The notes under the pieces were generated by a model. It was given only the letters and a program-made list of their open reading frames with translations, was not told where the DNA came from and ran no database searches. The translations under genes were made by a program, and so were the position numbers. 64,000 nt of DNA. Origin: Fictibacillus enclensis (GTDB taxonomy: Bacteria; Bacillota; Bacilli; Bacillales; Fictibacillaceae). Shown piece after piece: positions 1-64,000 of this stretch; the stretch's first letter is position 1; each line of letters opens with the position of its first letter. The stretch is from positions 1 to 64,000 of the forward strand of contig NZ_KQ758623.1 of assembly GCF_001457035.1 (NCBI RefSeq), given 5' to 3'.

Positions 1-52
1 GCGCCGATGGTAGTTGGGGGCTTCCCCCTGTTAGAGTAGGACGTTGCCGGGC
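1..52 (+). rRNA. rrf: 5S ribosomal RNA, 3' end (partial)
   Basis: The first 52 bases match the 3' half of a Bacillus 5S rRNA: the GCGCCGATGGTAGT segment, the G-run/C-run helix (GGGGG...CCCCC), the AGAGTAGGACG segment, and a final GCCGGGC that closes the molecule. The 5' part lies before the window. In B. subtilis the rRNA operon rrnW also precedes ctsR, so this is the conserved neighbourhood. Confidence 0.93.
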
Positions 53-60
53 AAAAATTA

Positions 61-97
61 AGCACTGTTGAGAAATCAGCGGTGCTTTTTTGTTTTG
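61..97 (+). terminator. rRNA operon terminator
   Basis: An AGCAC...GTGCT stem (61-65 with 82-86) is followed directly by a T-rich tract to about 96. It sits 8 bases after the 5S end and is a Rho-independent terminator for the rRNA operon. Confidence 0.8.
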
Positions 98-289
98 TCG
101 AAAGATGAAAATGACGTGATATGCAAGTAAATCGTGTCGAACCGCAAGTATCCTAGCCACCAGGGGATCAGCAGAGCCTCAAATCCTCGAACCCTCCTGA
201 GTTCCAGCTTTGCCCGCACAAAAAACCCCTCAATTAGTCCTTTTTCTTTTCAAAAAAACAAAATCTTGCCCCGAAAAGCTCCTGACTGG
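98..289. other. Intergenic stretch with no recognisable gene
   Basis: I see no recognisable protein, RNA or repeat in this stretch. An open frame from 134 to 361 lacks a ribosome binding site and gives a low-complexity, unfamiliar translation. It is probably decayed DNA upstream of the permease remnant. Confidence 0.5.
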
Positions 290-601
290 TCCCAAAAATT
301 CATTACGATCCTGCGATTACTTCGCAACAGATCATTCGTGAGCTGCGGCATCCGCGGGTGATTGGGGCTGCGATTGTAGGAGCTGCATTTGCGGTAGCAG
401 GAACACGTATGCAGGGGATTGCCCGGAACCCTTTGGCGGATGCAGGTATTTTAGGAATAAACGGAGGCTCCATGCTGGTCGTCGCACTCTGTTTTGCCTT
501 TTTCCCTCATCTACCGTATTGGGGCGGTTCTGAGCATGTTATTTATTGCGCTTGGTTCGATGTCCCCCGGGGGGATGTCTCCGCTTAGACTTACAGTTTA
601 A
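290..601 (+). pseudogene. FecCD-family siderophore permease fragment
   Basis: From about 290 the frame reads as the N-terminal core of a FecCD/FhuB-type iron-siderophore ABC permease. It includes an IIRELRHPRV segment and the family signature MQGIARNPLADAGILGINGG. Near 530 the frame shifts; the next frame gives GSMSPGGMSPLRLTV, which belongs to the same family further on, and then stops at 599-601. The start region and the C-terminal half with most membrane helices are missing. Intact members are about 330 residues; only about 100 remain here. The fragment abuts a broken binding-protein gene, so a deletion seems to have fused two genes of one uptake operon. It is not expected to function. Confidence 0.82.
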
Positions 602-1319
602 AGGATTTTCTTCCTCACGTGAAAGACGAGTTGAAAAATACAAAAAACTTGGGCCTGCAGCTAATCCTGATATGAAAGCCCTGCTTGCTTTAAAGCGCTC
701 AGCTGTTTATATGGACGAAGAATATGGTGGAAAAGAACTTGACAAATTCAAAAAAAATTGCGCCTATTCATGTTTTTAACCTTGATGAAGGGACATGGAG
801 CACCATTTGAAAAAAATAGGGAAACTTGTTAATCGTGAAAAACAGGCTAATGAATTTGTCGAAGATACGAGAAGGAAACAAAAGAAGTAAAAGGCTTAAT
901 CAAACAAGAACTTGGAAAAAACAGCAGGGCAATGGCGATTCGTGTAACCGCCAAAGAGCTGCGTGTATTTGGCACCGCTCGTCCCATGGGGCCCCTTTCT
1001 ATTTGATGATTTAGGGCTTACTCCTGCAAATGGGGTTAAAAAAGTGGATGCCAGCCAGCCATATCAAGTAATCTCCCAGGAGGTGCTGCCTGGTTTTGAT
1101 GCAGATGCAATTTTTGTCGTAGTGAATCAGGACGATCAATCAAAAACCGATCAATCAAAACCGCCTTTAAGCAGATGGAAAACTCTGCGATCTGGAAAGG
1201 GTTAAAAGCAGTAAAAAACAAACATGTTTATGTGATTCCCGATCAGCCGTGGCTTGATTATTCGGCGATAGGCAATAGATGGCGATGGACCAGGCAAAAA
1301 AATCTTTTCCAAGCAATAG
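602..1319 (+). pseudogene. Iron-siderophore substrate-binding protein remnant
   Basis: Three frames read in turn reconstruct the C-terminal two thirds of a FecB/FhuD-type siderophore-binding lipoprotein. Recognisable pieces are KYKKLGPAANPDM near 630, DEEYGGKELDKFKK near 715, VTAKELRVFG near 938, DDLGLTPANGVKKVDASQPY near 1006, and HVYVIPDQPWLDYSAIGN near 1222. The order matches the family but needs at least four frame changes, and the signal peptide and N-lobe are absent. A 15-base tandem duplication at 1134-1162 is one lesion. The reading ends with KIFSKQ and TAG at 1317-1319, just before a good terminator, so this was the last gene of its operon. Confidence 0.85.
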
Positions 1320-1331
1320 GTTGTTTCAGTA

Positions 1332-1368
1332 GAAGTCCCGGCGGTATTTTTGAGGGGCTTCTTTTTTT
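1332..1368 (+). terminator. Terminator of the decayed siderophore locus
   Basis: GAAGTCCC (1332-1339) pairs with GGGGCTTC (1354-1361) over eight base pairs including one G-U pair, followed by seven T. The terminator has survived while its operon decayed, and it still separates the wreck from the ctsR operon. Confidence 0.88.
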
Positions 1369-1462
1369 AATCCTTCAAAAAGGAACGATTAACAGGAAAA
1401 ATATCGGGTAATACTGTGAGAGAAATACCTTGTTCCCCTATGAGGCAGAAAGTATTCATTAG

Positions 1463-1492
1463 TTGCATAAAACCTGGGAAACGGACTATAAT
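1463..1492 (+). promoter_or_regulatory. Sigma-A promoter of the ctsR operon
   Basis: TTGCAT (1463-1468) and TATAAT (1487-1492) are separated by 18 bases. The perfect -10 box lies just upstream of the CtsR operator, so bound CtsR would cover the transcription start. Confidence 0.75.
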
Positions 1493-1502
1493 ATATACAT
1501 AT

Positions 1503-1519
1503 AGTCAAAGATAGTCAAA
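1503..1519 (+). promoter_or_regulatory. CtsR operator
   Basis: Two direct AGTCAAA heptads (1503-1509 and 1513-1519) separated by GAT match the known CtsR operator, RGTCAAA-NAN-RGTCAAA. It overlaps the expected transcription start and lies 21 bases before the ctsR start codon, which indicates autoregulation of the operon. Confidence 0.9.
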
Positions 1520-1540
1520 GTCAGAGGGGAGGGTAGCAGG

Positions 1541-2011
1541 TTGAGAAATATCTCAGACATTATTGAAGAATATTTGAAGCAGGTCCTTGCAGGTTCGAAT
1601 GATAAATTTATTGAAATCAAACGGACGGATATTGCTGAAAAATTCCAGTGTGTCCCTTCCCAGATCAACTATGTTATTAATACACGATTCACCGTAGAAA
1701 AAGGATTTGTTGTGGAAAGCAAACGGGGGGGCGGGGGATATATCCGCATTATTAAGGTCAAAACAGAAAATTACGTCCACCTGATTGACCAGCTGCTGCT
1801 TTTGATCAATGACCGCATTTCACAGGGGAATGCCGAAAATGTGGTGCTGCGGCTGCTGGATGAACAGATCATATCGGAACGCGAGGCGAGAATTATGCTG
1901 AGTGTCATTGACCGCACTGTTCTTCAAGTGTTAGACCTTCCTGAGCGTGATCAATTGAGAGCCGAATTATTAAAAGGCATGATTCGGACGCTAAAATTTA
2001 GAACCAGATAA
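1541..2011 (+). CDS. ctsR: CtsR, class III heat-shock repressor
   Basis: CtsR represses clp genes by binding tandem heptads and loses DNA affinity on heat shock. The 156-residue product matches the family throughout. A winged helix-turn-helix spans about residues 25-70, and the glycine-rich wing tip RGGGGY (62-67) is the known heat-sensing DNA contact. The C-terminal part contains ISEREARIM, the ClpC/McsB-responsive dimer domain. The start is TTG at 1541 behind a GGGGAGGG-type ribosome site. It is first in ctsR-mcsA-mcsB-clpC, and its own operator lies in the leader. Confidence 0.96.
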   Translation: MRNISDIIEEYLKQVLAGSNDKFIEIKRTDIAEKFQCVPSQINYVINTRFTVEKGFVVESKRGGGGYIRIIKVKTENYVHLIDQLLLLINDRISQGNAENVVLRLLDEQIISEREARIMLSVIDRTVLQVLDLPERDQLRAELLKGMIRTLKFRTR

Positions 2012-2048
2012 CGTTGTATCACATTTATTAATAGGGGAGGAGAATAAA

Positions 2049-2585
2049 ATGTTTTGCCAGGATTGCCATGAACGGCCTGCCACTTTGCACTTTACAAAGA
2101 TTGTAAACGGACAGAAAACAGAATTTCATATTTGTGAGCATTGTGCAAAAGAAAAAGGAGAATTCCTTCCAGGGTCGAATACATTCTCTATTCATCAGCT
2201 GCTTTCCGGACTTCTTTACGGAGATCCGGCGATATCGGGAACAGCTTCTCCGGGACTTTCTCAGCAATCAGTTCTGGTGTGCCCGAAATGCGGCATGACA
2301 TATCAACAGTTTGCCAAAATTGGCCGTTTTGGATGCAGCCATTGCTACGAAGTATTTGACTCCAAGCTTGATCCAATTTTAAAGCGGGTGCACGGAGGAA
2401 ATACAAAGCATGAGGGGAAAATTCCAAAGCGGATTGGCAGCGGACTTCAGGAAAAACGGGAATTGGAGAATTTAAAGAAATCGATGCAACAGTATATCCT
2501 GAGTGAGGAATTCGAAAAAGCTGCTGAAACCCGTGATAAGATCCGGCTTTTAGAGAAGCAAAAGCATCAGGAAAAGGGGGAATAG
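2049..2585 (+). CDS. mcsA: McsA, activator of the McsB arginine kinase
   Basis: McsA is the zinc-binding partner that activates McsB. In the 178-residue product, a first cysteine pair set lies at the N terminus (CQDCHERPA and CEHCAKE) and a second in CPKCGMTY...CSHCYEVF, giving two treble zinc sites. The last 40 residues form a UVR motif (YILSEEFEKAAETRDKIRLLEKQ), a short coiled hairpin shared with ClpC and UvrB. It lies 37 bases after ctsR and 3 bases before mcsB, consistent with translational coupling. Confidence 0.95.
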   Translation: MFCQDCHERPATLHFTKIVNGQKTEFHICEHCAKEKGEFLPGSNTFSIHQLLSGLLYGDPAISGTASPGLSQQSVLVCPKCGMTYQQFAKIGRFGCSHCYEVFDSKLDPILKRVHGGNTKHEGKIPKRIGSGLQEKRELENLKKSMQQYILSEEFEKAAETRDKIRLLEKQKHQEKGE

Positions 2586-2588
2586 AGC

Positions 2589-3656
2589 GTGTCACTTGAA
2601 CATTTTATAAGTGAAGCCATCAGTCCCTGGATGAAGGAAGAAGGACCTGATTCTGATATTGTGCTAAGCAGCAGGATCCGGCTCGCCCGAAACCTGGAAA
2701 ATTATAATTTCCCGGATTTTGCTTCCAAAGAAGAATCTGAAACCGTGATTCGTAAATTACACGAAGCGAATGGGGACCAGGAGTTCGGAAATTGGGGCGA
2801 ATTTGAAATTCTTTCACTGGATCAGCTAAAACCCCTGGCAAAAAGGGTATTGGTAGAAAAGCACCTTATCAGCCCTCATCTTGCCGAACAATCCAAATAT
2901 GGAGCGGTCATGCTGAATGAGGATGAATCGGTAAGCATTATGATCAACGAAGAAGATCATTTGCGAATTCAGTGCCTGTTTGCAGGCTTCCAGCTGAAAG
3001 AAGCGTTAAAGCTTGCCGGAGAACTGGATGACTGGCTTGAAGAAAAAGTGGATTATGCGTTCGACGAAGAAAGAGGCTACCTAACAAGCTGTCCGACCAA
3101 TGTTGGAACGGGGCTTAGAGCTTCTGTTATGATGCATCTTCCGGCTTTGGTTATTACCAAACAAATAAGCCGCATTATTCCGGCCATCAACCAGCTGGGG
3201 CTGGTGGTGAGAGGAATATATGGAGAGGGAACAGAAGCTCAGGGAAATGTGTTCCAAATTTCCAATCAAATTACGCTTGGGAAATCGGAAGAAGATATCG
3301 TTGAAGATTTGCGTGGCGTTGTCCTCCAATTGATCCAGCAGGAAAGGGCCGCGCGAAACAATCTCCAGCAGGGATTGAAAATTCAACTGGAAGACCGAAT
3401 CTTCAGGTCATATGGCGTCTTGGCCAACAGCCGGATCATCCAGTCGAAGGAAGCGGCGCAATGCCTATCCGATGTAAGGCTGGGAATAGATCTGGGAGTG
3501 ATCCAGGGGATTTCCCGATCGATATTAAATGAGTTAATGATACTTACACAACCGGGCTTTTTACAGCAGTATGCCAATGAAATGTTAAATCCGGATGAGC
3601 GTGATATCCTTCGGGCCGCGCTGATCCGGGAAAGAGTTGAACTTGAAGAAGCTTAA
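2589..3656 (+). CDS. mcsB: McsB protein-arginine kinase
   Basis: McsB phosphorylates arginines on CtsR and misfolded proteins, marking them for ClpC-ClpP. The 355-residue product has the phosphagen-kinase fold: SSRIRLARN near 27-35 (ATP contact), the NEED loop at 120-123 (catalytic glutamate region), CPTN at 168-171 with the reactive cysteine, and RGIYGEG. RDILRA at 338-343 matches the allosteric phospho-arginine binding motif RDxxRA, so the enzyme should be self-activating. The start is GTG at 2589. All catalytic positions I can check are present. Confidence 0.96.
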
Positions 3657-3675
3657 AATCCGAATGGGAGTGTGA

Positions 3676-6114
3676 ATGATTATGATGTTTGGTCGATTTA
3701 CAGAACGAGCTCAAAAAGTACTTGCGCTGGCACAGGAAGAAGCCATCCGTCTTGGCCACAATAATGTTGGAACGGAGCACATTCTGCTTGGCTTAATCCG
3801 CGAAGGAGAAGGAATTGCTGCTAAAGCGCTCCATGTCCTCGGACTCGGTCCTGAGAAAATCCAAAAAGAAGTGGAAACACTGATTGGACGCGGTCAGGAA
3901 TCCGTGCAAACCATCCATTACACTCCAAGGGCAAAAAAGGTGATTGAACTGTCAATGGATGAAGCGAGAAAGCTCGGACATTCTTATGTGGGAACAGAAC
4001 ATATTCTTTTGGGTCTGATTCGTGAGGGAGAAGGAGTAGCAGCCCGTGTACTTAACAATTTGGGCGTCAGCCTGAACAAAGCCCGCCAGCAGGTGCTTCA
4101 GCTCCTTGGAAGCAATGAAGCATCCTCCAACCACAGAGGGGCTTCCACCAATGCCAATACACCGACTCTGGACAGTCTTGCGAGAGACTTGACCGCAATC
4201 GCCAAGGATGGCAGCCTGGATCCGGTCATCGGCCGATCTAAGGAAATCCAGAGAGTCATTGAGGTGTTGAGCCGCAGAACAAAAAACAACCCGGTTCTGA
4301 TCGGTGAGCCCGGTGTAGGTAAAACAGCGATCGCCGAAGGCCTTGCCCAGCAAATCATCAACAATGAGGTACCTGAAACCCTTCGTGATAAAAGGGTAAT
4401 GACATTGGATATGGGAACAGTGGTTGCGGGAACAAAATACCGCGGCGAATTTGAAGACCGTCTGAAGAAGGTGATGGATGAAATCCGCCAGGCCGGAAAT
4501 ATCATTCTTTTCATTGATGAACTTCATACCTTGATCGGGGCAGGCGGGGCAGAAGGCGCAATTGATGCCTCCAATATCTTAAAACCTGCGCTTGCACGCG
4601 GTGAACTCCAATGTATCGGTGCTACCACGCTTGACGAGTACCGTAAATACATTGAGAAGGATGCAGCGCTTGAACGCCGATTCCAACCGATTACGGTGAA
4701 CGAACCGACGAAAGAAGAGAGCACACAGATTCTTCAGGGTCTGCGCGACCGTTATGAAGCCCACCACCGTGTGACCATTACGGATGATGCGATTGAAGCA
4801 GCGGTCACCTTGTCCGACCGTTACATTTCCGACCGCTTCCTTCCTGATAAAGCGATCGATCTCATTGACGAGGCCGCATCCAAAGTGAGACTTCGTTCCT
4901 ATACCGCGCCGCCAAATCTGAAAGAGCTTGAACTTAAGCTTGAAGAAGTGCGCAAGGAAAAAGACGCCGCGGTTCAAAGCCAGGAGTTCGAAAAAGCAGC
5001 GTCACTCCGGGATACAGAGCAGCGTCTGCGTGAAGAACTGGAGAAAACCAAGAACGTATGGAAAGAAAAGCAGGGTCAGGAAAACACCGAAGTGACTCCG
5101 GAAGACATCGCTCAAGTGGTGTCCAGCTGGACGGGAGTACCGGTTTCCAAACTGGCTGAAGAAGAGACCGAGCGCCTCTTGAAATTGGAGGAAATCCTTC
5201 ATAACCGGGTAATTGGTCAGCACGAAGCCGTCCAATCGATTTCAAAAGCCATCCGCCGTGCACGCGCCGGACTAAAAGATCCGAAGCGTCCGATCGGTTC
5301 CTTCATTTTCCTTGGACCGACTGGGGTTGGTAAGACGGAATTGGCCCGTGCCGTGGCTGAATCCCTCTTTGGTGACGAAGATGCAATTATTCGCATCGAC
5401 ATGTCCGAGTATATGGAAAAACACACGACTTCCCGATTGGTCGGTTCACCTCCAGGATACGTTGGACACGAAGAAGGCGGACAGCTGACTGAAAAAGTTC
5501 GCCGCAAGCCTTACTCTGTTATCCTGCTGGATGAGATTGAAAAAGCGCATCCTGAAGTATTTAACATTTTGCTGCAAGTGCTTGAAGATGGCCGCTTAAC
5601 CGACTCAAAAGGGCGTACCGTGGACTTCCGAAACACGGTCGTCATCATGACGTCCAATGTCGGTGCAAGCACGCTCAAACGCAACAGCTCACTCGGATTC
5701 ACTGTTCATACAGAAGATCAACAATACAACGACATGAAAACGAAAGTGATGGCTGAGCTGAAAAAGGCGTTCCGCCCAGAGTTCTTGAACCGTATCGATG
5801 AGATCATTGTGTTCCATTCCCTTGAGAAAACACATCTCAAGCAGATCGTTACACTGATGGCAGAATCCTTGATCAACCGTCTCAAAGATCAGGGCATTGA
5901 AATTGAGCTTACCGATGCTGCATTAGATAAGATTACGGATGAAGGTTATGATCCGGATTATGGAGCACGTCCACTGCGCCGCGCATTACAGCGTAAAATC
6001 GAAGACCGGTTATCGGAAGAGCTGTTACGAGGAAACATCAGCAAAGGCAACACGGTCAAAATCGATGTCGACAATAACGACTTTGTTGTAGAGACCGTCG
6101 GAGCTTCTTCATAA
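3676..6114 (+). CDS. clpC: ClpC, AAA+ unfoldase of the ClpCP protease
   Basis: ClpC unfolds substrates, including arginine-phosphorylated proteins, and feeds them to ClpP. The 812-residue product has two N-terminal Clp-N repeats (about 1-145) and a first AAA+ domain with Walker A EPGVGKT ending at 217. A middle UVR coiled segment (about 420-460) is where adaptors such as MecA or McsB dock. The second AAA+ domain has Walker A GPTGVGKT at 547-554, and the sequence ends in a Clp D2-small domain. The ATG at 3676 has the best spacing from GGGAG; ATGs at 3682 and 3685 would give MMFGRF, as annotated in B. subtilis, so the first two residues are uncertain. Confidence 0.97.
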
Positions 6115-6135
6115 TCGTCAGGATCGTTTTGACAG

Positions 6136-6170
6136 AACCCGGGAGACATACATGTCTTCCGGGTTTTTTT
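6136..6170 (+). terminator. Terminator after clpC
   Basis: A 13-bp stem with one G-U pair (AACCCGGGAGACA at 6136-6148 with its complement at about 6152-6164) is followed by a run of T. It closes the ctsR-clpC operon. Confidence 0.92.
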
Positions 6171-6310
6171 CCATGATATTTGCGATTTGCCAGAATTCTA
6201 AATGTCCCCAATGGAAAGAGGGGTATGATGTTTGCTAAAATAAAGACATAGAGATAAAAAGAAAGAAATTGTATACTGTCAGACGACAGTTGAACATAGA
6301 GGAGAACGTA

Positions 6311-7687
6311 ATGGCCAAAAACAAATCTGTTTTTATGTGCCAGGAATGTGGTTATGAATCACCTAAATGGATGGGGAAATGCCCGGGCTGCCACCAATGG
6401 AACACCATGGTGGAAGAAGTCATCAAGAAAGATACCCCAACCAGGGGGTTATCCACCTCTTCCTCATCCGGCACACAGCAAAAACCCCAATCCATTGTTT
6501 CTGTAAAAAGCGAGCAGGAGCCGCGGATCAATACGCATACTGCAGAACTGAACCGTGTACTCGGAGGCGGCATTGTACCAGGTTCACTCGTATTGGTTGG
6601 CGGTGACCCCGGTATCGGAAAGTCTACCCTTCTTTTGCAAACCTCTGCTAAATTGGCAGAGCACGGGCAAAAGGTGCTGTATATTTCAGGAGAGGAGTCC
6701 GTCAAGCAGACGAAGCTTCGTTCGGACCGCCTGGATATAGCGGCCGAAGAGCTGTTTGTTTTGGCAGAGACGGACCTCGATCTGATTGAAAAAGCGGTGA
6801 ACGAAATTAATCCGTCGGTTGTGATCATTGACTCCATTCAGACGGTTTACCGGCCGGAAGTGACAAGTGCTCCGGGCAGTGTTTCCCAGGTGAGAGAATG
6901 TACTTCGCATTTTATGCGGATCGCCAAAACGAAGGGCATTGCTATTTTTATCGTGGGCCATGTGACAAAAGAAGGGGCCATCGCCGGCCCGAGGATGCTT
7001 GAGCACATGGTGGATGCTGTGCTTTACTTTGAAGGAGAGCGCCATCATACGTACCGGATCTTACGGGCGGTTAAAAACCGCTTCGGCTCAACTAATGAAA
7101 TCGGCGTATTTGAAATGAAGGAGCTGGGCCTTGCTGAGGTGCTCAATCCGTCGGAAATTTTCCTGGAGGAACGTTCGAAAGGCGTAGCGGGATCAACTGT
7201 TGTTGCCTCATTAGAAGGAACCAGGCCCATGCTTGTAGAAATACAGGCATTAGTATCTCCTACAAGTTTTGGAAATCCAAGAAGGATGGCTACCGGCATT
7301 GACCACAACCGTGTTTCGCTTCTGATGGCGGTTCTTGAAAAAAGGGTCGGCCTTTTGCTTCAAAACCAGGATGCTTACCTGAATGTTGCTGGAGGAGTAA
7401 GGCTGGATGAGCCGGCTGTTGACCTTTCGGTGGCTGTAAGCATCGCTTCGAGCTTTCGGGATGCGCCCACACGCCCAACTGATGTGATCATTGGCGAGGT
7501 GGGATTAACAGGCGAGGTCCGGCGGGTATCGAGGATTGACCAGCGGATCCATGAAGCAGCCAAGCTGGGCTTTGAGAGGGCCATCATTCCGGATAAAAAC
7601 CTTGGGGGCTGGACGATCCCTAATGGAATTGAGGTTATCGGTGTGTCTACTGTCGAAGAGACATTGCACTATACTTTGGGAGGATAA
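6311..7687 (+). CDS. radA: RadA/Sms DNA repair ATPase
   Basis: RadA is a RecA-like, DnaB-like helicase that processes recombination intermediates and aids transformation. The 458-residue product has an N-terminal C4 zinc finger (C10, C13, C24, C27), Walker [10 protein letters not shown] at 98-106, the RadA-specific KNRFG motif at 255-259, and a C-terminal Lon-like domain. The ATG at 6311 follows GAGGAG and gives MAKNKS, aligned with known RadA starts; an upstream in-frame start at 6269 has no ribosome site. The stop is 3 bases before disA, so the two are probably cotranscribed, as in other Bacillaceae. Confidence 0.96.
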
Positions 7688-7690
7688 CGT

Positions 7691-8764
7691 ATGGATCATA
7701 TTCTAAAAGAAGCAATCATCAGCAACATGCTGCAGCTTGTTGCGCCGGGAACGCCCCTCAGAGAGGGTATAGACAATGTGCTCCGTGCCAACACCGGCGG
7801 CCTCATTGTTGTCGGTTATAATGATAAAGTCACTCAGCTCGTTGATGGAGGGTTCTCTATCAACTGTAAATATTCTCCTGCATCTCTGTATGAGCTGGCC
7901 AAAATGGATGGAGCCATCATCCTGAGCGAGGATGCATCACGCATCCTGTACGCCAATACACAGCTTGTACCGGATACCTCCATTCCTTCCACGGAAACGG
8001 GAATTCGGCACCGAACGGCTGAACGGGTGGCCCGCCAGACAGGGAACCTTGTCATTTCCATCTCGCAGCGCCGAAATGTCATCACGCTCTATCAGGGTGT
8101 GATCCGCTACTCGCTGAAAGATATTGGTGTTATTTTAACGAAGGCCAATCAGGCGATCCAAACGCTTGAAAAATACAAAGTTGTGTTTGACCAGAGTGTT
8201 ACCAACCTCGGCGCCCTGGAATTTGAAGAACTGGTGACGTTCCAGGAGGTATCCCAGGTCATTCATCGTATTGAAATGGTTCTAAGAATAAAGAATGAAA
8301 TCATAAAATATGTTAATGAGTTAGGCGTCGAGGGAAGATTAATACGGATGCAGATGGAAGAACTTGTCGCAAACATTGAAGATGAGGCTGTTCTTCTGAT
8401 CAAGGATTATGTAAAAGACAGAAAGCACGACCCGGCTCATATTCTGCGGCAGCTGAAGAAACTGTCGAGTGATGAACTGTTTGACGAGAATGTCATTGTT
8501 AAACTGCTGGGACATTCGCCTTCCGCTAATGTGCAGGAGGAAACGGTTCATCCGCGCGGCTACAGGATCCTTTCAAAGATTCCAAGACTTCCAACTCTGA
8601 TTGTAGAGAATTTGATCGGCACGTTCGACAGTCTTCCGAGCATTCTCCGGGCTTCCATCAAAGAACTGGATGAAGTGGAAGGCATCGGGGAAATTCGCGC
8701 CAAGAAAATTAAGGAAGGGCTGAAACGGATTCAGGAGCAGCTTTTTGTAGACAGGCATATTTAA
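7691..8764 (+). CDS. disA: DisA diadenylate cyclase, DNA integrity scanning protein
   Basis: DisA makes c-di-AMP from two ATP while scanning DNA, and stops at branched structures. The 357-residue product starts with the DAC catalytic domain, showing the DGA motif at 73-75 and RHRTAER at 106-112. A helical spine follows, and a helix-hairpin-helix DNA-binding tail near 320-345 ([14 protein letters not shown]). It follows radA by 3 bases; RadA is known to modulate DisA, so the pairing makes sense. All signature residues are present. Confidence 0.96.
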
Positions 8765-8848
8765 ATGACGAAAATTTTATGGAAATTCTCACACGAACAC
8801 GTTTCAAAACAGACTTTCTGTAAATAATGGTTAAGGGAGGTGAAATGC

Positions 8849-9940
8849 ATGCTAAAAAGGTTTGTACAGCTATTTTTTGTTGTTGTTGGCGGCATGCTTG
8901 GTTTTATCTATGTCCCTGACATTATCCGTATATTGAATTTGGGTGATTTGCCCAGCGAATTAACGTCTTCTTATGCGGGAGCGGTCTTAGGGGCACTTAT
9001 ATTCTTTTTATCTACATTTTGGGTAACAGATTACATCGTTGGGCTGATTCGATGGGTGGAAGAAACCGTCGTTAAAGCACCGGTCACGGATGTACTCTTT
9101 GGAACAATCGGACTTATATTTGGACTTATAGTAGCGTTTTTTGTGCAACTTCCGCTTAACAACATCAATATCGTGGTCTTTAGTTCTGTTCTTCCTATCT
9201 TTCTTACCCTTTTGCTCGGGTATCTCGGATTTCAGGTGGGCTTTAAAAAGCGGGACGAACTCATCGCGCTTTTTTCCATTAACCGGGCCGGAAAAGAACG
9301 AAAAAAGGATGCTGAAGAAGAAAAGCTGAAAGGGAAGTACAAAATTCTGGATACCAGTGTCATTATTGACGGCAGGGTAGCCGATATTTGCCAGACTGGC
9401 TTTTTGGAAGGTCCGCTGATTATTCCCCGTTTTGTACTGGAAGAGCTTCAGCACATTGCTGATTCCTCTGATGTCCTGAAACGAAACAGAGGAAGGCGGG
9501 GGCTGGATATCCTGAACCGCATCCAAAAAGAGCTTTCGATCAAGGTTGAAATTTACGAAGGAGACTTTGAAGAGGTCAGCGAGGTTGACAGCAAATTGGT
9601 GAAACTCGCCCAGCTGCTGTCTGGTGTCGTTGTAACCAATGATTTTAACCTGAACAAGGTTTGTGAGCTTCAAAATGTGTTAGTATTGAACATAAATGAT
9701 CTTGCCAACGCGGTAAAACCTGTCGTTCTTCCGGGTGAAGAATTAATCGTGCAGGTGATCAAGGACGGCAAGGAACACAATCAGGGAGTCGGCTATTTGG
9801 ATGACGGCACGATGATCGTAGTCGAAGAAGGCAGAAATTACATTGGCAAGACGATTGATGTCTTGGTTACCAGTGTGTTGCAGACATCTGCCGGACGTAT
9901 GATTTTTGCGAAGCCGAAACTGCTGGAAAAAGCATTATAA
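8849..9940 (+). CDS. yacL: YacL-like PIN/TRAM membrane protein
   Basis: An N-terminal membrane region of about four helices (residues 1-125) is followed by a PIN nuclease-like domain. This begins at [14 protein letters not shown] with conserved acidic residues and includes [12 protein letters not shown]-terminal TRAM domain contains the [17 protein letters not shown] stretch. The 363-residue length equals the B. subtilis YacL family; its cellular role is not established. The start chosen is ATG 8849, six bases after GGGAGGTG; a GTG at 8840 lies inside that ribosome site. It stands alone between disA and ispD. Confidence 0.92.
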
Positions 9941-9997
9941 CTACAAGCTTACAGGAGAGCTGATTTCTCTGTATGCAGTCTAGAGTGGTGGAGAAGG

Positions 9998-10714
9998 TTG
10001 TTGGAGTATAGCATGGTAATCCCTGCAGCGGGACAGGGGAAAAGGATGAATGCAGGCAAGAACAAACAATGGATCGAGCTGAAGGGAAAGCCGCTGATTG
10101 CCCATACGCTGTCCGTCTTTGAGGAAGATCCATGGTGCCGTGAAATTATCCTCGTCGTGAACGAGGCGGAGCAGCATCAATTTCATGAGGCGGTGGACCG
10201 TTTTTCTTTTCAAAAGGTCACCAAGATTGTTCGTGGCGGAGCGGAGCGTCAGCACAGTGTATTTGAAGGACTGAAGGCAGTGGCGGAAACGGATCTTGCG
10301 TTGATTCATGATGGTGCCCGTCCTTTTGTCCAGCAAGACAGCATCCATAAACTCGTGGTTAAAGCAAATGAAACAGGAGCCGCTATTCTGGCGGTTCCGT
10401 TAAAAGATACGGTGAAAAAAGCAAAGGGCGAAACCGTGACGGAAACGATAGACCGTGCGAGCTTGTGGGCTGTCCAAACACCACAAGCTTTTCGTCTGCC
10501 TGTCGTTTTACAGGCCCACCAAATAGCGGCGGAATCGGGCTATCTCGGCACCGATGACGCCAGCCTGGTGGAGCAGACAGGGTACCCGGTTTCCATCATT
10601 GAGGGAGATTATTTAAATATTAAATTAACGACCGTACACGATCTTATTTTTGCCAATGCGATTTTGGAACAAAGGGAGAGAGAAACATATGATTCGAGTG
10701 GGACAAGGCTATGA
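9998..10714 (+). CDS. ispD: IspD, MEP cytidylyltransferase
   Basis: IspD joins CTP and 2-C-methylerythritol 4-phosphate in the non-mevalonate isoprenoid pathway. The signature [11 protein letters not shown] lies near the N terminus, with HDGARPF and [12 protein letters not shown] in the middle; the length of about 238 is normal. The start is ambiguous: TTG 9998 and TTG 10001 both follow GGAGAAGG, and an ATG lies at 10013. Homologues begin about nine residues before the PAAG motif, which favours one of the TTG codons. The 3' end overlaps ispF by 26 bases, so the two consecutive pathway genes are translationally linked. Confidence 0.94.
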
Positions 10715-11165
10715 TGTGCACCAGCTGGTGGAAGGGCGGCCACTGATTATCGGGGGAATCACGATTCCTTCTGAAAAAGGCCTGCTTGGCCACTCTGATG
10801 CGGATGTGCTTTTGCATGCCGTTACGGACGCGTTGCTCGGTGCTGCTGGAGAAGGGGACATCGGCCAGCATTTTCCGGACACAGATGAAGCATTTAAAGA
10901 TGCCGATTCCAAAAAACTTCTTCAGGAGTCATGGGAGATAGTGAAGCAAAAGGGATACGAACTTAACAATGTGGATTGCACCATCATTGCTCAAAAGCCA
11001 AAAATGGCGCCATACATCGAGGAAATGCGTAATGTCATTGCCAGAATTTTTGGAGCAGAAACTGACCAGATCAATGTAAAGGCGACGACAACCGAGAAGC
11101 TAGGCTTTACGGGCCGCAGTGAGGGCATTGCTGCCAACGCAGTAATCCTTATTACCAAAAAGTAG
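10689..11165 (+). CDS. ispF: IspF, MECDP synthase
   Basis: IspF cyclises CDP-methylerythritol phosphate to the 2,4-cyclodiphosphate. The 158-residue product carries the zinc ligand motif DVHQL near the N terminus, [20 protein letters not shown], the FPDTD loop, and [11 protein letters not shown] near the C terminus, all typical of this trimeric enzyme. The ATG at 10689 follows GGGAGAG; the longer open frame from 10650 would add 13 unrelated residues. It overlaps the end of ispD in another frame. Confidence 0.96.
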
Positions 11166-11216
11166 ACGAAAGTGGTACAATGAACAAAGCATAAAAATGA
11201 ACGAGGTGGACGTAAA

Positions 11217-12683
11217 ATGTCAAACGACGTAAGGGTAAGGTATGCGCCAAGCCCAACAGGACATTTACATATAGGGAATGCAAGAACGGCGCTGTTTAAT
11301 TATTTGTTTGCCCGTCATCATAACGGTAAATTGATCATCCGTATTGAAGACACAGACCAAAAGCGAAATATCAAGGGCGGAGTGGAAAGCCAGTTAACGT
11401 ATTTAAAATGGCTGGGCATGGACTGGGATGAAAGCATTGATATCGGTGGAGAGTACGGTCCATACACTCAAATGGAGCGCCTGGACATCTATAAAGAGCA
11501 TTATCAGGATTTGCTTGACCGCGGTTTGGCTTATCCATGCTATTGTACAGAAGAGGAGCTTGAAGCTTCACGCGACGAGCAGGTAGCACGAAATGAAACG
11601 CCGCATTATTCCGGAAAGTGCCGTCATCTTACTGAGGATCAGCGCAAGGCGCTTGAAGCGGAAGGACGAAAGCCGAGCATTCGTTTTGCTGTGCCGGCAG
11701 ACCACACCTATGCATTTTCCGATATGGTAAAAGGTGATGTTTCATTCGATTCCAATGGGATCGGGGATTATGTCATTGTGAAAAAAGATGGCATCCCAAC
11801 GTATAACTTTGCGGTGGCCATCGATGATCATTTGATGAAGATTTCGCATGTACTGCGCGGGGATGATCATATCTCCAACACACCAAAACAGCTGATGGTT
11901 TATGAAGCATTCGGCTGGGAACCACCGGTGTTTGGCCACATGACACTGATTTTTAACGAAAATCGCAAAAAGCTCAGCAAGCGTGACGAGTCGATCATTC
12001 AGTTCATTGAACAGTATGAACAGCTCGGCTATATTCCTGAAGCGTTGTTTAACTTTATTGCACTGCTTGGCTGGTCTCCAGTTGGAGAGGAAGAAATTTT
12101 TACCAAGGATGAGTTCATCGAAATTTTTGATGCTTCCCGCCTTTCCAAAGCTCCGGCTATTTTTGACAAGCAGAAACTGCTTTGGGTAAACAACCAGTAC
12201 ATGAAAAAGCAAGACCTGGAAACGGTCATTGAGCTTACGATTCCGCATCTGGTGGAAGCCGGACGCTTAAAAGAAGACATGTCAGCAGAGGACCGTGAGT
12301 GGGCAGCCAAGCTTGTAGCTCTTTATCAAGAAAAACTCAGCTACGGCGCTGAAATCGTTGAGCAGACCGACGTGTTCTTCAAGAAACAGATTGAATATGA
12401 AGAAGAAGCACTTGAAGTGCTGAAAGGCGAAACCGTTCCTGAAGTTGTCGCTTCCTTCAAAGGGCACGTTGAAGCGATCACCGATTTCTCTGCAGAAGAA
12501 GTAAAGGCTGCGATCAAGGCAACCCAAAAGGAAACAAAGCAAAAAGGGAAAAATCTCTTTATGCCAATCCGCGTAGCAACCACAGGTCAAACGCACGGAC
12601 CGGACCTTCCGCAGGCCATTTCCCTGTTCGGAAAAGAAGAGATCCTGAAACGCCTGGATCATACGGCAGCGCACCTTGCATAA
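11217..12683 (+). CDS. gltX: Glutamyl-tRNA synthetase
   Basis: GltX charges tRNA-Glu. Bacillaceae usually lack GlnRS, so it probably also mischarges tRNA-Gln for the amidotransferase route. The 488-residue class I enzyme has the HIGH-type motif [13 protein letters not shown] near residue 9 and the KMSKS variant KLSKRDES near 255, with an all-alpha anticodon-binding C-terminal half. It has its own ribosome site (GAGGTGG). A weak promoter candidate (TTACCA 11152, TACAAT 11176) precedes it. The T-box downstream shows that cysE is separately controlled. Confidence 0.97.
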
Positions 12684-12702
12684 ATTTATCAGGCAAAATT
12701 AG

Positions 12703-12731
12703 TTAACATTTTGCCCGCAATGTAATATATT
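12703..12731 (+). promoter_or_regulatory. Promoter of the cysE T-box transcript
   Basis: TTAACA (12703-12708) and TATATT (12726-12731) are 17 bases apart. They lie immediately upstream of the T-box leader and 20 bases after the gltX stop, and are the likely sigma-A promoter of the leader RNA. Confidence 0.55.
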
Positions 12732-12744
12732 AAAAGAAATTAAT

Positions 12745-13016
12745 TACAGCGACAGCAAGGATGAGGAGAGTAAGTTTCTCATTTTCATATTAGAGAGAAC
12801 CACCTTGGCTGAAAGTGGTTTATGAAAAAGGAAACTGAAGTGCACCTCGGAGCCTTTTATCGAACCAATAGTAGATAAAAGCGGCCCTCCACGTTACGGA
12901 GTACAAGGGAAGAGCAAAAATACTGAATTTCCTCGTTGTTTTCGTATTTTTGTTGTTAAACAGAGTGGAACCGCGCCAAAAGCGTCTCTGTGCATATGCA
13001 CAGAGACGCTTTTTTA
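12745..13016 (+). promoter_or_regulatory. T-box riboswitch leader, cysteine specificity
   Basis: The canonical T-box AGAGTGGAACCGCG at 12962-12975 precedes a perfect 15-bp terminator. Upstream lies a long stem I region (about 12750-12905), in which TGC at 12841-12843 followed by A occupies the specifier position. TGC is a cysteine codon, and cysE-cysS downstream is a known Cys T-box target. Uncharged tRNA-Cys would stabilise the antiterminator and raise expression of serine acetyltransferase and CysRS. The specifier is inferred from position rather than a full fold. Confidence 0.85.
12981..13016 (+). terminator. T-box regulated terminator
   Basis: A perfect 15-bp inverted repeat starting AGCGTCTCTGTGCAT (12981-12995) pairs with 12996-13010 and runs into six T. 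This is the terminator that competes with the T-box antiterminator. Confidence 0.93.
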
Positions 13017-13041
13017 TATGCCCATGGGCGGGTTCCACGGG

Positions 13042-13144
13042 GTTTACAAGCGGAAATGGAAGATTTACCGGCGGAAATGAAGTAAATACAGGGCATAACA
13101 AAGGATTTAACCGCCGAAATCGCGCATTTACCCGCCAAAACAGG
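13042..13144 (+). repeat. Five degenerate 20-21 bp tandem units
   Basis: Five imperfect units lie head to tail at 13042-13061, 13062-13081, 13082-13102, 13103-13123 and 13124-13144. They follow a rough pattern GATTTACCGGCGGAAATGAA. Units 1, 2, 4 and 5 share the TTTA plus CGCCG/GCGGAAAT core; unit 3 is the most diverged. They sit between the T-box terminator and cysE, where no gene is present. Confidence 0.6.
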
Positions 13145-13173
13145 ATTATGGTCAACTAGAAGGCAAAGGTTAG

Positions 13174-13311
13174 CCGTTTCAGCTTTTCTTGATCCAGCTT
13201 CAACGGCCAAAAGCTCGGTCGTTTCACTATTTCACCACAACACAAAAAGCGTGTTGCCATTCAAGAGTTCCAACGCCTGCCGCTTTTTAACGGCCCGTTT
13301 CAGCTTTTCTT
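13174..13311 (+). repeat. Bacillaceae-type intergenic repeat bounded by 17-bp direct repeats
   Basis: CCGTTTCAGCTTTTCTT occurs at 13174-13190 and exactly again at 13295-13311. The stretch between starts GATCCAGCTTCAACGGCC and ends CGCCTGCCGCTTTTTAACGG. It resembles the scattered intergenic repeats of Bacillus relatives that begin near a CCAGCT motif and end in GCTTTTCTTA. It is non-coding and directly precedes the cysE ribosome site. Confidence 0.55.
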
Positions 13312-13329
13312 AACTAAGGGGGGATTTCC

Positions 13330-13980
13330 ATGTGGAAGCGCATGAGGGAGGATATACAGGCAGTTTTTGATAATGATCCGGCGGCACGAAGCAAGCTGGA
13401 GGTCATTTTAACGTATTCGGGCGTGCATGCGGTCTGGGCCCACCGGGTGGCTCACAAGTTGTTTAGGCACAATTTCTTGTTTCTCGCCCGTCTGGTTTCA
13501 CAGATCAGCCGCTTTTTTACAGGAATTGAAATTCATCCGGGTGCGCAGATCGGGCGCCGGTTGTTTATAGATCATGGGATGGGTGTAGTTATTGGAGAAA
13601 CGTGTATTATCGGAAATAATGTTACATTGTATCAGGGAGTAACACTTGGTGGTACTGGTAAGGAAAAAGGAAAACGGCATCCGACACTTGAGGACCATGC
13701 ATTGGTTGCTTCGGGAGCTAAAGTATTGGGATCCATCACAATTGGGAAACATTCTAAGATAGGGGCCGGTTCGGTTGTTCTTCGGGATGTGCCACCGAAC
13801 TCGACAGTAGTAGGGATTCCCGGTCGGGTCGTTGTACAGGATGGCGTGAAGGTCGGCCAGGAGCTGGATCACTGCAATCTTCCGGATCCGGTGGCTGCCC
13901 AATTCCGCGAACTGCAGGCGGAGATTGAAAGATTGCAGGAAGATATGGAACGTTTACGAAAGGGAAGTGAAGTGCGATGA
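13330..13980 (+). CDS. cysE: Serine O-acetyltransferase
   Basis: CysE acetylates serine to O-acetylserine, the carbon skeleton for cysteine. The 216-residue product has a short N-terminal helical domain and a left-handed beta-helix of hexapeptide repeats (about 65-170). Active-site signatures [12 protein letters not shown] and [12 protein letters not shown] are present. The ATG at 13330 follows AAGGGGGGA. The stop overlaps the cysS start (ATGA), so CysE and CysRS are coupled under the upstream cysteine T-box. Confidence 0.95.
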
Positions 13981-15377
13981 GCTTAGTGATTTATAATACG
14001 TTAACCCGTCAAAAAGAGGTATTTAAACCCCTTGAGGAAGGGAAAGTAAAAATGTATGTATGCGGACCGACCGTTTACAACTACATTCATATCGGAAATG
14101 CCCGTCCGGCCATCGTATTTGATACGGTAAGACGCTACCTTGAATACCGCGGCTATGACGTGAATTTTATTTCCAATTTTACCGATGTGGACGATAAACT
14201 CATTAGGACGGCTAAAGAGCTCGGTACCGATGTTCCCACAGTAGCAGAACGTTTTATTAACTCGTATCATGAAGATGTTTGCGCGCTTGGTGTCCAGGAA
14301 GCGGACTATCATCCAAGAGTAACCGAGACCATGCCGGAAATTATCGATTTTATCAGCAAGCTGGTTGAAAAAGGCTACGCTTATGAAGCAAAAGGCGATG
14401 TGTATTTTAAAACACGAGCCTTTGACGGATATGGCAAGCTTTCACATCAATCAATTGATGATCTTCGTTCCGGGGCACGGATTGAAGTAGGCGACATCAA
14501 GAAGGACCCTCTAGATTTTGCACTGTGGAAATCAGCCAAAGAGGGAGAAATCTCATGGGAGAGCCCATGGGGGAAAGGCCGTCCGGGCTGGCACATCGAG
14601 TGCTCGGCCATGGCGAAAAAGTACCTTGGGGATTCCATTGACATTCATGGAGGAGGCCAGGATTTAACCTTCCCTCACCACGAGAATGAAATCGCCCAGT
14701 CAGAAGCGCTAAATGAAGCGCCGATGGCAAAATATTGGATGCATAACGGGTATATTAATATCAATAACGAAAAGATGTCCAAATCACTCGGGAACTTCGT
14801 GCTTGTTCACGATATGATTAAAGAGTTCGACCCGCAGGTGATCCGCTTTTTCATGATGGCCGTTCATTATCGCAACCCGATCAACTTTAGTAATGAATTG
14901 CTTCAAAGTGCCGAGGTCAGCTTGAACCGGATTCGTACGGCTTATGGAAATCTGAAGCACCGCCTGGAAGTCAGCGCGGATCTTGCTTCTGATGCCGAGC
15001 AATGGAACGAAAAAATAGAGCAATTCAAACAAAGCTTCATCACTGAAATGGATGATGACTTCAATACCGCAAACGCCATTGCAGTCCTGTTTGATATGGC
15101 AAGAGAGGCGAATGTGTACTTGCAGTCAGAAAACACCTCAACCGCGGTGCTTGCCAAATTTATCGGTCTTTTCGAAGAGCTTGCCGGAGTGCTTGGCCTG
15201 ACGCTGACAGAAGAGAAAGAGCTGCTGGACGAAGACATTGAAGCGCTCATTGAAGAGCGGAACAACGCCAGGAGAGAACGCAATTTCGCCCGGGCGGATG
15301 AAATTCGTGACCAGCTGCGCGACCTGAATATCGTATTGGAAGATACGCCGCAGGGTGTTCGCTGGAAGAGGCAGTAA
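13977..15377 (+). CDS. cysS: Cysteinyl-tRNA synthetase
   Basis: CysS is a class I synthetase charging tRNA-Cys. The 466-residue product has the zinc cysteine in CGPTVYNY, the HIGH motif HIGNARP near 38, the zinc-site segment WHIECSAM, and KMSKS within EKMSKSLGN near 266. A C-terminal DALR-like anticodon domain follows. It overlaps cysE by four bases, and its stop codon is immediately followed by the mrnC start. Confidence 0.97.
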
Positions 15378-15800
15378 ATGAGCAAACAAATCACTAATGC
15401 TGATGTTAAACAATTAAATGGAATGACCCTTGCGTATATGGGAGATGCCGTGCTGGAAACGTTTGTGCGGCATCACCTCATTCATTCAGGGCAGGTGAAA
15501 CCGAACAAACTCCATACCCTTGCCACCAAGTATGTATCTGCGAAAGCGCAGGCATCGGTCGTTAAACGGCTGCTTGAAGAGGGCTTTTTTGATGAAGAAG
15601 AAACTGCTGTCATCATGCGGGGCAGAAACGCAAACCAAGGGTCAGTCCCAAAAAACACAGATGTCCAAACGTACCGGTACGGGACAGGCTTTGAAGCCAT
15701 TATTGGCTATCACCATTTGTTGGGCCGAGAGGAACGGCTGGATATGATTTTTGAAAAAGTAGTGTCTTTCGTTGAACAGGCGGAAGAGGGAGGAAAATAA
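15378..15800 (+). CDS. mrnC: Mini-ribonuclease III
   Basis: Mini-III is an RNase III-fold enzyme without a dsRNA-binding domain; it matures 23S rRNA ends. The 140-residue product has the catalytic helix [16 protein letters not shown] with the conserved acidic residues, and [14 protein letters not shown], typical of this family. It starts directly after the cysS TAA and its own TAA overlaps the rlmB ATG, so it is fully embedded in the operon. Confidence 0.94.
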
Positions 15801-16546
15801 TGAGCGAAGAATTTATTATCGGAAGAAACCCTGTACTCGAAGTGCTGCGTTCAGGAAGAGATATCAATAAAATTTTTGTGGGAGAAGGCTCTCAAAAAGG
15901 GCCAGTGAGCCAGGTCATACACATGGCCAAAGAAAATAATGTGCTTGTTCAGTTCGTTCCGAAAAAAAAGCTGGATTTGCTGAGTGATGGAGGAAACCAC
16001 CAGGGTGTCATTGCGGCAGTAGCGGCTTATGAATATTCAGAGATCGACGATTTATTTCAAAAAGCGGAAGAAAAGGGAGAAGATCCTTTTTTCATTATTC
16101 TGGATGAAATCGAGGATCCCCACAATTTGGGCTCGATCATCAGAACGGCTGACGCGGTCGGAGCCCATGGCGTCATTATTCCCAAACGGCGGGCGGTAGG
16201 GCTTACGGCGGCTGTTGCCAAAGCCTCCACGGGAGCCATTGAATATATCCCGGTTGTTCGTGTGACGAATATTGTTCAAACGATGAAGGAATTGAAGGAG
16301 CGCGGCCTTTGGTTTGTGGGAGCCGACATGAAAGGGCAAGAAGACTACAGGGAAGCCAAGCTGGATTTGCCGATCGGCCTTGTCATTGGAAGTGAGGGCA
16401 AGGGGATGGGCCGCCTGGTGAAGGATACATGCGACTTTCTTGTACGGCTGCCGATGGAAGGGAAGGTTACTTCTCTTAATGCATCAGTGGCAGCAGGCCT
16501 GCTCTTATACGAGGTTTACCGCAAACGCCATCCGCAATCATCATAA
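15800..16546 (+). CDS. rlmB: 23S rRNA 2'-O-methyltransferase, SpoU family
   Basis: This TrmH/SpoU-type methyltransferase is expected to methylate a ribose in 23S rRNA. The 248-residue product has an N-terminal substrate-binding domain (IIGRNPVLEVLRSGR) and a C-terminal trefoil-knot SPOUT domain. Its motifs DEIEDPHNLGSIIRTADAVG, IGSEGKGMGRL and MEGKVTSLNASVAAG form the SAM site. Start and stop each overlap the adjoining gene by one base. The substrate nucleotide is inferred from the family. Confidence 0.93.
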   Translation: MSEEFIIGRNPVLEVLRSGRDINKIFVGEGSQKGPVSQVIHMAKENNVLVQFVPKKKLDLLSDGGNHQGVIAAVAAYEYSEIDDLFQKAEEKGEDPFFIILDEIEDPHNLGSIIRTADAVGAHGVIIPKRRAVGLTAAVAKASTGAIEYIPVVRVTNIVQTMKELKERGLWFVGADMKGQEDYREAKLDLPIGLVIGSEGKGMGRLVKDTCDFLVRLPMEGKVTSLNASVAAGLLLYEVYRKRHPQSS

Positions 16547-17055
16547 TGGAAAACATCCTGATCGTTGACGGATACAATGTGATTGGAGCCTGGCCGGAGC
16601 TGAGATCCCTGAAAGACTTGGATTTTGCGAAGGCCAGGGATATTCTCATTGAAAAAATGGCAGAATATCAGGCATTTACCGGATACAGAGTGATCGTGGT
16701 CTTTGACGCTCACTTGGTGCCGGGCATTGAAAAGAAATCAAAGAACTATAAGGTTGAAGTCATTTTTACAAGAGAGAATGAAACCGCAGATGAACGGATT
16801 GAGAAACTGGCTTCGGAGTTTAAGAATGTGAATACCCGGATTTTCGTAGCGACTTCGGACTATACCGAACAATGGGTAGTTTTTGCTAAGGGGGCTCTTC
16901 GAAAGTCTTCCAGGGAACTGAAAATCGAGATGGAGGATATCGAAAAGCGGATTGACCGAAAAGTAAAGTCGGCCAGGGGACGCAACTTCTCGAGTATCTC
17001 TTTGTCTGAAGAAATCGCTGAAATATTCGAAAAATGGAGAAGAGGACAAAAATAA
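16546..17055 (+). CDS. yacP: YacP/Rae1-type NYN endoribonuclease
   Basis: This is a PIN-like NYN-domain RNase; the B. subtilis relative Rae1 cleaves mRNA in the ribosomal A site. The 169-residue product shows the NYN start ILIVDGYNVIGAW with the first conserved aspartate, VVFDAHLVPG in the middle, and TADERIEKLA and VATSDYTEQWVV with further acidic residues. The start overlaps the rlmB stop. It is the last gene of the cysE operon before the sigH promoter. Confidence 0.93.
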   Translation: MENILIVDGYNVIGAWPELRSLKDLDFAKARDILIEKMAEYQAFTGYRVIVVFDAHLVPGIEKKSKNYKVEVIFTRENETADERIEKLASEFKNVNTRIFVATSDYTEQWVVFAKGALRKSSRELKIEMEDIEKRIDRKVKSARGRNFSSISLSEEIAEIFEKWRRGQK

Positions 17056-17061
17056 ACAATC

Positions 17062-17091
17062 TTGACGCAATTTCCTGCCATGCTGTATAAT
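17062..17091 (+). promoter_or_regulatory. Promoter of sigH
   Basis: TTGACG (17062-17067) and TATAAT (17086-17091) are 18 bases apart and lie just after the yacP stop. This is a good sigma-A promoter. In B. subtilis sigH is also regulated by AbrB, which has no strict consensus that could be read here. Confidence 0.8.
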
Positions 17092-17138
17092 ATTGTTATA
17101 TTTTGCCTTGCATTCAGGCGCTGACCGGGGGGATTGTC

Positions 17139-17789
17139 GTGAGCATTTACCTCAAAGAAATGACGGTTCTGGATTATGAACAGATCGAAGACGAAAGTCT
17201 GGTAGAACATGTCCATGTAGGAGACAGTGCCGCGTTGGAATTTTTGATTAACAAATACAAAAATTTTGTGCGCGCAAAAGCAAGGTCCTATTTTCTAATC
17301 GGTGCTGACCGGGAAGATATTATCCAGGAAGGCATGATCGGCCTTTATAAAGCCATCAGAGATTATAAAGAGGACAAGCTTTCATCCTTTAAGGCTTTTG
17401 CCGAACTGTGCATCACACGGCAAATGATAACGGCCATCAAAACCGCAACAAGGCAAAAACACATACCGCTGAATTCGTATGTCTCGCTGGACAAGCCGAT
17501 TTATGATGAAGAATCGGACAGGACATTGATGGATGTGATATGCGGAACAAAGGTAACCGATCCGGAAGAACTCATCATTAACCAGGAAGAGTTCGATGAT
17601 ATCGAGCTGAAAATGGGTGAGATATTAAGCGATCTCGAACGGAAAGTGCTGATGCTCTACCTGGATGGAAGGTCATATTAGGAAATATCCATTGACCTGG
17701 ACAGGCATGTCAAGTCGATAGACAATGCACTTCAGCGTGTAAAAAGAAAACTTGAACGATATCTTGAATTACGGGAAATAACATTATAA
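17139..17789 (+). pseudogene. sigH: Sigma-H (Spo0H), interrupted by an in-frame TAG
   Basis: Sigma-H drives early sporulation, competence and stationary-phase genes. From GTG 17139, behind GGGGGGA, the frame matches Bacillus SigH with region 2 intact (KARSYFLIGADREDIIQEGMIG in two pieces). At 17679-17681 a TAG stands where homologues have glutamine (GRSYQEIS). The same frame then continues with EISIDLDRHVKSIDNALQ to its normal TAA at 17787-17789. The product would be 180 instead of 216 residues, lacking the region 4.2 helix that reads the -35 box. A single C-to-T change explains it. Nothing else is decayed, so the lesion is recent or a sequencing error. Confidence 0.9.
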
Positions 17790-17790
17790 G

Positions 17791-17819
17791 CAGGGGGGCT
17801 ACCCCTGTTTTTCTTTTTG
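17791..17819 (+). terminator. Terminator after sigH
   Basis: CAGGGG and CCCCTG flank a short loop at 17791-17808 and are followed by a T-rich tract. The hairpin begins right after the original sigH stop codon. Confidence 0.85.
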
Positions 17820-17864
17820 TATTCATAAGGCCGGTTGCTGCCGCCAGAGCCGTTCCGACCTTTA

Positions 17865-17891
17865 TTGACAAGCCTTTTGCCCTGTGATAAT
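17865..17891 (+). promoter_or_regulatory. Candidate promoter of rpmG-secE-nusG
   Basis: TTGACA (17865-17870) is perfect and is followed by GATAAT (17886-17891) at a short 15-base spacing preceded by TGT. The spacing is suboptimal, so the exact -10 box is uncertain. Confidence 0.45.
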
Positions 17892-17952
17892 GTGGTAAAA
17901 GTAATATAGATATCGTGGATGAGTGGGTCTAAACAGCACGGAAGGTGTTATT

Positions 17953-18102
17953 ATGCGAAAAAAAGTTATTTTAGCCTGCGATCAATGCAGCAGCCGAAAT
18001 TATACCACCATGAAAAACCAGGCAGCAAATCCTGAACGTATCGAGGTTAAGAAATTTTGCAGTCATTGCAATGCACACACTACCCACAAAGAAACGAAAT
18101 AA
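17953..18102 (+). CDS. rpmG: Ribosomal protein L33 (zinc-binding form)
   Basis: L33 sits near the E site of the 50S subunit. This 49-residue ORF begins [12 protein letters not shown] and has two CxxC pairs (C9/C12 and C36/C39), the zinc-ribbon form of L33. A ribosome site GGAAGGTG precedes ATG 17953. In Bacillaceae an L33 gene stands in this place before secE; other L33 paralogues usually lie elsewhere in the genome. Confidence 0.93.
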
Positions 18103-18158
18103 GATGCCGGCTTGCCGGCTGTTTGCACATATATTAACTTTTAGCTAATGGGGGTAAC

Positions 18159-18368
18159 ATGATGGCTGACATTGCAGAAAAAACAAGAAAGTCTCCTGCA
18201 AAGTTTTTATCCGACGTTAAGAAGGAAATGAAGAAAGTTAGCTGGCCGAAGCGGGATGAATTGATTCGCTATACAACGGTTACGATCGGTACTGTTATAG
18301 TGATGGCGCTCTTCTTCTGGGTAGTTGACCTAGGCATTTCAAAACTTGTTGAACTCATTGTTGACTAA
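18159..18368 (+). CDS. secE: SecE preprotein translocase subunit
   Basis: SecE is the small clamp subunit of the SecYEG channel. The 69-residue product has the cytoplasmic helix KFLSDVKKEMKKVSWPKRDEL, with the conserved VSWP, followed by one membrane helix (about 42-64). Two consecutive ATGs (18159 and 18162) are possible starts after GGGGGTAAC. The short Gram-positive form with one transmembrane segment is as expected. nusG follows after 84 bases. Confidence 0.94.
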   Translation: MMADIAEKTRKSPAKFLSDVKKEMKKVSWPKRDELIRYTTVTIGTVIVMALFFWVVDLGISKLVELIVD

Positions 18369-18452
18369 TTTGTTTATATAGAAAGATAACTGGATACACT
18401 GCTTAGAGTATATCCGCTTAGGAGGGAAAGGACACGGGTTGTCCCGATAAAT

Positions 18453-18986
18453 ATGGAAAAAAACTGGTATGTCGTTCATACGTATTCAGGGTATGAAAAC
18501 AAAGTGAAAACGAACCTGGAAAAGCGCGTGGAATCAATGGGGATGTCGGACAAGATCTTCCGTGTGCTCGTTCCTGTCGAAGAAGAAACGGAAGTAAAGA
18601 ACGGCAAAACAAAAACAGCCATGAAAAAGGTTTTCCCTGGTTATGTTTTGACTGAAATGGTCATGACTGACGATTCATGGTATGTAGTTCGAAATACCCC
18701 GGGTGTTACAGGATTCGTAGGATCTGCAGGAGCGGGTTCCAAACCAACTCCGCTTTTGCCTGAAGAGGTTGAACACATCCTTAAAGGCATGGGTATGGAA
18801 GAGCCTCGCATCGAAGTGGACTTTGAGCTTAAGGAAGCGGTGAAAGTGAAGGAAGGTCCGTTTGCTGACTTTGTGGGTACGATTGAAGAGATCGATCCGA
18901 CCAAGCGGAAACTTAAGGTTCATGTCAACATGTTTGGCCGTGAAACGCCGGTTGAATTGGATTTCAACCAGGTCGTCAAGCTCTAG
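18453..18986 (+). CDS. nusG: NusG transcription factor
   Basis: NusG binds RNA polymerase and promotes pausing or processive elongation. The 177-residue product begins KNWYVVHTYSGYE (NGN domain) and contains FPGYVLTEM and NTPGVTGFVG. It ends in a KOW domain (VKEGPFADFVGTIEEID). The length equals B. subtilis NusG. It is the last gene before the rplK promoter. Confidence 0.97.
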   Translation: MEKNWYVVHTYSGYENKVKTNLEKRVESMGMSDKIFRVLVPVEEETEVKNGKTKTAMKKVFPGYVLTEMVMTDDSWYVVRNTPGVTGFVGSAGAGSKPTPLLPEEVEHILKGMGMEEPRIEVDFELKEAVKVKEGPFADFVGTIEEIDPTKRKLKVHVNMFGRETPVELDFNQVVKL

Positions 18987-19009
18987 TTTCAAAGTAATTT
19001 TAAAAACGC

Positions 19010-19038
19010 TTGAAATCCAACTTAAAAAGTGATAGACT
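19010..19038 (+). promoter_or_regulatory. Promoter of rplK-rplA
   Basis: TTGAAA (19010-19015) and TAGACT (19033-19038) are separated by 17 bases. The promoter starts 23 bases after the nusG stop and precedes a leader of about 110 bases. Confidence 0.6.
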
Positions 19039-19101
19039 TTTTAATGTTTGATATTTCTAAACAACTGCTTTCTCCTAAGCATGGGGGAAGCGTATTTTTG
19101 A

Positions 19102-19130
19102 GTGGGAGGGTATTGCACCCATATACCACA
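19102..19130 (+). promoter_or_regulatory. Structured element before rplK (possible L1 site)
   Basis: GTGGGAGGGTATT (19102-19114) is followed by ACCCATATACCACA, so GTGG pairs with CCAC around an internal asymmetric region. A very similar motif stands before rplA. Both are just 5' of the ribosome site, where L1 autoregulation acts in many bacteria. The L1 link is inference. Confidence 0.45.
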
Positions 19131-19155
19131 TCACGGACTTAAGGAGGTGTGTCGC

Positions 19156-19581
19156 GTGGCTAAAAAGGTTATTAAAATGGTAAAGCTTCAGATCCCTGCT
19201 GGTAAAGCAAATCCGGCACCACCGGTTGGACCTGCATTAGGACAAGCTGGTGTTAACATCATGGGATTCTGTAAAGAGTTCAACGCTCGTACTGCTGATC
19301 AAGCTGGTTTAATTATCCCGGTTGAAATCACGGTTTTTGAAGACCGTTCATTTACATTCATTACTAAAACCCCTCCAGCTGCTGTACTTCTAAAAGTAGC
19401 TGCTGGTATCGAGTCTGGTTCTGGTGAGCCAAACAAGAAAAAGGTTGCAACTGTAAAACGTGATAAAGTTCGCGAAATTGCAGAATCAAAAATGCCTGAC
19501 CTAAACGCTGCAAACGTTGAGTCTGCAATGCGTATGGTTGAAGGTACAGCACGCAGCATGGGAATTGTTATCGAAGACTAA
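19156..19581 (+). CDS. rplK: Ribosomal protein L11
   Basis: L11 forms the GTPase-associated stalk base with 23S rRNA and is needed for the RelA stringent response; it is also the thiostrepton target. The 141-residue product starts at GTG 19156 after AAGGAGGTG. It has the proline-rich linker and N-domain ([20 protein letters not shown]), [12 protein letters not shown], and the rRNA-binding C-terminal domain. The longer open frame to 19102 runs through the leader and is not coding. Confidence 0.97.
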
Positions 19582-19598
19582 TCCTGATGCGTCAAACG

Positions 19599-19650
19599 GG
19601 TTGCGAGTAAAGGAGACATCCTACCGGTAAAACGGTTCGCAACCTTTATT
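19599..19650 (+). promoter_or_regulatory. Hairpin between rplK and rplA (possible attenuator)
   Basis: GGTTGCGA (19599-19606) pairs perfectly with TCGCAACC (19637-19644), followed by TTTATT. The loop is about 30 bases, so it may be a partial terminator or processing site rather than an efficient stop. Confidence 0.45.
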
Positions 19651-19735
19651 AATGAAACAAAGCCTGAAAGCACCGGCGTTTAATTCCGGTGCCAGAGAGG
19701 CGCAGCGGCCCTCAAAATCTCGGGTGGCCGTTTAA

Positions 19736-19762
19736 GTGGGAGGTATATCCGCTAAACCACAT
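19736..19762 (+). promoter_or_regulatory. Structured element before rplA (possible L1 site)
   Basis: GTGGGAGGTATATCC (19736-19750) is followed by GCTAAACCACAT, the same GTGGGAGG...ACCACAT arrangement as before rplK. It ends five bases before the rplA ribosome site, where L1 binding could block initiation. The function is inferred. Confidence 0.45.
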
Positions 19763-19781
19763 AAGGGAGGAAATTTTTACA

Positions 19782-20483
19782 ATGGCTAAAAAAGGTAAGA
19801 AATACCAAGAAGCGGCTAAATTAGTAGACCGCCAAAAAGCTTATGAGGCTACTGAAGCGATTGAGCTTGTAAAAAAGACTGCAACAGCTAAGTTTGACGA
19901 GTCTGTTGAAGTAGCAGTACGTCTTGGGGTGGACCCTAAGAAAGCGGACCAACAAATCCGTGGTGCTGTCGTGCTACCGCACGGTACTGGTAAAACTCAA
20001 CGTGTATTAGTATTCGCTAAAGGCGAAAAAGCAAAAGAAGCAGAAGCTGCCGGAGCTGACTTCGTAGGCGATACTGACTACATCAACAAAATCCAACAAG
20101 GATGGTTCGACTTCGACGTAATCGTGGCAACACCTGACATGATGGCTGAAGTTGGTCGCCTTGGACGTGTATTAGGACCTAAAGGCTTAATGCCAAACCC
20201 TAAAACAGGTACTGTAACTTTTGAAGTTGAAAAAGCGGTTAACGATATTAAAGCAGGTAAAGTGGAATACCGTGTTGACAAAGCCGGTAACATTCACGTG
20301 CCGATCGGGAAAGTTTCTTTCGAAGACAACAAATTGTCCGAGAACCTTGGAACAATCATCGATACGCTTATTAAAGTTAAGCCAGCTGCTGCAAAGGGTA
20401 CTTATATCCGCAACGTAGCGATCTCTTCTACAATGGGACCTGGAATTAAAGTTAACCCGTCTAACTTTTCTCTTAAAAAATAG
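19782..20483 (+). CDS. rplA: Ribosomal protein L1
   Basis: L1 forms the mobile stalk that guides deacylated tRNA from the E site, and it represses its own mRNA in many bacteria. The 233-residue product starts at ATG 19782 after GGGAGGAAA. It contains [20 protein letters not shown] and [16 protein letters not shown], which are L1 signatures. The upstream in-frame extension to 19689 passes through the hairpin leader and is rejected as coding. Confidence 0.97.
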
Positions 20484-20512
20484 TTGACAAACATTTTTTA
20501 AACTGATATAGT
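20484..20512 (+). promoter_or_regulatory. Promoter of rplJ-rplL
   Basis: TTGACA (20484-20489) and TATAGT (20507-20512) lie 17 bases apart, immediately after the rplA stop. This is a strong sigma-A promoter for the L10 leader transcript. Confidence 0.85.
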
Positions 20513-20534
20513 TTGGAATGTTGAAAATAAATAT

Positions 20535-20700
20535 CTATGTCATGCCGTAGACAGCAGGGGCTTTATGCTTAATCATCCTGCCGAGGTGTGTAGCACAGAA
20601 TACATCAATTTTTAATTGCTTGATTTCTGAAACTACGCCTTCATGTCTAACATGAAGGCTTTTCTTATGGCTACGGTATGAAGATGACTAGACTATTCTA
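20535..20700 (+). promoter_or_regulatory. L10 leader RNA
   Basis: The segment near 20545-20590 (CCGTAGACAGCAGGGGC, then ATCCTGCCGAGGTG) matches the Firmicute L10 leader that is bound by the L10(L12)4 complex. It is followed by a strong hairpin ending in T. Excess L10-L12 is expected to reduce rplJ-rplL expression. Confidence 0.82.
20637..20666 (+). terminator. Attenuator in the L10 leader
   Basis: A 10-bp perfect stem (GCCTTCATGT with ACATGAAGGC, three-base loop) is followed by TTTTCTT. It lies inside the L10 leader, so it is probably the regulated terminator. Confidence 0.85.
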
Positions 20701-20714
20701 CAGGAGGTGTAAGG

Positions 20715-21215
20715 ATGAGCAGCATTATTGAAACTAAGAAGCAGTTGGTTTCTGACATCGCTGGACAATTGCGCGAGAGCAAATCAACAATTCTTGTTGA
20801 CTATCGTGGTTTGACTGTAGCGGCAGTAACTGAGCTTCGTAAACAACTTCGTGAAGCTGGAATCGAGTTTAAAGTTTACAAAAACTCAATGACTCGGCGT
20901 GCAGCTGACGAAACCGGCTTATCTGAGATTAACGAGCATTTGGTTGGACCTACAGCGATTGCATTCAGCAATGACGATGTAGTGGCTCCGGCTAAAATCC
21001 TTAACAACTTTGCTAAGGAACACGACGCTCTTGAAATCAAAGCTGGTGTAATTGAAGGCCGTATCGCAACACTTGAGGAAGTTAAAGCTCTTGCGGATCT
21101 TCCATCACGCGAAGGACTTCTTTCTATGGTACTCAGCGTGCTTCAAGCGCCAATCCGCAACTTTGCGTTGGTTACTAAAGCCGTTGCTGAACAAAAAGAA
21201 GAACAAGGCGCATAA
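20715..21215 (+). CDS. rplJ: Ribosomal protein L10
   Basis: L10 anchors L7/L12 dimers to the stalk base and is the autoregulator of this operon. The 166-residue product has the rRNA-binding N-domain ([23 protein letters not shown] in two pieces, then [11 protein letters not shown]). A C-terminal helix for L12 dimers follows. ATG 20715 follows AGGAGGTG. The spacing to rplL is 51 bases. Confidence 0.97.
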
Positions 21216-21266
21216 GCCTTTCGTTTTAAATCAAATAAGATTTAACTAACTAAGGAGGAAATTATA

Positions 21267-21629
21267 ATGTCTAAAGAAATCATTGAAAGCCTAAAAAGCA
21301 TGACAGTTTTAGAACTTAACGACCTAGTTAAGGCAATTGAAGAAGAGTTTGGTGTAACTGCTGCAGCTCCTGTAGCTGTTGCTGGTGGAGCTGCTGGTGC
21401 AGACGCTGCTGCTGAGCAAACTGAATTTGATGTAGTTCTTACAAGCGCTGGCGCTTCTAAGATCAAAGTTATCAAAGTAGTTCGTGAGCTTACTGGACTT
21501 GGTCTTAAAGAAGCTAAAGAACTAGTTGACGGCGCTCCAAGCAATGTTAAAGAAGGCGTTGCTAAAGAAGAAGCTGAAGAAGTCAAAGCTAAACTTGAAG
21601 AAGCTGGAGCTTCTGTAGAAGTTAAGTAA
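21267..21629 (+). CDS. rplL: Ribosomal protein L7/L12
   Basis: L7/L12 forms the stalk that recruits EF-Tu and EF-G. The 120-residue product has an N-terminal dimerisation domain, an alanine/glycine-rich hinge at about 33-50, and a globular C-domain with [19 protein letters not shown], the factor-binding face. The ribosome site AAGGAGG is strong, in line with the multiple copies needed per ribosome. Confidence 0.97.
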
Positions 21630-21640
21630 TTTTAAATCTA

Positions 21641-21671
21641 AAAAAGGTTCGCCAACAGGCGGGCCTTTTTA
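21641..21671 (+). terminator. Terminator after rplL
   Basis: AAAAAGGTTCGCC and GGCGGGCCTTTTT form a stem around ACAA-type loop bases and run into T. It separates rplJL from ybxB and rpoB. Confidence 0.88.
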
Positions 21672-21731
21672 TTTGAAATCATTTGGGTAATACTGATACC
21701 AGGAATTCCTTTGGATGAAAGGGAGAAAAAC

Positions 21732-22334
21732 ATGAGTGGCCATTATTATTCAGAAAATCCTGATGCAAAAAGCAATCCGAAAACCTGGACGTTTGTTCTG
21801 AGAGACCGCGAATTGAAATTCACATCGGATGCCGGTGTGTTCTCCAAAAAAGAAGTCGATTTTGGGAGCAGGCTGCTGATCGAGGAATTTGTCTTTCCGA
21901 AAATCGGTGGAGATTGTTTGGATGTGGGCTGCGGGTATGGTCCGATTGGGCTTGCGCTCGCCAAAGAAGATGAAAGCCGTCAATTATTGATGGTGGATGT
22001 GAACGAACGGGCGCTCGAGTTGACCCGGGAAAACGCAAGGAAAAATGGAATCTCCAATATTGAGGTGCGAAAGAGTAATCTTTTTGACAATGTGCAGGAG
22101 TCGGAATTTGCAGCTATACTCACCAATCCGCCCATCCGTGCAGGGAAAAAGGTTGTTCATCAGCTTTTTGAAGATTCCTACGGGAAATTGCAAAGCAATG
22201 GAGAGCTGTGGGTTGTGATTCAAAAGAAGCAGGGAGCTCCTTCTGCCATCGAGAAACTGAAGGGAGTTTTCGACGAGGTGGAAATTGTTTCCAAGAACAA
22301 AGGATATTATATTATTCGCGCAAAAAAACATTGA
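21732..22334 (+). CDS. ybxB: RsmC-like class I SAM-dependent methyltransferase (YbxB)
   Basis: The product is similar to the C-terminal domain of 16S rRNA G1207 methyltransferase RsmC. The 200 residues contain the SAM-binding GxGxG-type loop LDVGCGYGPIGLALA, the acidic VDVNERAL, and the NPPI catalytic loop (LTNPPIRAGK), as in RNA/DNA N-methyltransferases. ATG 21732 follows AAGGGAG; an in-frame ATG at 21711 lacks such a site. The rRNA target is inferred from the family. The rpoB promoter overlaps its stop codon. Confidence 0.93.
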   Translation: MSGHYYSENPDAKSNPKTWTFVLRDRELKFTSDAGVFSKKEVDFGSRLLIEEFVFPKIGGDCLDVGCGYGPIGLALAKEDESRQLLMVDVNERALELTRENARKNGISNIEVRKSNLFDNVQESEFAAILTNPPIRAGKKVVHQLFEDSYGKLQSNGELWVVIQKKQGAPSAIEKLKGVFDEVEIVSKNKGYYIIRAKKH

Positions 22335-22359
22335 CTCTGCCTATGCTCTATGCTATTAT
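22331..22359 (+). promoter_or_regulatory. Promoter of rpoB-rpoC
   Basis: TTGACT (22331-22336) overlaps the ybxB stop and is 17 bases from TATTAT (22354-22359). It leaves an unusually long leader of about 240 bases before rpoB. Confidence 0.75.
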
Positions 22360-22590
22360 TGTAAAATGCCAATGAATTCACATTTTCTGCCTTTGTGCTC
22401 AAATGCAGAAAAAACCTCGATATAACAACTATTTCTAGGTATATCAAGAGAAGAAATTGGACAAAATTATATAATCTGTTGCTCGATTGAAATTGTGGTT
22501 TTGTAAGAAAACCCTTTTTCTTTTTGTCTTTCTGGCATTCGATAGTAGAATGTTAGAGTATATAGGAACAAGAAAAAACGCTGGATTTGA
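22360..22590 (+). promoter_or_regulatory. Long untranslated leader of rpoB
   Basis: No ORF is evident. A hairpin of GGTTTT (22497-22502) and AAAACC (22508-22513) is followed by CTTTTTCTTTTTG, resembling a weak terminator or attenuator about 80 bases before the start. I do not recognise a named leader family here. Confidence 0.4.
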
Positions 22591-22602
22591 GGGGTGAATC
22601 AG

Positions 22603-25600
22603 TTGACAGGTCAACTAGTTCAGTTTGGACGCCACCGCCAACGAAGAAGTTACGCAAGAATTAGCGAAGTGCTTGAATTACCGAATCTAATCGAGATTCA
22701 AACAGCTTCGTATCAGTGGTTTCTTGATGAGGGACTGCGTGAAATGTTCCAGGACATTTCGCCAATTGAAGATTTTACAGGAAATCTCGTGCTAGAGTTT
22801 ATCGACTATAGCTTAGGAGAGCCAAAATATCCTGTAGAAGAATCAAAAGAGCGTGATGTAACTTATGCTGCGCCGCTTCGAGTAAAGGTGCGTCTCATTA
22901 ATAAAGAGACTGGCGAAGTGAAAGAGCAAGAAGTATTTATGGGAGATTTCCCGTTAATGACAGATACAGGCACGTTTGTGATCAACGGTGCTGAACGTGT
23001 AATTGTTTCTCAGCTTGTTCGTTCACCAAGTGTCTACTACAGTGAAAAGATTGATAAAAACGGTAAAAAGGGTTTCACTGCCACTGTTATACCAAACCGG
23101 GGTGCCTGGCTTGAGTTTGAAACAGACGCCAAGGACATCGTTTATGTGCGCATTGACCGCACAAGGAAAATCCCTATTACCGTATTGCTTCGTGCATTAG
23201 GGTTTGGTTCTGATCAAGAAATCATAGACCTTCTTGGCGAAGACGAGTATTTAAGAAACACTCTTGATAAAGACAACACAGAGGGTACGGAAAAAGCACT
23301 CCTGGAAATCTATGAGCGCCTTCGCCCCGGCGAACCGCCTACAGTCGATAATGCCAAGAGTTTGTTAGACTCACGCTTCTTTGATCCAAAACGTTATGAC
23401 CTTGCAAGCGTGGGCCGTTATAAAATCAACAAAAAGCTTCATATCAAAAACCGCTTATTCAACCAAAAGCTGGCTGAAACCCTTGCAGATCCAGAAACAG
23501 GCGAAGTTCTTGCGGAAGCAGGCACTCTGCTGGACCGGCGTACGCTGGACAAGGTGCTTCCGTACCTTGAAAACGGCATTGGGTTCCGTCATGTGACTCC
23601 GGCAGGCGGAGTAGCTGAAGATCAGGATATCCCGCTTCAGTCTATTAACATTTATGCTCCGGACGATCCAGACGGTGAGCGCGTCATTAAAGTAATTGGT
23701 AATGCGTACGTTGAGAAGTCTGTTAAAAACATTACAGTCTCTGATATTATCGCTTCTATTAATTACTTCTTCAACTTGCTTCACAGTGTGGGCAACACCG
23801 ATGATATTGACCACCTTGGAAACCGCCGCTTGCGTTCTGTAGGCGAGCTGCTCCAAAACCAGTTCCGTATTGGTCTGTCCCGTATGGAGCGTGTGGTTCG
23901 TGAGCGTATGTCCATTCAGGATACAAACGCCATTACACCACAGGCATTGATCAATATCCGTCCGGTAATTGCTGCAATCAAAGAGTTCTTTGGAAGCTCT
24001 CAGCTTTCTCAATTCATGGACCAAACCAACCCGCTTGCAGAACTTACACATAAGCGCCGTCTATCCGCATTGGGACCAGGTGGACTTACGCGTGAGCGCG
24101 CAGGATTTGAGGTTCGTGACGTTCACTATTCCCACTATGGGCGTATGTGTCCGATCGAGACGCCAGAGGGACCAAACATTGGTTTGATCAACTCCTTATC
24201 CAGCTATGCGAAGGTAAATGAGTATGGTTTCATTGAAACTCCATACCGTCGCGTTGACCCTGAAACTGGTAAAGTAACAGAGCGAATCGACTACCTCACA
24301 GCTGATGAGGAAGATAACTATGTAGTAGCACAGGCGAACTCCCTTCTTGGTGATGATGGTTCGTTCCTGAACGAAGACGTTATTGCCCGTTTCCGTGGTG
24401 AAAACACGATTGTCCGCCGTGATCGAATTGATTACATGGACGTTTCCCCAAAGCAGGTTGTATCTGCTGCGACAGCTTGTATCCCGTTCCTTGAAAACGA
24501 TGACTCCAACCGTGCCTTGATGGGCGCGAACATGCAGCGTCAAGCGGTTCCTTTGATGGTTCCGGAAGCGCCGGTTGTCGGAACAGGAATGGAGCACGTT
24601 TCTGCAAAAGACTCTGGTGCGGCTGTTATCTGTAAATACGAGGGAATTGTTGAAAAAGTAACTGCGAAACAAGTCCAGGTGCGACGAATTCAAGTCGTGG
24701 ATGGAAAAGAAGTAGAAGGTCAGCTTGACCGCTACAACTGTCTTAAATTTATCCGTTCCAACCAGGGAACGTGCTATAACCAGCGTCCGATCGTTTCTAA
24801 AGGCGACCGCGTAGTAAAAGGAGAAATCCTTGCAGACGGACCATCCATGGAAAAAGGAGAACTTGCGCTTGGCCGTAACGTTCTTGTCGGATTCATGACA
24901 TGGGAAGGCTACAACTACGAGGATGCCGTTATCATGAGTGAGCGTCTGGTAAAAGACGATGTGTATACATCTATTCACATCGAGGAGTACGAGTCTGAAG
25001 CACGTGATACAAAACTCGGGCCTGAAGAGATTACAAGAGACATCCCGAACGTAGGGGAAGAGGCTCTTCGCAATCTGGATGACCGCGGTATTATCCGTGT
25101 TGGTGCTGAAGTAAAAGACGGAGATATTCTTGTAGGTAAAGTAACACCTAAAGGGGTTACCGAGCTTACAGCTGAAGAACGTCTTCTACACGCCATCTTT
25201 GGTGAAAAGGCACGTGAAGTTCGCGATACATCCCTTCGAGTACCTCACGGAGGCGACGGGATTATCCTTGACGTAAAAGTATTTAACCGTGAAGACGGCG
25301 ATGAGCTGCCTCCTGGTGTGAATCAACTTGTGCGTGCTTATATCGTGCAAAAGCGTAAGATCCACGAAGGAGATAAAATGGCGGGCCGCCACGGTAACAA
25401 AGGTGTTATCTCCCGCATTATGCCGGAAGAAGATATGCCGTACCTTCCAGATGGAACACCAATCGATATCATGTTGAACCCGCTGGGCGTACCTTCCCGT
25501 ATGAACATCGGGCAAGTGCTTGAACTTCACTTGGGAATGGCTGCAAGACAGCTGGGCCTTCATATGGCAACGCCAGTATTTGACGGAGCCCGTGAGGAAG

Positions 25601-26145
25601 ATGTTTGGGAAACCATTGAAGAAGCAGGAATGGCCCGTGACGGTAAAACCGTTCTTTATGACGGAAGAACCGGTGTTCCATTCGACAACCGTGTGTCTGT
25701 CGGGGTCATGTACATGATCAAACTGGCTCACATGGTTGATGATAAACTTCATGCCCGTTCAACCGGACCATACTCTCTTGTTACCCAGCAGCCGCTTGGT
25801 GGTAAGGCGCAGTTTGGTGGACAGCGTTTCGGTGAGATGGAGGTATGGGCACTCGAAGCATACGGTGCCGCTTATACACTTCAAGAAATTCTTACCGTTA
25901 AGTCCGATGACGTGGTCGGCCGTGTGAAAACATACGAAGCGATCGTCAAAGGCGAGAACGTTCCGGAACCAGGAGTTCCTGAATCATTCAAAGTATTGAT
26001 CAAAGAACTTCAGTCACTCGGAATGGACGTTAAGATCATGTCCGGAGACGACACAGAAATTGAAATGCGCGAGCTTGATGATGAAGAAGATCAGGCAAGC
26101 GAAAAGCTTAATCTAAATCTTGAATCTTACACTGTGAGTGAATAA
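22603..26145 (+). CDS. rpoB: RNA polymerase beta subunit
   Basis: RpoB forms half of the catalytic cleft and the rifampicin pocket. The 1180-residue product matches Bacillus RpoB along its length. The rifampicin region reads [32 protein letters not shown] in pieces, with the usual wild-type residues. The active-site segments [10 protein letters not shown] and [16 protein letters not shown] are present. The start is TTG 22603, giving [18 protein letters not shown] 22594 would overlap the ribosome site. It ends 30 bases before rpoC. Confidence 0.98.
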
Positions 26146-26175
26146 AAACAGGATATCATAAGGGAGGTTTGCTCC

Positions 26176-29100
26176 TTGATAGACGTAAACAATTTTGAGT
26201 ATATGAAAATAGGCCTCGCTTCTCCAGACAAGATCCGTTCCTGGTCAAGAGGAGAAGTGAAAAAACCAGAAACGATCAACTATCGTACATTAAAGCCTGA
26301 AAAAGACGGTTTGTTCTGTGAACGAATTTTTGGTCCCCAAAAGGACTGGGAATGTCATTGCGGAAAATACAAACGCGTCCGTTATAAAGGCGTTGTATGT
26401 GATCGCTGTGGCGTAGAAGTAACTCGTGCTAAAGTTCGACGTGACCGTATGGGTCACATCGAGCTTGCTGCACCTGTTTCGCACATTTGGTATTTCAAAG
26501 GAATACCAAGCCGTATGGGTCTTGTACTCGATATGTCTCCAAGAGCACTGGAAGAAGTCATTTACTTTGCATCTTACGTGGTGACAGATACGGGTGAAAC
26601 GCCGCTGGAGAAAAAACAGCTGCTTTCTGAAAAAGAATACCGGTCATACCGTGAAAAATACGGTCAGGGCTTTTCTGCACAAATGGGAGCGGAAGCGATC
26701 CGCCGTCTTCTTGAAGATATTGATCTTGTAAAAGAAGTCGACCAGCTGAAAGAAGAATTGAAAACAGCGCAAGGACAGCGCCGTACCCGTGCGATTAAAC
26801 GCCTTGAAGTACTGGAAGCGTTCCGTCATTCAGGAAACGAGCCACACTGGATGATCTTGGATGTTCTTCCTGTCATTCCGCCTGAGCTTCGCCCGATGGT
26901 GCAGCTTGACGGAGGACGTTTTGCCACATCCGATTTGAACGACTTGTACCGCCGTGTGATTAACCGTAACAACCGTTTGAAGCGTCTTTTGGACTTGGGT
27001 GCGCCGAACATCATCGTACAAAACGAAAAACGTATGCTTCAGGAAGCGGTTGATGCGCTAATCGACAACGGACGCCGCGGCCGTCCTGTAACAGGGCCGG
27101 GTAACCGTCCATTGAAATCACTTTCTCATATGCTTAAAGGGAAACAAGGTCGTTTCCGTCAAAACCTTCTTGGTAAGCGTGTTGACTATTCCGGCCGATC
27201 CGTAATCGTAGTAGGTCCTCACCTTAAGATGTACCAATGTGGTCTTCCTAAGGAAATGGCTCTTGAGCTTTTCAAACCATTTGTAATGAAAGAGCTCGTG
27301 GCCAAAGGTCTTGCTCATAATATTAAGAGTGCGAAGCGCAAAGTAGAGCGCGTTCAGCCTGATGTATGGGATGTGCTTGAAGATGTAATCAAAGAGCACC
27401 CGGTACTCCTGAACCGTGCCCCTACGCTTCACAGACTGGGTATCCAGGCATTCGAACCAACGCTTGTTGAAGGCCGTGCGATTCGTCTTCACCCGCTCGT
27501 ATGTACAGCATACAACGCTGACTTTGATGGTGACCAAATGGCGGTTCACGTACCTTTATCCGCTGAAGCACAAGCTGAAGCACGTTTGCTCATGCTGGCT
27601 GCTCAAAACATCCTAAATCCGAAAGACGGTAAACCGGTTGTTACACCGTCACAGGATATGGTATTAGGTAACTACTACCTTACAATGGAGCGTGCAGGTG
27701 CAATTGGTGAAGGATCTGTCTTTAAAGATGCAAACGAAGCAATCGTGGCGTACGAAAATGGTTATGTCCATCTTCATACTCGTATTGCTGTTCCAGTTTC
27801 AACTTTAAACAAACCTTCATTTAAAGAACACCAGCAAAACATGATGTTGATGACAACTGTCGGTAAACTTCTCTTCAACGAGATTCTTCCGGAGTCGTTC
27901 CCATACATCAATGAGCCGACAACAAACAACCTGCAAATTGAAACACCAGAGAAATACTTCCTTCCTCAAGCTGCGAATATTAAAGAAGAAATCGCTAAAC
28001 ATGATGAAGTAGATCCGTTCAAAAAAGGAATTCTCGGGAAAATCATTGCAGAAGTATTTAAACGATTCAAGATTACTGAAACATCCAAGATGCTTGACCG
28101 CATGAAAGAGCTTGGATTTAAATATTCCACACGAGCTGGTATTACCGTTGGTGTTTCCGACATCGTCGTATTGCCGGAGAAACAGGGTATCCTTGAAAAA
28201 GCGGAAGAAAAGGTTACTACGGTAACGAAACAATTCCGCCGCGGTCTGATTACAGAAGACGAGCGATATGAGCGCGTCATCAACATCTGGAGCCAGGCGA
28301 AGGATGAAATCCAGCAAAAACTGATGCTTACCCTTGATAAGAGAAACCCGATCTTCATGATGAGTGACTCTGGTGCCCGTGGTAACGCATCTAACTTTAC
28401 ACAGCTTGCCGGTATGCGTGGTCTCATGGCCAACCCGGCTGGTAAAATCATTGAGTTGCCGATCAAGTCCAGCTTCCGTGAAGGTCTGACGGTACTCGAA
28501 TACTTTATCTCTACACACGGTGCACGTAAAGGTCTTGCCGATACTGCACTGAAAACAGCTGACTCCGGTTACTTGACACGCCGTCTTGTAGACGTTGCAC
28601 AGGACGTTATTGTCCGTGAGGATGACTGCGGAACTGACCGCGGACTTAAAGTGGCAGCGATCAAAGAAGGCAACGAAGTAATCGAGAACCTATACGAGCG
28701 TCTTGTTGGCCGTACAGCCTTCAGAACCGTATACCATCCGGAAACGAATGAAGTTCTTGTCAGCAAAAACGAACAAATTACGGAAGACTCCGCTCAGGCT
28801 GTAGTCGATGCCGGAGTGCAAGAAGTAACCCTTCGTTCCGTATTTACATGTGATACCCGTCACGGTGTTTGTAAGAAATGTTACGGCCGCAACCTGGCAA
28901 CAGGCTCTGACGTCGAAGTTGGGGAAGCGGTTGGTATCATCGCTGCACAATCCATCGGGGAGCCGGGAACACAGCTTACCATGCGTACCTTCCATACAGG
29001 TGGTGTAGCAGGAGACGATATCACACAAGGTTTACCGCGTATCCAGGAATTGTTTGAAGCACGTAACCCGAAAGGTCAGGCATTGATTTCTGAACTTGAA

Positions 29101-29796
29101 GGTACCGTAATTAACATCAACGAGTCCAAAGAGAAGCGTGAGATCCTTGTTCAAGGTGAAATCGAAACCCGTTCTTACACCGTTCCATATGGTGCCCGCA
29201 TTAAAGTTGCAGAAGGTGATGTAGTAACTGCCGGTCAGGTACTGACTGAAGGTTCCATTGACCCGAAAGAACTGATCAAAGTCCGTGGAGCAGAAGGTGT
29301 TCAGGAATACTTACTGCGTGAAGTTCAAAAAGTATACCGTATGCAAGGGGTAGAAATTGGCGACAAGCACGTGGAAGTAATGGTTCGCCAGATGCTTCGT
29401 AAAGTCCGTATCATCGATGCCGGCCATACCGATGTATTGCCTGGTGCGTTGGTTGATATTCATACCTTTACCGATGCAAACAGAAAGATTCTTCTCGAAG
29501 GTGGAATTCCGGCAACAGGACGTCCTGTATTGCTTGGTATTACCAAAGCATCTCTTGAAACTGAATCCTTCTTGTCAGCAGCATCCTTCCAGGAAACAAC
29601 TCGTGTCCTGACTGATGCGGCAATCAAAGGTAAGCGCGATGAATTGCTCGGATTGAAAGAGAACGTAATTATTGGTAAACTGATTCCTGCAGGTACAGGT
29701 ATGTCCCTATACCGCAACGTTGGAATGGATTCTCCGGTCTCCACTGACGAAGAAACTGTAGGTTCAGAAGCAACAGAGCTAGTCTCTCAAGATTAA
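26176..29796 (+). CDS. rpoC: RNA polymerase beta' subunit
   Basis: RpoC carries the catalytic magnesium triad [12 protein letters not shown] near residue 450. The N-terminal zinc finger ([20 protein letters not shown]) and the second zinc cluster (CGTDRG, then [13 protein letters not shown]) are complete. The trigger-loop region near [16 protein letters not shown] is conserved. It has 1206 residues and starts at TTG 26176 after GGGAGGTTTGC. It is cotranscribed with rpoB; the next promoter overlaps its end. Confidence 0.98.
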
Positions 29797-29807
29797 CAAG
29801 AGAAGTG

Positions 29808-29850
29808 TTGACATTGGGAGCACAAGAGTGATATTATATCTGAGTGCTCC
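29808..29850 (+). promoter_or_regulatory. Promoter of the str region, flanked by an inverted repeat
   Basis: TTGACA (29808-29813) and TATTAT (29832-29837) are 18 bases apart. GGAGCAC (29818-29824) and GTGCTCC (29844-29850) form an inverted repeat around the -10 box, which could be an operator. Confidence 0.65.
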
Positions 29851-29879
29851 TAAGAAATGTTACTTTGGAGGATATAACG

Positions 29880-30128
29880 ATGTCTTATGAAAAAGTGACA
29901 CAGGCTTCTGATTTTATCGTAGGAACTAAGCAAACCATTAAGGCTTTGCAAAACGGGGAAGTTAGAGAGCTCGTCGTTGCTGACGATGCCGACCCTCGTG
30001 TAACCGGTAAAGTATTGCAGATTGCACAGGAAAGACTTGTCCCGATTACGAGAGTCGATTCCATGAAAAAGCTTGGCAAAGCTTGCGGGATTGATGTTGG
30101 AGCCGCAACTGTTGCGATAAAAGGATAA
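29880..30128 (+). CDS. rplGB: L7Ae-family kink-turn binding protein (YbxF)
   Basis: This small L7Ae/L30e/S12e/Gadd45 protein binds kink-turn RNA; B. subtilis YbxF associates with ribosomes. The 82-residue product has the family core [21 protein letters not shown] and [21 protein letters not shown] 29880 follows TTGGAGGAT; the open frame from 29844 covers the promoter region only. It lies first in the str cluster before rpsL, as in B. subtilis. Its precise ribosomal role is not settled. Confidence 0.9.
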
Positions 30129-30668
<540 letters not shown>

Positions 30669-30693
30669 GCTGAAATAAATAAAAAATAAATAG

Positions 30694-31182
<489 letters not shown>

Positions 31183-31262
31183 AAAACACATGAGACAGTT
31201 TATTGGCTGTCTCTATCCCACTATAAAAAATTATTTCCTATGTATAGGAAGGAGAGAAATTC

Positions 31263-33341
31263 ATGGCACGAGAATTCTCCTTAAAAAATACGCGTAACAT
31301 CGGGATCATGGCTCACATCGATGCCGGTAAAACGACAACAACTGAACGTGTACTTTACTATACAGGTCGAATCCACAAAATTGGTGAAACTCACGAAGGT
31401 GCTTCCCAAATGGACTGGATGGAGCAGGAACAAGAGCGCGGAATCACAATCACTTCCGCTGCTACAACTGCTCAGTGGAAAGGTCACCGTATCAACATCA
31501 TTGATACTCCTGGACACGTAGACTTTACAGTAGAAGTAGAACGCTCATTGCGTGTATTAGACGGAGCTGTAGCTGTACTAGATGCACAGTCTGGGGTTGA
31601 ACCACAAACTGAAACTGTATGGCGTCAAGCAACAACTTACGGGGTTCCCCGTGTAGTTTTCGTAAACAAAATGGACAAGATTGGTGCTGATTTCCTTTAC
31701 TCTGTAAAGACACTTCATGACCGTCTTGGTGCAAACGCACACCCAATTCAGCTTCCAATCGGTGCTGAAGATCAATTCGAAGCCATTATCGACCTTATCG
31801 AGATGAAAGCTGTATTCTACAGTAACGACCTTGGAACTGATATCACAATAGGTGAAATTCCTTCTGAATATCAAGAACAAGCAGAAGAGTACCGTGGAAA
31901 GCTTATCGAAGCTGTAGCTGAGCTTGATGAAGAATTGATGATGAAATACTTAGAAGGCGAAGAGTTGACTAACGACGAAATCAAAGGCGCAATTCGTCAG
32001 GGTACTGTAAATGTTGAATTTTACCCTGTAATCTGTGGCTCTGCTTTCAAAAACAAAGGTGTTCAGCTTATGCTGGATGCGGTTCTTGACTACTTGCCGG
32101 CTCCTACTGATGTAGAAGCGATCACAGGACATCTTCCTGATTCTGAAGAAGAAGTTTCTCGTCTATCAAGCGACGAAGCTCCATTCTCAGCATTGGCATT
32201 TAAAGTTATGACTGACCCTTACGTTGGTAAACTTACTTTCTTCCGTGTATATTCCGGTACATTGAACTCAGGTTCATACGTACAGAACTCTACAAAAGGT
32301 AAGCGTGAGCGCGTAGGACGTATCCTTCAAATGCACGCAAACCACCGTGAAGAGATCTCTACTGTATATGCTGGAGATATCGCGGCAGCTGTAGGTTTGA
32401 AAGATACTACAACTGGTGATACTCTTTGTGATGAGAAGGATCAGGTTATCCTTGAATCCATGGTATTCCCTGAGCCGGTAATCCACTTATCCATCGAGCC
32501 TAAATCCAAGGCTGACCAGGACAAAATGGGTATGGCTCTTGCGAAACTTGCTGAAGAGGATCCAACGTTCCGAACTGAAACTGATGAAGAAACAGGACAA
32601 ACGATCATCGGCGGTATGGGTGAACTTCACCTTGATATCCTTGTTGACCGTATGAAGCGTGAATTTAAAGTTGAAGCAAACGTTGGTGCTCCGCAGGTTG
32701 CTTACCGGGAAACCATCCGCCAAGCGGCTAAGGTTGAAGGTAAGTTCGTACGTCAGTCCGGTGGTCGTGGTCAATATGGTCACGTTTGGATCGAGTTCGA
32801 ACCAGGTGAAGAAGGATCTGGATTCGTATTTGAAAACAAAATCGTCGGTGGTGTAGTTCCTCGTGAATACATCCCAGCGGTACAATCTGGTATTGAAGAA
32901 TCAATGAAAAATGGTATGCTTGCAGGATTCCCATTGCTTGATCTTAAAGCAAGAATCGTTGACGGTTCTTACCATGACGTTGACTCCAACGAAATGGCGT
33001 TTAAGATTGCCGGTTCAATGGCACTTAAGAACGCTAAATCAAAATGTGACCCTGCTATCCTTGAGCCAATCATGAAAGTTGAAGTGGTTGTTCCTGAAGA
33101 ATACATGGGAGACATTATGGGTGACGTAACTTCCCGACGCGGACGTGTTGAAGGTATGGAAGCTCGCGGTAACGCTCAAGTGGTTAAAGCGATGGTACCA
33201 CTTGCTGAAATGTTTGGTTATGCAACATCTCTTCGTTCTCGTACACAAGGACGTGGAACTTATTCCATGCACTTTGACCACTACGAAGAAGTGCCAAAAT
33301 CCATTTCAGAAGAAATCATCAAAAAATCAACTGGACAATAA
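31263..33341 (+). CDS. fusA: Elongation factor G
   Basis: EF-G catalyses translocation with GTP hydrolysis. The 692-residue product has G1 [13 protein letters not shown], the switch segment [13 protein letters not shown]3 DTPGHVDF, and G4 NKMDK. Domains II to V follow, with the domain IV loop region around [12 protein letters not shown]. Length and motifs are normal for the single fusidic-acid-target EF-G of Bacillus. Confidence 0.98.
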
Positions 33342-33388
33342 TGGTTGACAGTTGTAACAGGCTTGCTTTTCATGTAAGCTAGAATAGG

Positions 33389-33408
33389 CAGACAATCTGT
33401 CTGTTTAT
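33389..33408 (+). promoter_or_regulatory. Small hairpin in the fusA-tuf spacer
   Basis: CAGACA and TGTCTG flank a three-base loop at 33389-33403, then TTTAT. TTGACA stands at 33345-33350 but lacks a well-spaced -10, so a tuf promoter here is possible but not demonstrated. Confidence 0.35.
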
Positions 33409-33456
33409 ATAAATAAATCAACTAATTTTCACACATAATAAGGAGGAATCTTTCTC

Positions 33457-34647
33457 ATGGCTAAAGAGAAATTTGATCGTTCCAAAACGCATGCCAATAT
33501 CGGCACAATTGGTCACGTTGACCACGGTAAAACAACTTTAACAGCTGCTATCACATCTGTACTTGCTAAAAGAAGCGGTAAAGGTGCTGCAATGGCTTAC
33601 GACCAAATCGACGGTGCTCCAGAAGAGCGCGAACGTGGAATCACAATCTCAACTGCACACGTTGAGTACGAAACTGACAAGCGTCACTATGCACACGTTG
33701 ACTGCCCAGGACACGCTGACTATGTTAAAAACATGATCACTGGTGCTGCACAAATGGACGGAGGGATCCTAGTAGTATCTGCTGCTGACGGCCCAATGCC
33801 ACAAACTCGTGAGCACATCCTTCTTTCTCGTCAAGTAGGTGTTCCTTACCTAGTTGTATTCTTGAACAAATGTGACATGGTAGATGACGAAGAACTTCTT
33901 GAACTAGTTGAAATGGAAGTTCGTGACCTTCTTACCGAGTACGATTTCCCAGGAGACGATGTTCCTGTAATCAAAGGTTCTGCTCTTAAAGCTCTTGAAG
34001 GAGATGCTGAGTGGGAAGAAAAAATCATCGAACTTATGGACGCAGTTGACGAGTACATCCCAACTCCTCCACGTGACACTGAAAAGCCATTCATGATGCC
34101 TGTTGAGGATGTATTCTCAATCACTGGCCGTGGTACAGTTGCTACTGGACGTGTTGAGCGTGGACAAGTTAAAGTCGGTGACGTTGTTGAGATCCTTGGT
34201 CTTACTGAAGAGCCAAAATCAACTACTGTAACTGGTGTTGAAATGTTCCGTAAACTTCTTGACTATGCTGAAGCTGGTGACAACATCGGTGCACTTCTTC
34301 GTGGGGTATCCCGTGAGGATGTTGAGCGTGGACAAGTTCTTGCTAAGCCAGGAACTGTTAAAGCTCACACTAAATTCAAATCTGAAGTTTACGTTCTTTC
34401 AAAAGAAGAAGGTGGACGTCACACTCCATTCTTCTCTAACTACCGTCCTCAGTTCTACTTCCGTACAACTGACGTAACGGGTATCATCCAACTTCCAGAA
34501 GGAACTGAAATGGTTATGCCTGGAGACAACATCGAAATGACTGTTGAACTAATCGCTCCAATCGCGATCGAAGAAGGAACTAAGTTCTCTATTCGTGAAG
34601 GTGGACGTACAGTAGGTGCTGGAGTAGTAGCAACTATCACTGAATAG
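33457..34647 (+). CDS. tuf: Elongation factor Tu
   Basis: EF-Tu delivers aminoacyl-tRNA to the ribosome. The 396-residue product has G1 [25 protein letters not shown]3 [12 protein letters not shown] and G4 NKCDM. The domain II/III signatures ([13 protein letters not shown]) and the C-terminal [10 protein letters not shown] follow. Codon choice is highly biased, as expected for an abundant protein. A terminator follows; B. subtilis has ybaC next, which is absent here. Confidence 0.98.
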
Positions 34648-34660
34648 TCTTTCATATAAA

Positions 34661-34691
34661 AAAGCATCCCGATTGCCGGGGTGCTTTTTTT
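34661..34691 (+). terminator. Terminator after tuf
   Basis: AGCATCCCG (34663-34671) pairs with CGGGGTGCT (34677-34685) and is followed by seven T. It closes the str operon. Confidence 0.93.
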
Positions 34692-34747
34692 GTTTTTATA
34701 ATATAGAAGAAACACGACATGACCATTTTTTCAATTTGTATTTTCCC

Positions 34748-34776
34748 TTGATTTTGAGCGGTTTTACCCCTATAAT
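34748..34776 (+). promoter_or_regulatory. S10 operon promoter P1
   Basis: TTGATT (34748-34753) is followed after 17 bases by a perfect TATAAT (34771-34776). It is the upstream member of a tandem pair. Confidence 0.75.
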
Positions 34777-34781
34777 AGTAA

Positions 34782-35297
<516 letters not shown>

Positions 35298-35354
35298 TTC
35301 GTGTGAATTCACAATATAAAAACAACATTTAACATTTAATAGGAGGTGTGACTA

Positions 35355-35993
35355 ATGGCCAAAGGAATCTTAGGTAAAAAAGTTGGAATGACTCAAGTGT
35401 TTGCAGAAAACGGTGATCTTATCCCAGTTACTGTGGTAGAAGTTACTCCAAACGTTGTTCTTCAAAAGAAAAGTGCTGAAAACGACGGATACGAAGCAAT
35501 CCAATTAGGATTTGATGACAAGAAAGAAAGCCGTGTGAACAAGCCTGCAAAAGGGCATGCTGCTAAAGCTAACACAAACCCTAAGCGCTTCGTTAAAGAA
35601 TTCCGCAATGTAGAAGGCGCGGAATATGAGGTTGGTCAGGAAGTCAAGGTTGATATTTTCGCAGAAGGTGACATCGTGGATGTAACCGGCACATCAAAAG
35701 GTAAAGGATTCCAAGGTGTAATCAAGCGCCACGGACAATCCCGCGGACCGATGAGCCATGGTTCCCGTTACCACCGTCGTCCTGGTTCTATGGGTGCAGT
35801 TGACCCTAACCGTGTATTCAAAGGTAAAAACCTACCTGGACGTACAGGCGGAGATACAATTACTGTTCAAAACCTAGAAGTAGTAAAAGTTGACGCTGAG
35901 CGCAACTTGCTTCTAATCAAAGGTAACGTACCTGGTGCGAAGAAAAGCTACGTTACAATCAATGCAGCTGTAAAAGCAAAAGAAGCTAAATAA
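35355..35993 (+). CDS. rplC: Ribosomal protein L3
   Basis: L3 is an early 50S assembly protein whose long loop reaches the peptidyl transferase centre. The 212-residue product begins [16 protein letters not shown] and has [22 protein letters not shown] in two pieces and the loop residues around [18 protein letters not shown]. Its length is slightly above the B. subtilis 209. It is spaced 57 bases from rpsJ and 17 from rplD. Confidence 0.97.
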
Positions 35994-36010
35994 GAAGGGA
36001 GGATACATCG

Positions 36011-36634
36011 ATGCCTAAAGTAGCTATTTACAAACAAGATGGTTCTCAAGCAGGCGACCTAGAGCTTAATGCTTCCGTTTTCGGTATTGAACCAAACCAA
36101 AATGTGTTATTTGATGCTGTTGTTATGCAGCAAGCGTCTCAACGCCAAGGCAACCATGACGTGAAAAACCGTTCTGAAGTTGCTGGTGGTGGACGCAAGC
36201 CATGGAGACAAAAAGGAACTGGACGTGCTCGTCAAGGTTCAATCCGCTCTCCACAATGGGTTGGCGGTGGAGTGGTTTTCGGACCAACACCAAGAAGCTA
36301 TTCATTTAAATTACCTAAGAAAGTACGCCGTTTAGCAATTAAATCCGCACTTTCTTCAAAGGTTATCGATAATAACCTAGTCGTACTTGAAGCTCTTTCT
36401 TTTGACGCTCCTAAGACAAAAGACATGAAACAAGTACTAACAAATCTATCCGCAGATCGCAAAGCACTTGTTGTGACAGGTGACTTCAACGAATTTGTTG
36501 CGTTATCTGCTCGTAACATCCCTGGTGTAACAGTCGTTACAGCAAGCGGTGTAAACGTGCTTGATGTGCTTAACCACGACAAGCTTGTTATGACAAGAGA
36601 CGCTGTGGAAAAAGTAGAGGAGGTGCTTGCATAA
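36011..36634 (+). CDS. rplD: Ribosomal protein L4
   Basis: L4 lines the exit tunnel with L22. The 207-residue product contains the tunnel loop [19 protein letters not shown], where macrolide resistance changes arise, in wild-type form, plus [18 protein letters not shown]. In enterobacteria L4 represses the S10 operon; that mechanism is not known in Bacillus. The stop overlaps the rplW start by one base. Confidence 0.97.
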
Positions 36635-36921
36635 TGGATGCACGAGATATTATTAAGCGCCCCGTAATTACAGAGCGTTCTACTGAAATTATGGCTGATG
36701 GTAAATACACTTTTGAAGTCGACACTCGCGCAACAAAGACTCAAATCAAGTCTTCTCTTGAAGAAATCTTTGGGATTAAAGTTGCATCAGTAAACACTGT
36801 AAACTCCAAAGGGAAATTCAAGCGTGTAGGTCGTCATTCTGGTTACACTGCAAAGCGTAAGAAGGCGATTATTACACTAACTCCAGAAAGCAAAGAACTA
36901 GACTTCTTTGAGGGAGTATAA
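36634..36921 (+). CDS. rplW: Ribosomal protein L23
   Basis: L23 stands at the tunnel exit and docks trigger factor and SRP. The 95-residue product contains [19 protein letters not shown], the family signature, and [18 protein letters not shown]. Its ATG overlaps the rplD stop (TAATG), and AGGAGGTG within the end of rplD is the ribosome site. Confidence 0.97.
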
Positions 36922-36952
36922 ACCGAGAAACAGGTAAAGGAGGGAAACACAC

Positions 36953-37783
36953 ATGGGTATCAAAAAGTTTAAACCGATCACTAACGGTCGTCGTAATATG
37001 ACTCAATTGGACTTCGCTGAGATTACAACTGACCAACCGGAAAAATCATTGCTTGCTCCGCTAAGCAAAAAGGCTGGACGTAACAACCAAGGTAAACTTA
37101 CTGTTCGTCACCAAGGCGGTGGGCACAAGCGTAAATACAGAATTATCGACTTTAAGCGTAACAAAGATGGAATACCAGGACGCGTTGCTACGATCGAATA
37201 TGATCCAAACCGTACGGCTAACATCGCGCTAATCAACTATGTTGATGGTGAAAAACGTTACATTCTTGCTCCTAAAGGACTTAAAGTTGGTCAAGAAATC
37301 ATGGCCGGCCCTGAGGCTGACATTAAAGTAGGGAATGCACTTCCACTTGCGAACATTCCTGTAGGTTCTACAATCCACAATATCGAGCTTAAACCTGGTA
37401 AAGGCGGTCAGCTGGTTCGTTCTGCTGGTGCTGAAGCTCAGCTTCTTGGTAAAGAAGAAAAGTACGCTCTTGTTCGTCTAGGTTCTGGCGAAGTTCGTAT
37501 GATCCTTCTAACTTGCCGTGCAACAATCGGTCAAGTAGGTAACCTTGAACATGAACTAGTTAACGTAGGTAAAGCCGGTCGTTCTCGCTGGATGGGTATC
37601 CGTCCGACAGTTCGTGGTTCTGTAATGAACCCTAATGATCACCCACACGGTGGTGGTGAAGGACGCGCTCCAATCGGACGTAAATCACCAATGTCACCAT
37701 GGGGCAAACCGACTCTTGGTTACAAGACTCGTAAGAAAAACAATCCAACAGACAAGTACATCGTACGTCGTCGTAAAAAATAA
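36953..37783 (+). CDS. rplB: Ribosomal protein L2
   Basis: L2 is required for subunit association and peptidyl transferase activity. The 276-residue product contains [18 protein letters not shown] and, near the C terminus, [19 protein letters not shown] with the conserved histidine of the peptidyl transferase region. AAGGAGGG precedes ATG 36953. Confidence 0.98.
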
Positions 37784-37840
37784 CGTGTTTGTTCTACGGT
37801 TCAATCGAACCGTAGCGCAATCGCGAAGGGAGGTTCACGT

Positions 37841-38119
37841 ATGGGTCGCAGTTTGAAAAAAGGACCTTTTGTTGATGACCACTTAATGAAAAAAGTTGAA
37901 GGCTTGAACGAATCTAATGACAAAAAAGTTATTAAAACTTGGTCTCGCCGTTCAACAATTTTCCCGGAATTCATCGGACACACATTAGCAGTATATGATG
38001 GCCGTAAGCATGTACCGGTTTATGTTACAGAAGACATGGTCGGACACAAGTTGGGTGAATTTGCACCAACACGTACTTATAAAGGTCATGCCGCTGATGA
38101 TAAGAAAACAAGACGTTAA
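37841..38119 (+). CDS. rpsS: Ribosomal protein S19
   Basis: S19 sits in the 30S head, bound with S13 near the A-site tRNA and intersubunit bridge. The 92-residue product begins [18 protein letters not shown] and includes [21 protein letters not shown], both family signatures. It is spaced 57 bases from rplB and 19 from rplV. Confidence 0.97.
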
Positions 38120-38138
38120 TTGAGGGGAGGTACACAAA

Positions 38139-38480
38139 ATGCAAGCAAAAGCTGTTGCTAAACAAGTGCGTATTGCTCCTCGTAAAGCTAGAATTGTTAT
38201 CGATTTGATTCGAGGTAAGCAAGTAGGCGAAGCACTTGCGATTCTACGCCTTACACCAAAAGCTGCTTCTCCAGTGATTGAAAAGGTGTTAAAATCTGCT
38301 ATCGCAAACGCGGAACACAACTATGAAATGGAACCAAACAACCTTGTGGTATCATCTGCATTCGTAGATGAAGGCATTACGTTAAAACGTTTCCGTCCTC
38401 GTGCAATGGGACGTGCAAGCCGTATTAACAAGCGTACTAGCCACATCACTATCGTTGTTTCTGAAAAGAAGGAGGGATAA
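38139..38480 (+). CDS. rplV: Ribosomal protein L22
   Basis: L22 lines the exit tunnel with its long beta-hairpin, the second macrolide-resistance site. The 113-residue product contains [18 protein letters not shown] and the hairpin [19 protein letters not shown] without insertions. It is separated from rpsC by three bases. Confidence 0.97.
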
Positions 38481-38483
38481 GAC

Positions 38484-39772
<1,289 letters not shown>

Positions 39773-39793
39773 TATTGAGAGGAGGTTCGCACA

Positions 39794-40057
39794 ATGAGTG
39801 AACGAAATCAACGTAAAGTTTATCTTGGCCGTGTAGTTTCTGACAAGATGGACAAAACAATCACTGTGCTTGTAGAGACTTACAAAAAGCACCCTTTATA
39901 TAACAAGCGTGTTAAGTACTCTAAAAAGTTCAAAGCTCATGATGAAAACAACACTGCAAAAGTGAATGATTTGGTAAGAATCATGGAAACTCGTCCGCTT
40001 TCTAAAGACAAGCGTTTCCGTTTGGTAGAAGTGGTTGAAGAAGCAGTAGTTATTTAA
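39794..40057 (+). CDS. rpsQ: Ribosomal protein S17
   Basis: S17 is a primary 16S rRNA binder of OB fold. The 87-residue product has [41 protein letters not shown] and [23 protein letters not shown] precedes ATG 39794. Confidence 0.97.
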
Positions 40058-40101
40058 TATATGTTCGGATCGAAAATGTATCCGAAAGGAGGTCAATTCG
40101 C

Positions 40102-40470
40102 ATGATTCAACAAGAGACTCGTTTAAAAGTAGCTGACAACTCTGGTGCTCGTGAGTTATTATGCATTAAAGTTCTTGGCGGCTCTGGACGCAAATACGCT
40201 AACGTTGGTGACATCATCGTCTGTTCTGTAAAATCCGCAACACCAGGCGGCGTTGTTAAGAAAGGTGACGTTGTTAAAGCGGTAGTTGTTCGCACAAAAC
40301 GCGGAATGCACCGTAACGACGGATCCACTATCCGTTTTGACGAGAACGCAGCAGTAATCGTTCGTGATGATAAAGGTCCTCGTGGTACTCGTATCTTTGG
40401 ACCAGTTGCTCGTGAACTTCGTGACAAACAGTTCATGAAGATCGTTTCACTTGCTCCAGAAGTGCTTTAA
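40102..40470 (+). CDS. rplN: Ribosomal protein L14
   Basis: L14 forms intersubunit bridges and binds the silencing factor RsfS. The 122-residue product starts [27 protein letters not shown] in two pieces and contains [20 protein letters not shown] and [15 protein letters not shown]. The start is preceded by AAAGGAGG. Confidence 0.98.
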
Positions 40471-40526
40471 TATCAATAGAATGCAAGGCTCAAATCTGCA
40501 GGCTTGTAAGGAGGTGCAACACGCTC

Positions 40527-40841
40527 ATGCCAATGCATGTTAAAAAAGGCGATAAAGTACAAGTGATTTCCGGTAAGGATAAAGGCAAACAAGGAGTAAT
40601 TCTTGAAGCTTATCCGAAACAAAATCGTGTCCTTGTAGAAGGCGTTAATATCGTTAAGAAACACTCGAAACCGTCTCAGGCTAATCCACAAGGTGGAATC
40701 GTAAGCCTAGAAGCTCCGGTTCATGTTTCTAACGTAATGCCTCTAGATCCAAAGACAAACGTTCCTACCCGTGTAGGATACAAAGAAGTCGATGGTAAAA
40801 AAGTTCGTGTAGCTAAATCAGGTGAAGTTTTAGATAAATAA
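40527..40841 (+). CDS. rplX: Ribosomal protein L24
   Basis: L24 initiates 50S assembly and lies at the tunnel exit. The 104-residue product has the KOW motif [18 protein letters not shown] and the ending PRVGYK-like segment [20 protein letters not shown] 40527 is 10 bases after AAGGAGGTG; ATG 40533, which would match the B. subtilis start MHVKKGDKV, is farther away and less likely but possible. Confidence 0.95.
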
Positions 40842-40865
40842 TCGCAGTGAAAGGAGGGCATCTTG

Positions 40866-41405
40866 ATGAACCGTCTACAAGAGCGTTATAAAAGTGAGAT
40901 TGTTCCTTCTCTAGTAGAGAAGTTTAACTACACTTCTGTAATGGAAGTTCCAAAGATCGAAAAAATCGTAATCAACATGGGTGTTGGTGACGCAGTTTCC
41001 AACTCTAAAGTGCTGGATACAGCTGTTGAAGAACTAACTACAATCGCTGGTCAAAAGCCAGTTATTACTCGTGCTAAGAAATCTATCGCAGGCTTCAAGC
41101 TTCGTGAAGGGATGCCAATCGGTACAAAAGTTACTCTTCGCGGAGAGCGCATGTATGATTTCTTAGACAAACTAATCGCAGTTGCACTTCCACGTGTACG
41201 TGACTTCCGTGGTATTTCAAAGAAAGCTTTTGATGGCCGTGGTAACTACACTCTTGGTGTTAAAGAACAATTGATCTTCCCAGAGATCGATTACGATAAA
41301 GTAAATAAAGTTCGCGGTATGGACATCGTTATCGTAACGACTGCCAACACGGACGAAGAGGCTCGTGAGCTATTGACTCAAGTAGGAATGCCTTTCCAAA
41401 AATAA
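40866..41405 (+). CDS. rplE: Ribosomal protein L5
   Basis: L5 forms the 5S RNP with L18 and contacts P-site tRNA. The 179-residue product begins [20 protein letters not shown] and contains [34 protein letters not shown] and [23 protein letters not shown] 40866 gives the standard length; the TTG three bases upstream is unnecessary. Confidence 0.97.
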
Positions 41406-41412
41406 TCTTTAA

Positions 41413-41616
<204 letters not shown>

Positions 41617-41648
41617 TACCCTGAACAAAGGGAAGGAGGTAAATATCA

Positions 41649-42047
41649 ATGGTCATGACAGATCCAATTGCAGATATGCTTACTCGTATTCGCAACGCTA
41701 ACACCGTTCGTCACGATAAATTAGAGGTTCCTGGTTCTACAATTAAAAAAGAGATCGCAGAAATCCTCAAGCGTGAAGGTTTTGTACGCGATGTAGAATA
41801 CATTGAAGATAATAAACAAGGGATGATTCGCATCTTCCTTAAATACGGTTCTAACAATGAGCGTGTAATTACTGGTCTTAAGAGAATCAGTAAGCCTGGA
41901 CTTCGTGTATACGCAAAATCAACTGAACTTCCACGAGTACTTGGAGGATTGGGGATTGCGCTTGTATCCACTTCAAAAGGCATTCTAACTGACAAAGAAG
42001 CTCGCCAGCAACAAGTCGGCGGCGAAGTATTAGCATACGTTTGGTAA
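41649..42047 (+). CDS. rpsH: Ribosomal protein S8
   Basis: S8 binds the central domain of 16S rRNA. The 132-residue product begins [17 protein letters not shown] and ends [20 protein letters not shown]...GEVLAYVW, the family C-terminal signature. In E. coli S8 represses the spc operon; no such site was recognised here. Confidence 0.97.
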
Positions 42048-42075
42048 AATTTTAGCAGCGAATGGAGGTGTCATT

Positions 42076-42612
42076 ATGTCTCGCATAGGTAATAAACCTG
42101 TTGAGATCCCAAGCGGCGTAACAGTTGATGTGAAGGATAACTTCGTAACTGTTAAAGGTCCAAAGGGAGAACTAACTCGACAATTCAGCAAAGATATTAA
42201 AATTAACGTGGCTGAAAGCACAATCACTTTTGAACGCCCGAGCGATCACAAAGAGCACCGTGCTTTACACGGAACAACTAGAAGCGTACTTAACAACATG
42301 GTTATCGGTGTTACTAACGGCTACGAAAGAGCACTCGAAATCATTGGTGTAGGTTACCGTGCATCTAAATCTGGAAACAAACTGATCCTTAACGTTGGAT
42401 ACTCTCACCCAGTAGAAATCGTTCCTGAAAACGGAATCGACATCGATGTTCCTTCTAACACAAGAGTGGTAGTTAAAGGTATCGATAAGCAGCGTGTTGG
42501 TGAAGTTGCAGCAAACATCCGTTCAATCCGTTCTCCAGAGCCTTACAAAGGTAAAGGAATTCGTTATGAAGGTGAGTTTGTACGACGTAAAGAAGGTAAG
42601 ACTGGTAAATAA
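42076..42612 (+). CDS. rplF: Ribosomal protein L6
   Basis: L6 lies near the sarcin-ricin loop and factor-binding site. The 178-residue product has two homologous domains. It begins [17 protein letters not shown] and ends with the signature [25 protein letters not shown] in pieces. Gentamicin-resistance positions in the C-terminal domain look wild type. Confidence 0.97.
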
Positions 42613-42648
42613 GACCGGTTAAGAAGTTAGCGGAAAGGAGTGCATAGG

Positions 42649-43011
42649 ATGATCACTAAAGCGGATAAAAATGTCGCTCGTAAAAAAAGACATGCTCGTG
42701 TTCGCCGCTCTGTAATCGGAACAGCAGAACGTCCTCGTTTGAACGTATTCCGTTCTAGCAAGCACATTTATGCTCAACTGATCGACGATGTGAACGGAGT
42801 AACAATCGCATCTGCCTCTTCTATGGATAAAGAAGCAGGTATCGAAAACGGCGGTAACGTTGAAGCAGCGAAAGCAGTCGGCGAAGCTATTGCTAAGCGT
42901 GGTTCAGAAAATGGCGTTAAAGTAGTAGTATTCGACCGTGGCGGTTATTTATATCATGGACGTGTAAAAGCATTAGCTGATGCAGCCCGTGAGGCTGGGT
43001 TAGAATTTTAA
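42649..43011 (+). CDS. rplR: Ribosomal protein L18
   Basis: L18 binds 5S rRNA together with L5. The 120-residue product begins [21 protein letters not shown] and contains [20 protein letters not shown] and [26 protein letters not shown] 42649 fits known starts; the longer frame from GTG 42640 lies on the ribosome site. Confidence 0.96.
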
Positions 43012-43028
43012 TAGAAGGAGGGAAACTG

Positions 43029-43526
43029 ATGCGTATCGACCCTAATAAACTTGAACTTGAAGAACGTGTCGTAACGGTCAACCGTGTAGCGAAGGTTGTA
43101 AAAGGTGGACGTCGTTTCCGCTTTGCTGCAGTTGTTGTCGTTGGTGACAAAAATGGTCATGTCGGATTTGGTACTGGTAAAGCTCAAGAGGTACCAGATG
43201 CGATCCGCAAAGCAATTGAAGACGCAAAGAAAAATCTTATTACAGTACCAGTTGTTCGTACAACAATCCCTCACCAAATTACAGGACAATTTGGCGCAGG
43301 AAAAGTATTGCTTAAGCCTGCTTCCGAGGGTACTGGAGTTATCGCAGGTGGACCTGTCCGTGCGGTACTAGAACTTGCTGGAGTAGCTGATATTCTTTCT
43401 AAATCACTTGGATCTAACAACCCAATCAACATGGTGCGTGCTACGATCGAAGGATTAAGAAATCTTAAACGTGCTGAGGACGTTGCGAAACTTCGCGGCA
43501 AATCAGTCGAAGAGCTTTTAGGTTAA
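43029..43526 (+). CDS. rpsE: Ribosomal protein S5
   Basis: S5 shapes the mRNA entry site and accuracy centre; spectinomycin-resistance changes arise in its N-terminal loop. The 165-residue product includes [23 protein letters not shown] in pieces, with the loop intact, and [24 protein letters not shown] precedes ATG 43029. Confidence 0.97.
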
Positions 43527-43540
43527 GGAGGGAACAGTAG

Positions 43541-43729
43541 ATGGCTAAGAAATTAGAAATCACCCTCACACGCAGTGTTATCGGACGTCCTGAGAATCAG
43601 CGTGTAACTGTTAAGACTTTAGGTCTTAGAAAAATGCATCAAACGGTTGTACACGAAGACAACCAAGCTATCCGTGGTATGGTTAACAAGGTATCTCACC
43701 TTGTAACTGTAAACGAAATCGACGCGTAA
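43541..43729 (+). CDS. rpmD: Ribosomal protein L30
   Basis: L30 is a small peripheral 50S protein. The 62-residue product reads [18 protein letters not shown] and [20 protein letters not shown], the L30 signatures. AAGGAGGG lies just upstream, and the gene falls between rpsE and rplO as in all Bacilli. Confidence 0.96.
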
Positions 43730-43760
43730 AACGCTAATAAAATCATGAGGAGGTGCTCAC

Positions 43761-44201
43761 ATGAAACTTCATGAGTTGAAACCAGCTGAAGGATCCCGTT
43801 CAACACGCAACCGCGTAGGACGTGGTATCGGTTCAGGAAATGGTAAAACAAGTGGTCGTGGACACAAAGGTCAAAAAGCACGTTCTGGTGGCGGAGTTCG
43901 TCCTGGATTTGAGGGTGGACAAAACCCATTAGCACGTCGTTTGCCTAAACGTGGATTCACAAACCCAACTCGCAAAGAGTACTCAATTGTTAATCTTGAA
44001 AAGCTTACACGTTTTGAAGAAGGTACAGAGGTAACTCCGGAACTTCTTATCGAGACTGGTGTGGTAAGCAAAGAAAACAGCGGCATTAAAGTGTTAGGAA
44101 ATGGCAAGTTAGGAGTTAAGCTTACAGTTAAGGCCCATAAGTTCTCCGCTTCTGCTAAAGAAGCGATTGAAGCGGCCGGCGGAAAAACTGAGGTGATTTA
44201 A
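43761..44201 (+). CDS. rplO: Ribosomal protein L15
   Basis: L15 is a late-assembling 50S protein. The 146-residue product has the basic N-terminal extension [23 protein letters not shown] in pieces and the C-terminal [22 protein letters not shown] signature. Its stop overlaps the secY ATG by one base, coupling ribosome and Sec channel synthesis. Confidence 0.97.
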
Positions 44202-45502
44202 TGTTCCGGACAATCTCCAACATTATGCGTGTGGGTGATCTCAGAAACAAGATTCTATTTACACTTTTGATGCTGATCGTTTTCAGGATCGGAACGTTTA
44301 TTCCTGTTCCAGGTGTGAATCGCGAGGTCCTTAAGTTTGGTACTGAAAATAACGCAAGTATTTTTGGATTCTTGAACACGTTCGGTGGTGGAGCATTAAA
44401 AAACTTCTCCATCTTTGCAATGGGTATCATGCCATACATTACAGCATCAATCATTGTTCAGCTGCTTCAAATGGATGTGGTTCCTAAGTTCACAGAGTGG
44501 AGTAAACAAGGGGAAGTGGGCCGACGCAAGCTGGCTCAGTTCACCAGATACGGAACGATTGTCCTTGGATTTATCCAGGCCATCGGGATGTCTATCGGGT
44601 TTAACAACCTGTTCCCTGGACTGATTTCAAACCCTGGAATCATGACGTATTTGTTTATTGCGTTGGTGTTGACTGCCGGAACTTCCTTTTTGATGTGGTT
44701 AGGTGAGCAGATTACCCTTAAGGGAATCGGAAATGGGATTTCCGTTCTCATTTTCGCGGGGATTGTCGCAGCTATTCCTACAGCTGTTAACCAGATATAT
44801 GCAGCGCAATTCAAAGGCGCAAACGATCAGATGTTTATGCACATTGTAACTGTACTTCTGTTACTGGTAGCTATTATTTTAATCGTTGTCGGCGTTATCT
44901 ACATTCAACAAGGTTTACGTAAGATCCCGATTCAGTATGCAAAACGCGTCGTCGGTACAAACCCTGTTGGCGGCCAATCCACGCATTTGCCGATTAAAGT
45001 CAACGCGGCAGGAGTTATCCCGGTTATCTTTGCGATTTCCCTGATTATTACTCCTCGTACGATTGCCGGCTTTTTCGAGCAAAACGATATAACAAAGTGG
45101 ATTGTCAGCACGTTTGACTACACCCAGCCAGTCGGAATGATTTTATATGCGCTTTTAATTATTGGATTTTCGTACTTCTACACGTTCATTCAGGTCAATC
45201 CAGAGCAAATGGCTGATAACTTGAAGAAACAGGGTGGTTACATCCCGGGTATTCGTCCAGGAGCAAACACCCAATCGTATATTACGAAAATTTTATATCG
45301 ATTAACTTTTGTAGGATCTCTATTCCTTGCGTTTATCGCTATTCTCCCGGTAATCTTTACAGCAATTCCAGGGCTCAACCTTCCGTCTTCGATTCAGATT
45401 GGCGGCACGAGCTTACTGATTGTTGTAGGTGTGGCATTAGACACGATGAAGCAGATTGAAAGCCAGTTGATTAAACGGCATTACAAAGGCTTCATTAAGT
45501 AG
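44201..45502 (+). CDS. secY: SecY preprotein translocase channel
   Basis: SecY is the pore of the Sec translocase with SecE and SecG. The 433-residue product has about ten membrane helices. The signatures are GTFIPVPGVN, ASIIVQLLQMDVVPKF and the cytoplasmic loop with QGEVGRRKLAQFTRYGT. The late cytoplasmic loop NPEQMADNLKKQGGYIPGIRPG contacts SecA and ribosomes. The start overlaps rplO. Confidence 0.97.
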   Translation: MFRTISNIMRVGDLRNKILFTLLMLIVFRIGTFIPVPGVNREVLKFGTENNASIFGFLNTFGGGALKNFSIFAMGIMPYITASIIVQLLQMDVVPKFTEWSKQGEVGRRKLAQFTRYGTIVLGFIQAIGMSIGFNNLFPGLISNPGIMTYLFIALVLTAGTSFLMWLGEQITLKGIGNGISVLIFAGIVAAIPTAVNQIYAAQFKGANDQMFMHIVTVLLLLVAIILIVVGVIYIQQGLRKIPIQYAKRVVGTNPVGGQSTHLPIKVNAAGVIPVIFAISLIITPRTIAGFFEQNDITKWIVSTFDYTQPVGMILYALLIIGFSYFYTFIQVNPEQMADNLKKQGGYIPGIRPGANTQSYITKILYRLTFVGSLFLAFIAILPVIFTAIPGLNLPSSIQIGGTSLLIVVGVALDTMKQIESQLIKRHYKGFIK

Positions 45503-45574
45503 AGGAAAGGGAAGACGTCTTCTTCCCTCAAACCCTCGGTCTATTGGCAAGATTAGTGAGTATGGAGGGATTAG

Positions 45575-46971
<1,397 letters not shown>

Positions 46972-46985
46972 GTGAAGGTGATATA

Positions 46986-47309
46986 ATGGTTAGCGATTCT
47001 GAATCGATGCCTCAGATAGGACAGATGGTTCGAATCATAAAGGGAAGAGACGCAGAGAAATTAGGTGTCATCGTAAATATCCTGGATGATCGCTTTGTAC
47101 TTGTCGCAGATGGCGATAAGCGCAAATATGATCGCGCCAAACGTAAAAACCTGATTCACTTAGAACTTCTTGATTTTATTTCTCCGGAAGTTGCAAGAAG
47201 CATTCTTGAAACAGGCCGTGTAACAAATGGCAAACTACGGTACGCAGTAGCGAAGTTTTCCGACGAGAAAGTCATTGCTCTGAAGAAGGGAGACCATATC
47301 GATGGCTAA
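46986..47309 (+). CDS. KOW-domain RNA-binding protein (YbzG-like)
   Basis: The 107-residue product has an N-terminal KOW/SH3-like domain ([22 protein letters not shown], then [20 protein letters not shown]) similar to the L14e/L6e group. A short C-terminal extension follows. B. subtilis has ybzG in the same place between map and infA. An RNA- or ribosome-binding role is inferred from the fold and location; no function is established. Its end overlaps infA by eight bases. The start is ATG 46986 after AAGGTGATATA. Confidence 0.88.
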
Positions 47310-47520
47310 AGACGATGTAATTGAGGTAGAAGGTACGGTTATCGAACCACTGCCAAACGCCATGTTCCGAGTGGAGCTTGAGAATGGACATAAAATTCTA
47401 GCACATGTTTCCGGAAAGATCCGCATGCACTACATTCGGATTTTACCAGGAGATAAAGTTACCGTAGAATTGTCTCCATATGACTTATCACGTGGTCGTA
47501 TAACGTATCGCTTTAAATAA
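47302..47520 (+). CDS. infA: Translation initiation factor IF-1
   Basis: IF-1 blocks the A site during initiation. The 72-residue OB-fold protein reads [20 protein letters not shown] and [19 protein letters not shown], with the standard length. AAGGGAG lies within the end of the preceding KOW gene. Confidence 0.98.
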
Positions 47521-47670
<150 letters not shown>

Positions 47671-47689
47671 TCTAAGGAGGTGCTACATT

Positions 47690-48055
47690 ATGGCACGTAT
47701 TGCAGGAGTCGACGTTCCACGCGATAAGCGAGTTGTCATTTCGCTAACTTACATCTTTGGAATCGGTAAAGCGAAAGCTCAACAAGTTCTTGCTGAAGCT
47801 GGTGTATCTGAAGAAACTCGCGTTCGTGATCTTACAGAAGATGAATTGAATAAAATCCGTGAAGCAATCGACAAGATTAAAGTTGAAGGTGACCTTCGTC
47901 GTGAAGTATCCCTTAACATCAAACGTCTAATCGAGATCGGCAGCTTCCGTGGAATCCGCCACCGTCGCGGTCTTCCAGTTCGCGGTCAAAATACGAAGAA
48001 CAACTCTCGTACTCGTAAAGGACCTCGTCGTACAGTAGCGAATAAGAAAAAGTAA
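47690..48055 (+). CDS. rpsM: Ribosomal protein S13
   Basis: S13 contacts P-site tRNA and the central intersubunit bridge. The 121-residue product begins [20 protein letters not shown] and contains [20 protein letters not shown] with the basic C-terminal tail. AAGGAGGTG precedes the ATG. Confidence 0.98.
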
Positions 48056-48074
48056 GTAAAGGAGGTAAACTCTA

Positions 48075-48473
48075 ATGGCGAAGCAACAACGTAAAACAAA
48101 CACTCGTAAACGTCGTGTGAAAAAGAATGTTGAGACCGGTATCGCGCATATCCGTTCTACATTCAACAACACAATCATTACGATTACTGATACTCACGGG
48201 AACGCAATCTCTTGGGCTACATCTGGCCACATGGGATTCAAAGGTTCTCGTAAATCAACTCCATTCGCAGCACAAATGGCAGCTGAAACTGCTGGTAAGA
48301 CTGCAATGGAAAATGGCATGAAAACACTAGAGGTTTCTGTTAAAGGCCCTGGTGCTGGCCGTGAAGCTGCGATTCGTGCCCTTCAAGCGGTAGGTCTAGA
48401 AGTAACAGCTATTCGCGATGTTACACCTGTTCCTCATAACGGATGCCGTCCTCCAAAACGCCGCCGCGTGTAA
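48075..48473 (+). CDS. rpsK: Ribosomal protein S11
   Basis: S11 forms the platform cleft near the E-site codon. The 132-residue product contains [34 protein letters not shown] and the C-terminal signature [25 protein letters not shown] and GTTACAC flank its stop codon (48468-48485), a small hairpin before the 176-base rpoA leader. Confidence 0.98.
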
Positions 48474-48649
48474 CTTTAGTTACACTCTGCGGTATATTAT
48501 ATGTATAACCTGTCTATAATGGGTATGTATAATATAAGATTTGGTGAAGAACACTAATTAGTTGTTTTAGTCGGGAATGCCATTGGGGAATTTCGGCTGG
48601 GCAATTCGCCCGAAGTCGAGGTTCGACGTTTGAAGGAGGGTTTAGTTGA

Positions 48650-49594
48650 ATGATCGAAATCGAAAAGCCAAGAATTGAAACGGTTGAAATCAGCGACGAT
48701 GCCACATATGGAAAGTTTGTTGTTGAACCACTTGAACGTGGATATGGTACTACACTGGGCAACTCCTTACGTCGTATCCTATTATCCTCACTGCCTGGTG
48801 CAGCTGTTACATCCATTCAGATTAATGGCGTGTTGCATGAGTTCTCTACAGTAGAAGGTGTGGTGGAAGATGTAACTACCATCATCCTTAACCTGAAGAA
48901 GCTTGCAATGAAGATTTATTCTGATGAAGATAAGACATTGGAAATAGATGTACAGGGTGAGGGAGTCGTTACAGCTGGTGATATTACACATGATAGTGAT
49001 GTAGAGATTCTGAATCCGGATCTTCACATTGCCACTCTTGCGGAAGGTGCTCATTTCCAAATGAAGCTGAATGCGAGAAGAGGCCGCGGTTATGTACAAG
49101 CGGAAGGCAATAAGTCAGAAGATCTTCCAATCGGAGTTATTCCGGTTGATTCTATCTACACACCGATCTCCCGTGTAAACTACCAGGTTGAAAATACTCG
49201 CGTTGGACAAGTGACAAATTACGATAAACTCACATTTGACATTTGGACAGATGGAAGCATCCGTCCTGAAGAGGCAGTTTCTCTTGGAGCGAAGATCATT
49301 ACCGAACATTTGAATATCTTTGTCGGACTAACCGATCAAGCGCAAAAAGCAGAAATTATGGTTGAAAAAGAAGAAGACCAAAAGGAAAAAGTTCTTGAAA
49401 TGACGATTGAAGAACTTGATCTTTCTGTGCGTTCTTACAACTGCCTTAAACGCGCTGGTATTAATACAGTTCAAGAACTTGCTAATAAATCAGAAGAAGA
49501 CATGATGAAAGTACGCAACCTCGGTAAGAAGTCTCTTGAAGAAGTTCAGGAGAAACTTGACGAGCTTGGGCTTTCCTTACGTGCTGACGATTAA
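48650..49594 (+). CDS. rpoA: RNA polymerase alpha subunit
   Basis: RpoA scaffolds polymerase assembly and its C-terminal domain binds UP elements and activators. The 314-residue product has the N-domain signature [26 protein letters not shown] in pieces and a C-terminal domain [19 protein letters not shown]. It lies in the alpha operon with several TATAAT-like boxes in the upstream 176-base gap, so a local promoter is possible. Confidence 0.98.
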
Positions 49595-49683
49595 TCTGAC
49601 AGACTAGAATTTGCTTTTTCACAGGTGACTGTTACTTGTAACAGCCTCCCTGTCTGCAAAAAGCACAGAAGGAGGGAATAGAC

Positions 49684-50046
49684 ATGGCATACCAAAAGTT
49701 GGGTCGTGTTTCAGCTGTTCGCCGCGCAATGCTGCGTGACTTGGCAACAGACTTAATTATCAACGATCGTATTGAAACAACAGAAGCGCGTGCTAAGGAA
49801 GTACGTAAATTTGTTGAGAAGATGATCACGCTTGGTAAGCGTGGAGACCTTCACGCACGCCGTCAAGCTGCAAGCTTCGTTCGCAATGAAGTAGCTAACG
49901 AAGAATCTGGCCAAAAGGCACTTCAAAAACTATTTAGTGACCTTGGACCTCGTTATGCAGAGCGTAATGGTGGTTACACTCGTATCGCTAAGATCGGTCC
50001 TCGCCGTGGTGACGGTGCACCAATGGTCATCATTGAATTAGTTTAA
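49684..50046 (+). CDS. rplQ: Ribosomal protein L17
   Basis: L17 lies by the tunnel exit. The 120-residue product starts [24 protein letters not shown] in pieces and ends [12 protein letters not shown], matching the family. It is the last gene of the superoperon and is followed by a terminator. Confidence 0.97.
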
Positions 50047-50054
50047 TAATGAAT

Positions 50055-50100
50055 AAAGGGCGGGACAGGGTCATTACGATCGTTTCTTGCCCTTTTTTTA
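50055..50100 (+). terminator. Terminator of the ribosomal superoperon
   Basis: AAAGGGC (50055-50061) pairs with GCCCTTT (50089-50095), extended by a few weaker pairs, and is followed by seven T. It ends the S10-spc-alpha transcript after rplQ. Confidence 0.88.
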
Positions 50101-50149
50101 TGTTTTAAAATGCATTTATCAATAGAGCTGAGCTGAGGGGGAGAAAAAC

Positions 50150-50989
50150 GTGAAGGAACTCATTACAGTTAACAACGTTTCCTTCCAGTACCCGAGTGAG
50201 GACGACTTGACTCTGACAGAATTGAGCCTCTCGGTGTACAAAGGAGAATGGCTGGCGATCGTCGGCCATAACGGTTCTGGGAAATCTACATTGGCCAAGC
50301 TGCTCAATGGACTTCTTCTGCCTACCTCAGGAGAAGTTAAGGTAGAGGACTATACAACCGCAAATGAAAAAGAGCTCTGGGAGATCAGAAGGCGGGTCGG
50401 CATCGTTTTTCAGAATCCGGACAACCAGTTTGTCGGGACAAGCGTAAGAGACGATGTGGCATTCGGCCTTGAGAACTTTGGAGTGCCCCGTGATGAAATG
50501 ATCGAGCGCATACAAACGAGTATTGCCCGAGTGAACATGCAGGACTTTATCGAGAGTGAGCCCCATCATCTTTCTGGAGGGCAAAAACAGCGAGTGGCCA
50601 TTGCAGGCATTATCGCCCAAAAGCCATCCATCATTATTCTGGACGAAGCGACGTCCATGCTTGATCCGATGGGCCGCAAGGAAGTTATTGATACAGTGAA
50701 ACAGCTGAATGAGGAAGAAGGAATTACCGTCATTTCCATCACTCATGACCTGGAAGAAGCCGTACGCGCTGACAGGGTGATTGTGATGAAACAAGGAGCC
50801 ATTCTGACTACCGGCAGTCCACGGGAAGTGTTTCAGAACGAAGCGCTGCTGCTGGATGCAGGGCTTGATCTTCCATTTTCGCTTAAACTTGGACTAGCGC
50901 TCAGGGACTATGGCGTCAGCCTGAAAGAACAACATTTGACACAGGAAGAATTGGTGGATGCATTATGGACATTAAAATCAGCGGATTGA
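50150..50989 (+). CDS. ecfA1: ECF transporter ATPase EcfA1
   Basis: EcfA1 is one of two ATPases of the shared energy-coupling module for vitamin uptake. The 279-residue product has Walker A GHNGSGKST at 39-47, the Q-loop FQNPDNQF, signature LSGGQKQR, and Walker B IIILDEATSMLD. It starts at GTG 50150 after AGGGGGAG and overlaps ecfA2 by 25 bases. Substrate-specific S-components are usually encoded elsewhere. Confidence 0.95.
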   Translation: MKELITVNNVSFQYPSEDDLTLTELSLSVYKGEWLAIVGHNGSGKSTLAKLLNGLLLPTSGEVKVEDYTTANEKELWEIRRRVGIVFQNPDNQFVGTSVRDDVAFGLENFGVPRDEMIERIQTSIARVNMQDFIESEPHHLSGGQKQRVAIAGIIAQKPSIIILDEATSMLDPMGRKEVIDTVKQLNEEEGITVISITHDLEEAVRADRVIVMKQGAILTTGSPREVFQNEALLLDAGLDLPFSLKLGLALRDYGVSLKEQHLTQEELVDALWTLKSAD

Positions 50990-51837
50990 CCCATCGCTAC
51001 AAAGCAGGAACGCCCTTTGAGCGGCTTGCCCTCCATGATGTCAGCCTGTCCATCCCCTCGGGGACATTCCTTGCTGTCATCGGCCACACCGGTTCAGGCA
51101 AATCAACCTTGATTCAGCATTTGAATGGGCTATTAAAGCCATCTGAAGGAACCATTAAAGTAGGGGACCTCACGATTGCTGCCGGAGGAAAGAAAAAACA
51201 GCTGAAGGCACTCCGCAAACGGGTGGGAATTGTCTTTCAATATCCTGAACATCAGCTGTTTGATGAAACGGTGGAAAAAGACGTTATGTTCGGACCGATG
51301 AACTTTGGCCAAAGCGAAGAGGCGGCCAGAGCGGCAGCGCATGAGATGATTAAGCTTGTCGGACTTCCTGTCGAGGTGCTTCAGAAGTCACCCTTTGATC
51401 TCAGCGGAGGACAGATGCGCCGGGTAGCTATAGCCGGAGTGCTCGCCATGGAGCCTGACGTCTTGATTCTGGATGAACCGACAGCGGGTCTTGATCCGCG
51501 TGGAAGAAAAGAAATTATGGATTTGTTCCGTACCCTTCATGATCAAAGGAACATGACGACCATCCTTGTCACGCATTCCATGGAGGATGCGGCTTATTAT
51601 GCAGATCGCATTCTTGTTATGGAAAAAGGGTCCACCTATCTTGAAGGGACCCCTGCTGAAATCTTTGCTAAACGGGAAGAACTTCAGGCGGTCGGCCTGG
51701 ATGTTCCTGAAACCGTTCAGTTTTTGCTGAGGTGGCAGGGGAAGACCGGTAAACCGGCAGAGATGTCGTCATTTACCATTGAGGACACAGCCAAGGCCAT
51801 CTCTGCCGACTTTGGCAAAGGAGGGTCCACATGTTAG
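50965..51837 (+). CDS. ecfA2: ECF transporter ATPase EcfA2
   Basis: EcfA2 is the second ATPase and pairs with EcfA1. The 290-residue product has Walker A GHTGSGKST at 40-48, the Q-loop FQYPEHQLFDETV, signature LSGGQMRR and Walker B LILDEPTAGLD. It begins inside ecfA1 and overlaps ecfT by seven bases, which would set equal synthesis of the module subunits. Confidence 0.95.
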   Translation: MDIKISGLTHRYKAGTPFERLALHDVSLSIPSGTFLAVIGHTGSGKSTLIQHLNGLLKPSEGTIKVGDLTIAAGGKKKQLKALRKRVGIVFQYPEHQLFDETVEKDVMFGPMNFGQSEEAARAAAHEMIKLVGLPVEVLQKSPFDLSGGQMRRVAIAGVLAMEPDVLILDEPTAGLDPRGRKEIMDLFRTLHDQRNMTTILVTHSMEDAAYYADRILVMEKGSTYLEGTPAEIFAKREELQAVGLDVPETVQFLLRWQGKTGKPAEMSSFTIEDTAKAISADFGKGGSTC

Positions 51838-52634
51838 ATAATGTGATCATCGGCCAGTATATACCGGGCACCTCCGTACTTCACAAAATGGATCCGCGGG
51901 CAAAGCTTCTTGGCATCTTTGTGTTTATCTTTGTTGTCTTTTTGGCTAACAACTGGCTGACCTACGGGATCCTCGGTGTGTTTGCAGTGGCTGCGATCCT
52001 GTTGTCGCAAGTCTCACTCCGTTATATGTATAAAGGCCTGAAGCCGATCTTTTTTATTGTAATCTTTACGTTCGTCCTGCACATCCTTATGACCAAGCAG
52101 GGAGAGGTGGTCTATGACCTGGGATGGCTGAAAATCTACAACGGCGGGGTGAAGCAGGGTGTCTTCATTTCCCTGCGGCTGGTGTATCTTGTCCTTGTCA
52201 CATCTCTTTTGACATTGACGACCACACCAATCGATATTACGGACGGACTTGAATACCTGCTGGCCCCGTTTAAAAAGATCAAGCTCCCTGTTCACGAGTT
52301 TGCTCTTATGATGTCAATCTCCCTCCGTTTTATTCCGACCCTGCTTCAGGAGACAGAGAAGATCATGAAGGCCCAGATGGCCCGTGGTGCGGAGTTTACC
52401 GCAGGACCAATTAAAGAGCGGGTCAAAGCCTTTGTGCCGCTTCTGGTACCCTTATTTATCTCTTCATTTAAGCGGGCGGAAGACCTGGCTCTGGCCATGG
52501 AAGCACGCGGCTACCGTGGAGGAGAAGGAAGGACAAGGCTCCGTGTTCTCCACTGGAGGTTCAGGGATACAGGAGCGCTTTTGCTGCTGGTGATTCTGGC
52601 GGCTGTGCTGGTTGTTTTAAGGACGCATGGGTAA
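51831..52634 (+). CDS. ecfT: ECF transporter transmembrane subunit EcfT
   Basis: EcfT couples the ATPases to substrate-binding S-components. The 267-residue product has about five to six membrane helices. Two Ala-Arg-Gly coupling motifs lie in the long cytoplasmic helices (MARGAEF near 183 and MEARGYRGG near 222). Its position after ecfA1-ecfA2 defines a group II ECF module. Confidence 0.95.
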   Translation: MLDNVIIGQYIPGTSVLHKMDPRAKLLGIFVFIFVVFLANNWLTYGILGVFAVAAILLSQVSLRYMYKGLKPIFFIVIFTFVLHILMTKQGEVVYDLGWLKIYNGGVKQGVFISLRLVYLVLVTSLLTLTTTPIDITDGLEYLLAPFKKIKLPVHEFALMMSISLRFIPTLLQETEKIMKAQMARGAEFTAGPIKERVKAFVPLLVPLFISSFKRAEDLALAMEARGYRGGEGRTRLRVLHWRFRDTGALLLLVILAAVLVVLRTHG

Positions 52635-52649
52635 AGGAGAGTTTGAGGT

Positions 52650-53390
52650 ATGCAGCGCTGGAAAGCGACCGTAAGCTACGACGGCACTCAATTTGCCGGG
52701 TATCAGGTCCAGCCTGGAGCCCGCACGGTTCAGGGGGAGATTGAAAAAAGCCTGTCCAAAATGCATAAAGGGACCTCTGTAAGAATTTCCGCTTCCGGAA
52801 GAACGGATGCAGGGGTACATGCCATCGGGCAGGTGTTCCACTTTGACAGCCCGCTTGCCATTGTCCCGGAACGATGGCAAAAGGCGGTGAATGCCCTGTT
52901 GCCGGCCGACATTCGTATCCTGGAAGTGGAAGCAGTGCCTTTGGACTTTCATGCGCGTTTCAGTGCGGTAGAGAAGGAATATCATTACCGGCTGATGACA
53001 AGCGGCGAACCGGATGTTTTTCGGCGGAACTATGCCTCCCATTTCCCTTATCCACTGGATCATACGGCGATCCAGGAAGCCATGGGGATCTTCATGGGCA
53101 CCCATGATTTTACGTCGTTTTCCTCGGCCCGCTCGGAAGTGGAAGATAAGGTAAGGACCATTACCATGTTTGAGCTGGTAACAGCGGGAGACGAGCTTAT
53201 TTTTAAAGTGCGGGGCAACGGCTTTTTATATAACATGGTCCGGATAATGGCCGGTACGCTTTTGGATGCCGGACAGGGCAAAATTCAGCCGGAGGAAATC
53301 CGTTCCATGCTCGCGGAAAAGGACAGAAGCGCCGCAGGTAAAACGGCACCGCCGCACGGTTTGTACTTATATCGCGTCACCTATAAATGA
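52650..53390 (+). CDS. truA: tRNA pseudouridine synthase A
   Basis: TruA makes pseudouridine at positions 38-40 of tRNA anticodon stems. The 246-residue product has the catalytic aspartate D53 in SGRTDAGVHA, the N-terminal YDGTQFAGYQVQP, and the C-terminal FLYNMVRIMAGTLLDAG. It follows ecfT by 15 bases with GAGGT before ATG 52650. Confidence 0.96.
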   Translation: MQRWKATVSYDGTQFAGYQVQPGARTVQGEIEKSLSKMHKGTSVRISASGRTDAGVHAIGQVFHFDSPLAIVPERWQKAVNALLPADIRILEVEAVPLDFHARFSAVEKEYHYRLMTSGEPDVFRRNYASHFPYPLDHTAIQEAMGIFMGTHDFTSFSSARSEVEDKVRTITMFELVTAGDELIFKVRGNGFLYNMVRIMAGTLLDAGQGKIQPEEIRSMLAEKDRSAAGKTAPPHGLYLYRVTYK

Positions 53391-53424
53391 TGCGAAAAAT
53401 ACTCGCGGAAATTTCGCGACACAC

Positions 53425-53453
53425 TTGACATCGTTGTTTATATGTTATAAGAT
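53425..53453 (+). promoter_or_regulatory. Promoter of rplM-rpsI
   Basis: TTGACA (53425-53430) and TAAGAT (53448-53453) are 17 bases apart. A small palindrome (TCGCG...CGCGA near 53403-53419) precedes it after truA. Confidence 0.7.
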
Positions 53454-53461
53454 ATTCTTTG

Positions 53462-53600
53462 GTATTTCTAAGATTATCTCCCTGCCCCGGAAGGTAATTC
53501 GGTGAAATGTTTAGTAACTAAAAATGTTCAGCTGACCGTAATTTACAGTGAGTGGAACAGCACCCATAAAAAAATTAAGCGATTTAGCGAATGAAGATAC
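53462..53600 (+). promoter_or_regulatory. L13 leader RNA
   Basis: The leader of about 140 bases before rplM contains AAATGTTTAGTAACTAAAAA, TTCAGCTGACCGTAATTTAC and GTGGAACAGCACCC, which resemble the Bacillales L13 leader. Autoregulation by L13 is known for this class only by inference from conservation. Confidence 0.65.
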
Positions 53601-53614
53601 AGGAGGGAAAATTC

Positions 53615-54052
53615 ATGCGTACGACATTCATGGCGAAAGCTTCTGAAGTAGAACGTAAGTGGTTGTTGATTGACGCTGAAGGAAAGACTTTAGGTCGTCT
53701 TGCAAGTGAAGTTGCAGCAATCCTTCGCGGAAAACACAAACCAACTTTTACACCACACGTTGATACTGGGGATCATGTAATCCTAATCAACGCTGAAAAA
53801 ATTCATCTAACAGGTAAGAAGTTAAGTGACAAGATTTACTACCGTCACACTGGACATCCAGGTGGACTTCGTACAAGAACTGCATTAGAAATGCGTACAA
53901 CTCGTTCTGAGCAAATGCTTGAACTAGCGATCAAAGGTATGCTTCCTAAGAACAGCCTTGGCCGTCAAATGATCAAAAAGCTTCACGTATATGCTGGAGC
54001 TGAGCACCAACATCAAGCACAAAAGCCAGAAAAATACGAATTACGCGGATAA
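53615..54052 (+). CDS. rplM: Ribosomal protein L13
   Basis: L13 is an early-assembling 50S protein. The 145-residue product has [41 protein letters not shown] in pieces and [23 protein letters not shown] 53615 after GGAGGGAAA is the start; the open frame from 53591 is leader. It is followed by rpsI after 18 bases. Confidence 0.97.
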
Positions 54053-54070
54053 TAAAAGGGAGGTATTCAC

Positions 54071-54463
54071 GTGGCACAAGTACAATATTACGGTACTGGG
54101 CGTCGTAAGCACTCCGTTGCTCGCGTACGTTTAGTTCCTGGTGATGGCCGTATCGTAATCAACGGTCGCAGCATTGACGAATATTTCGGTTTGGAAACAC
54201 TAAAACTTATCGTAAGACAACCACTTAACGAAACAGCAACAGAAGGTAACTACGACGTTCTTGTTACTGTTCAAGGTGGAGGATATACAGGACAAGCAGG
54301 AGCGATCCGTCATGGTATCTCTCGCGCTCTTCTACAAGCTGATCCTGAATTCCGCGGCAACCTTAAAGCTGCTGGATTCTTGACTCGTGACGCTCGTATG
54401 AAAGAACGTAAGAAATACGGTCTTAAAGGCGCTCGTCGTGCACCACAGTTCTCAAAACGTTAA
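54071..54463 (+). CDS. rpsI: Ribosomal protein S9
   Basis: S9 contacts P-site tRNA through its C-terminal arginine. The 130-residue product starts at GTG 54071 ([20 protein letters not shown]) and ends [16 protein letters not shown], with the conserved SKR tail. The tail is intact, so the element inserted next door has not changed the protein. Some integrative elements of other Firmicutes are known to use the rpsI 3' end as target. Confidence 0.97.
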
Positions 54464-54475
54464 TTCTCAACGTTT

Positions 54476-54512
54476 CAAAGGCTCTCAACCATTTTGGTTG
54501 GGGGTCTTTTTT
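54476..54512 (+). terminator. Terminator after rpsI
   Basis: A stem of CTCAACC with GGTTGGGG around ATTTT lies at about 54481-54504, followed by TTTTTT. It is the last feature of the ancestral chromosome before the mobile element. Confidence 0.85.
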
Positions 54513-54580
54513 ATACTTGAAAATAGCTTCTGACCACATTTTGACCACGAAAATATTTTTCGACCTCATATGACCACTAA
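54513..54580 (+). other. Putative attachment-site region with TGACCAC repeats
   Basis: TGACCAC occurs at 54531-54537, 54542-54548 and 54571-54577, with a relative CGACCTC at 54561-54567. These lie between the rpsI terminator and the 3' end of the integrase gene, as expected for arm-type integrase sites near attL. The core duplicate cannot be shown because the other end is outside the window. Confidence 0.55.
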
Positions 54581-55732
54581 TCACAGCTCAATATACCTTT
54601 GGAATTTTTCCGCGGTTTGCTCTTTCAGTGTGTCAGTAACGTGCGTATAGATGTTCATAGTCATTTTGATGTCGGTATGTCCTAACCGCTCCTGTACTTC
54701 TTTTATGCTGGCTCCTGCTTCAAATAGGAGAGATGCATGAGTATGTCTTAATCCATGAATAGTAATTCTGTGAAGCTGATGTTTTTTTATCACTATATTG
54801 AGTTTCTCATTCAGGTAGGCCAATCGCATTGGAGACCCATTTTCTCGTGTGAAGACCACATTATTAAGGACGATATTACTCCCGCTAGCTAAAATGGCTT
54901 CATATTGCCTTGTACGCCATTTTTTTAGTAGATGGAGGGTATTTCTGTCCAAACTAATTAAACGCCGAGATTCCTTAGTTTTAGGCGTTTGAAATACAAA
55001 ACCTCCTTCGTTTTGAAAGAGTGTCTTTGCTAAACGAATAGAACCGTCTCCAAAATTAATATCGTCCCACGTAAGTGCTAATAATTCACCCTTCCTTGCT
55101 CCGGTATATATTAAAAGGTGGAAAAGGACATGATCACGAAACTCTAATTCCCTTTCCGTTATCATTAAAAAGTTTTTTATTTCATCCTTTCTCCAATAGT
55201 TTCGATCCGTTTGATCATTATCCTCACTGATCATCTCCCTTTGTTTCCTAGGAATACTAACATGCTCCATAGGATTTTTTGAGATGATGTCCATTTTTAA
55301 TGCATAGTTGAAAACTTGATTAGCTTGTATTTTTATGTCATTTACAGATGCTATTAACTCAGCTATCTCATTAATCATCTCCTGGCAGTATGCTTTTGTT
55401 ACATCCTTCATTTTTATTTTTCCAAAGCGGGGAAGAATATGCTTCTTAAATTTTGACTGGATAGTTTTTTGGGTGCTTGCCTTGATGGTTTTTCTGTGAT
55501 TGGTGAACCACTGATTAAATACCTCATCGAAAGTATAGTTATTGGTGCTTATCCAAATGCCACTTGATATTTCAAGCTCAAGTGTACTAGCAGCTTTCTG
55601 AGCTTCTTTTTTTGTCTTAAATCCCCTACGTGTCGTGGTCTGCCGCTTTCCTGTCTCTGGGTTAGTCCCAGTATCCATTTTGAATAACCACATTGGTCCT
55701 TGTTTTGTTGTGTATTTCTGAAAAGATGCCAC
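54581..55732 (-). CDS. int: Tyrosine site-specific integrase
   Basis: This is a phage/ICE-type tyrosine recombinase of 383 residues. An N-terminal arm-binding domain (1-60, AP2-like, GKRQTTTRRGFKTKKEAQ) and a SAM-like core-binding domain (65-155) precede the catalytic domain. Catalytic residues are R213 (TGARKGEL), a candidate lysine near 251, H326 and R329 (HGLRH), H352 (GHTD) and nucleophile Y362. All are present, so it should be active. The start is GTG behind GGGAGTGG. It sits at the element edge and points toward rpsI. Confidence 0.94.
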   Translation of the reverse strand: MASFQKYTTKQGPMWLFKMDTGTNPETGKRQTTTRRGFKTKKEAQKAASTLELEISSGIWISTNNYTFDEVFNQWFTNHRKTIKASTQKTIQSKFKKHILPRFGKIKMKDVTKAYCQEMINEIAELIASVNDIKIQANQVFNYALKMDIISKNPMEHVSIPRKQREMISEDNDQTDRNYWRKDEIKNFLMITERELEFRDHVLFHLLIYTGARKGELLALTWDDINFGDGSIRLAKTLFQNEGGFVFQTPKTKESRRLISLDRNTLHLLKKWRTRQYEAILASGSNIVLNNVVFTRENGSPMRLAYLNEKLNIVIKKHQLHRITIHGLRHTHASLLFEAGASIKEVQERLGHTDIKMTMNIYTHVTDTLKEQTAEKFQRYIEL

Positions 55733-55753
55733 TTATTCCACTCCCATAACATT

Positions 55754-56305
55754 TTACTTAAACCGTTTGCTATAAATTTCTAAAAGGTCATTAAACTCCT
55801 TGTCAAGGATCCGTTTTTCTTTTAGATATTGAACAGCAAATTCATATGAGTTTGATGCTTTAAAGAAACCATAGTCACTTTTACTCCAGACAAAACCATT
55901 TTTCATTCTAAAAATAAAATTTACAATCTCAAATATTATTTTTAACTCTTTAGTAATATCCAACTCTGATTCCATGCTCTCATTAGTAATTAAATACACT
56001 TGATCAAAGATATTTACTACTTGCTCTCTGATGCCTGGATCTGCTTTAGCCAATAGCACTTGTAATTTCTTGAAGTCATTGTTAAAAACTATTTCATCGA
56101 ATGTCCTCTGATCGTGTCTACCCGTTAAAAAATCGATGCTTACATTAAAGTAATCTGCGATGGCTTCAAACATTTCAAAATTAGGTTGTCTGTCCTCACG
56201 TTCATAATTACCAAGTGTAGTAAATGGAATATCTAATTCATTTGCTAACTCCCTTAACGTCATTCCCTTTTCTTTTCTTAATAGCCTTATTCGCTCTCCG
56301 AACAT
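55754..56305 (-). CDS. cI-like XRE repressor
   Basis: The 183-residue protein has an N-terminal helix-turn-helix of the XRE family (about 4-58, LRKEKGMTLRELANELDIPFTTLGNYE in pieces) and a helical C-terminal part without the LexA-type peptidase signature. It probably keeps the element silent. It lies divergent to the XRE gene at 56375 with two related operator-like sites between, and precedes int on the same strand. Confidence 0.82.
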   Translation of the reverse strand: MFGERIRLLRKEKGMTLRELANELDIPFTTLGNYEREDRQPNFEMFEAIADYFNVSIDFLTGRHDQRTFDEIVFNNDFKKLQVLLAKADPGIREQVVNIFDQVYLITNESMESELDITKELKIIFEIVNFIFRMKNGFVWSKSDYGFFKASNSYEFAVQYLKEKRILDKEFNDLLEIYSKRFK

Positions 56306-56319
56306 AAATCAACCCCCTG

Positions 56320-56360
56320 CTCAAATCGGGATGTTATTATCGTTTTGTACTCAAATTGAG
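56320..56360. promoter_or_regulatory. Divergent operator region of the element
   Basis: CTCAAATCGGG (56320-56330) and CTCAAATTGAG (56350-56360) share their first seven bases and are 30 bases apart. The second is a near-perfect palindrome. They lie between the repressor and the divergent XRE gene, so one or both regulators probably bind here. Confidence 0.55.
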
Positions 56361-56374
56361 AAAACGAGGTGATA

Positions 56375-56659
56375 ATGTTGGAATGCAAAAAAGAAATGAT
56401 AAAGGAACAATATTTAAAAATTGATGGAATAAAAGTGAAAATATCGAGAGCTGAAAAAGGGTGGACAATAACTAAATTATCCAATGAATCTGGGGTTACA
56501 AGAAAAACCATCGGAGAGATAGAAAAGGGTAATAAAAAGAGGATACGTTACTCAACGATCAATCAAATAGCAATAACTTTGGATAAGAAGGTCGAGGATC
56601 TATGTATTCAAAATGAAAAAAAGAATGAGGGGGAGGACTTCAATGGGCTTCAAGGTTGA
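56375..56659 (+). CDS. XRE-family HTH regulator (Cro-like)
   Basis: The product of about 94 residues contains a helix-turn-helix (KISRAEKGWTITKLSNESGV then TRKTIGEIEKGNK) like small Cro-type regulators. It is divergent to the cI-like repressor, forming a probable lysogeny switch. The start is uncertain: GAGGTGATA at 56366 suits ATG 56375 or TTG 56378 and would exclude GTG 56369. Its end overlaps the next gene by 17 bases. Confidence 0.75.
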   Translation: MLECKKEMIKEQYLKIDGIKVKISRAEKGWTITKLSNESGVTRKTIGEIEKGNKKRIRYSTINQIAITLDKKVEDLCIQNEKKNEGEDFNGLQG

Positions 56660-56930
56660 GTTACCAGAGGGGACCCTCCTAGTGAATGAAGATCACCTTA
56701 AAAGATTAGTACAAGAGGTGATGGCAGAAGTTCAAAGGAGTAATGGTAAAGATGAAATCATGACAATACGCGAAGCTGCAGAATATTTGAAAGTAAGCGT
56801 ACCGACAGTCCGTACTATGATTGCTAACAAGGAGATCCCTTATTTTCAGAGAGGACAAGTGATCCGTTTAAACCTTGCCGAGGTGAAGGCATGGATGCGC
56901 TGTAATTCAAATCAAAAGGAGAGAGGGTGA
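56643..56930 (+). CDS. Excisionase-family helix-turn-helix protein
   Basis: The 95-residue protein has a MerR/excisionase-type domain at about 40-85 (MTIREAAEYLKVSVPTVRTMI and IPYFQRGQVIRLNLAEVKAW), as in Xis-like factors of integrative elements. It could direct excision by int or regulate transcription. ATG 56643 follows GAGGGGGAGG; it overlaps the end of the XRE gene and precedes the DUF3987 gene by 7 bases. Confidence 0.8.
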   Translation: MGFKVELPEGTLLVNEDHLKRLVQEVMAEVQRSNGKDEIMTIREAAEYLKVSVPTVRTMIANKEIPYFQRGQVIRLNLAEVKAWMRCNSNQKERG

Positions 56931-56937
56931 GAAGAAA

Positions 56938-58503
56938 ATGACAGAAATAAAAAAAGAGGCTGCTCTTAATTCAGAACAACCCCCAAATAGCCAATCATTT
57001 AAAGAGAGTATAACACAAGAAAATAACCATTTGTCTGAGACGTGCGACATATTTGATTCAGAGTTACGAAAGGAAGCTCAGACTTTATCTTTACTAGAAA
57101 CAAGAGAGTTTCCTTTTATCTTTTTTCCGGCACCAGTTGCTACATTCATTAGGGATACATCAAAAGCGTTATCTTGTCCTCCAGATTTTGTTGCTATGGG
57201 TGTACTAGTTTGTGCTAGTGTAGCCATTGGAAATGGAGCAACAATGGAATTGAAAAAAAGTTGGGAAACAGGGGCAAGTCTTTATTGTGGCGTAGTGGCT
57301 GAACCTGGTAGTGCAAAAACCCCTGCTATAAACAAATCTCTAAAGCCACTGTTTGATCTTCAAAACAGTAACTTTGAGGAATATGAACATAAAAAAATAC
57401 AGTATGAACTGGAGAGGGACAATTACGAAATAGAGCTTGAGAATTGGAAGAAAAGTATAAAAGGGGCTAAGAGAGCGGAATATGAAGATAAACCAGAACA
57501 TCCTAAAATGCCATCTGTTCAGCAGCTGATAACGATGGATTCTACATTGGAGGCGATGCAGGAAGCTCTCCAATACAATAAAAAGGGCGTAATAAAATTG
57601 CACGACGAGCTGCTTGGTTTTTTTAAAGGGATGAATCAGTATCGAGCTGGAGCAGATCGCCAATACTGGCTGTCTATTTGGTCTAATGAACCTATCTTTA
57701 TTAATCGTAAGGGAAAAGAACCCATTCAAATCCCAAAACCCTTCGTGAGCATTATTGGCGGTATCCAGCCAGATATGATAGAGGAGATAGTCAAAGCAGT
57801 TGAAGGGAATAACAATGATGGTTTGATTGATCGATTTTTATTTTGTTATCCTGATCCGGTTTCTTCGCATTGGACAGACGATGATGTAAGCGAAGAAATT
57901 ATAGGGGGGTATTGTGATATCATAACACGAATTTATCATTCGCTTAGTGAAGATCATCCTACGTTGGTTAAATTAAGTGACAAGGCGAAGTTTGCCTATA
58001 CTATGTGGTATGACAATACTGAAGAAGAAACTGAAAAAGCGGGCTTTCCAGAGGCTTTAAAAGGGGTGTGGAAAAAATTAAAAGGTCTTCACCCCAGGAT
58101 ATTGCTTATTATGCACATTCTTAAATGGGCAGATAATTACAAAATGGTAAACAAGGGCCTTGTAGAAGATGAGTTGGTTATCTTCACCAATTACATTATG
58201 GATTATTTTAAATCTCATGCAAAAAAAGTATTTCAGTTTACCCAATCAAACATGCAAGACAAAAATGCCATCAAACTAATGGAATATGTAAAGAGTAAAG
58301 GTGAAAAGCATGAAAAGGGGTTATGCATGCGTGTAAATGCTATTAACCGGGGGAAAGTATTTGGACGTTACACTAATATCAGCATAATTGAAGATACTAT
58401 TGCACGTATTGAGCATCAAAGGTTAGGTGAAATCCAACAATCACTTTACAAACGTCAAATCATCAGGGAGTTTGTTTTATATTCAAAGGCAATCCAAAGT
58501 TGA
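56938..58503 (+). CDS. DUF3987-family protein
   Basis: This 521-residue protein matches the DUF3987 family, found in phage-like and integrative elements and often near primase/helicase genes. A variant Walker A EPGSAKT lies at 122-128 after the stretch PDFVAMGVLVCASVAIGNGA. A charged helical insertion spans about 140-185, and an acidic KLHDELLGFFKGMNQY segment near 220 may be Walker B-like. A role in element DNA replication is plausible but unproven. No separate primase or Rep gene is visible nearby. Confidence 0.75.
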   Translation: MTEIKKEAALNSEQPPNSQSFKESITQENNHLSETCDIFDSELRKEAQTLSLLETREFPFIFFPAPVATFIRDTSKALSCPPDFVAMGVLVCASVAIGNGATMELKKSWETGASLYCGVVAEPGSAKTPAINKSLKPLFDLQNSNFEEYEHKKIQYELERDNYEIELENWKKSIKGAKRAEYEDKPEHPKMPSVQQLITMDSTLEAMQEALQYNKKGVIKLHDELLGFFKGMNQYRAGADRQYWLSIWSNEPIFINRKGKEPIQIPKPFVSIIGGIQPDMIEEIVKAVEGNNNDGLIDRFLFCYPDPVSSHWTDDDVSEEIIGGYCDIITRIYHSLSEDHPTLVKLSDKAKFAYTMWYDNTEEETEKAGFPEALKGVWKKLKGLHPRILLIMHILKWADNYKMVNKGLVEDELVIFTNYIMDYFKSHAKKVFQFTQSNMQDKNAIKLMEYVKSKGEKHEKGLCMRVNAINRGKVFGRYTNISIIEDTIARIEHQRLGEIQQSLYKRQIIREFVLYSKAIQS

Positions 58504-58998
58504 ACTTCTAAAACTGCCATTTCACATATGTTGTAGAACATGTATAAGGGTGTAGACGACCTATTTCGACCGGACAAACCTATTCACCATCACTGAAAAG
58601 ATGAGATGTCGAACATTCGATTGAATAGCGGTAGCTAGGGGGAACAATACCTTGTTTTTGTAACTGCTTAAACCGTTCTACCCGTCTACAACCAAGTGAC
58701 GATCATACACCTTACTAGGATTAAGCAGTAGTTTTAAGTAGTGAGTGGATATTCGACTTGTTCTACCACCAGTTGTTGTATCGGTGATGAGCTAATTGGT
58801 CAAGTAGTCCTAAAAAGGAAATCGGACGAGACTGCCGGTAGGTATCACGCTGTCCTACCTTTACTCAATGATGCGATCTAACAACCATTTTCGTTCCCAG
58901 GGACTCCTCGTAACCCTTGAAAACAAAAAAGACGCCTAATACGCGACATCTAAGGGAAATTATGGTATCATTATAATAAGTAAGGAGGTGAAAAGTCT
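58504..58998 (+). other. Non-coding, hairpin-rich segment of the element
   Basis: No convincing gene lies in these 495 bases. Inverted repeats are GTAGAAC (58533-58539) with GTTCTAC (58675-58681 or 58760-58766), TGTAGACG (58551-58558) with CGTCTACA (58683-58690), ACTGCTTAA (58663-58671) with TTAAGCAGT (58721-58729), and GGTAGG (58837-58842) with CCTACC (58854-58859). The second and third pairs interlock as in a pseudoknot. It may hold a structured RNA or an element origin. Two short open frames on the minus strand (58583-58790) look protein-like but are offset and unsupported. Confidence 0.45.
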
Positions 58999-59241
58999 AT
59001 GACGGTATTGACTGCAATTGGGGTCTTTATCGCCACGGTGCTGTTGCCCTTCTTATTGGCTGGTAAGACACTGTTGGAAATCCGAAATCAACATCTGACA
59101 ACTAAGAAGTTACATAGAGAACTTGGTGTGGACGTTAAGGCGAAAGCTGTAGACGTCGACGTAGGATTAAGTCCCCAGACAAGAAGAAGCCGCCGTGATT
59201 CACACTCACGACGGAAAAGCAAAGCTAAATGGTTTAGATAA
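58999..59241 (+). CDS. Small membrane-anchored basic protein, unknown
   Basis: I do not recognise this 80-residue product. It has an N-terminal hydrophobic segment (about 4-22, TAIGVFIATVLLPFLLA) and a charged middle. The C-terminal tail is rich in arginine, serine and lysine (RRSRRDSHSRRKSKAK). A strong AAGGAGGTG lies 8-10 bases before ATG 58999, and TATAAT stands about 25 bases upstream, so it is probably expressed. It may be a holin-like, toxin-like or regulatory membrane peptide. Neighbours are hairpins. Confidence 0.6.
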   Translation: MTVLTAIGVFIATVLLPFLLAGKTLLEIRNQHLTTKKLHRELGVDVKAKAVDVDVGLSPQTRRSRRDSHSRRKSKAKWFR

Positions 59242-59252
59242 AGATACAAACT

Positions 59253-59285
59253 GTTATCGGGGGAGTTGGCGCTCCCTCGTATAAC
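59253..59285 (+). terminator. Strong hairpin after the small membrane ORF
   Basis: GTTAT (59253-59257) and ATAAC (59281-59285) enclose GGGAG and CCTCC-type complementary segments around a TTGGCG loop. It lacks a T-run, so it could be a processing or regulatory structure rather than a terminator. Confidence 0.45.
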
Positions 59286-59319
59286 TCCTACAGTCAGTGT
59301 ACCACAATAGACGAAAATT

Positions 59320-59508
59320 ATGCGAGATTTAATGAAAATGATGTATGGGGATGTGATAGCCTTGGCGGTGATCTTCTTCTACATCACGCATTTTAATTTC
59401 ACACAACTTACCATGTTCAAAGAGATTTCATTAGTAGGAACATCTCTGTACGTCGTTTTACTGTTCATTAAGCTTCACAACGCATTACGCATGAAAGGGA
59501 TGATCTAA
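59320..59508 (+). CDS. Small two-helix membrane ORF, uncertain
   Basis: The 62-residue open frame has two hydrophobic segments (about 10-25 with ALAVIFFYI, and 36-51 with LVGTSLYVVLLFI). I see no ribosome site before ATG 59320 or the later ATGs, so expression is doubtful. Its flanks carry hairpins on both sides. It resembles no family I know; small toxin or membrane peptides are possible. Confidence 0.4.
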   Translation: MRDLMKMMYGDVIALAVIFFYITHFNFTQLTMFKEISLVGTSLYVVLLFIKLHNALRMKGMI

Positions 59509-59594
59509 ACATGAAATCAGCGCCAAGAATGGGAATCGAACTTGAATAGCCGATAGAGCAAACCGGCTACTAATAAAAAGTTCATTCCAGCACC

Positions 59595-59649
59595 GTAGTA
59601 GGAATGCCTGACCTACTACAAAGAAGAGGGGTCGCCAGCCCCTCTTTTC
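59595..59649 (+). terminator. Two tandem hairpins, the second a terminator
   Basis: GTAGTAGG (59595-59602) pairs with CCTACTAC (59612-59619). Immediately after, AAGAGGGG (59624-59631) pairs with CCCCTCTT (59639-59646) and runs into TTTTCTT. The second is a good Rho-independent terminator for the small-ORF unit. Confidence 0.8.
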
Positions 59650-60063
59650 TTATGTCTAAAACTTATCAGCTTATAGTATTTCTTTTAGCTGATCTACGGC
59701 GTCCCCTGCCTATAATGTCTATGGCTTTCCTTGACTCTGCACGTACTTCCTCCAGCAAAATGTCCAGCAACATCTTCCCATAGCCCAGATTATGAATCAT
59801 AGCATCGTAAAGTCTTAAATTTTATTTACAACATCGTTTGGCGGCGAGACCAGTGCACTCAGTAGGGGCGTCTGGACAGGTTGTCAGTTTAACAAAAACC
59901 GTACAAAACCTGCAAACAGCCGAGGCGTTACCGTAATGTGGAAAATCAGATTAATGCAGTAATCTTAGTAGTTCTAAAATGTTTTAGGTGATTTGATCAA
60001 AAAAATTTCCTTAATGATTTCGATAAAACTTATAAGGGTAGGTACTAAAGGGAGGTGTTACAC
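59650..60063. other. Spacer with no supported gene
   Basis: A minus-strand open frame (59666-59800, 44 residues, ending RGRRRSAKRNTIS) looks protein-like and could be the end of a lost gene, but it has no ribosome site or recognised family. The rest, to the GGGAGG before the next gene, is AT-rich without clear structure. A TATAAG-type box lies near 60030. Confidence 0.4.
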
Positions 60064-60642
60064 ATGGGTAAAGGAAGCAGAATTCATTCGAAATTAACAA
60101 CAAATCACTGCTTTTCGCTGGAAATACATTGGATAAAAAAACATGATTTTTTACAAAAGGGATGTACCGTAAAAGGCAACTGTCAACAGAGATTTACTAA
60201 TAGTGGACGTAGTTTGAAGACATCCATCACATCGACTAATGCTAAATTGATTACTCTTACTTATAAGATTAATGGAGAAAAGGTATCTTATTCTGTCCCG
60301 GTTGATTATTCTGCTTGTAACTTTGGTGGTGAGAGACCGTGGTTTCGTTGTCCGAATATCAATTGTAAGAAACGGGTAGGAACGCTCTTTTTAAGAGGAC
60401 AATATTTCCTATGCCGGCATTGTCACGGATTAGCTTATAAAACGCAGATGATGAGCCAACAATTTCGCTTATTGGAGAAAGCACAAAAGGTTAGAGGGAA
60501 ACTTGGGGGGGATCTTTCTACTTTATCTCCGTTTCCTGCAAAACCAAAAGGAATGCACTGGAATACCTATTACAATCTTAAATCTAAGGCCATGCGGAAT
60601 GAAGATAAGATGTGGGGAGTTACGGAAATGCAAGTCTTTTAA
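60064..60642 (+). CDS. Uncharacterised zinc-ribbon protein, MGKGS family
   Basis: The 192-residue product resembles a widespread uncharacterised family that begins MGKGSR, has a beta-rich middle (NAKLITLTYKINGEKVSYSV), then FGGERPWFRCPN, and a zinc-ribbon. Candidate ligands are C96, C101 and C117/C120 (CRHCHGLAY), with the family-typical ending LGGDLSTLSPFPAKPKGMHW in two parts. No function is known to me. It lies just before hsdR on the mobile element, so a link to restriction, defence or mobility is possible. ATG 60064 follows AAAGGGAGGTG. Confidence 0.68.
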   Translation: MGKGSRIHSKLTTNHCFSLEIHWIKKHDFLQKGCTVKGNCQQRFTNSGRSLKTSITSTNAKLITLTYKINGEKVSYSVPVDYSACNFGGERPWFRCPNINCKKRVGTLFLRGQYFLCRHCHGLAYKTQMMSQQFRLLEKAQKVRGKLGGDLSTLSPFPAKPKGMHWNTYYNLKSKAMRNEDKMWGVTEMQVF

Positions 60643-60806
60643 AAGTTTGTGGTGTTTCAAAGAGGCATTGTACAGATCGGTTGATTGAAGGTGGGTTAAG
60701 AGGTGCGGACAGACGATAATGGCTCGTTTACCCCTCTATCCCTTAATGTCCTATTCCGTGTTAATTGGTTATAATTAGGTATAATCACAACCAAGGGGTG
60801 TAAGTG

Positions 60807-63800
60807 ATGACAAACGGTAATTTTCACTTTCTTTCTACAAAATGGGATATCTTAGCGAACTTAGGAGAGACCGCAGAGAGAAATGTATTTATAGACCCAA
60901 ACACGACCCTGATGAAACTCCGCGTCTTTGCTGAGACTTTAACAAAGTTTGTATTAGCTTTTGAAGAAATAAAAGAAACGTACGATACAAAACAAACGGA
61001 TCGAATACAGGCACTAAGAAGGGAAGATCTCATTACTCAAGAGTTAGAGGATATCCTTGAGACGATCCGTAAAAAAGGCAATAAGGCCATGCACGAGGGA
61101 TACGGAACACAACAGGAAGCTCATACTTTAGTACATATGGCATTTCGGCTGGCTGTTTGGTTTATGCAAGTATACGGAGCATGGGATTTTACAGAACCGG
61201 AATACCAAGAGCCTGCTCCAGAAAGCAAAATTGATAAGGATTCACTACAAAAGTTATCCGCTGCATATGATGAAAAAGTGGACAAGCTTGAAAATGAACT
61301 TCAAAAGCTTCGTCAAGCACAACTTTATGTACCCGTTAAAGATAAGCAGCAAAGAAAGAAAGACGCTAAAAAATATGGAAGCCATTTAAATTTAACAGAA
61401 GCGGAAACGCGTATAAAAATAGATGAACAGTTACGAGATGCAGGTTGGGAAGCAGACACGGAAAAGCTTAGATATGGTAAAGGGGTAAGACCTCAAAAAG
61501 GTAAGAACCTAGCGATCGCTGAATGGCCATTAAAGAAGGGGTTTGCGGATTATGCATTGTTTATCGGACTGGATTTTGTCGGAATCGTAGAAGCAAAAAG
61601 AGTAAGTAAAAACATTCCTTCTGACATAGAACAGGCTAAAAACTATGCACGGTTAGTTGAGCGGAAGGGTGAAGAAGCCATTCTACAGCCATATGGTGAC
61701 TATTTTGTCCCCTTCTTGTTTGCAACCAATGGTCAGCCGTTTGTAAAGCAGTTTGCTGAGAAATCGGGCATATGGTTTTTAGACGCAAGAAAATCAACCA
61801 ATCATCCGCGTCCACTTAAAGCCTGGTATTCTCCCCAAGGCTTGAAAGAATTACTGAAGCAGGATGTGGATCGGGCCAATCAGCAGCTCCATGATGAAAA
61901 TTTGGACTACTTAAATTTAAGATCATACCAGGAGGATGCCATTAAATCAGTAGAACGTGCTGTGAGTAATGAACAGCGGCATATTCTACTCGCAATGGCA
62001 ACAGGAACAGGCAAAACAAGGATGGCCATCGGTCTCATCTATCGTCTTATTAAACATAATCGTTTTAAGCGGATTTTATTTTTGGTGGACAGGACATCAC
62101 TTGGAGAACAAGCGGAAGCTGCATTTAAAGACTCTAAGTTGGAGAATTACCACTCGTTCACAGAAATATTTGAGCTTCAGTCACTAGAAAATATACGGCC
62201 CAACCCGGAAACGAAAGTGCAGATTGCTACTGTTCAAGGAATGCTAAATAGATTGTTCTACTCTGAAAATGATCAAAACAAGCCAACAGTGGATCAGTAT
62301 GATTGCATTATCGTTGATGAAGCCCACCGTGGTTACACTCTGGATAAAGAAATGTCTGAGGTAGAAGAGTTATTTAGGGATCATCAGGACTATGTTAGTA
62401 AGTATCGTCAAGTGTTGGATTATTTCGATGCAACGAAAATTGGTTTAACTGCTACTCCTGCTCTGCATACGGTTGAGATTTTTGGAAAGCCAGTCTATAC
62501 CTACTCTTATCGGGAAGCCGTCATAGATGGGTATCTCATTGACCATGAGCCGCCTTATCAGTTTGAAACGGCTTTAAAGAAAACGGGAATTAAGTGGTCG
62601 GCAGGTGATACCGTTGATGTGTACAATACACGAACAGGTGAAATTGAGACAGAACTGCTGGAAGACGAGGTTAATATTGAGGTAACCAATTTTAATAGAA
62701 CGGTTATCACGGAGAATTTCAATCGGGTTATTTTAACAGAGTTAGCAAAATACATTGATCCGACAAGTCTCGGAAAAACATTAATTTTTGCTGCAACAGA
62801 TGATCATGCCGACATGGTTGTTCGAATCTTTAAAGAAGAGTTAGAAGAAATACATGGTCCTATAGATGACAATGCTGTTATGAAAATTACAGGCTCCATA
62901 AAAAATCCGTCACAAGCAATTAAACTTTATAAAAACGAACGGTTACCGAACATTGCTGTAACGGTTGATCTACTGACGACAGGGATTGATGTTCCAGCTA
63001 TTACGAATCTGGTCTTTTTAAGGCGTGTTCGCTCTCGTATTCTTTATGAGCAAATGTTAGGCCGGGCAACGAGACGTTATGATGAGATTGGCAAGGATCA
63101 TTTTTCGATCTATGATGCGGTTGGTCTGTATGAATCACTAAAGCCTTATACAACAATGAAACCAGTTGTAACAAGTCCGAAAGTTACGGTTATGCAATTA
63201 GTGGACGAATTGGAACAAATAGAAGATAAAAGCCAACAGGAGCAGCATAAAGAAGAGTTAATTGCCAAGGTTCAACGTCGGAAGCAGCGGTGGATGGAAA
63301 AGGATTATGAAGACTTTAAAGTCCTCTCAGGTGGAAAAACGGTCAATGAGTTTGTGGCCTGGATGAAACAAGCTGAACCAAAAGAGGTTGTGGATAAGCT
63401 CACTATGAATCAAAACATTCTACAGTTTTTAGATGAAAATAGGGGACGGCCAGTACTGCAGTATATTTCAACACATGAGGATGAAATAAAAGAAGTAACC
63501 CGCGGGTATGGGGATGCAGAAAAGCCAGAGGACTACCTGCAAAGCTTTAATCAATTCATTAAAGAGAACATGAACTTAATTCCTGCGCTTCAGGTTGTTT
63601 GTTCTCGTCCGAAAGAGTTGACCCGCAATCAATTAAGGGAATTAAGAATCGCGCTTGACCAAAAAGGCTTCACCGAAAAAGGACTTCAGACAGCATGGCG
63701 TGATGCTAAAAATGAAGATATAGCAGCAGACATCATAAGCTTTATTCGGCAGCAAGCTTTGGGAGACCCGCTCATCGACCATGAAGAGCGAATCAAACAA

Positions 63801-64000
63801 GCAATGAAGAAAATTTACGCGATAAAAGCATGGCCAAAAGTTCAAAGGTCCTGGTTAGAACGAATCGAAAAACAATTATTAAAAGAATCCGTATTAGACC
63901 CTGACCCTGAGCAGGCTTTTAATGTCGAGCCTTTCAAAAGTCGGGGGGGCTACAAACAGCTAAACAAGATCTTTAGTGGACAGTTAGATGACATTGTGAG
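60807..64000 (+). CDS. hsdR: Type I restriction enzyme R subunit (partial)
   Basis: HsdR provides ATP-driven translocation and cleavage for a type I restriction system. At least 1064 residues are visible and the gene runs off the window. An N-terminal DUF4145-like helical part with a coiled coil near 150-190 is followed by the PD-(D/E)xK nuclease (D248, E262, K264 in EAK). The helicase motor has Walker A ATGTGKT near 398-404, DEAH at 504-507, the motif III segment IGLTATPA, and motif VI LGRATRRYD. The layout is that of the EcoKI-type HsdR, usually about 1,170 residues. The start ATG 60807 follows AAGGGGTG. hsdM and hsdS are presumably downstream. Confidence 0.92.
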   Translation, partial: MTNGNFHFLSTKWDILANLGETAERNVFIDPNTTLMKLRVFAETLTKFVLAFEEIKETYDTKQTDRIQALRREDLITQELEDILETIRKKGNKAMHEGYGTQQEAHTLVHMAFRLAVWFMQVYGAWDFTEPEYQEPAPESKIDKDSLQKLSAAYDEKVDKLENELQKLRQAQLYVPVKDKQQRKKDAKKYGSHLNLTEAETRIKIDEQLRDAGWEADTEKLRYGKGVRPQKGKNLAIAEWPLKKGFADYALFIGLDFVGIVEAKRVSKNIPSDIEQAKNYARLVERKGEEAILQPYGDYFVPFLFATNGQPFVKQFAEKSGIWFLDARKSTNHPRPLKAWYSPQGLKELLKQDVDRANQQLHDENLDYLNLRSYQEDAIKSVERAVSNEQRHILLAMATGTGKTRMAIGLIYRLIKHNRFKRILFLVDRTSLGEQAEAAFKDSKLENYHSFTEIFELQSLENIRPNPETKVQIATVQGMLNRLFYSENDQNKPTVDQYDCIIVDEAHRGYTLDKEMSEVEELFRDHQDYVSKYRQVLDYFDATKIGLTATPALHTVEIFGKPVYTYSYREAVIDGYLIDHEPPYQFETALKKTGIKWSAGDTVDVYNTRTGEIETELLEDEVNIEVTNFNRTVITENFNRVILTELAKYIDPTSLGKTLIFAATDDHADMVVRIFKEELEEIHGPIDDNAVMKITGSIKNPSQAIKLYKNERLPNIAVTVDLLTTGIDVPAITNLVFLRRVRSRILYEQMLGRATRRYDEIGKDHFSIYDAVGLYESLKPYTTMKPVVTSPKVTVMQLVDELEQIEDKSQQEQHKEELIAKVQRRKQRWMEKDYEDFKVLSGGKTVNEFVAWMKQAEPKEVVDKLTMNQNILQFLDENRGRPVLQYISTHEDEIKEVTRGYGDAEKPEDYLQSFNQFIKENMNLIPALQVVCSRPKELTRNQLRELRIALDQKGFTEKGLQTAWRDAKNEDIAADIISFIRQQALGDPLIDHEERIKQAMKKIYAIKAWPKVQRSWLERIEKQLLKESVLDPDPEQAFNVEPFKSRGGYKQLNKIFSGQLDDIV

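Follow-up and report, generated by a model that had tools for sequence, protein, structure and literature searches.

The sigH (spo0H) gene of this Fictibacillus genome carries an in-frame amber codon that is found in no relative compared, arose recently and removes region 4.2 of the encoded sigma factor. The allele is probably a loss-of-function allele that arose in the isolate or in culture and makes the strain Spo0-like. This is an ordinary kind of event and involves no new mechanism. If real, the stop accounts for, or predicts, a strain unable to sporulate, and a developmental regulator may be broken in a genome that stands for its species.

The gene lies in a window of 64,000 nucleotides, the whole stretch of DNA that was analysed. 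Both the DNA and its translation place the GTG start at 17139, the usual TAA at 17787-17789 and an in-frame TAG at 17679-17681, with the rest of the frame open. The features of the locus are:

17139..17789, forward strand: sigH (spo0H) frame, from the GTG start to the usual TAA, with the TAG in between
17139..17681, forward strand: predicted translated part of sigH, 180 residues and then the premature stop, region 2 kept
17679..17681, forward strand: premature TAG, codon 181, a glutamine codon in 29 of 29 relatives' loci read
17682..17786, forward strand: sigH codons 3' of the TAG, 35 sense codons forming the remainder of region 4.2
16546..17055, forward strand: rae1 (yacP), upstream neighbour, intact by comparison with F. 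solisalsi
18159..18368, forward strand: secE, downstream neighbour, intact by the same comparison
17064..17093 (position approximate), forward strand: sigma-A-like promoter 5' of sigH, apparently intact, with TTGACG, an 18-base spacer and TATAAT, as read from the sequence

An earlier sequence-only reading had the coordinates and frame of sigH right, and its count of 36 codons from the TAG to the usual stop holds if the final stop is included, the sense codons numbering 35. The protein sequence of these 35 codons is identical to that of Fictibacillus solisalsi, the nearest relative in the comparison, and searching the genome with an intact query returns one full-length match with 100% identity except for ‘1 TAG’. 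A single stop in the otherwise perfect frame of a conserved gene is a point mutation or a base-call error, beyond what chance alone would give. Upstream, the TTGACG/TATAAT pair and a G-rich ribosome-binding stretch, both read from the sequence, suggest that sigH can be expressed.

The identity of the gene is supported by family models and by its position. The 180-residue product scores 345.9 bits against the SigH equivalog NF006148 (cut-off 208) and 311.6 against the SigH equivalog TIGR02859 (cut-off 294.8), and the gene occupies the conserved orthologue position between rae1 (yacP) and rpmG-secE-nusG. When the product itself is checked for both region 2 and region 4, region 4 is missing from the truncated protein. 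By these sequence comparisons the gene is a sigH orthologue, yet the sigma-H predicted from it is incomplete.

The loss is confined to the C-terminal part of the protein. Pfam Sigma70_r2 is found in the truncated and the intact proteins alike (residues 36-105), while Sigma70_r4_2 (residues 163-205, counted from the GTG) is found in the intact sister protein only and is absent from the truncated product. In an alignment to E. coli sigma-E, the stop falls within the first of the two helices of the helix-turn-helix, and the product loses both the supporting helix and the -35 recognition helix. Pfam and this alignment thus agree with the earlier reading that the product lacks region 4.2; the removal of the -35 recognition helix, which it had named, also stands, and the alignment widens the loss to the supporting helix. 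AlphaFold modelled region 4 of the intact sister protein with pLDDT values mostly below 50, and no conclusion rests on the model.

In the proposed mechanism, a C-to-T change would have made sigH codon 181 an amber codon, and translation would end after 180 residues. The product would retain region 2, with core polymerase binding and reading of the -10 element, and would miss the helix-turn-helix of region 4.2, which recognises the -35 element. It should therefore fail to direct transcription at sigma-H promoters, among them that of the spoIIA operon and Ps of spo0A, and if B. subtilis strains deleted for sigH are a guide, sporulation would be expected to arrest at stage 0 with very few spores or none. 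In B. subtilis, deletion of sigH yields zero spores at 12, 24 or 48 hours (PMC3084206) and abolishes spo0A Ps activity (PMC9931155). The present allele would share with the laboratory sigH (spo0H) nulls of B. subtilis the expected loss of sigma-H, which leaves those deletion strains sporeless (PMC3084206). Unlike them, it appears to be a natural nonsense allele, caused by a point mutation in a Fictibacillus, and its phenotype is a predicted one. The earlier reading had argued from Bacillus, whereas the host is a Fictibacillus and not a Bacillus in the strict sense; its premise that sigma-H is needed for sporulation is borne out in B. subtilis (PMC3084206), and the asporogenous strain that it proposed is one that we infer.

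Because region 2 is complete, a truncated SigH might instead be partly active or altered in function, for example by keeping hold of core polymerase through region 2 in competition with other sigma factors or by using -35-independent promoters. Truncated sigma factors are often unstable, and the sequence carries no sign of selection for such an activity; the likelihood of this alternative is accordingly slight in the extreme.

Comparison with relatives shows that the stop is confined to this genome. A 30-base pattern spanning the site, with either base permitted at the mutated position, had an exact match in one named record of the genome collection, F. solisalsi CGMCC 1.6854. Codon 181 is CAG or CAA at all 29 relatives' loci read, six of them from the same genus, and Q181 is an invariant column in an alignment of 11 proteins. 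Across the order, the intact sister protein found a match in 396 of 397 genomes; the sigH matches examined for stops cover 389 of these, with seven matching genomes outside the listing. Among the matches listed, an internal stop occurs in one of 389 genomes, this Fictibacillus genome alone. If real, the change is thus a natural amber allele in a gene otherwise free of internal stops among the 389 listed genomes of the order. A programmed or lineage-wide recoded stop is rejected, as no relative compared carries the stop. A literature search found no natural sigH nonsense strain. Stops flagged in four other genomes (G056, G099, G132 and G158, three of them of one genus) proved on opening to be natural C-terminal stops. 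One genome that appeared to lack sigH (G412) also lacks the neighbour rae1, which makes an assembly gap likelier than a loss.

The stop is also young. Over 41 kb, the window is 97.1% identical to F. solisalsi, which makes its source a Fictibacillus close to that species; the two sigH genes are separated by the nonsense change and 15 synonymous ones. Polarising these differences with a second congener assigns five of them to the branch of this genome: four are synonymous and the fifth is the stop, which arose there by one C>T. No amino-acid change is observed on this branch of sigH, against about 14 expected had the whole branch been neutral; as a rough bound, the neutral share of the branch is at most about a fifth. 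By this count the nonsense change is recent. An allele so young and without decay means, in turn, that sequence evolution alone cannot prove loss of function.

The main rival to a loss-of-function allele, though an improbable one, is a base-call or assembly error, in which case the TAG is not real and the strain's sigH is intact. Only one substitution is involved and the assembly is a 10-contig draft, one genome in 389 is a frequency that errors can yield, and the sigH frame lacks other decay while the neighbouring genes are intact. Substitution errors, however, are rare in modern assemblies, and comparison of 55 window genes with F. solisalsi over about 41 kb reveals no further premature stop.

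Suppression of the TAG is unlikely, judging from the translation machinery that the genome encodes. Rfam identifies 57 tRNA genes in the draft, where a copy at the ends of the 10 contigs may be missing, and ARAGORN assigns ordinary anticodons to all 57, with no CUA, UUA or UCA anticodon among them. The sole glutamine tRNA anticodon is UUG, so that reading UAG requires a first-position mismatch. Release factor 1 is intact, and TAG is the normal terminator of seven of the 55 neighbouring genes. Taken together, the 57 ordinary anticodons, the intact release factor and the use of TAG by neighbouring genes argue against suppression, and the suppressor tRNA that the sequence-only reading had offered as an escape finds no support. 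A search pattern for amber suppressors gave 68 matches against 224 in a reversed control; one match lying across a tRNA anticodon loop belongs, by its coordinates, to tRNA-Arg(UCU).

A trace of full-length SigH through low-level amber readthrough is possible. In bacteria, near-cognate tRNAs naturally read UAG at a low level, a low dN/dS is frequently retained by genes that carry in-frame stops, and E. coli tRNA-Gln can misread UAG (PMC7918605, PMC5289835). Together with the unchanged protein sequence of the 35 codons after the TAG, the last two observations would fit a real stop at which readthrough supplies enough full-length SigH for sporulation. This is a distinctly poor prospect given a tRNA set whose only glutamine anticodon is UUG, an intact release factor 1, the use of TAG as a working stop in neighbouring genes and the absence of the stop from every relative, which leaves nothing to suggest selection for recoding. 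It is very improbable that this is a true natural-population allele in a strain that still sporulates, through readthrough or a sigma-H-independent route; if true, sporulation despite a natural stop allele would challenge the indispensability of full-length sigma-H.

A recent loss-of-function allele is thus preferred, and the mutation would probably have arisen in this isolate or in the course of culturing, a setting that tolerates the loss of sporulation. Spontaneous asporogenous variants with premature stops in spo0A have been described in C. difficile ribotype 078 (PMC6757067), and a single isolate with a stop in an early sporulation gene is therefore nothing out of the ordinary. As in those variants, one isolate from a group of spore-formers is affected by a premature stop in a gene needed early in sporulation; unlike in those variants, where spo0A is hit, the gene hit here is sigH.

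Other sporulation genes were sampled and named by reading their sequences, with additional family searches for spo0A and sigF. The frames of spo0A, spoIIGA, sigE, sigG and both sigK copies are open, sigA is intact, and spoIIAA, spoIIAB and sigF of the spoIIA operon are open, with a sigma-H-like promoter that is kept in congeners. No sigma-H site with fewer than two mismatches was seen upstream of spo0A. These sampled sequences suggest a spore-forming strain that has suffered one recent lesion, as opposed to a lineage long past sporulation.

Several further features of the genome and the window were observed. The genome holds two full-length, nearly identical copies of sigK about 6 kb apart (G000:C1:1983588 and 1989735; L032 and L033). 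Within the window, the stretch 12749-13147 holds a T-box leader, identified by Rfam, with a perfect 18-base palindrome at 12978-13013. Between this palindrome and cysE lie about five degenerate 21-base units, mostly found by reading; a repeat tool found two of them and Tandem Repeats Finder none. Finally, a ribosomal protein L10 leader at 20527-20674 occupies its expected position upstream of rplJ.
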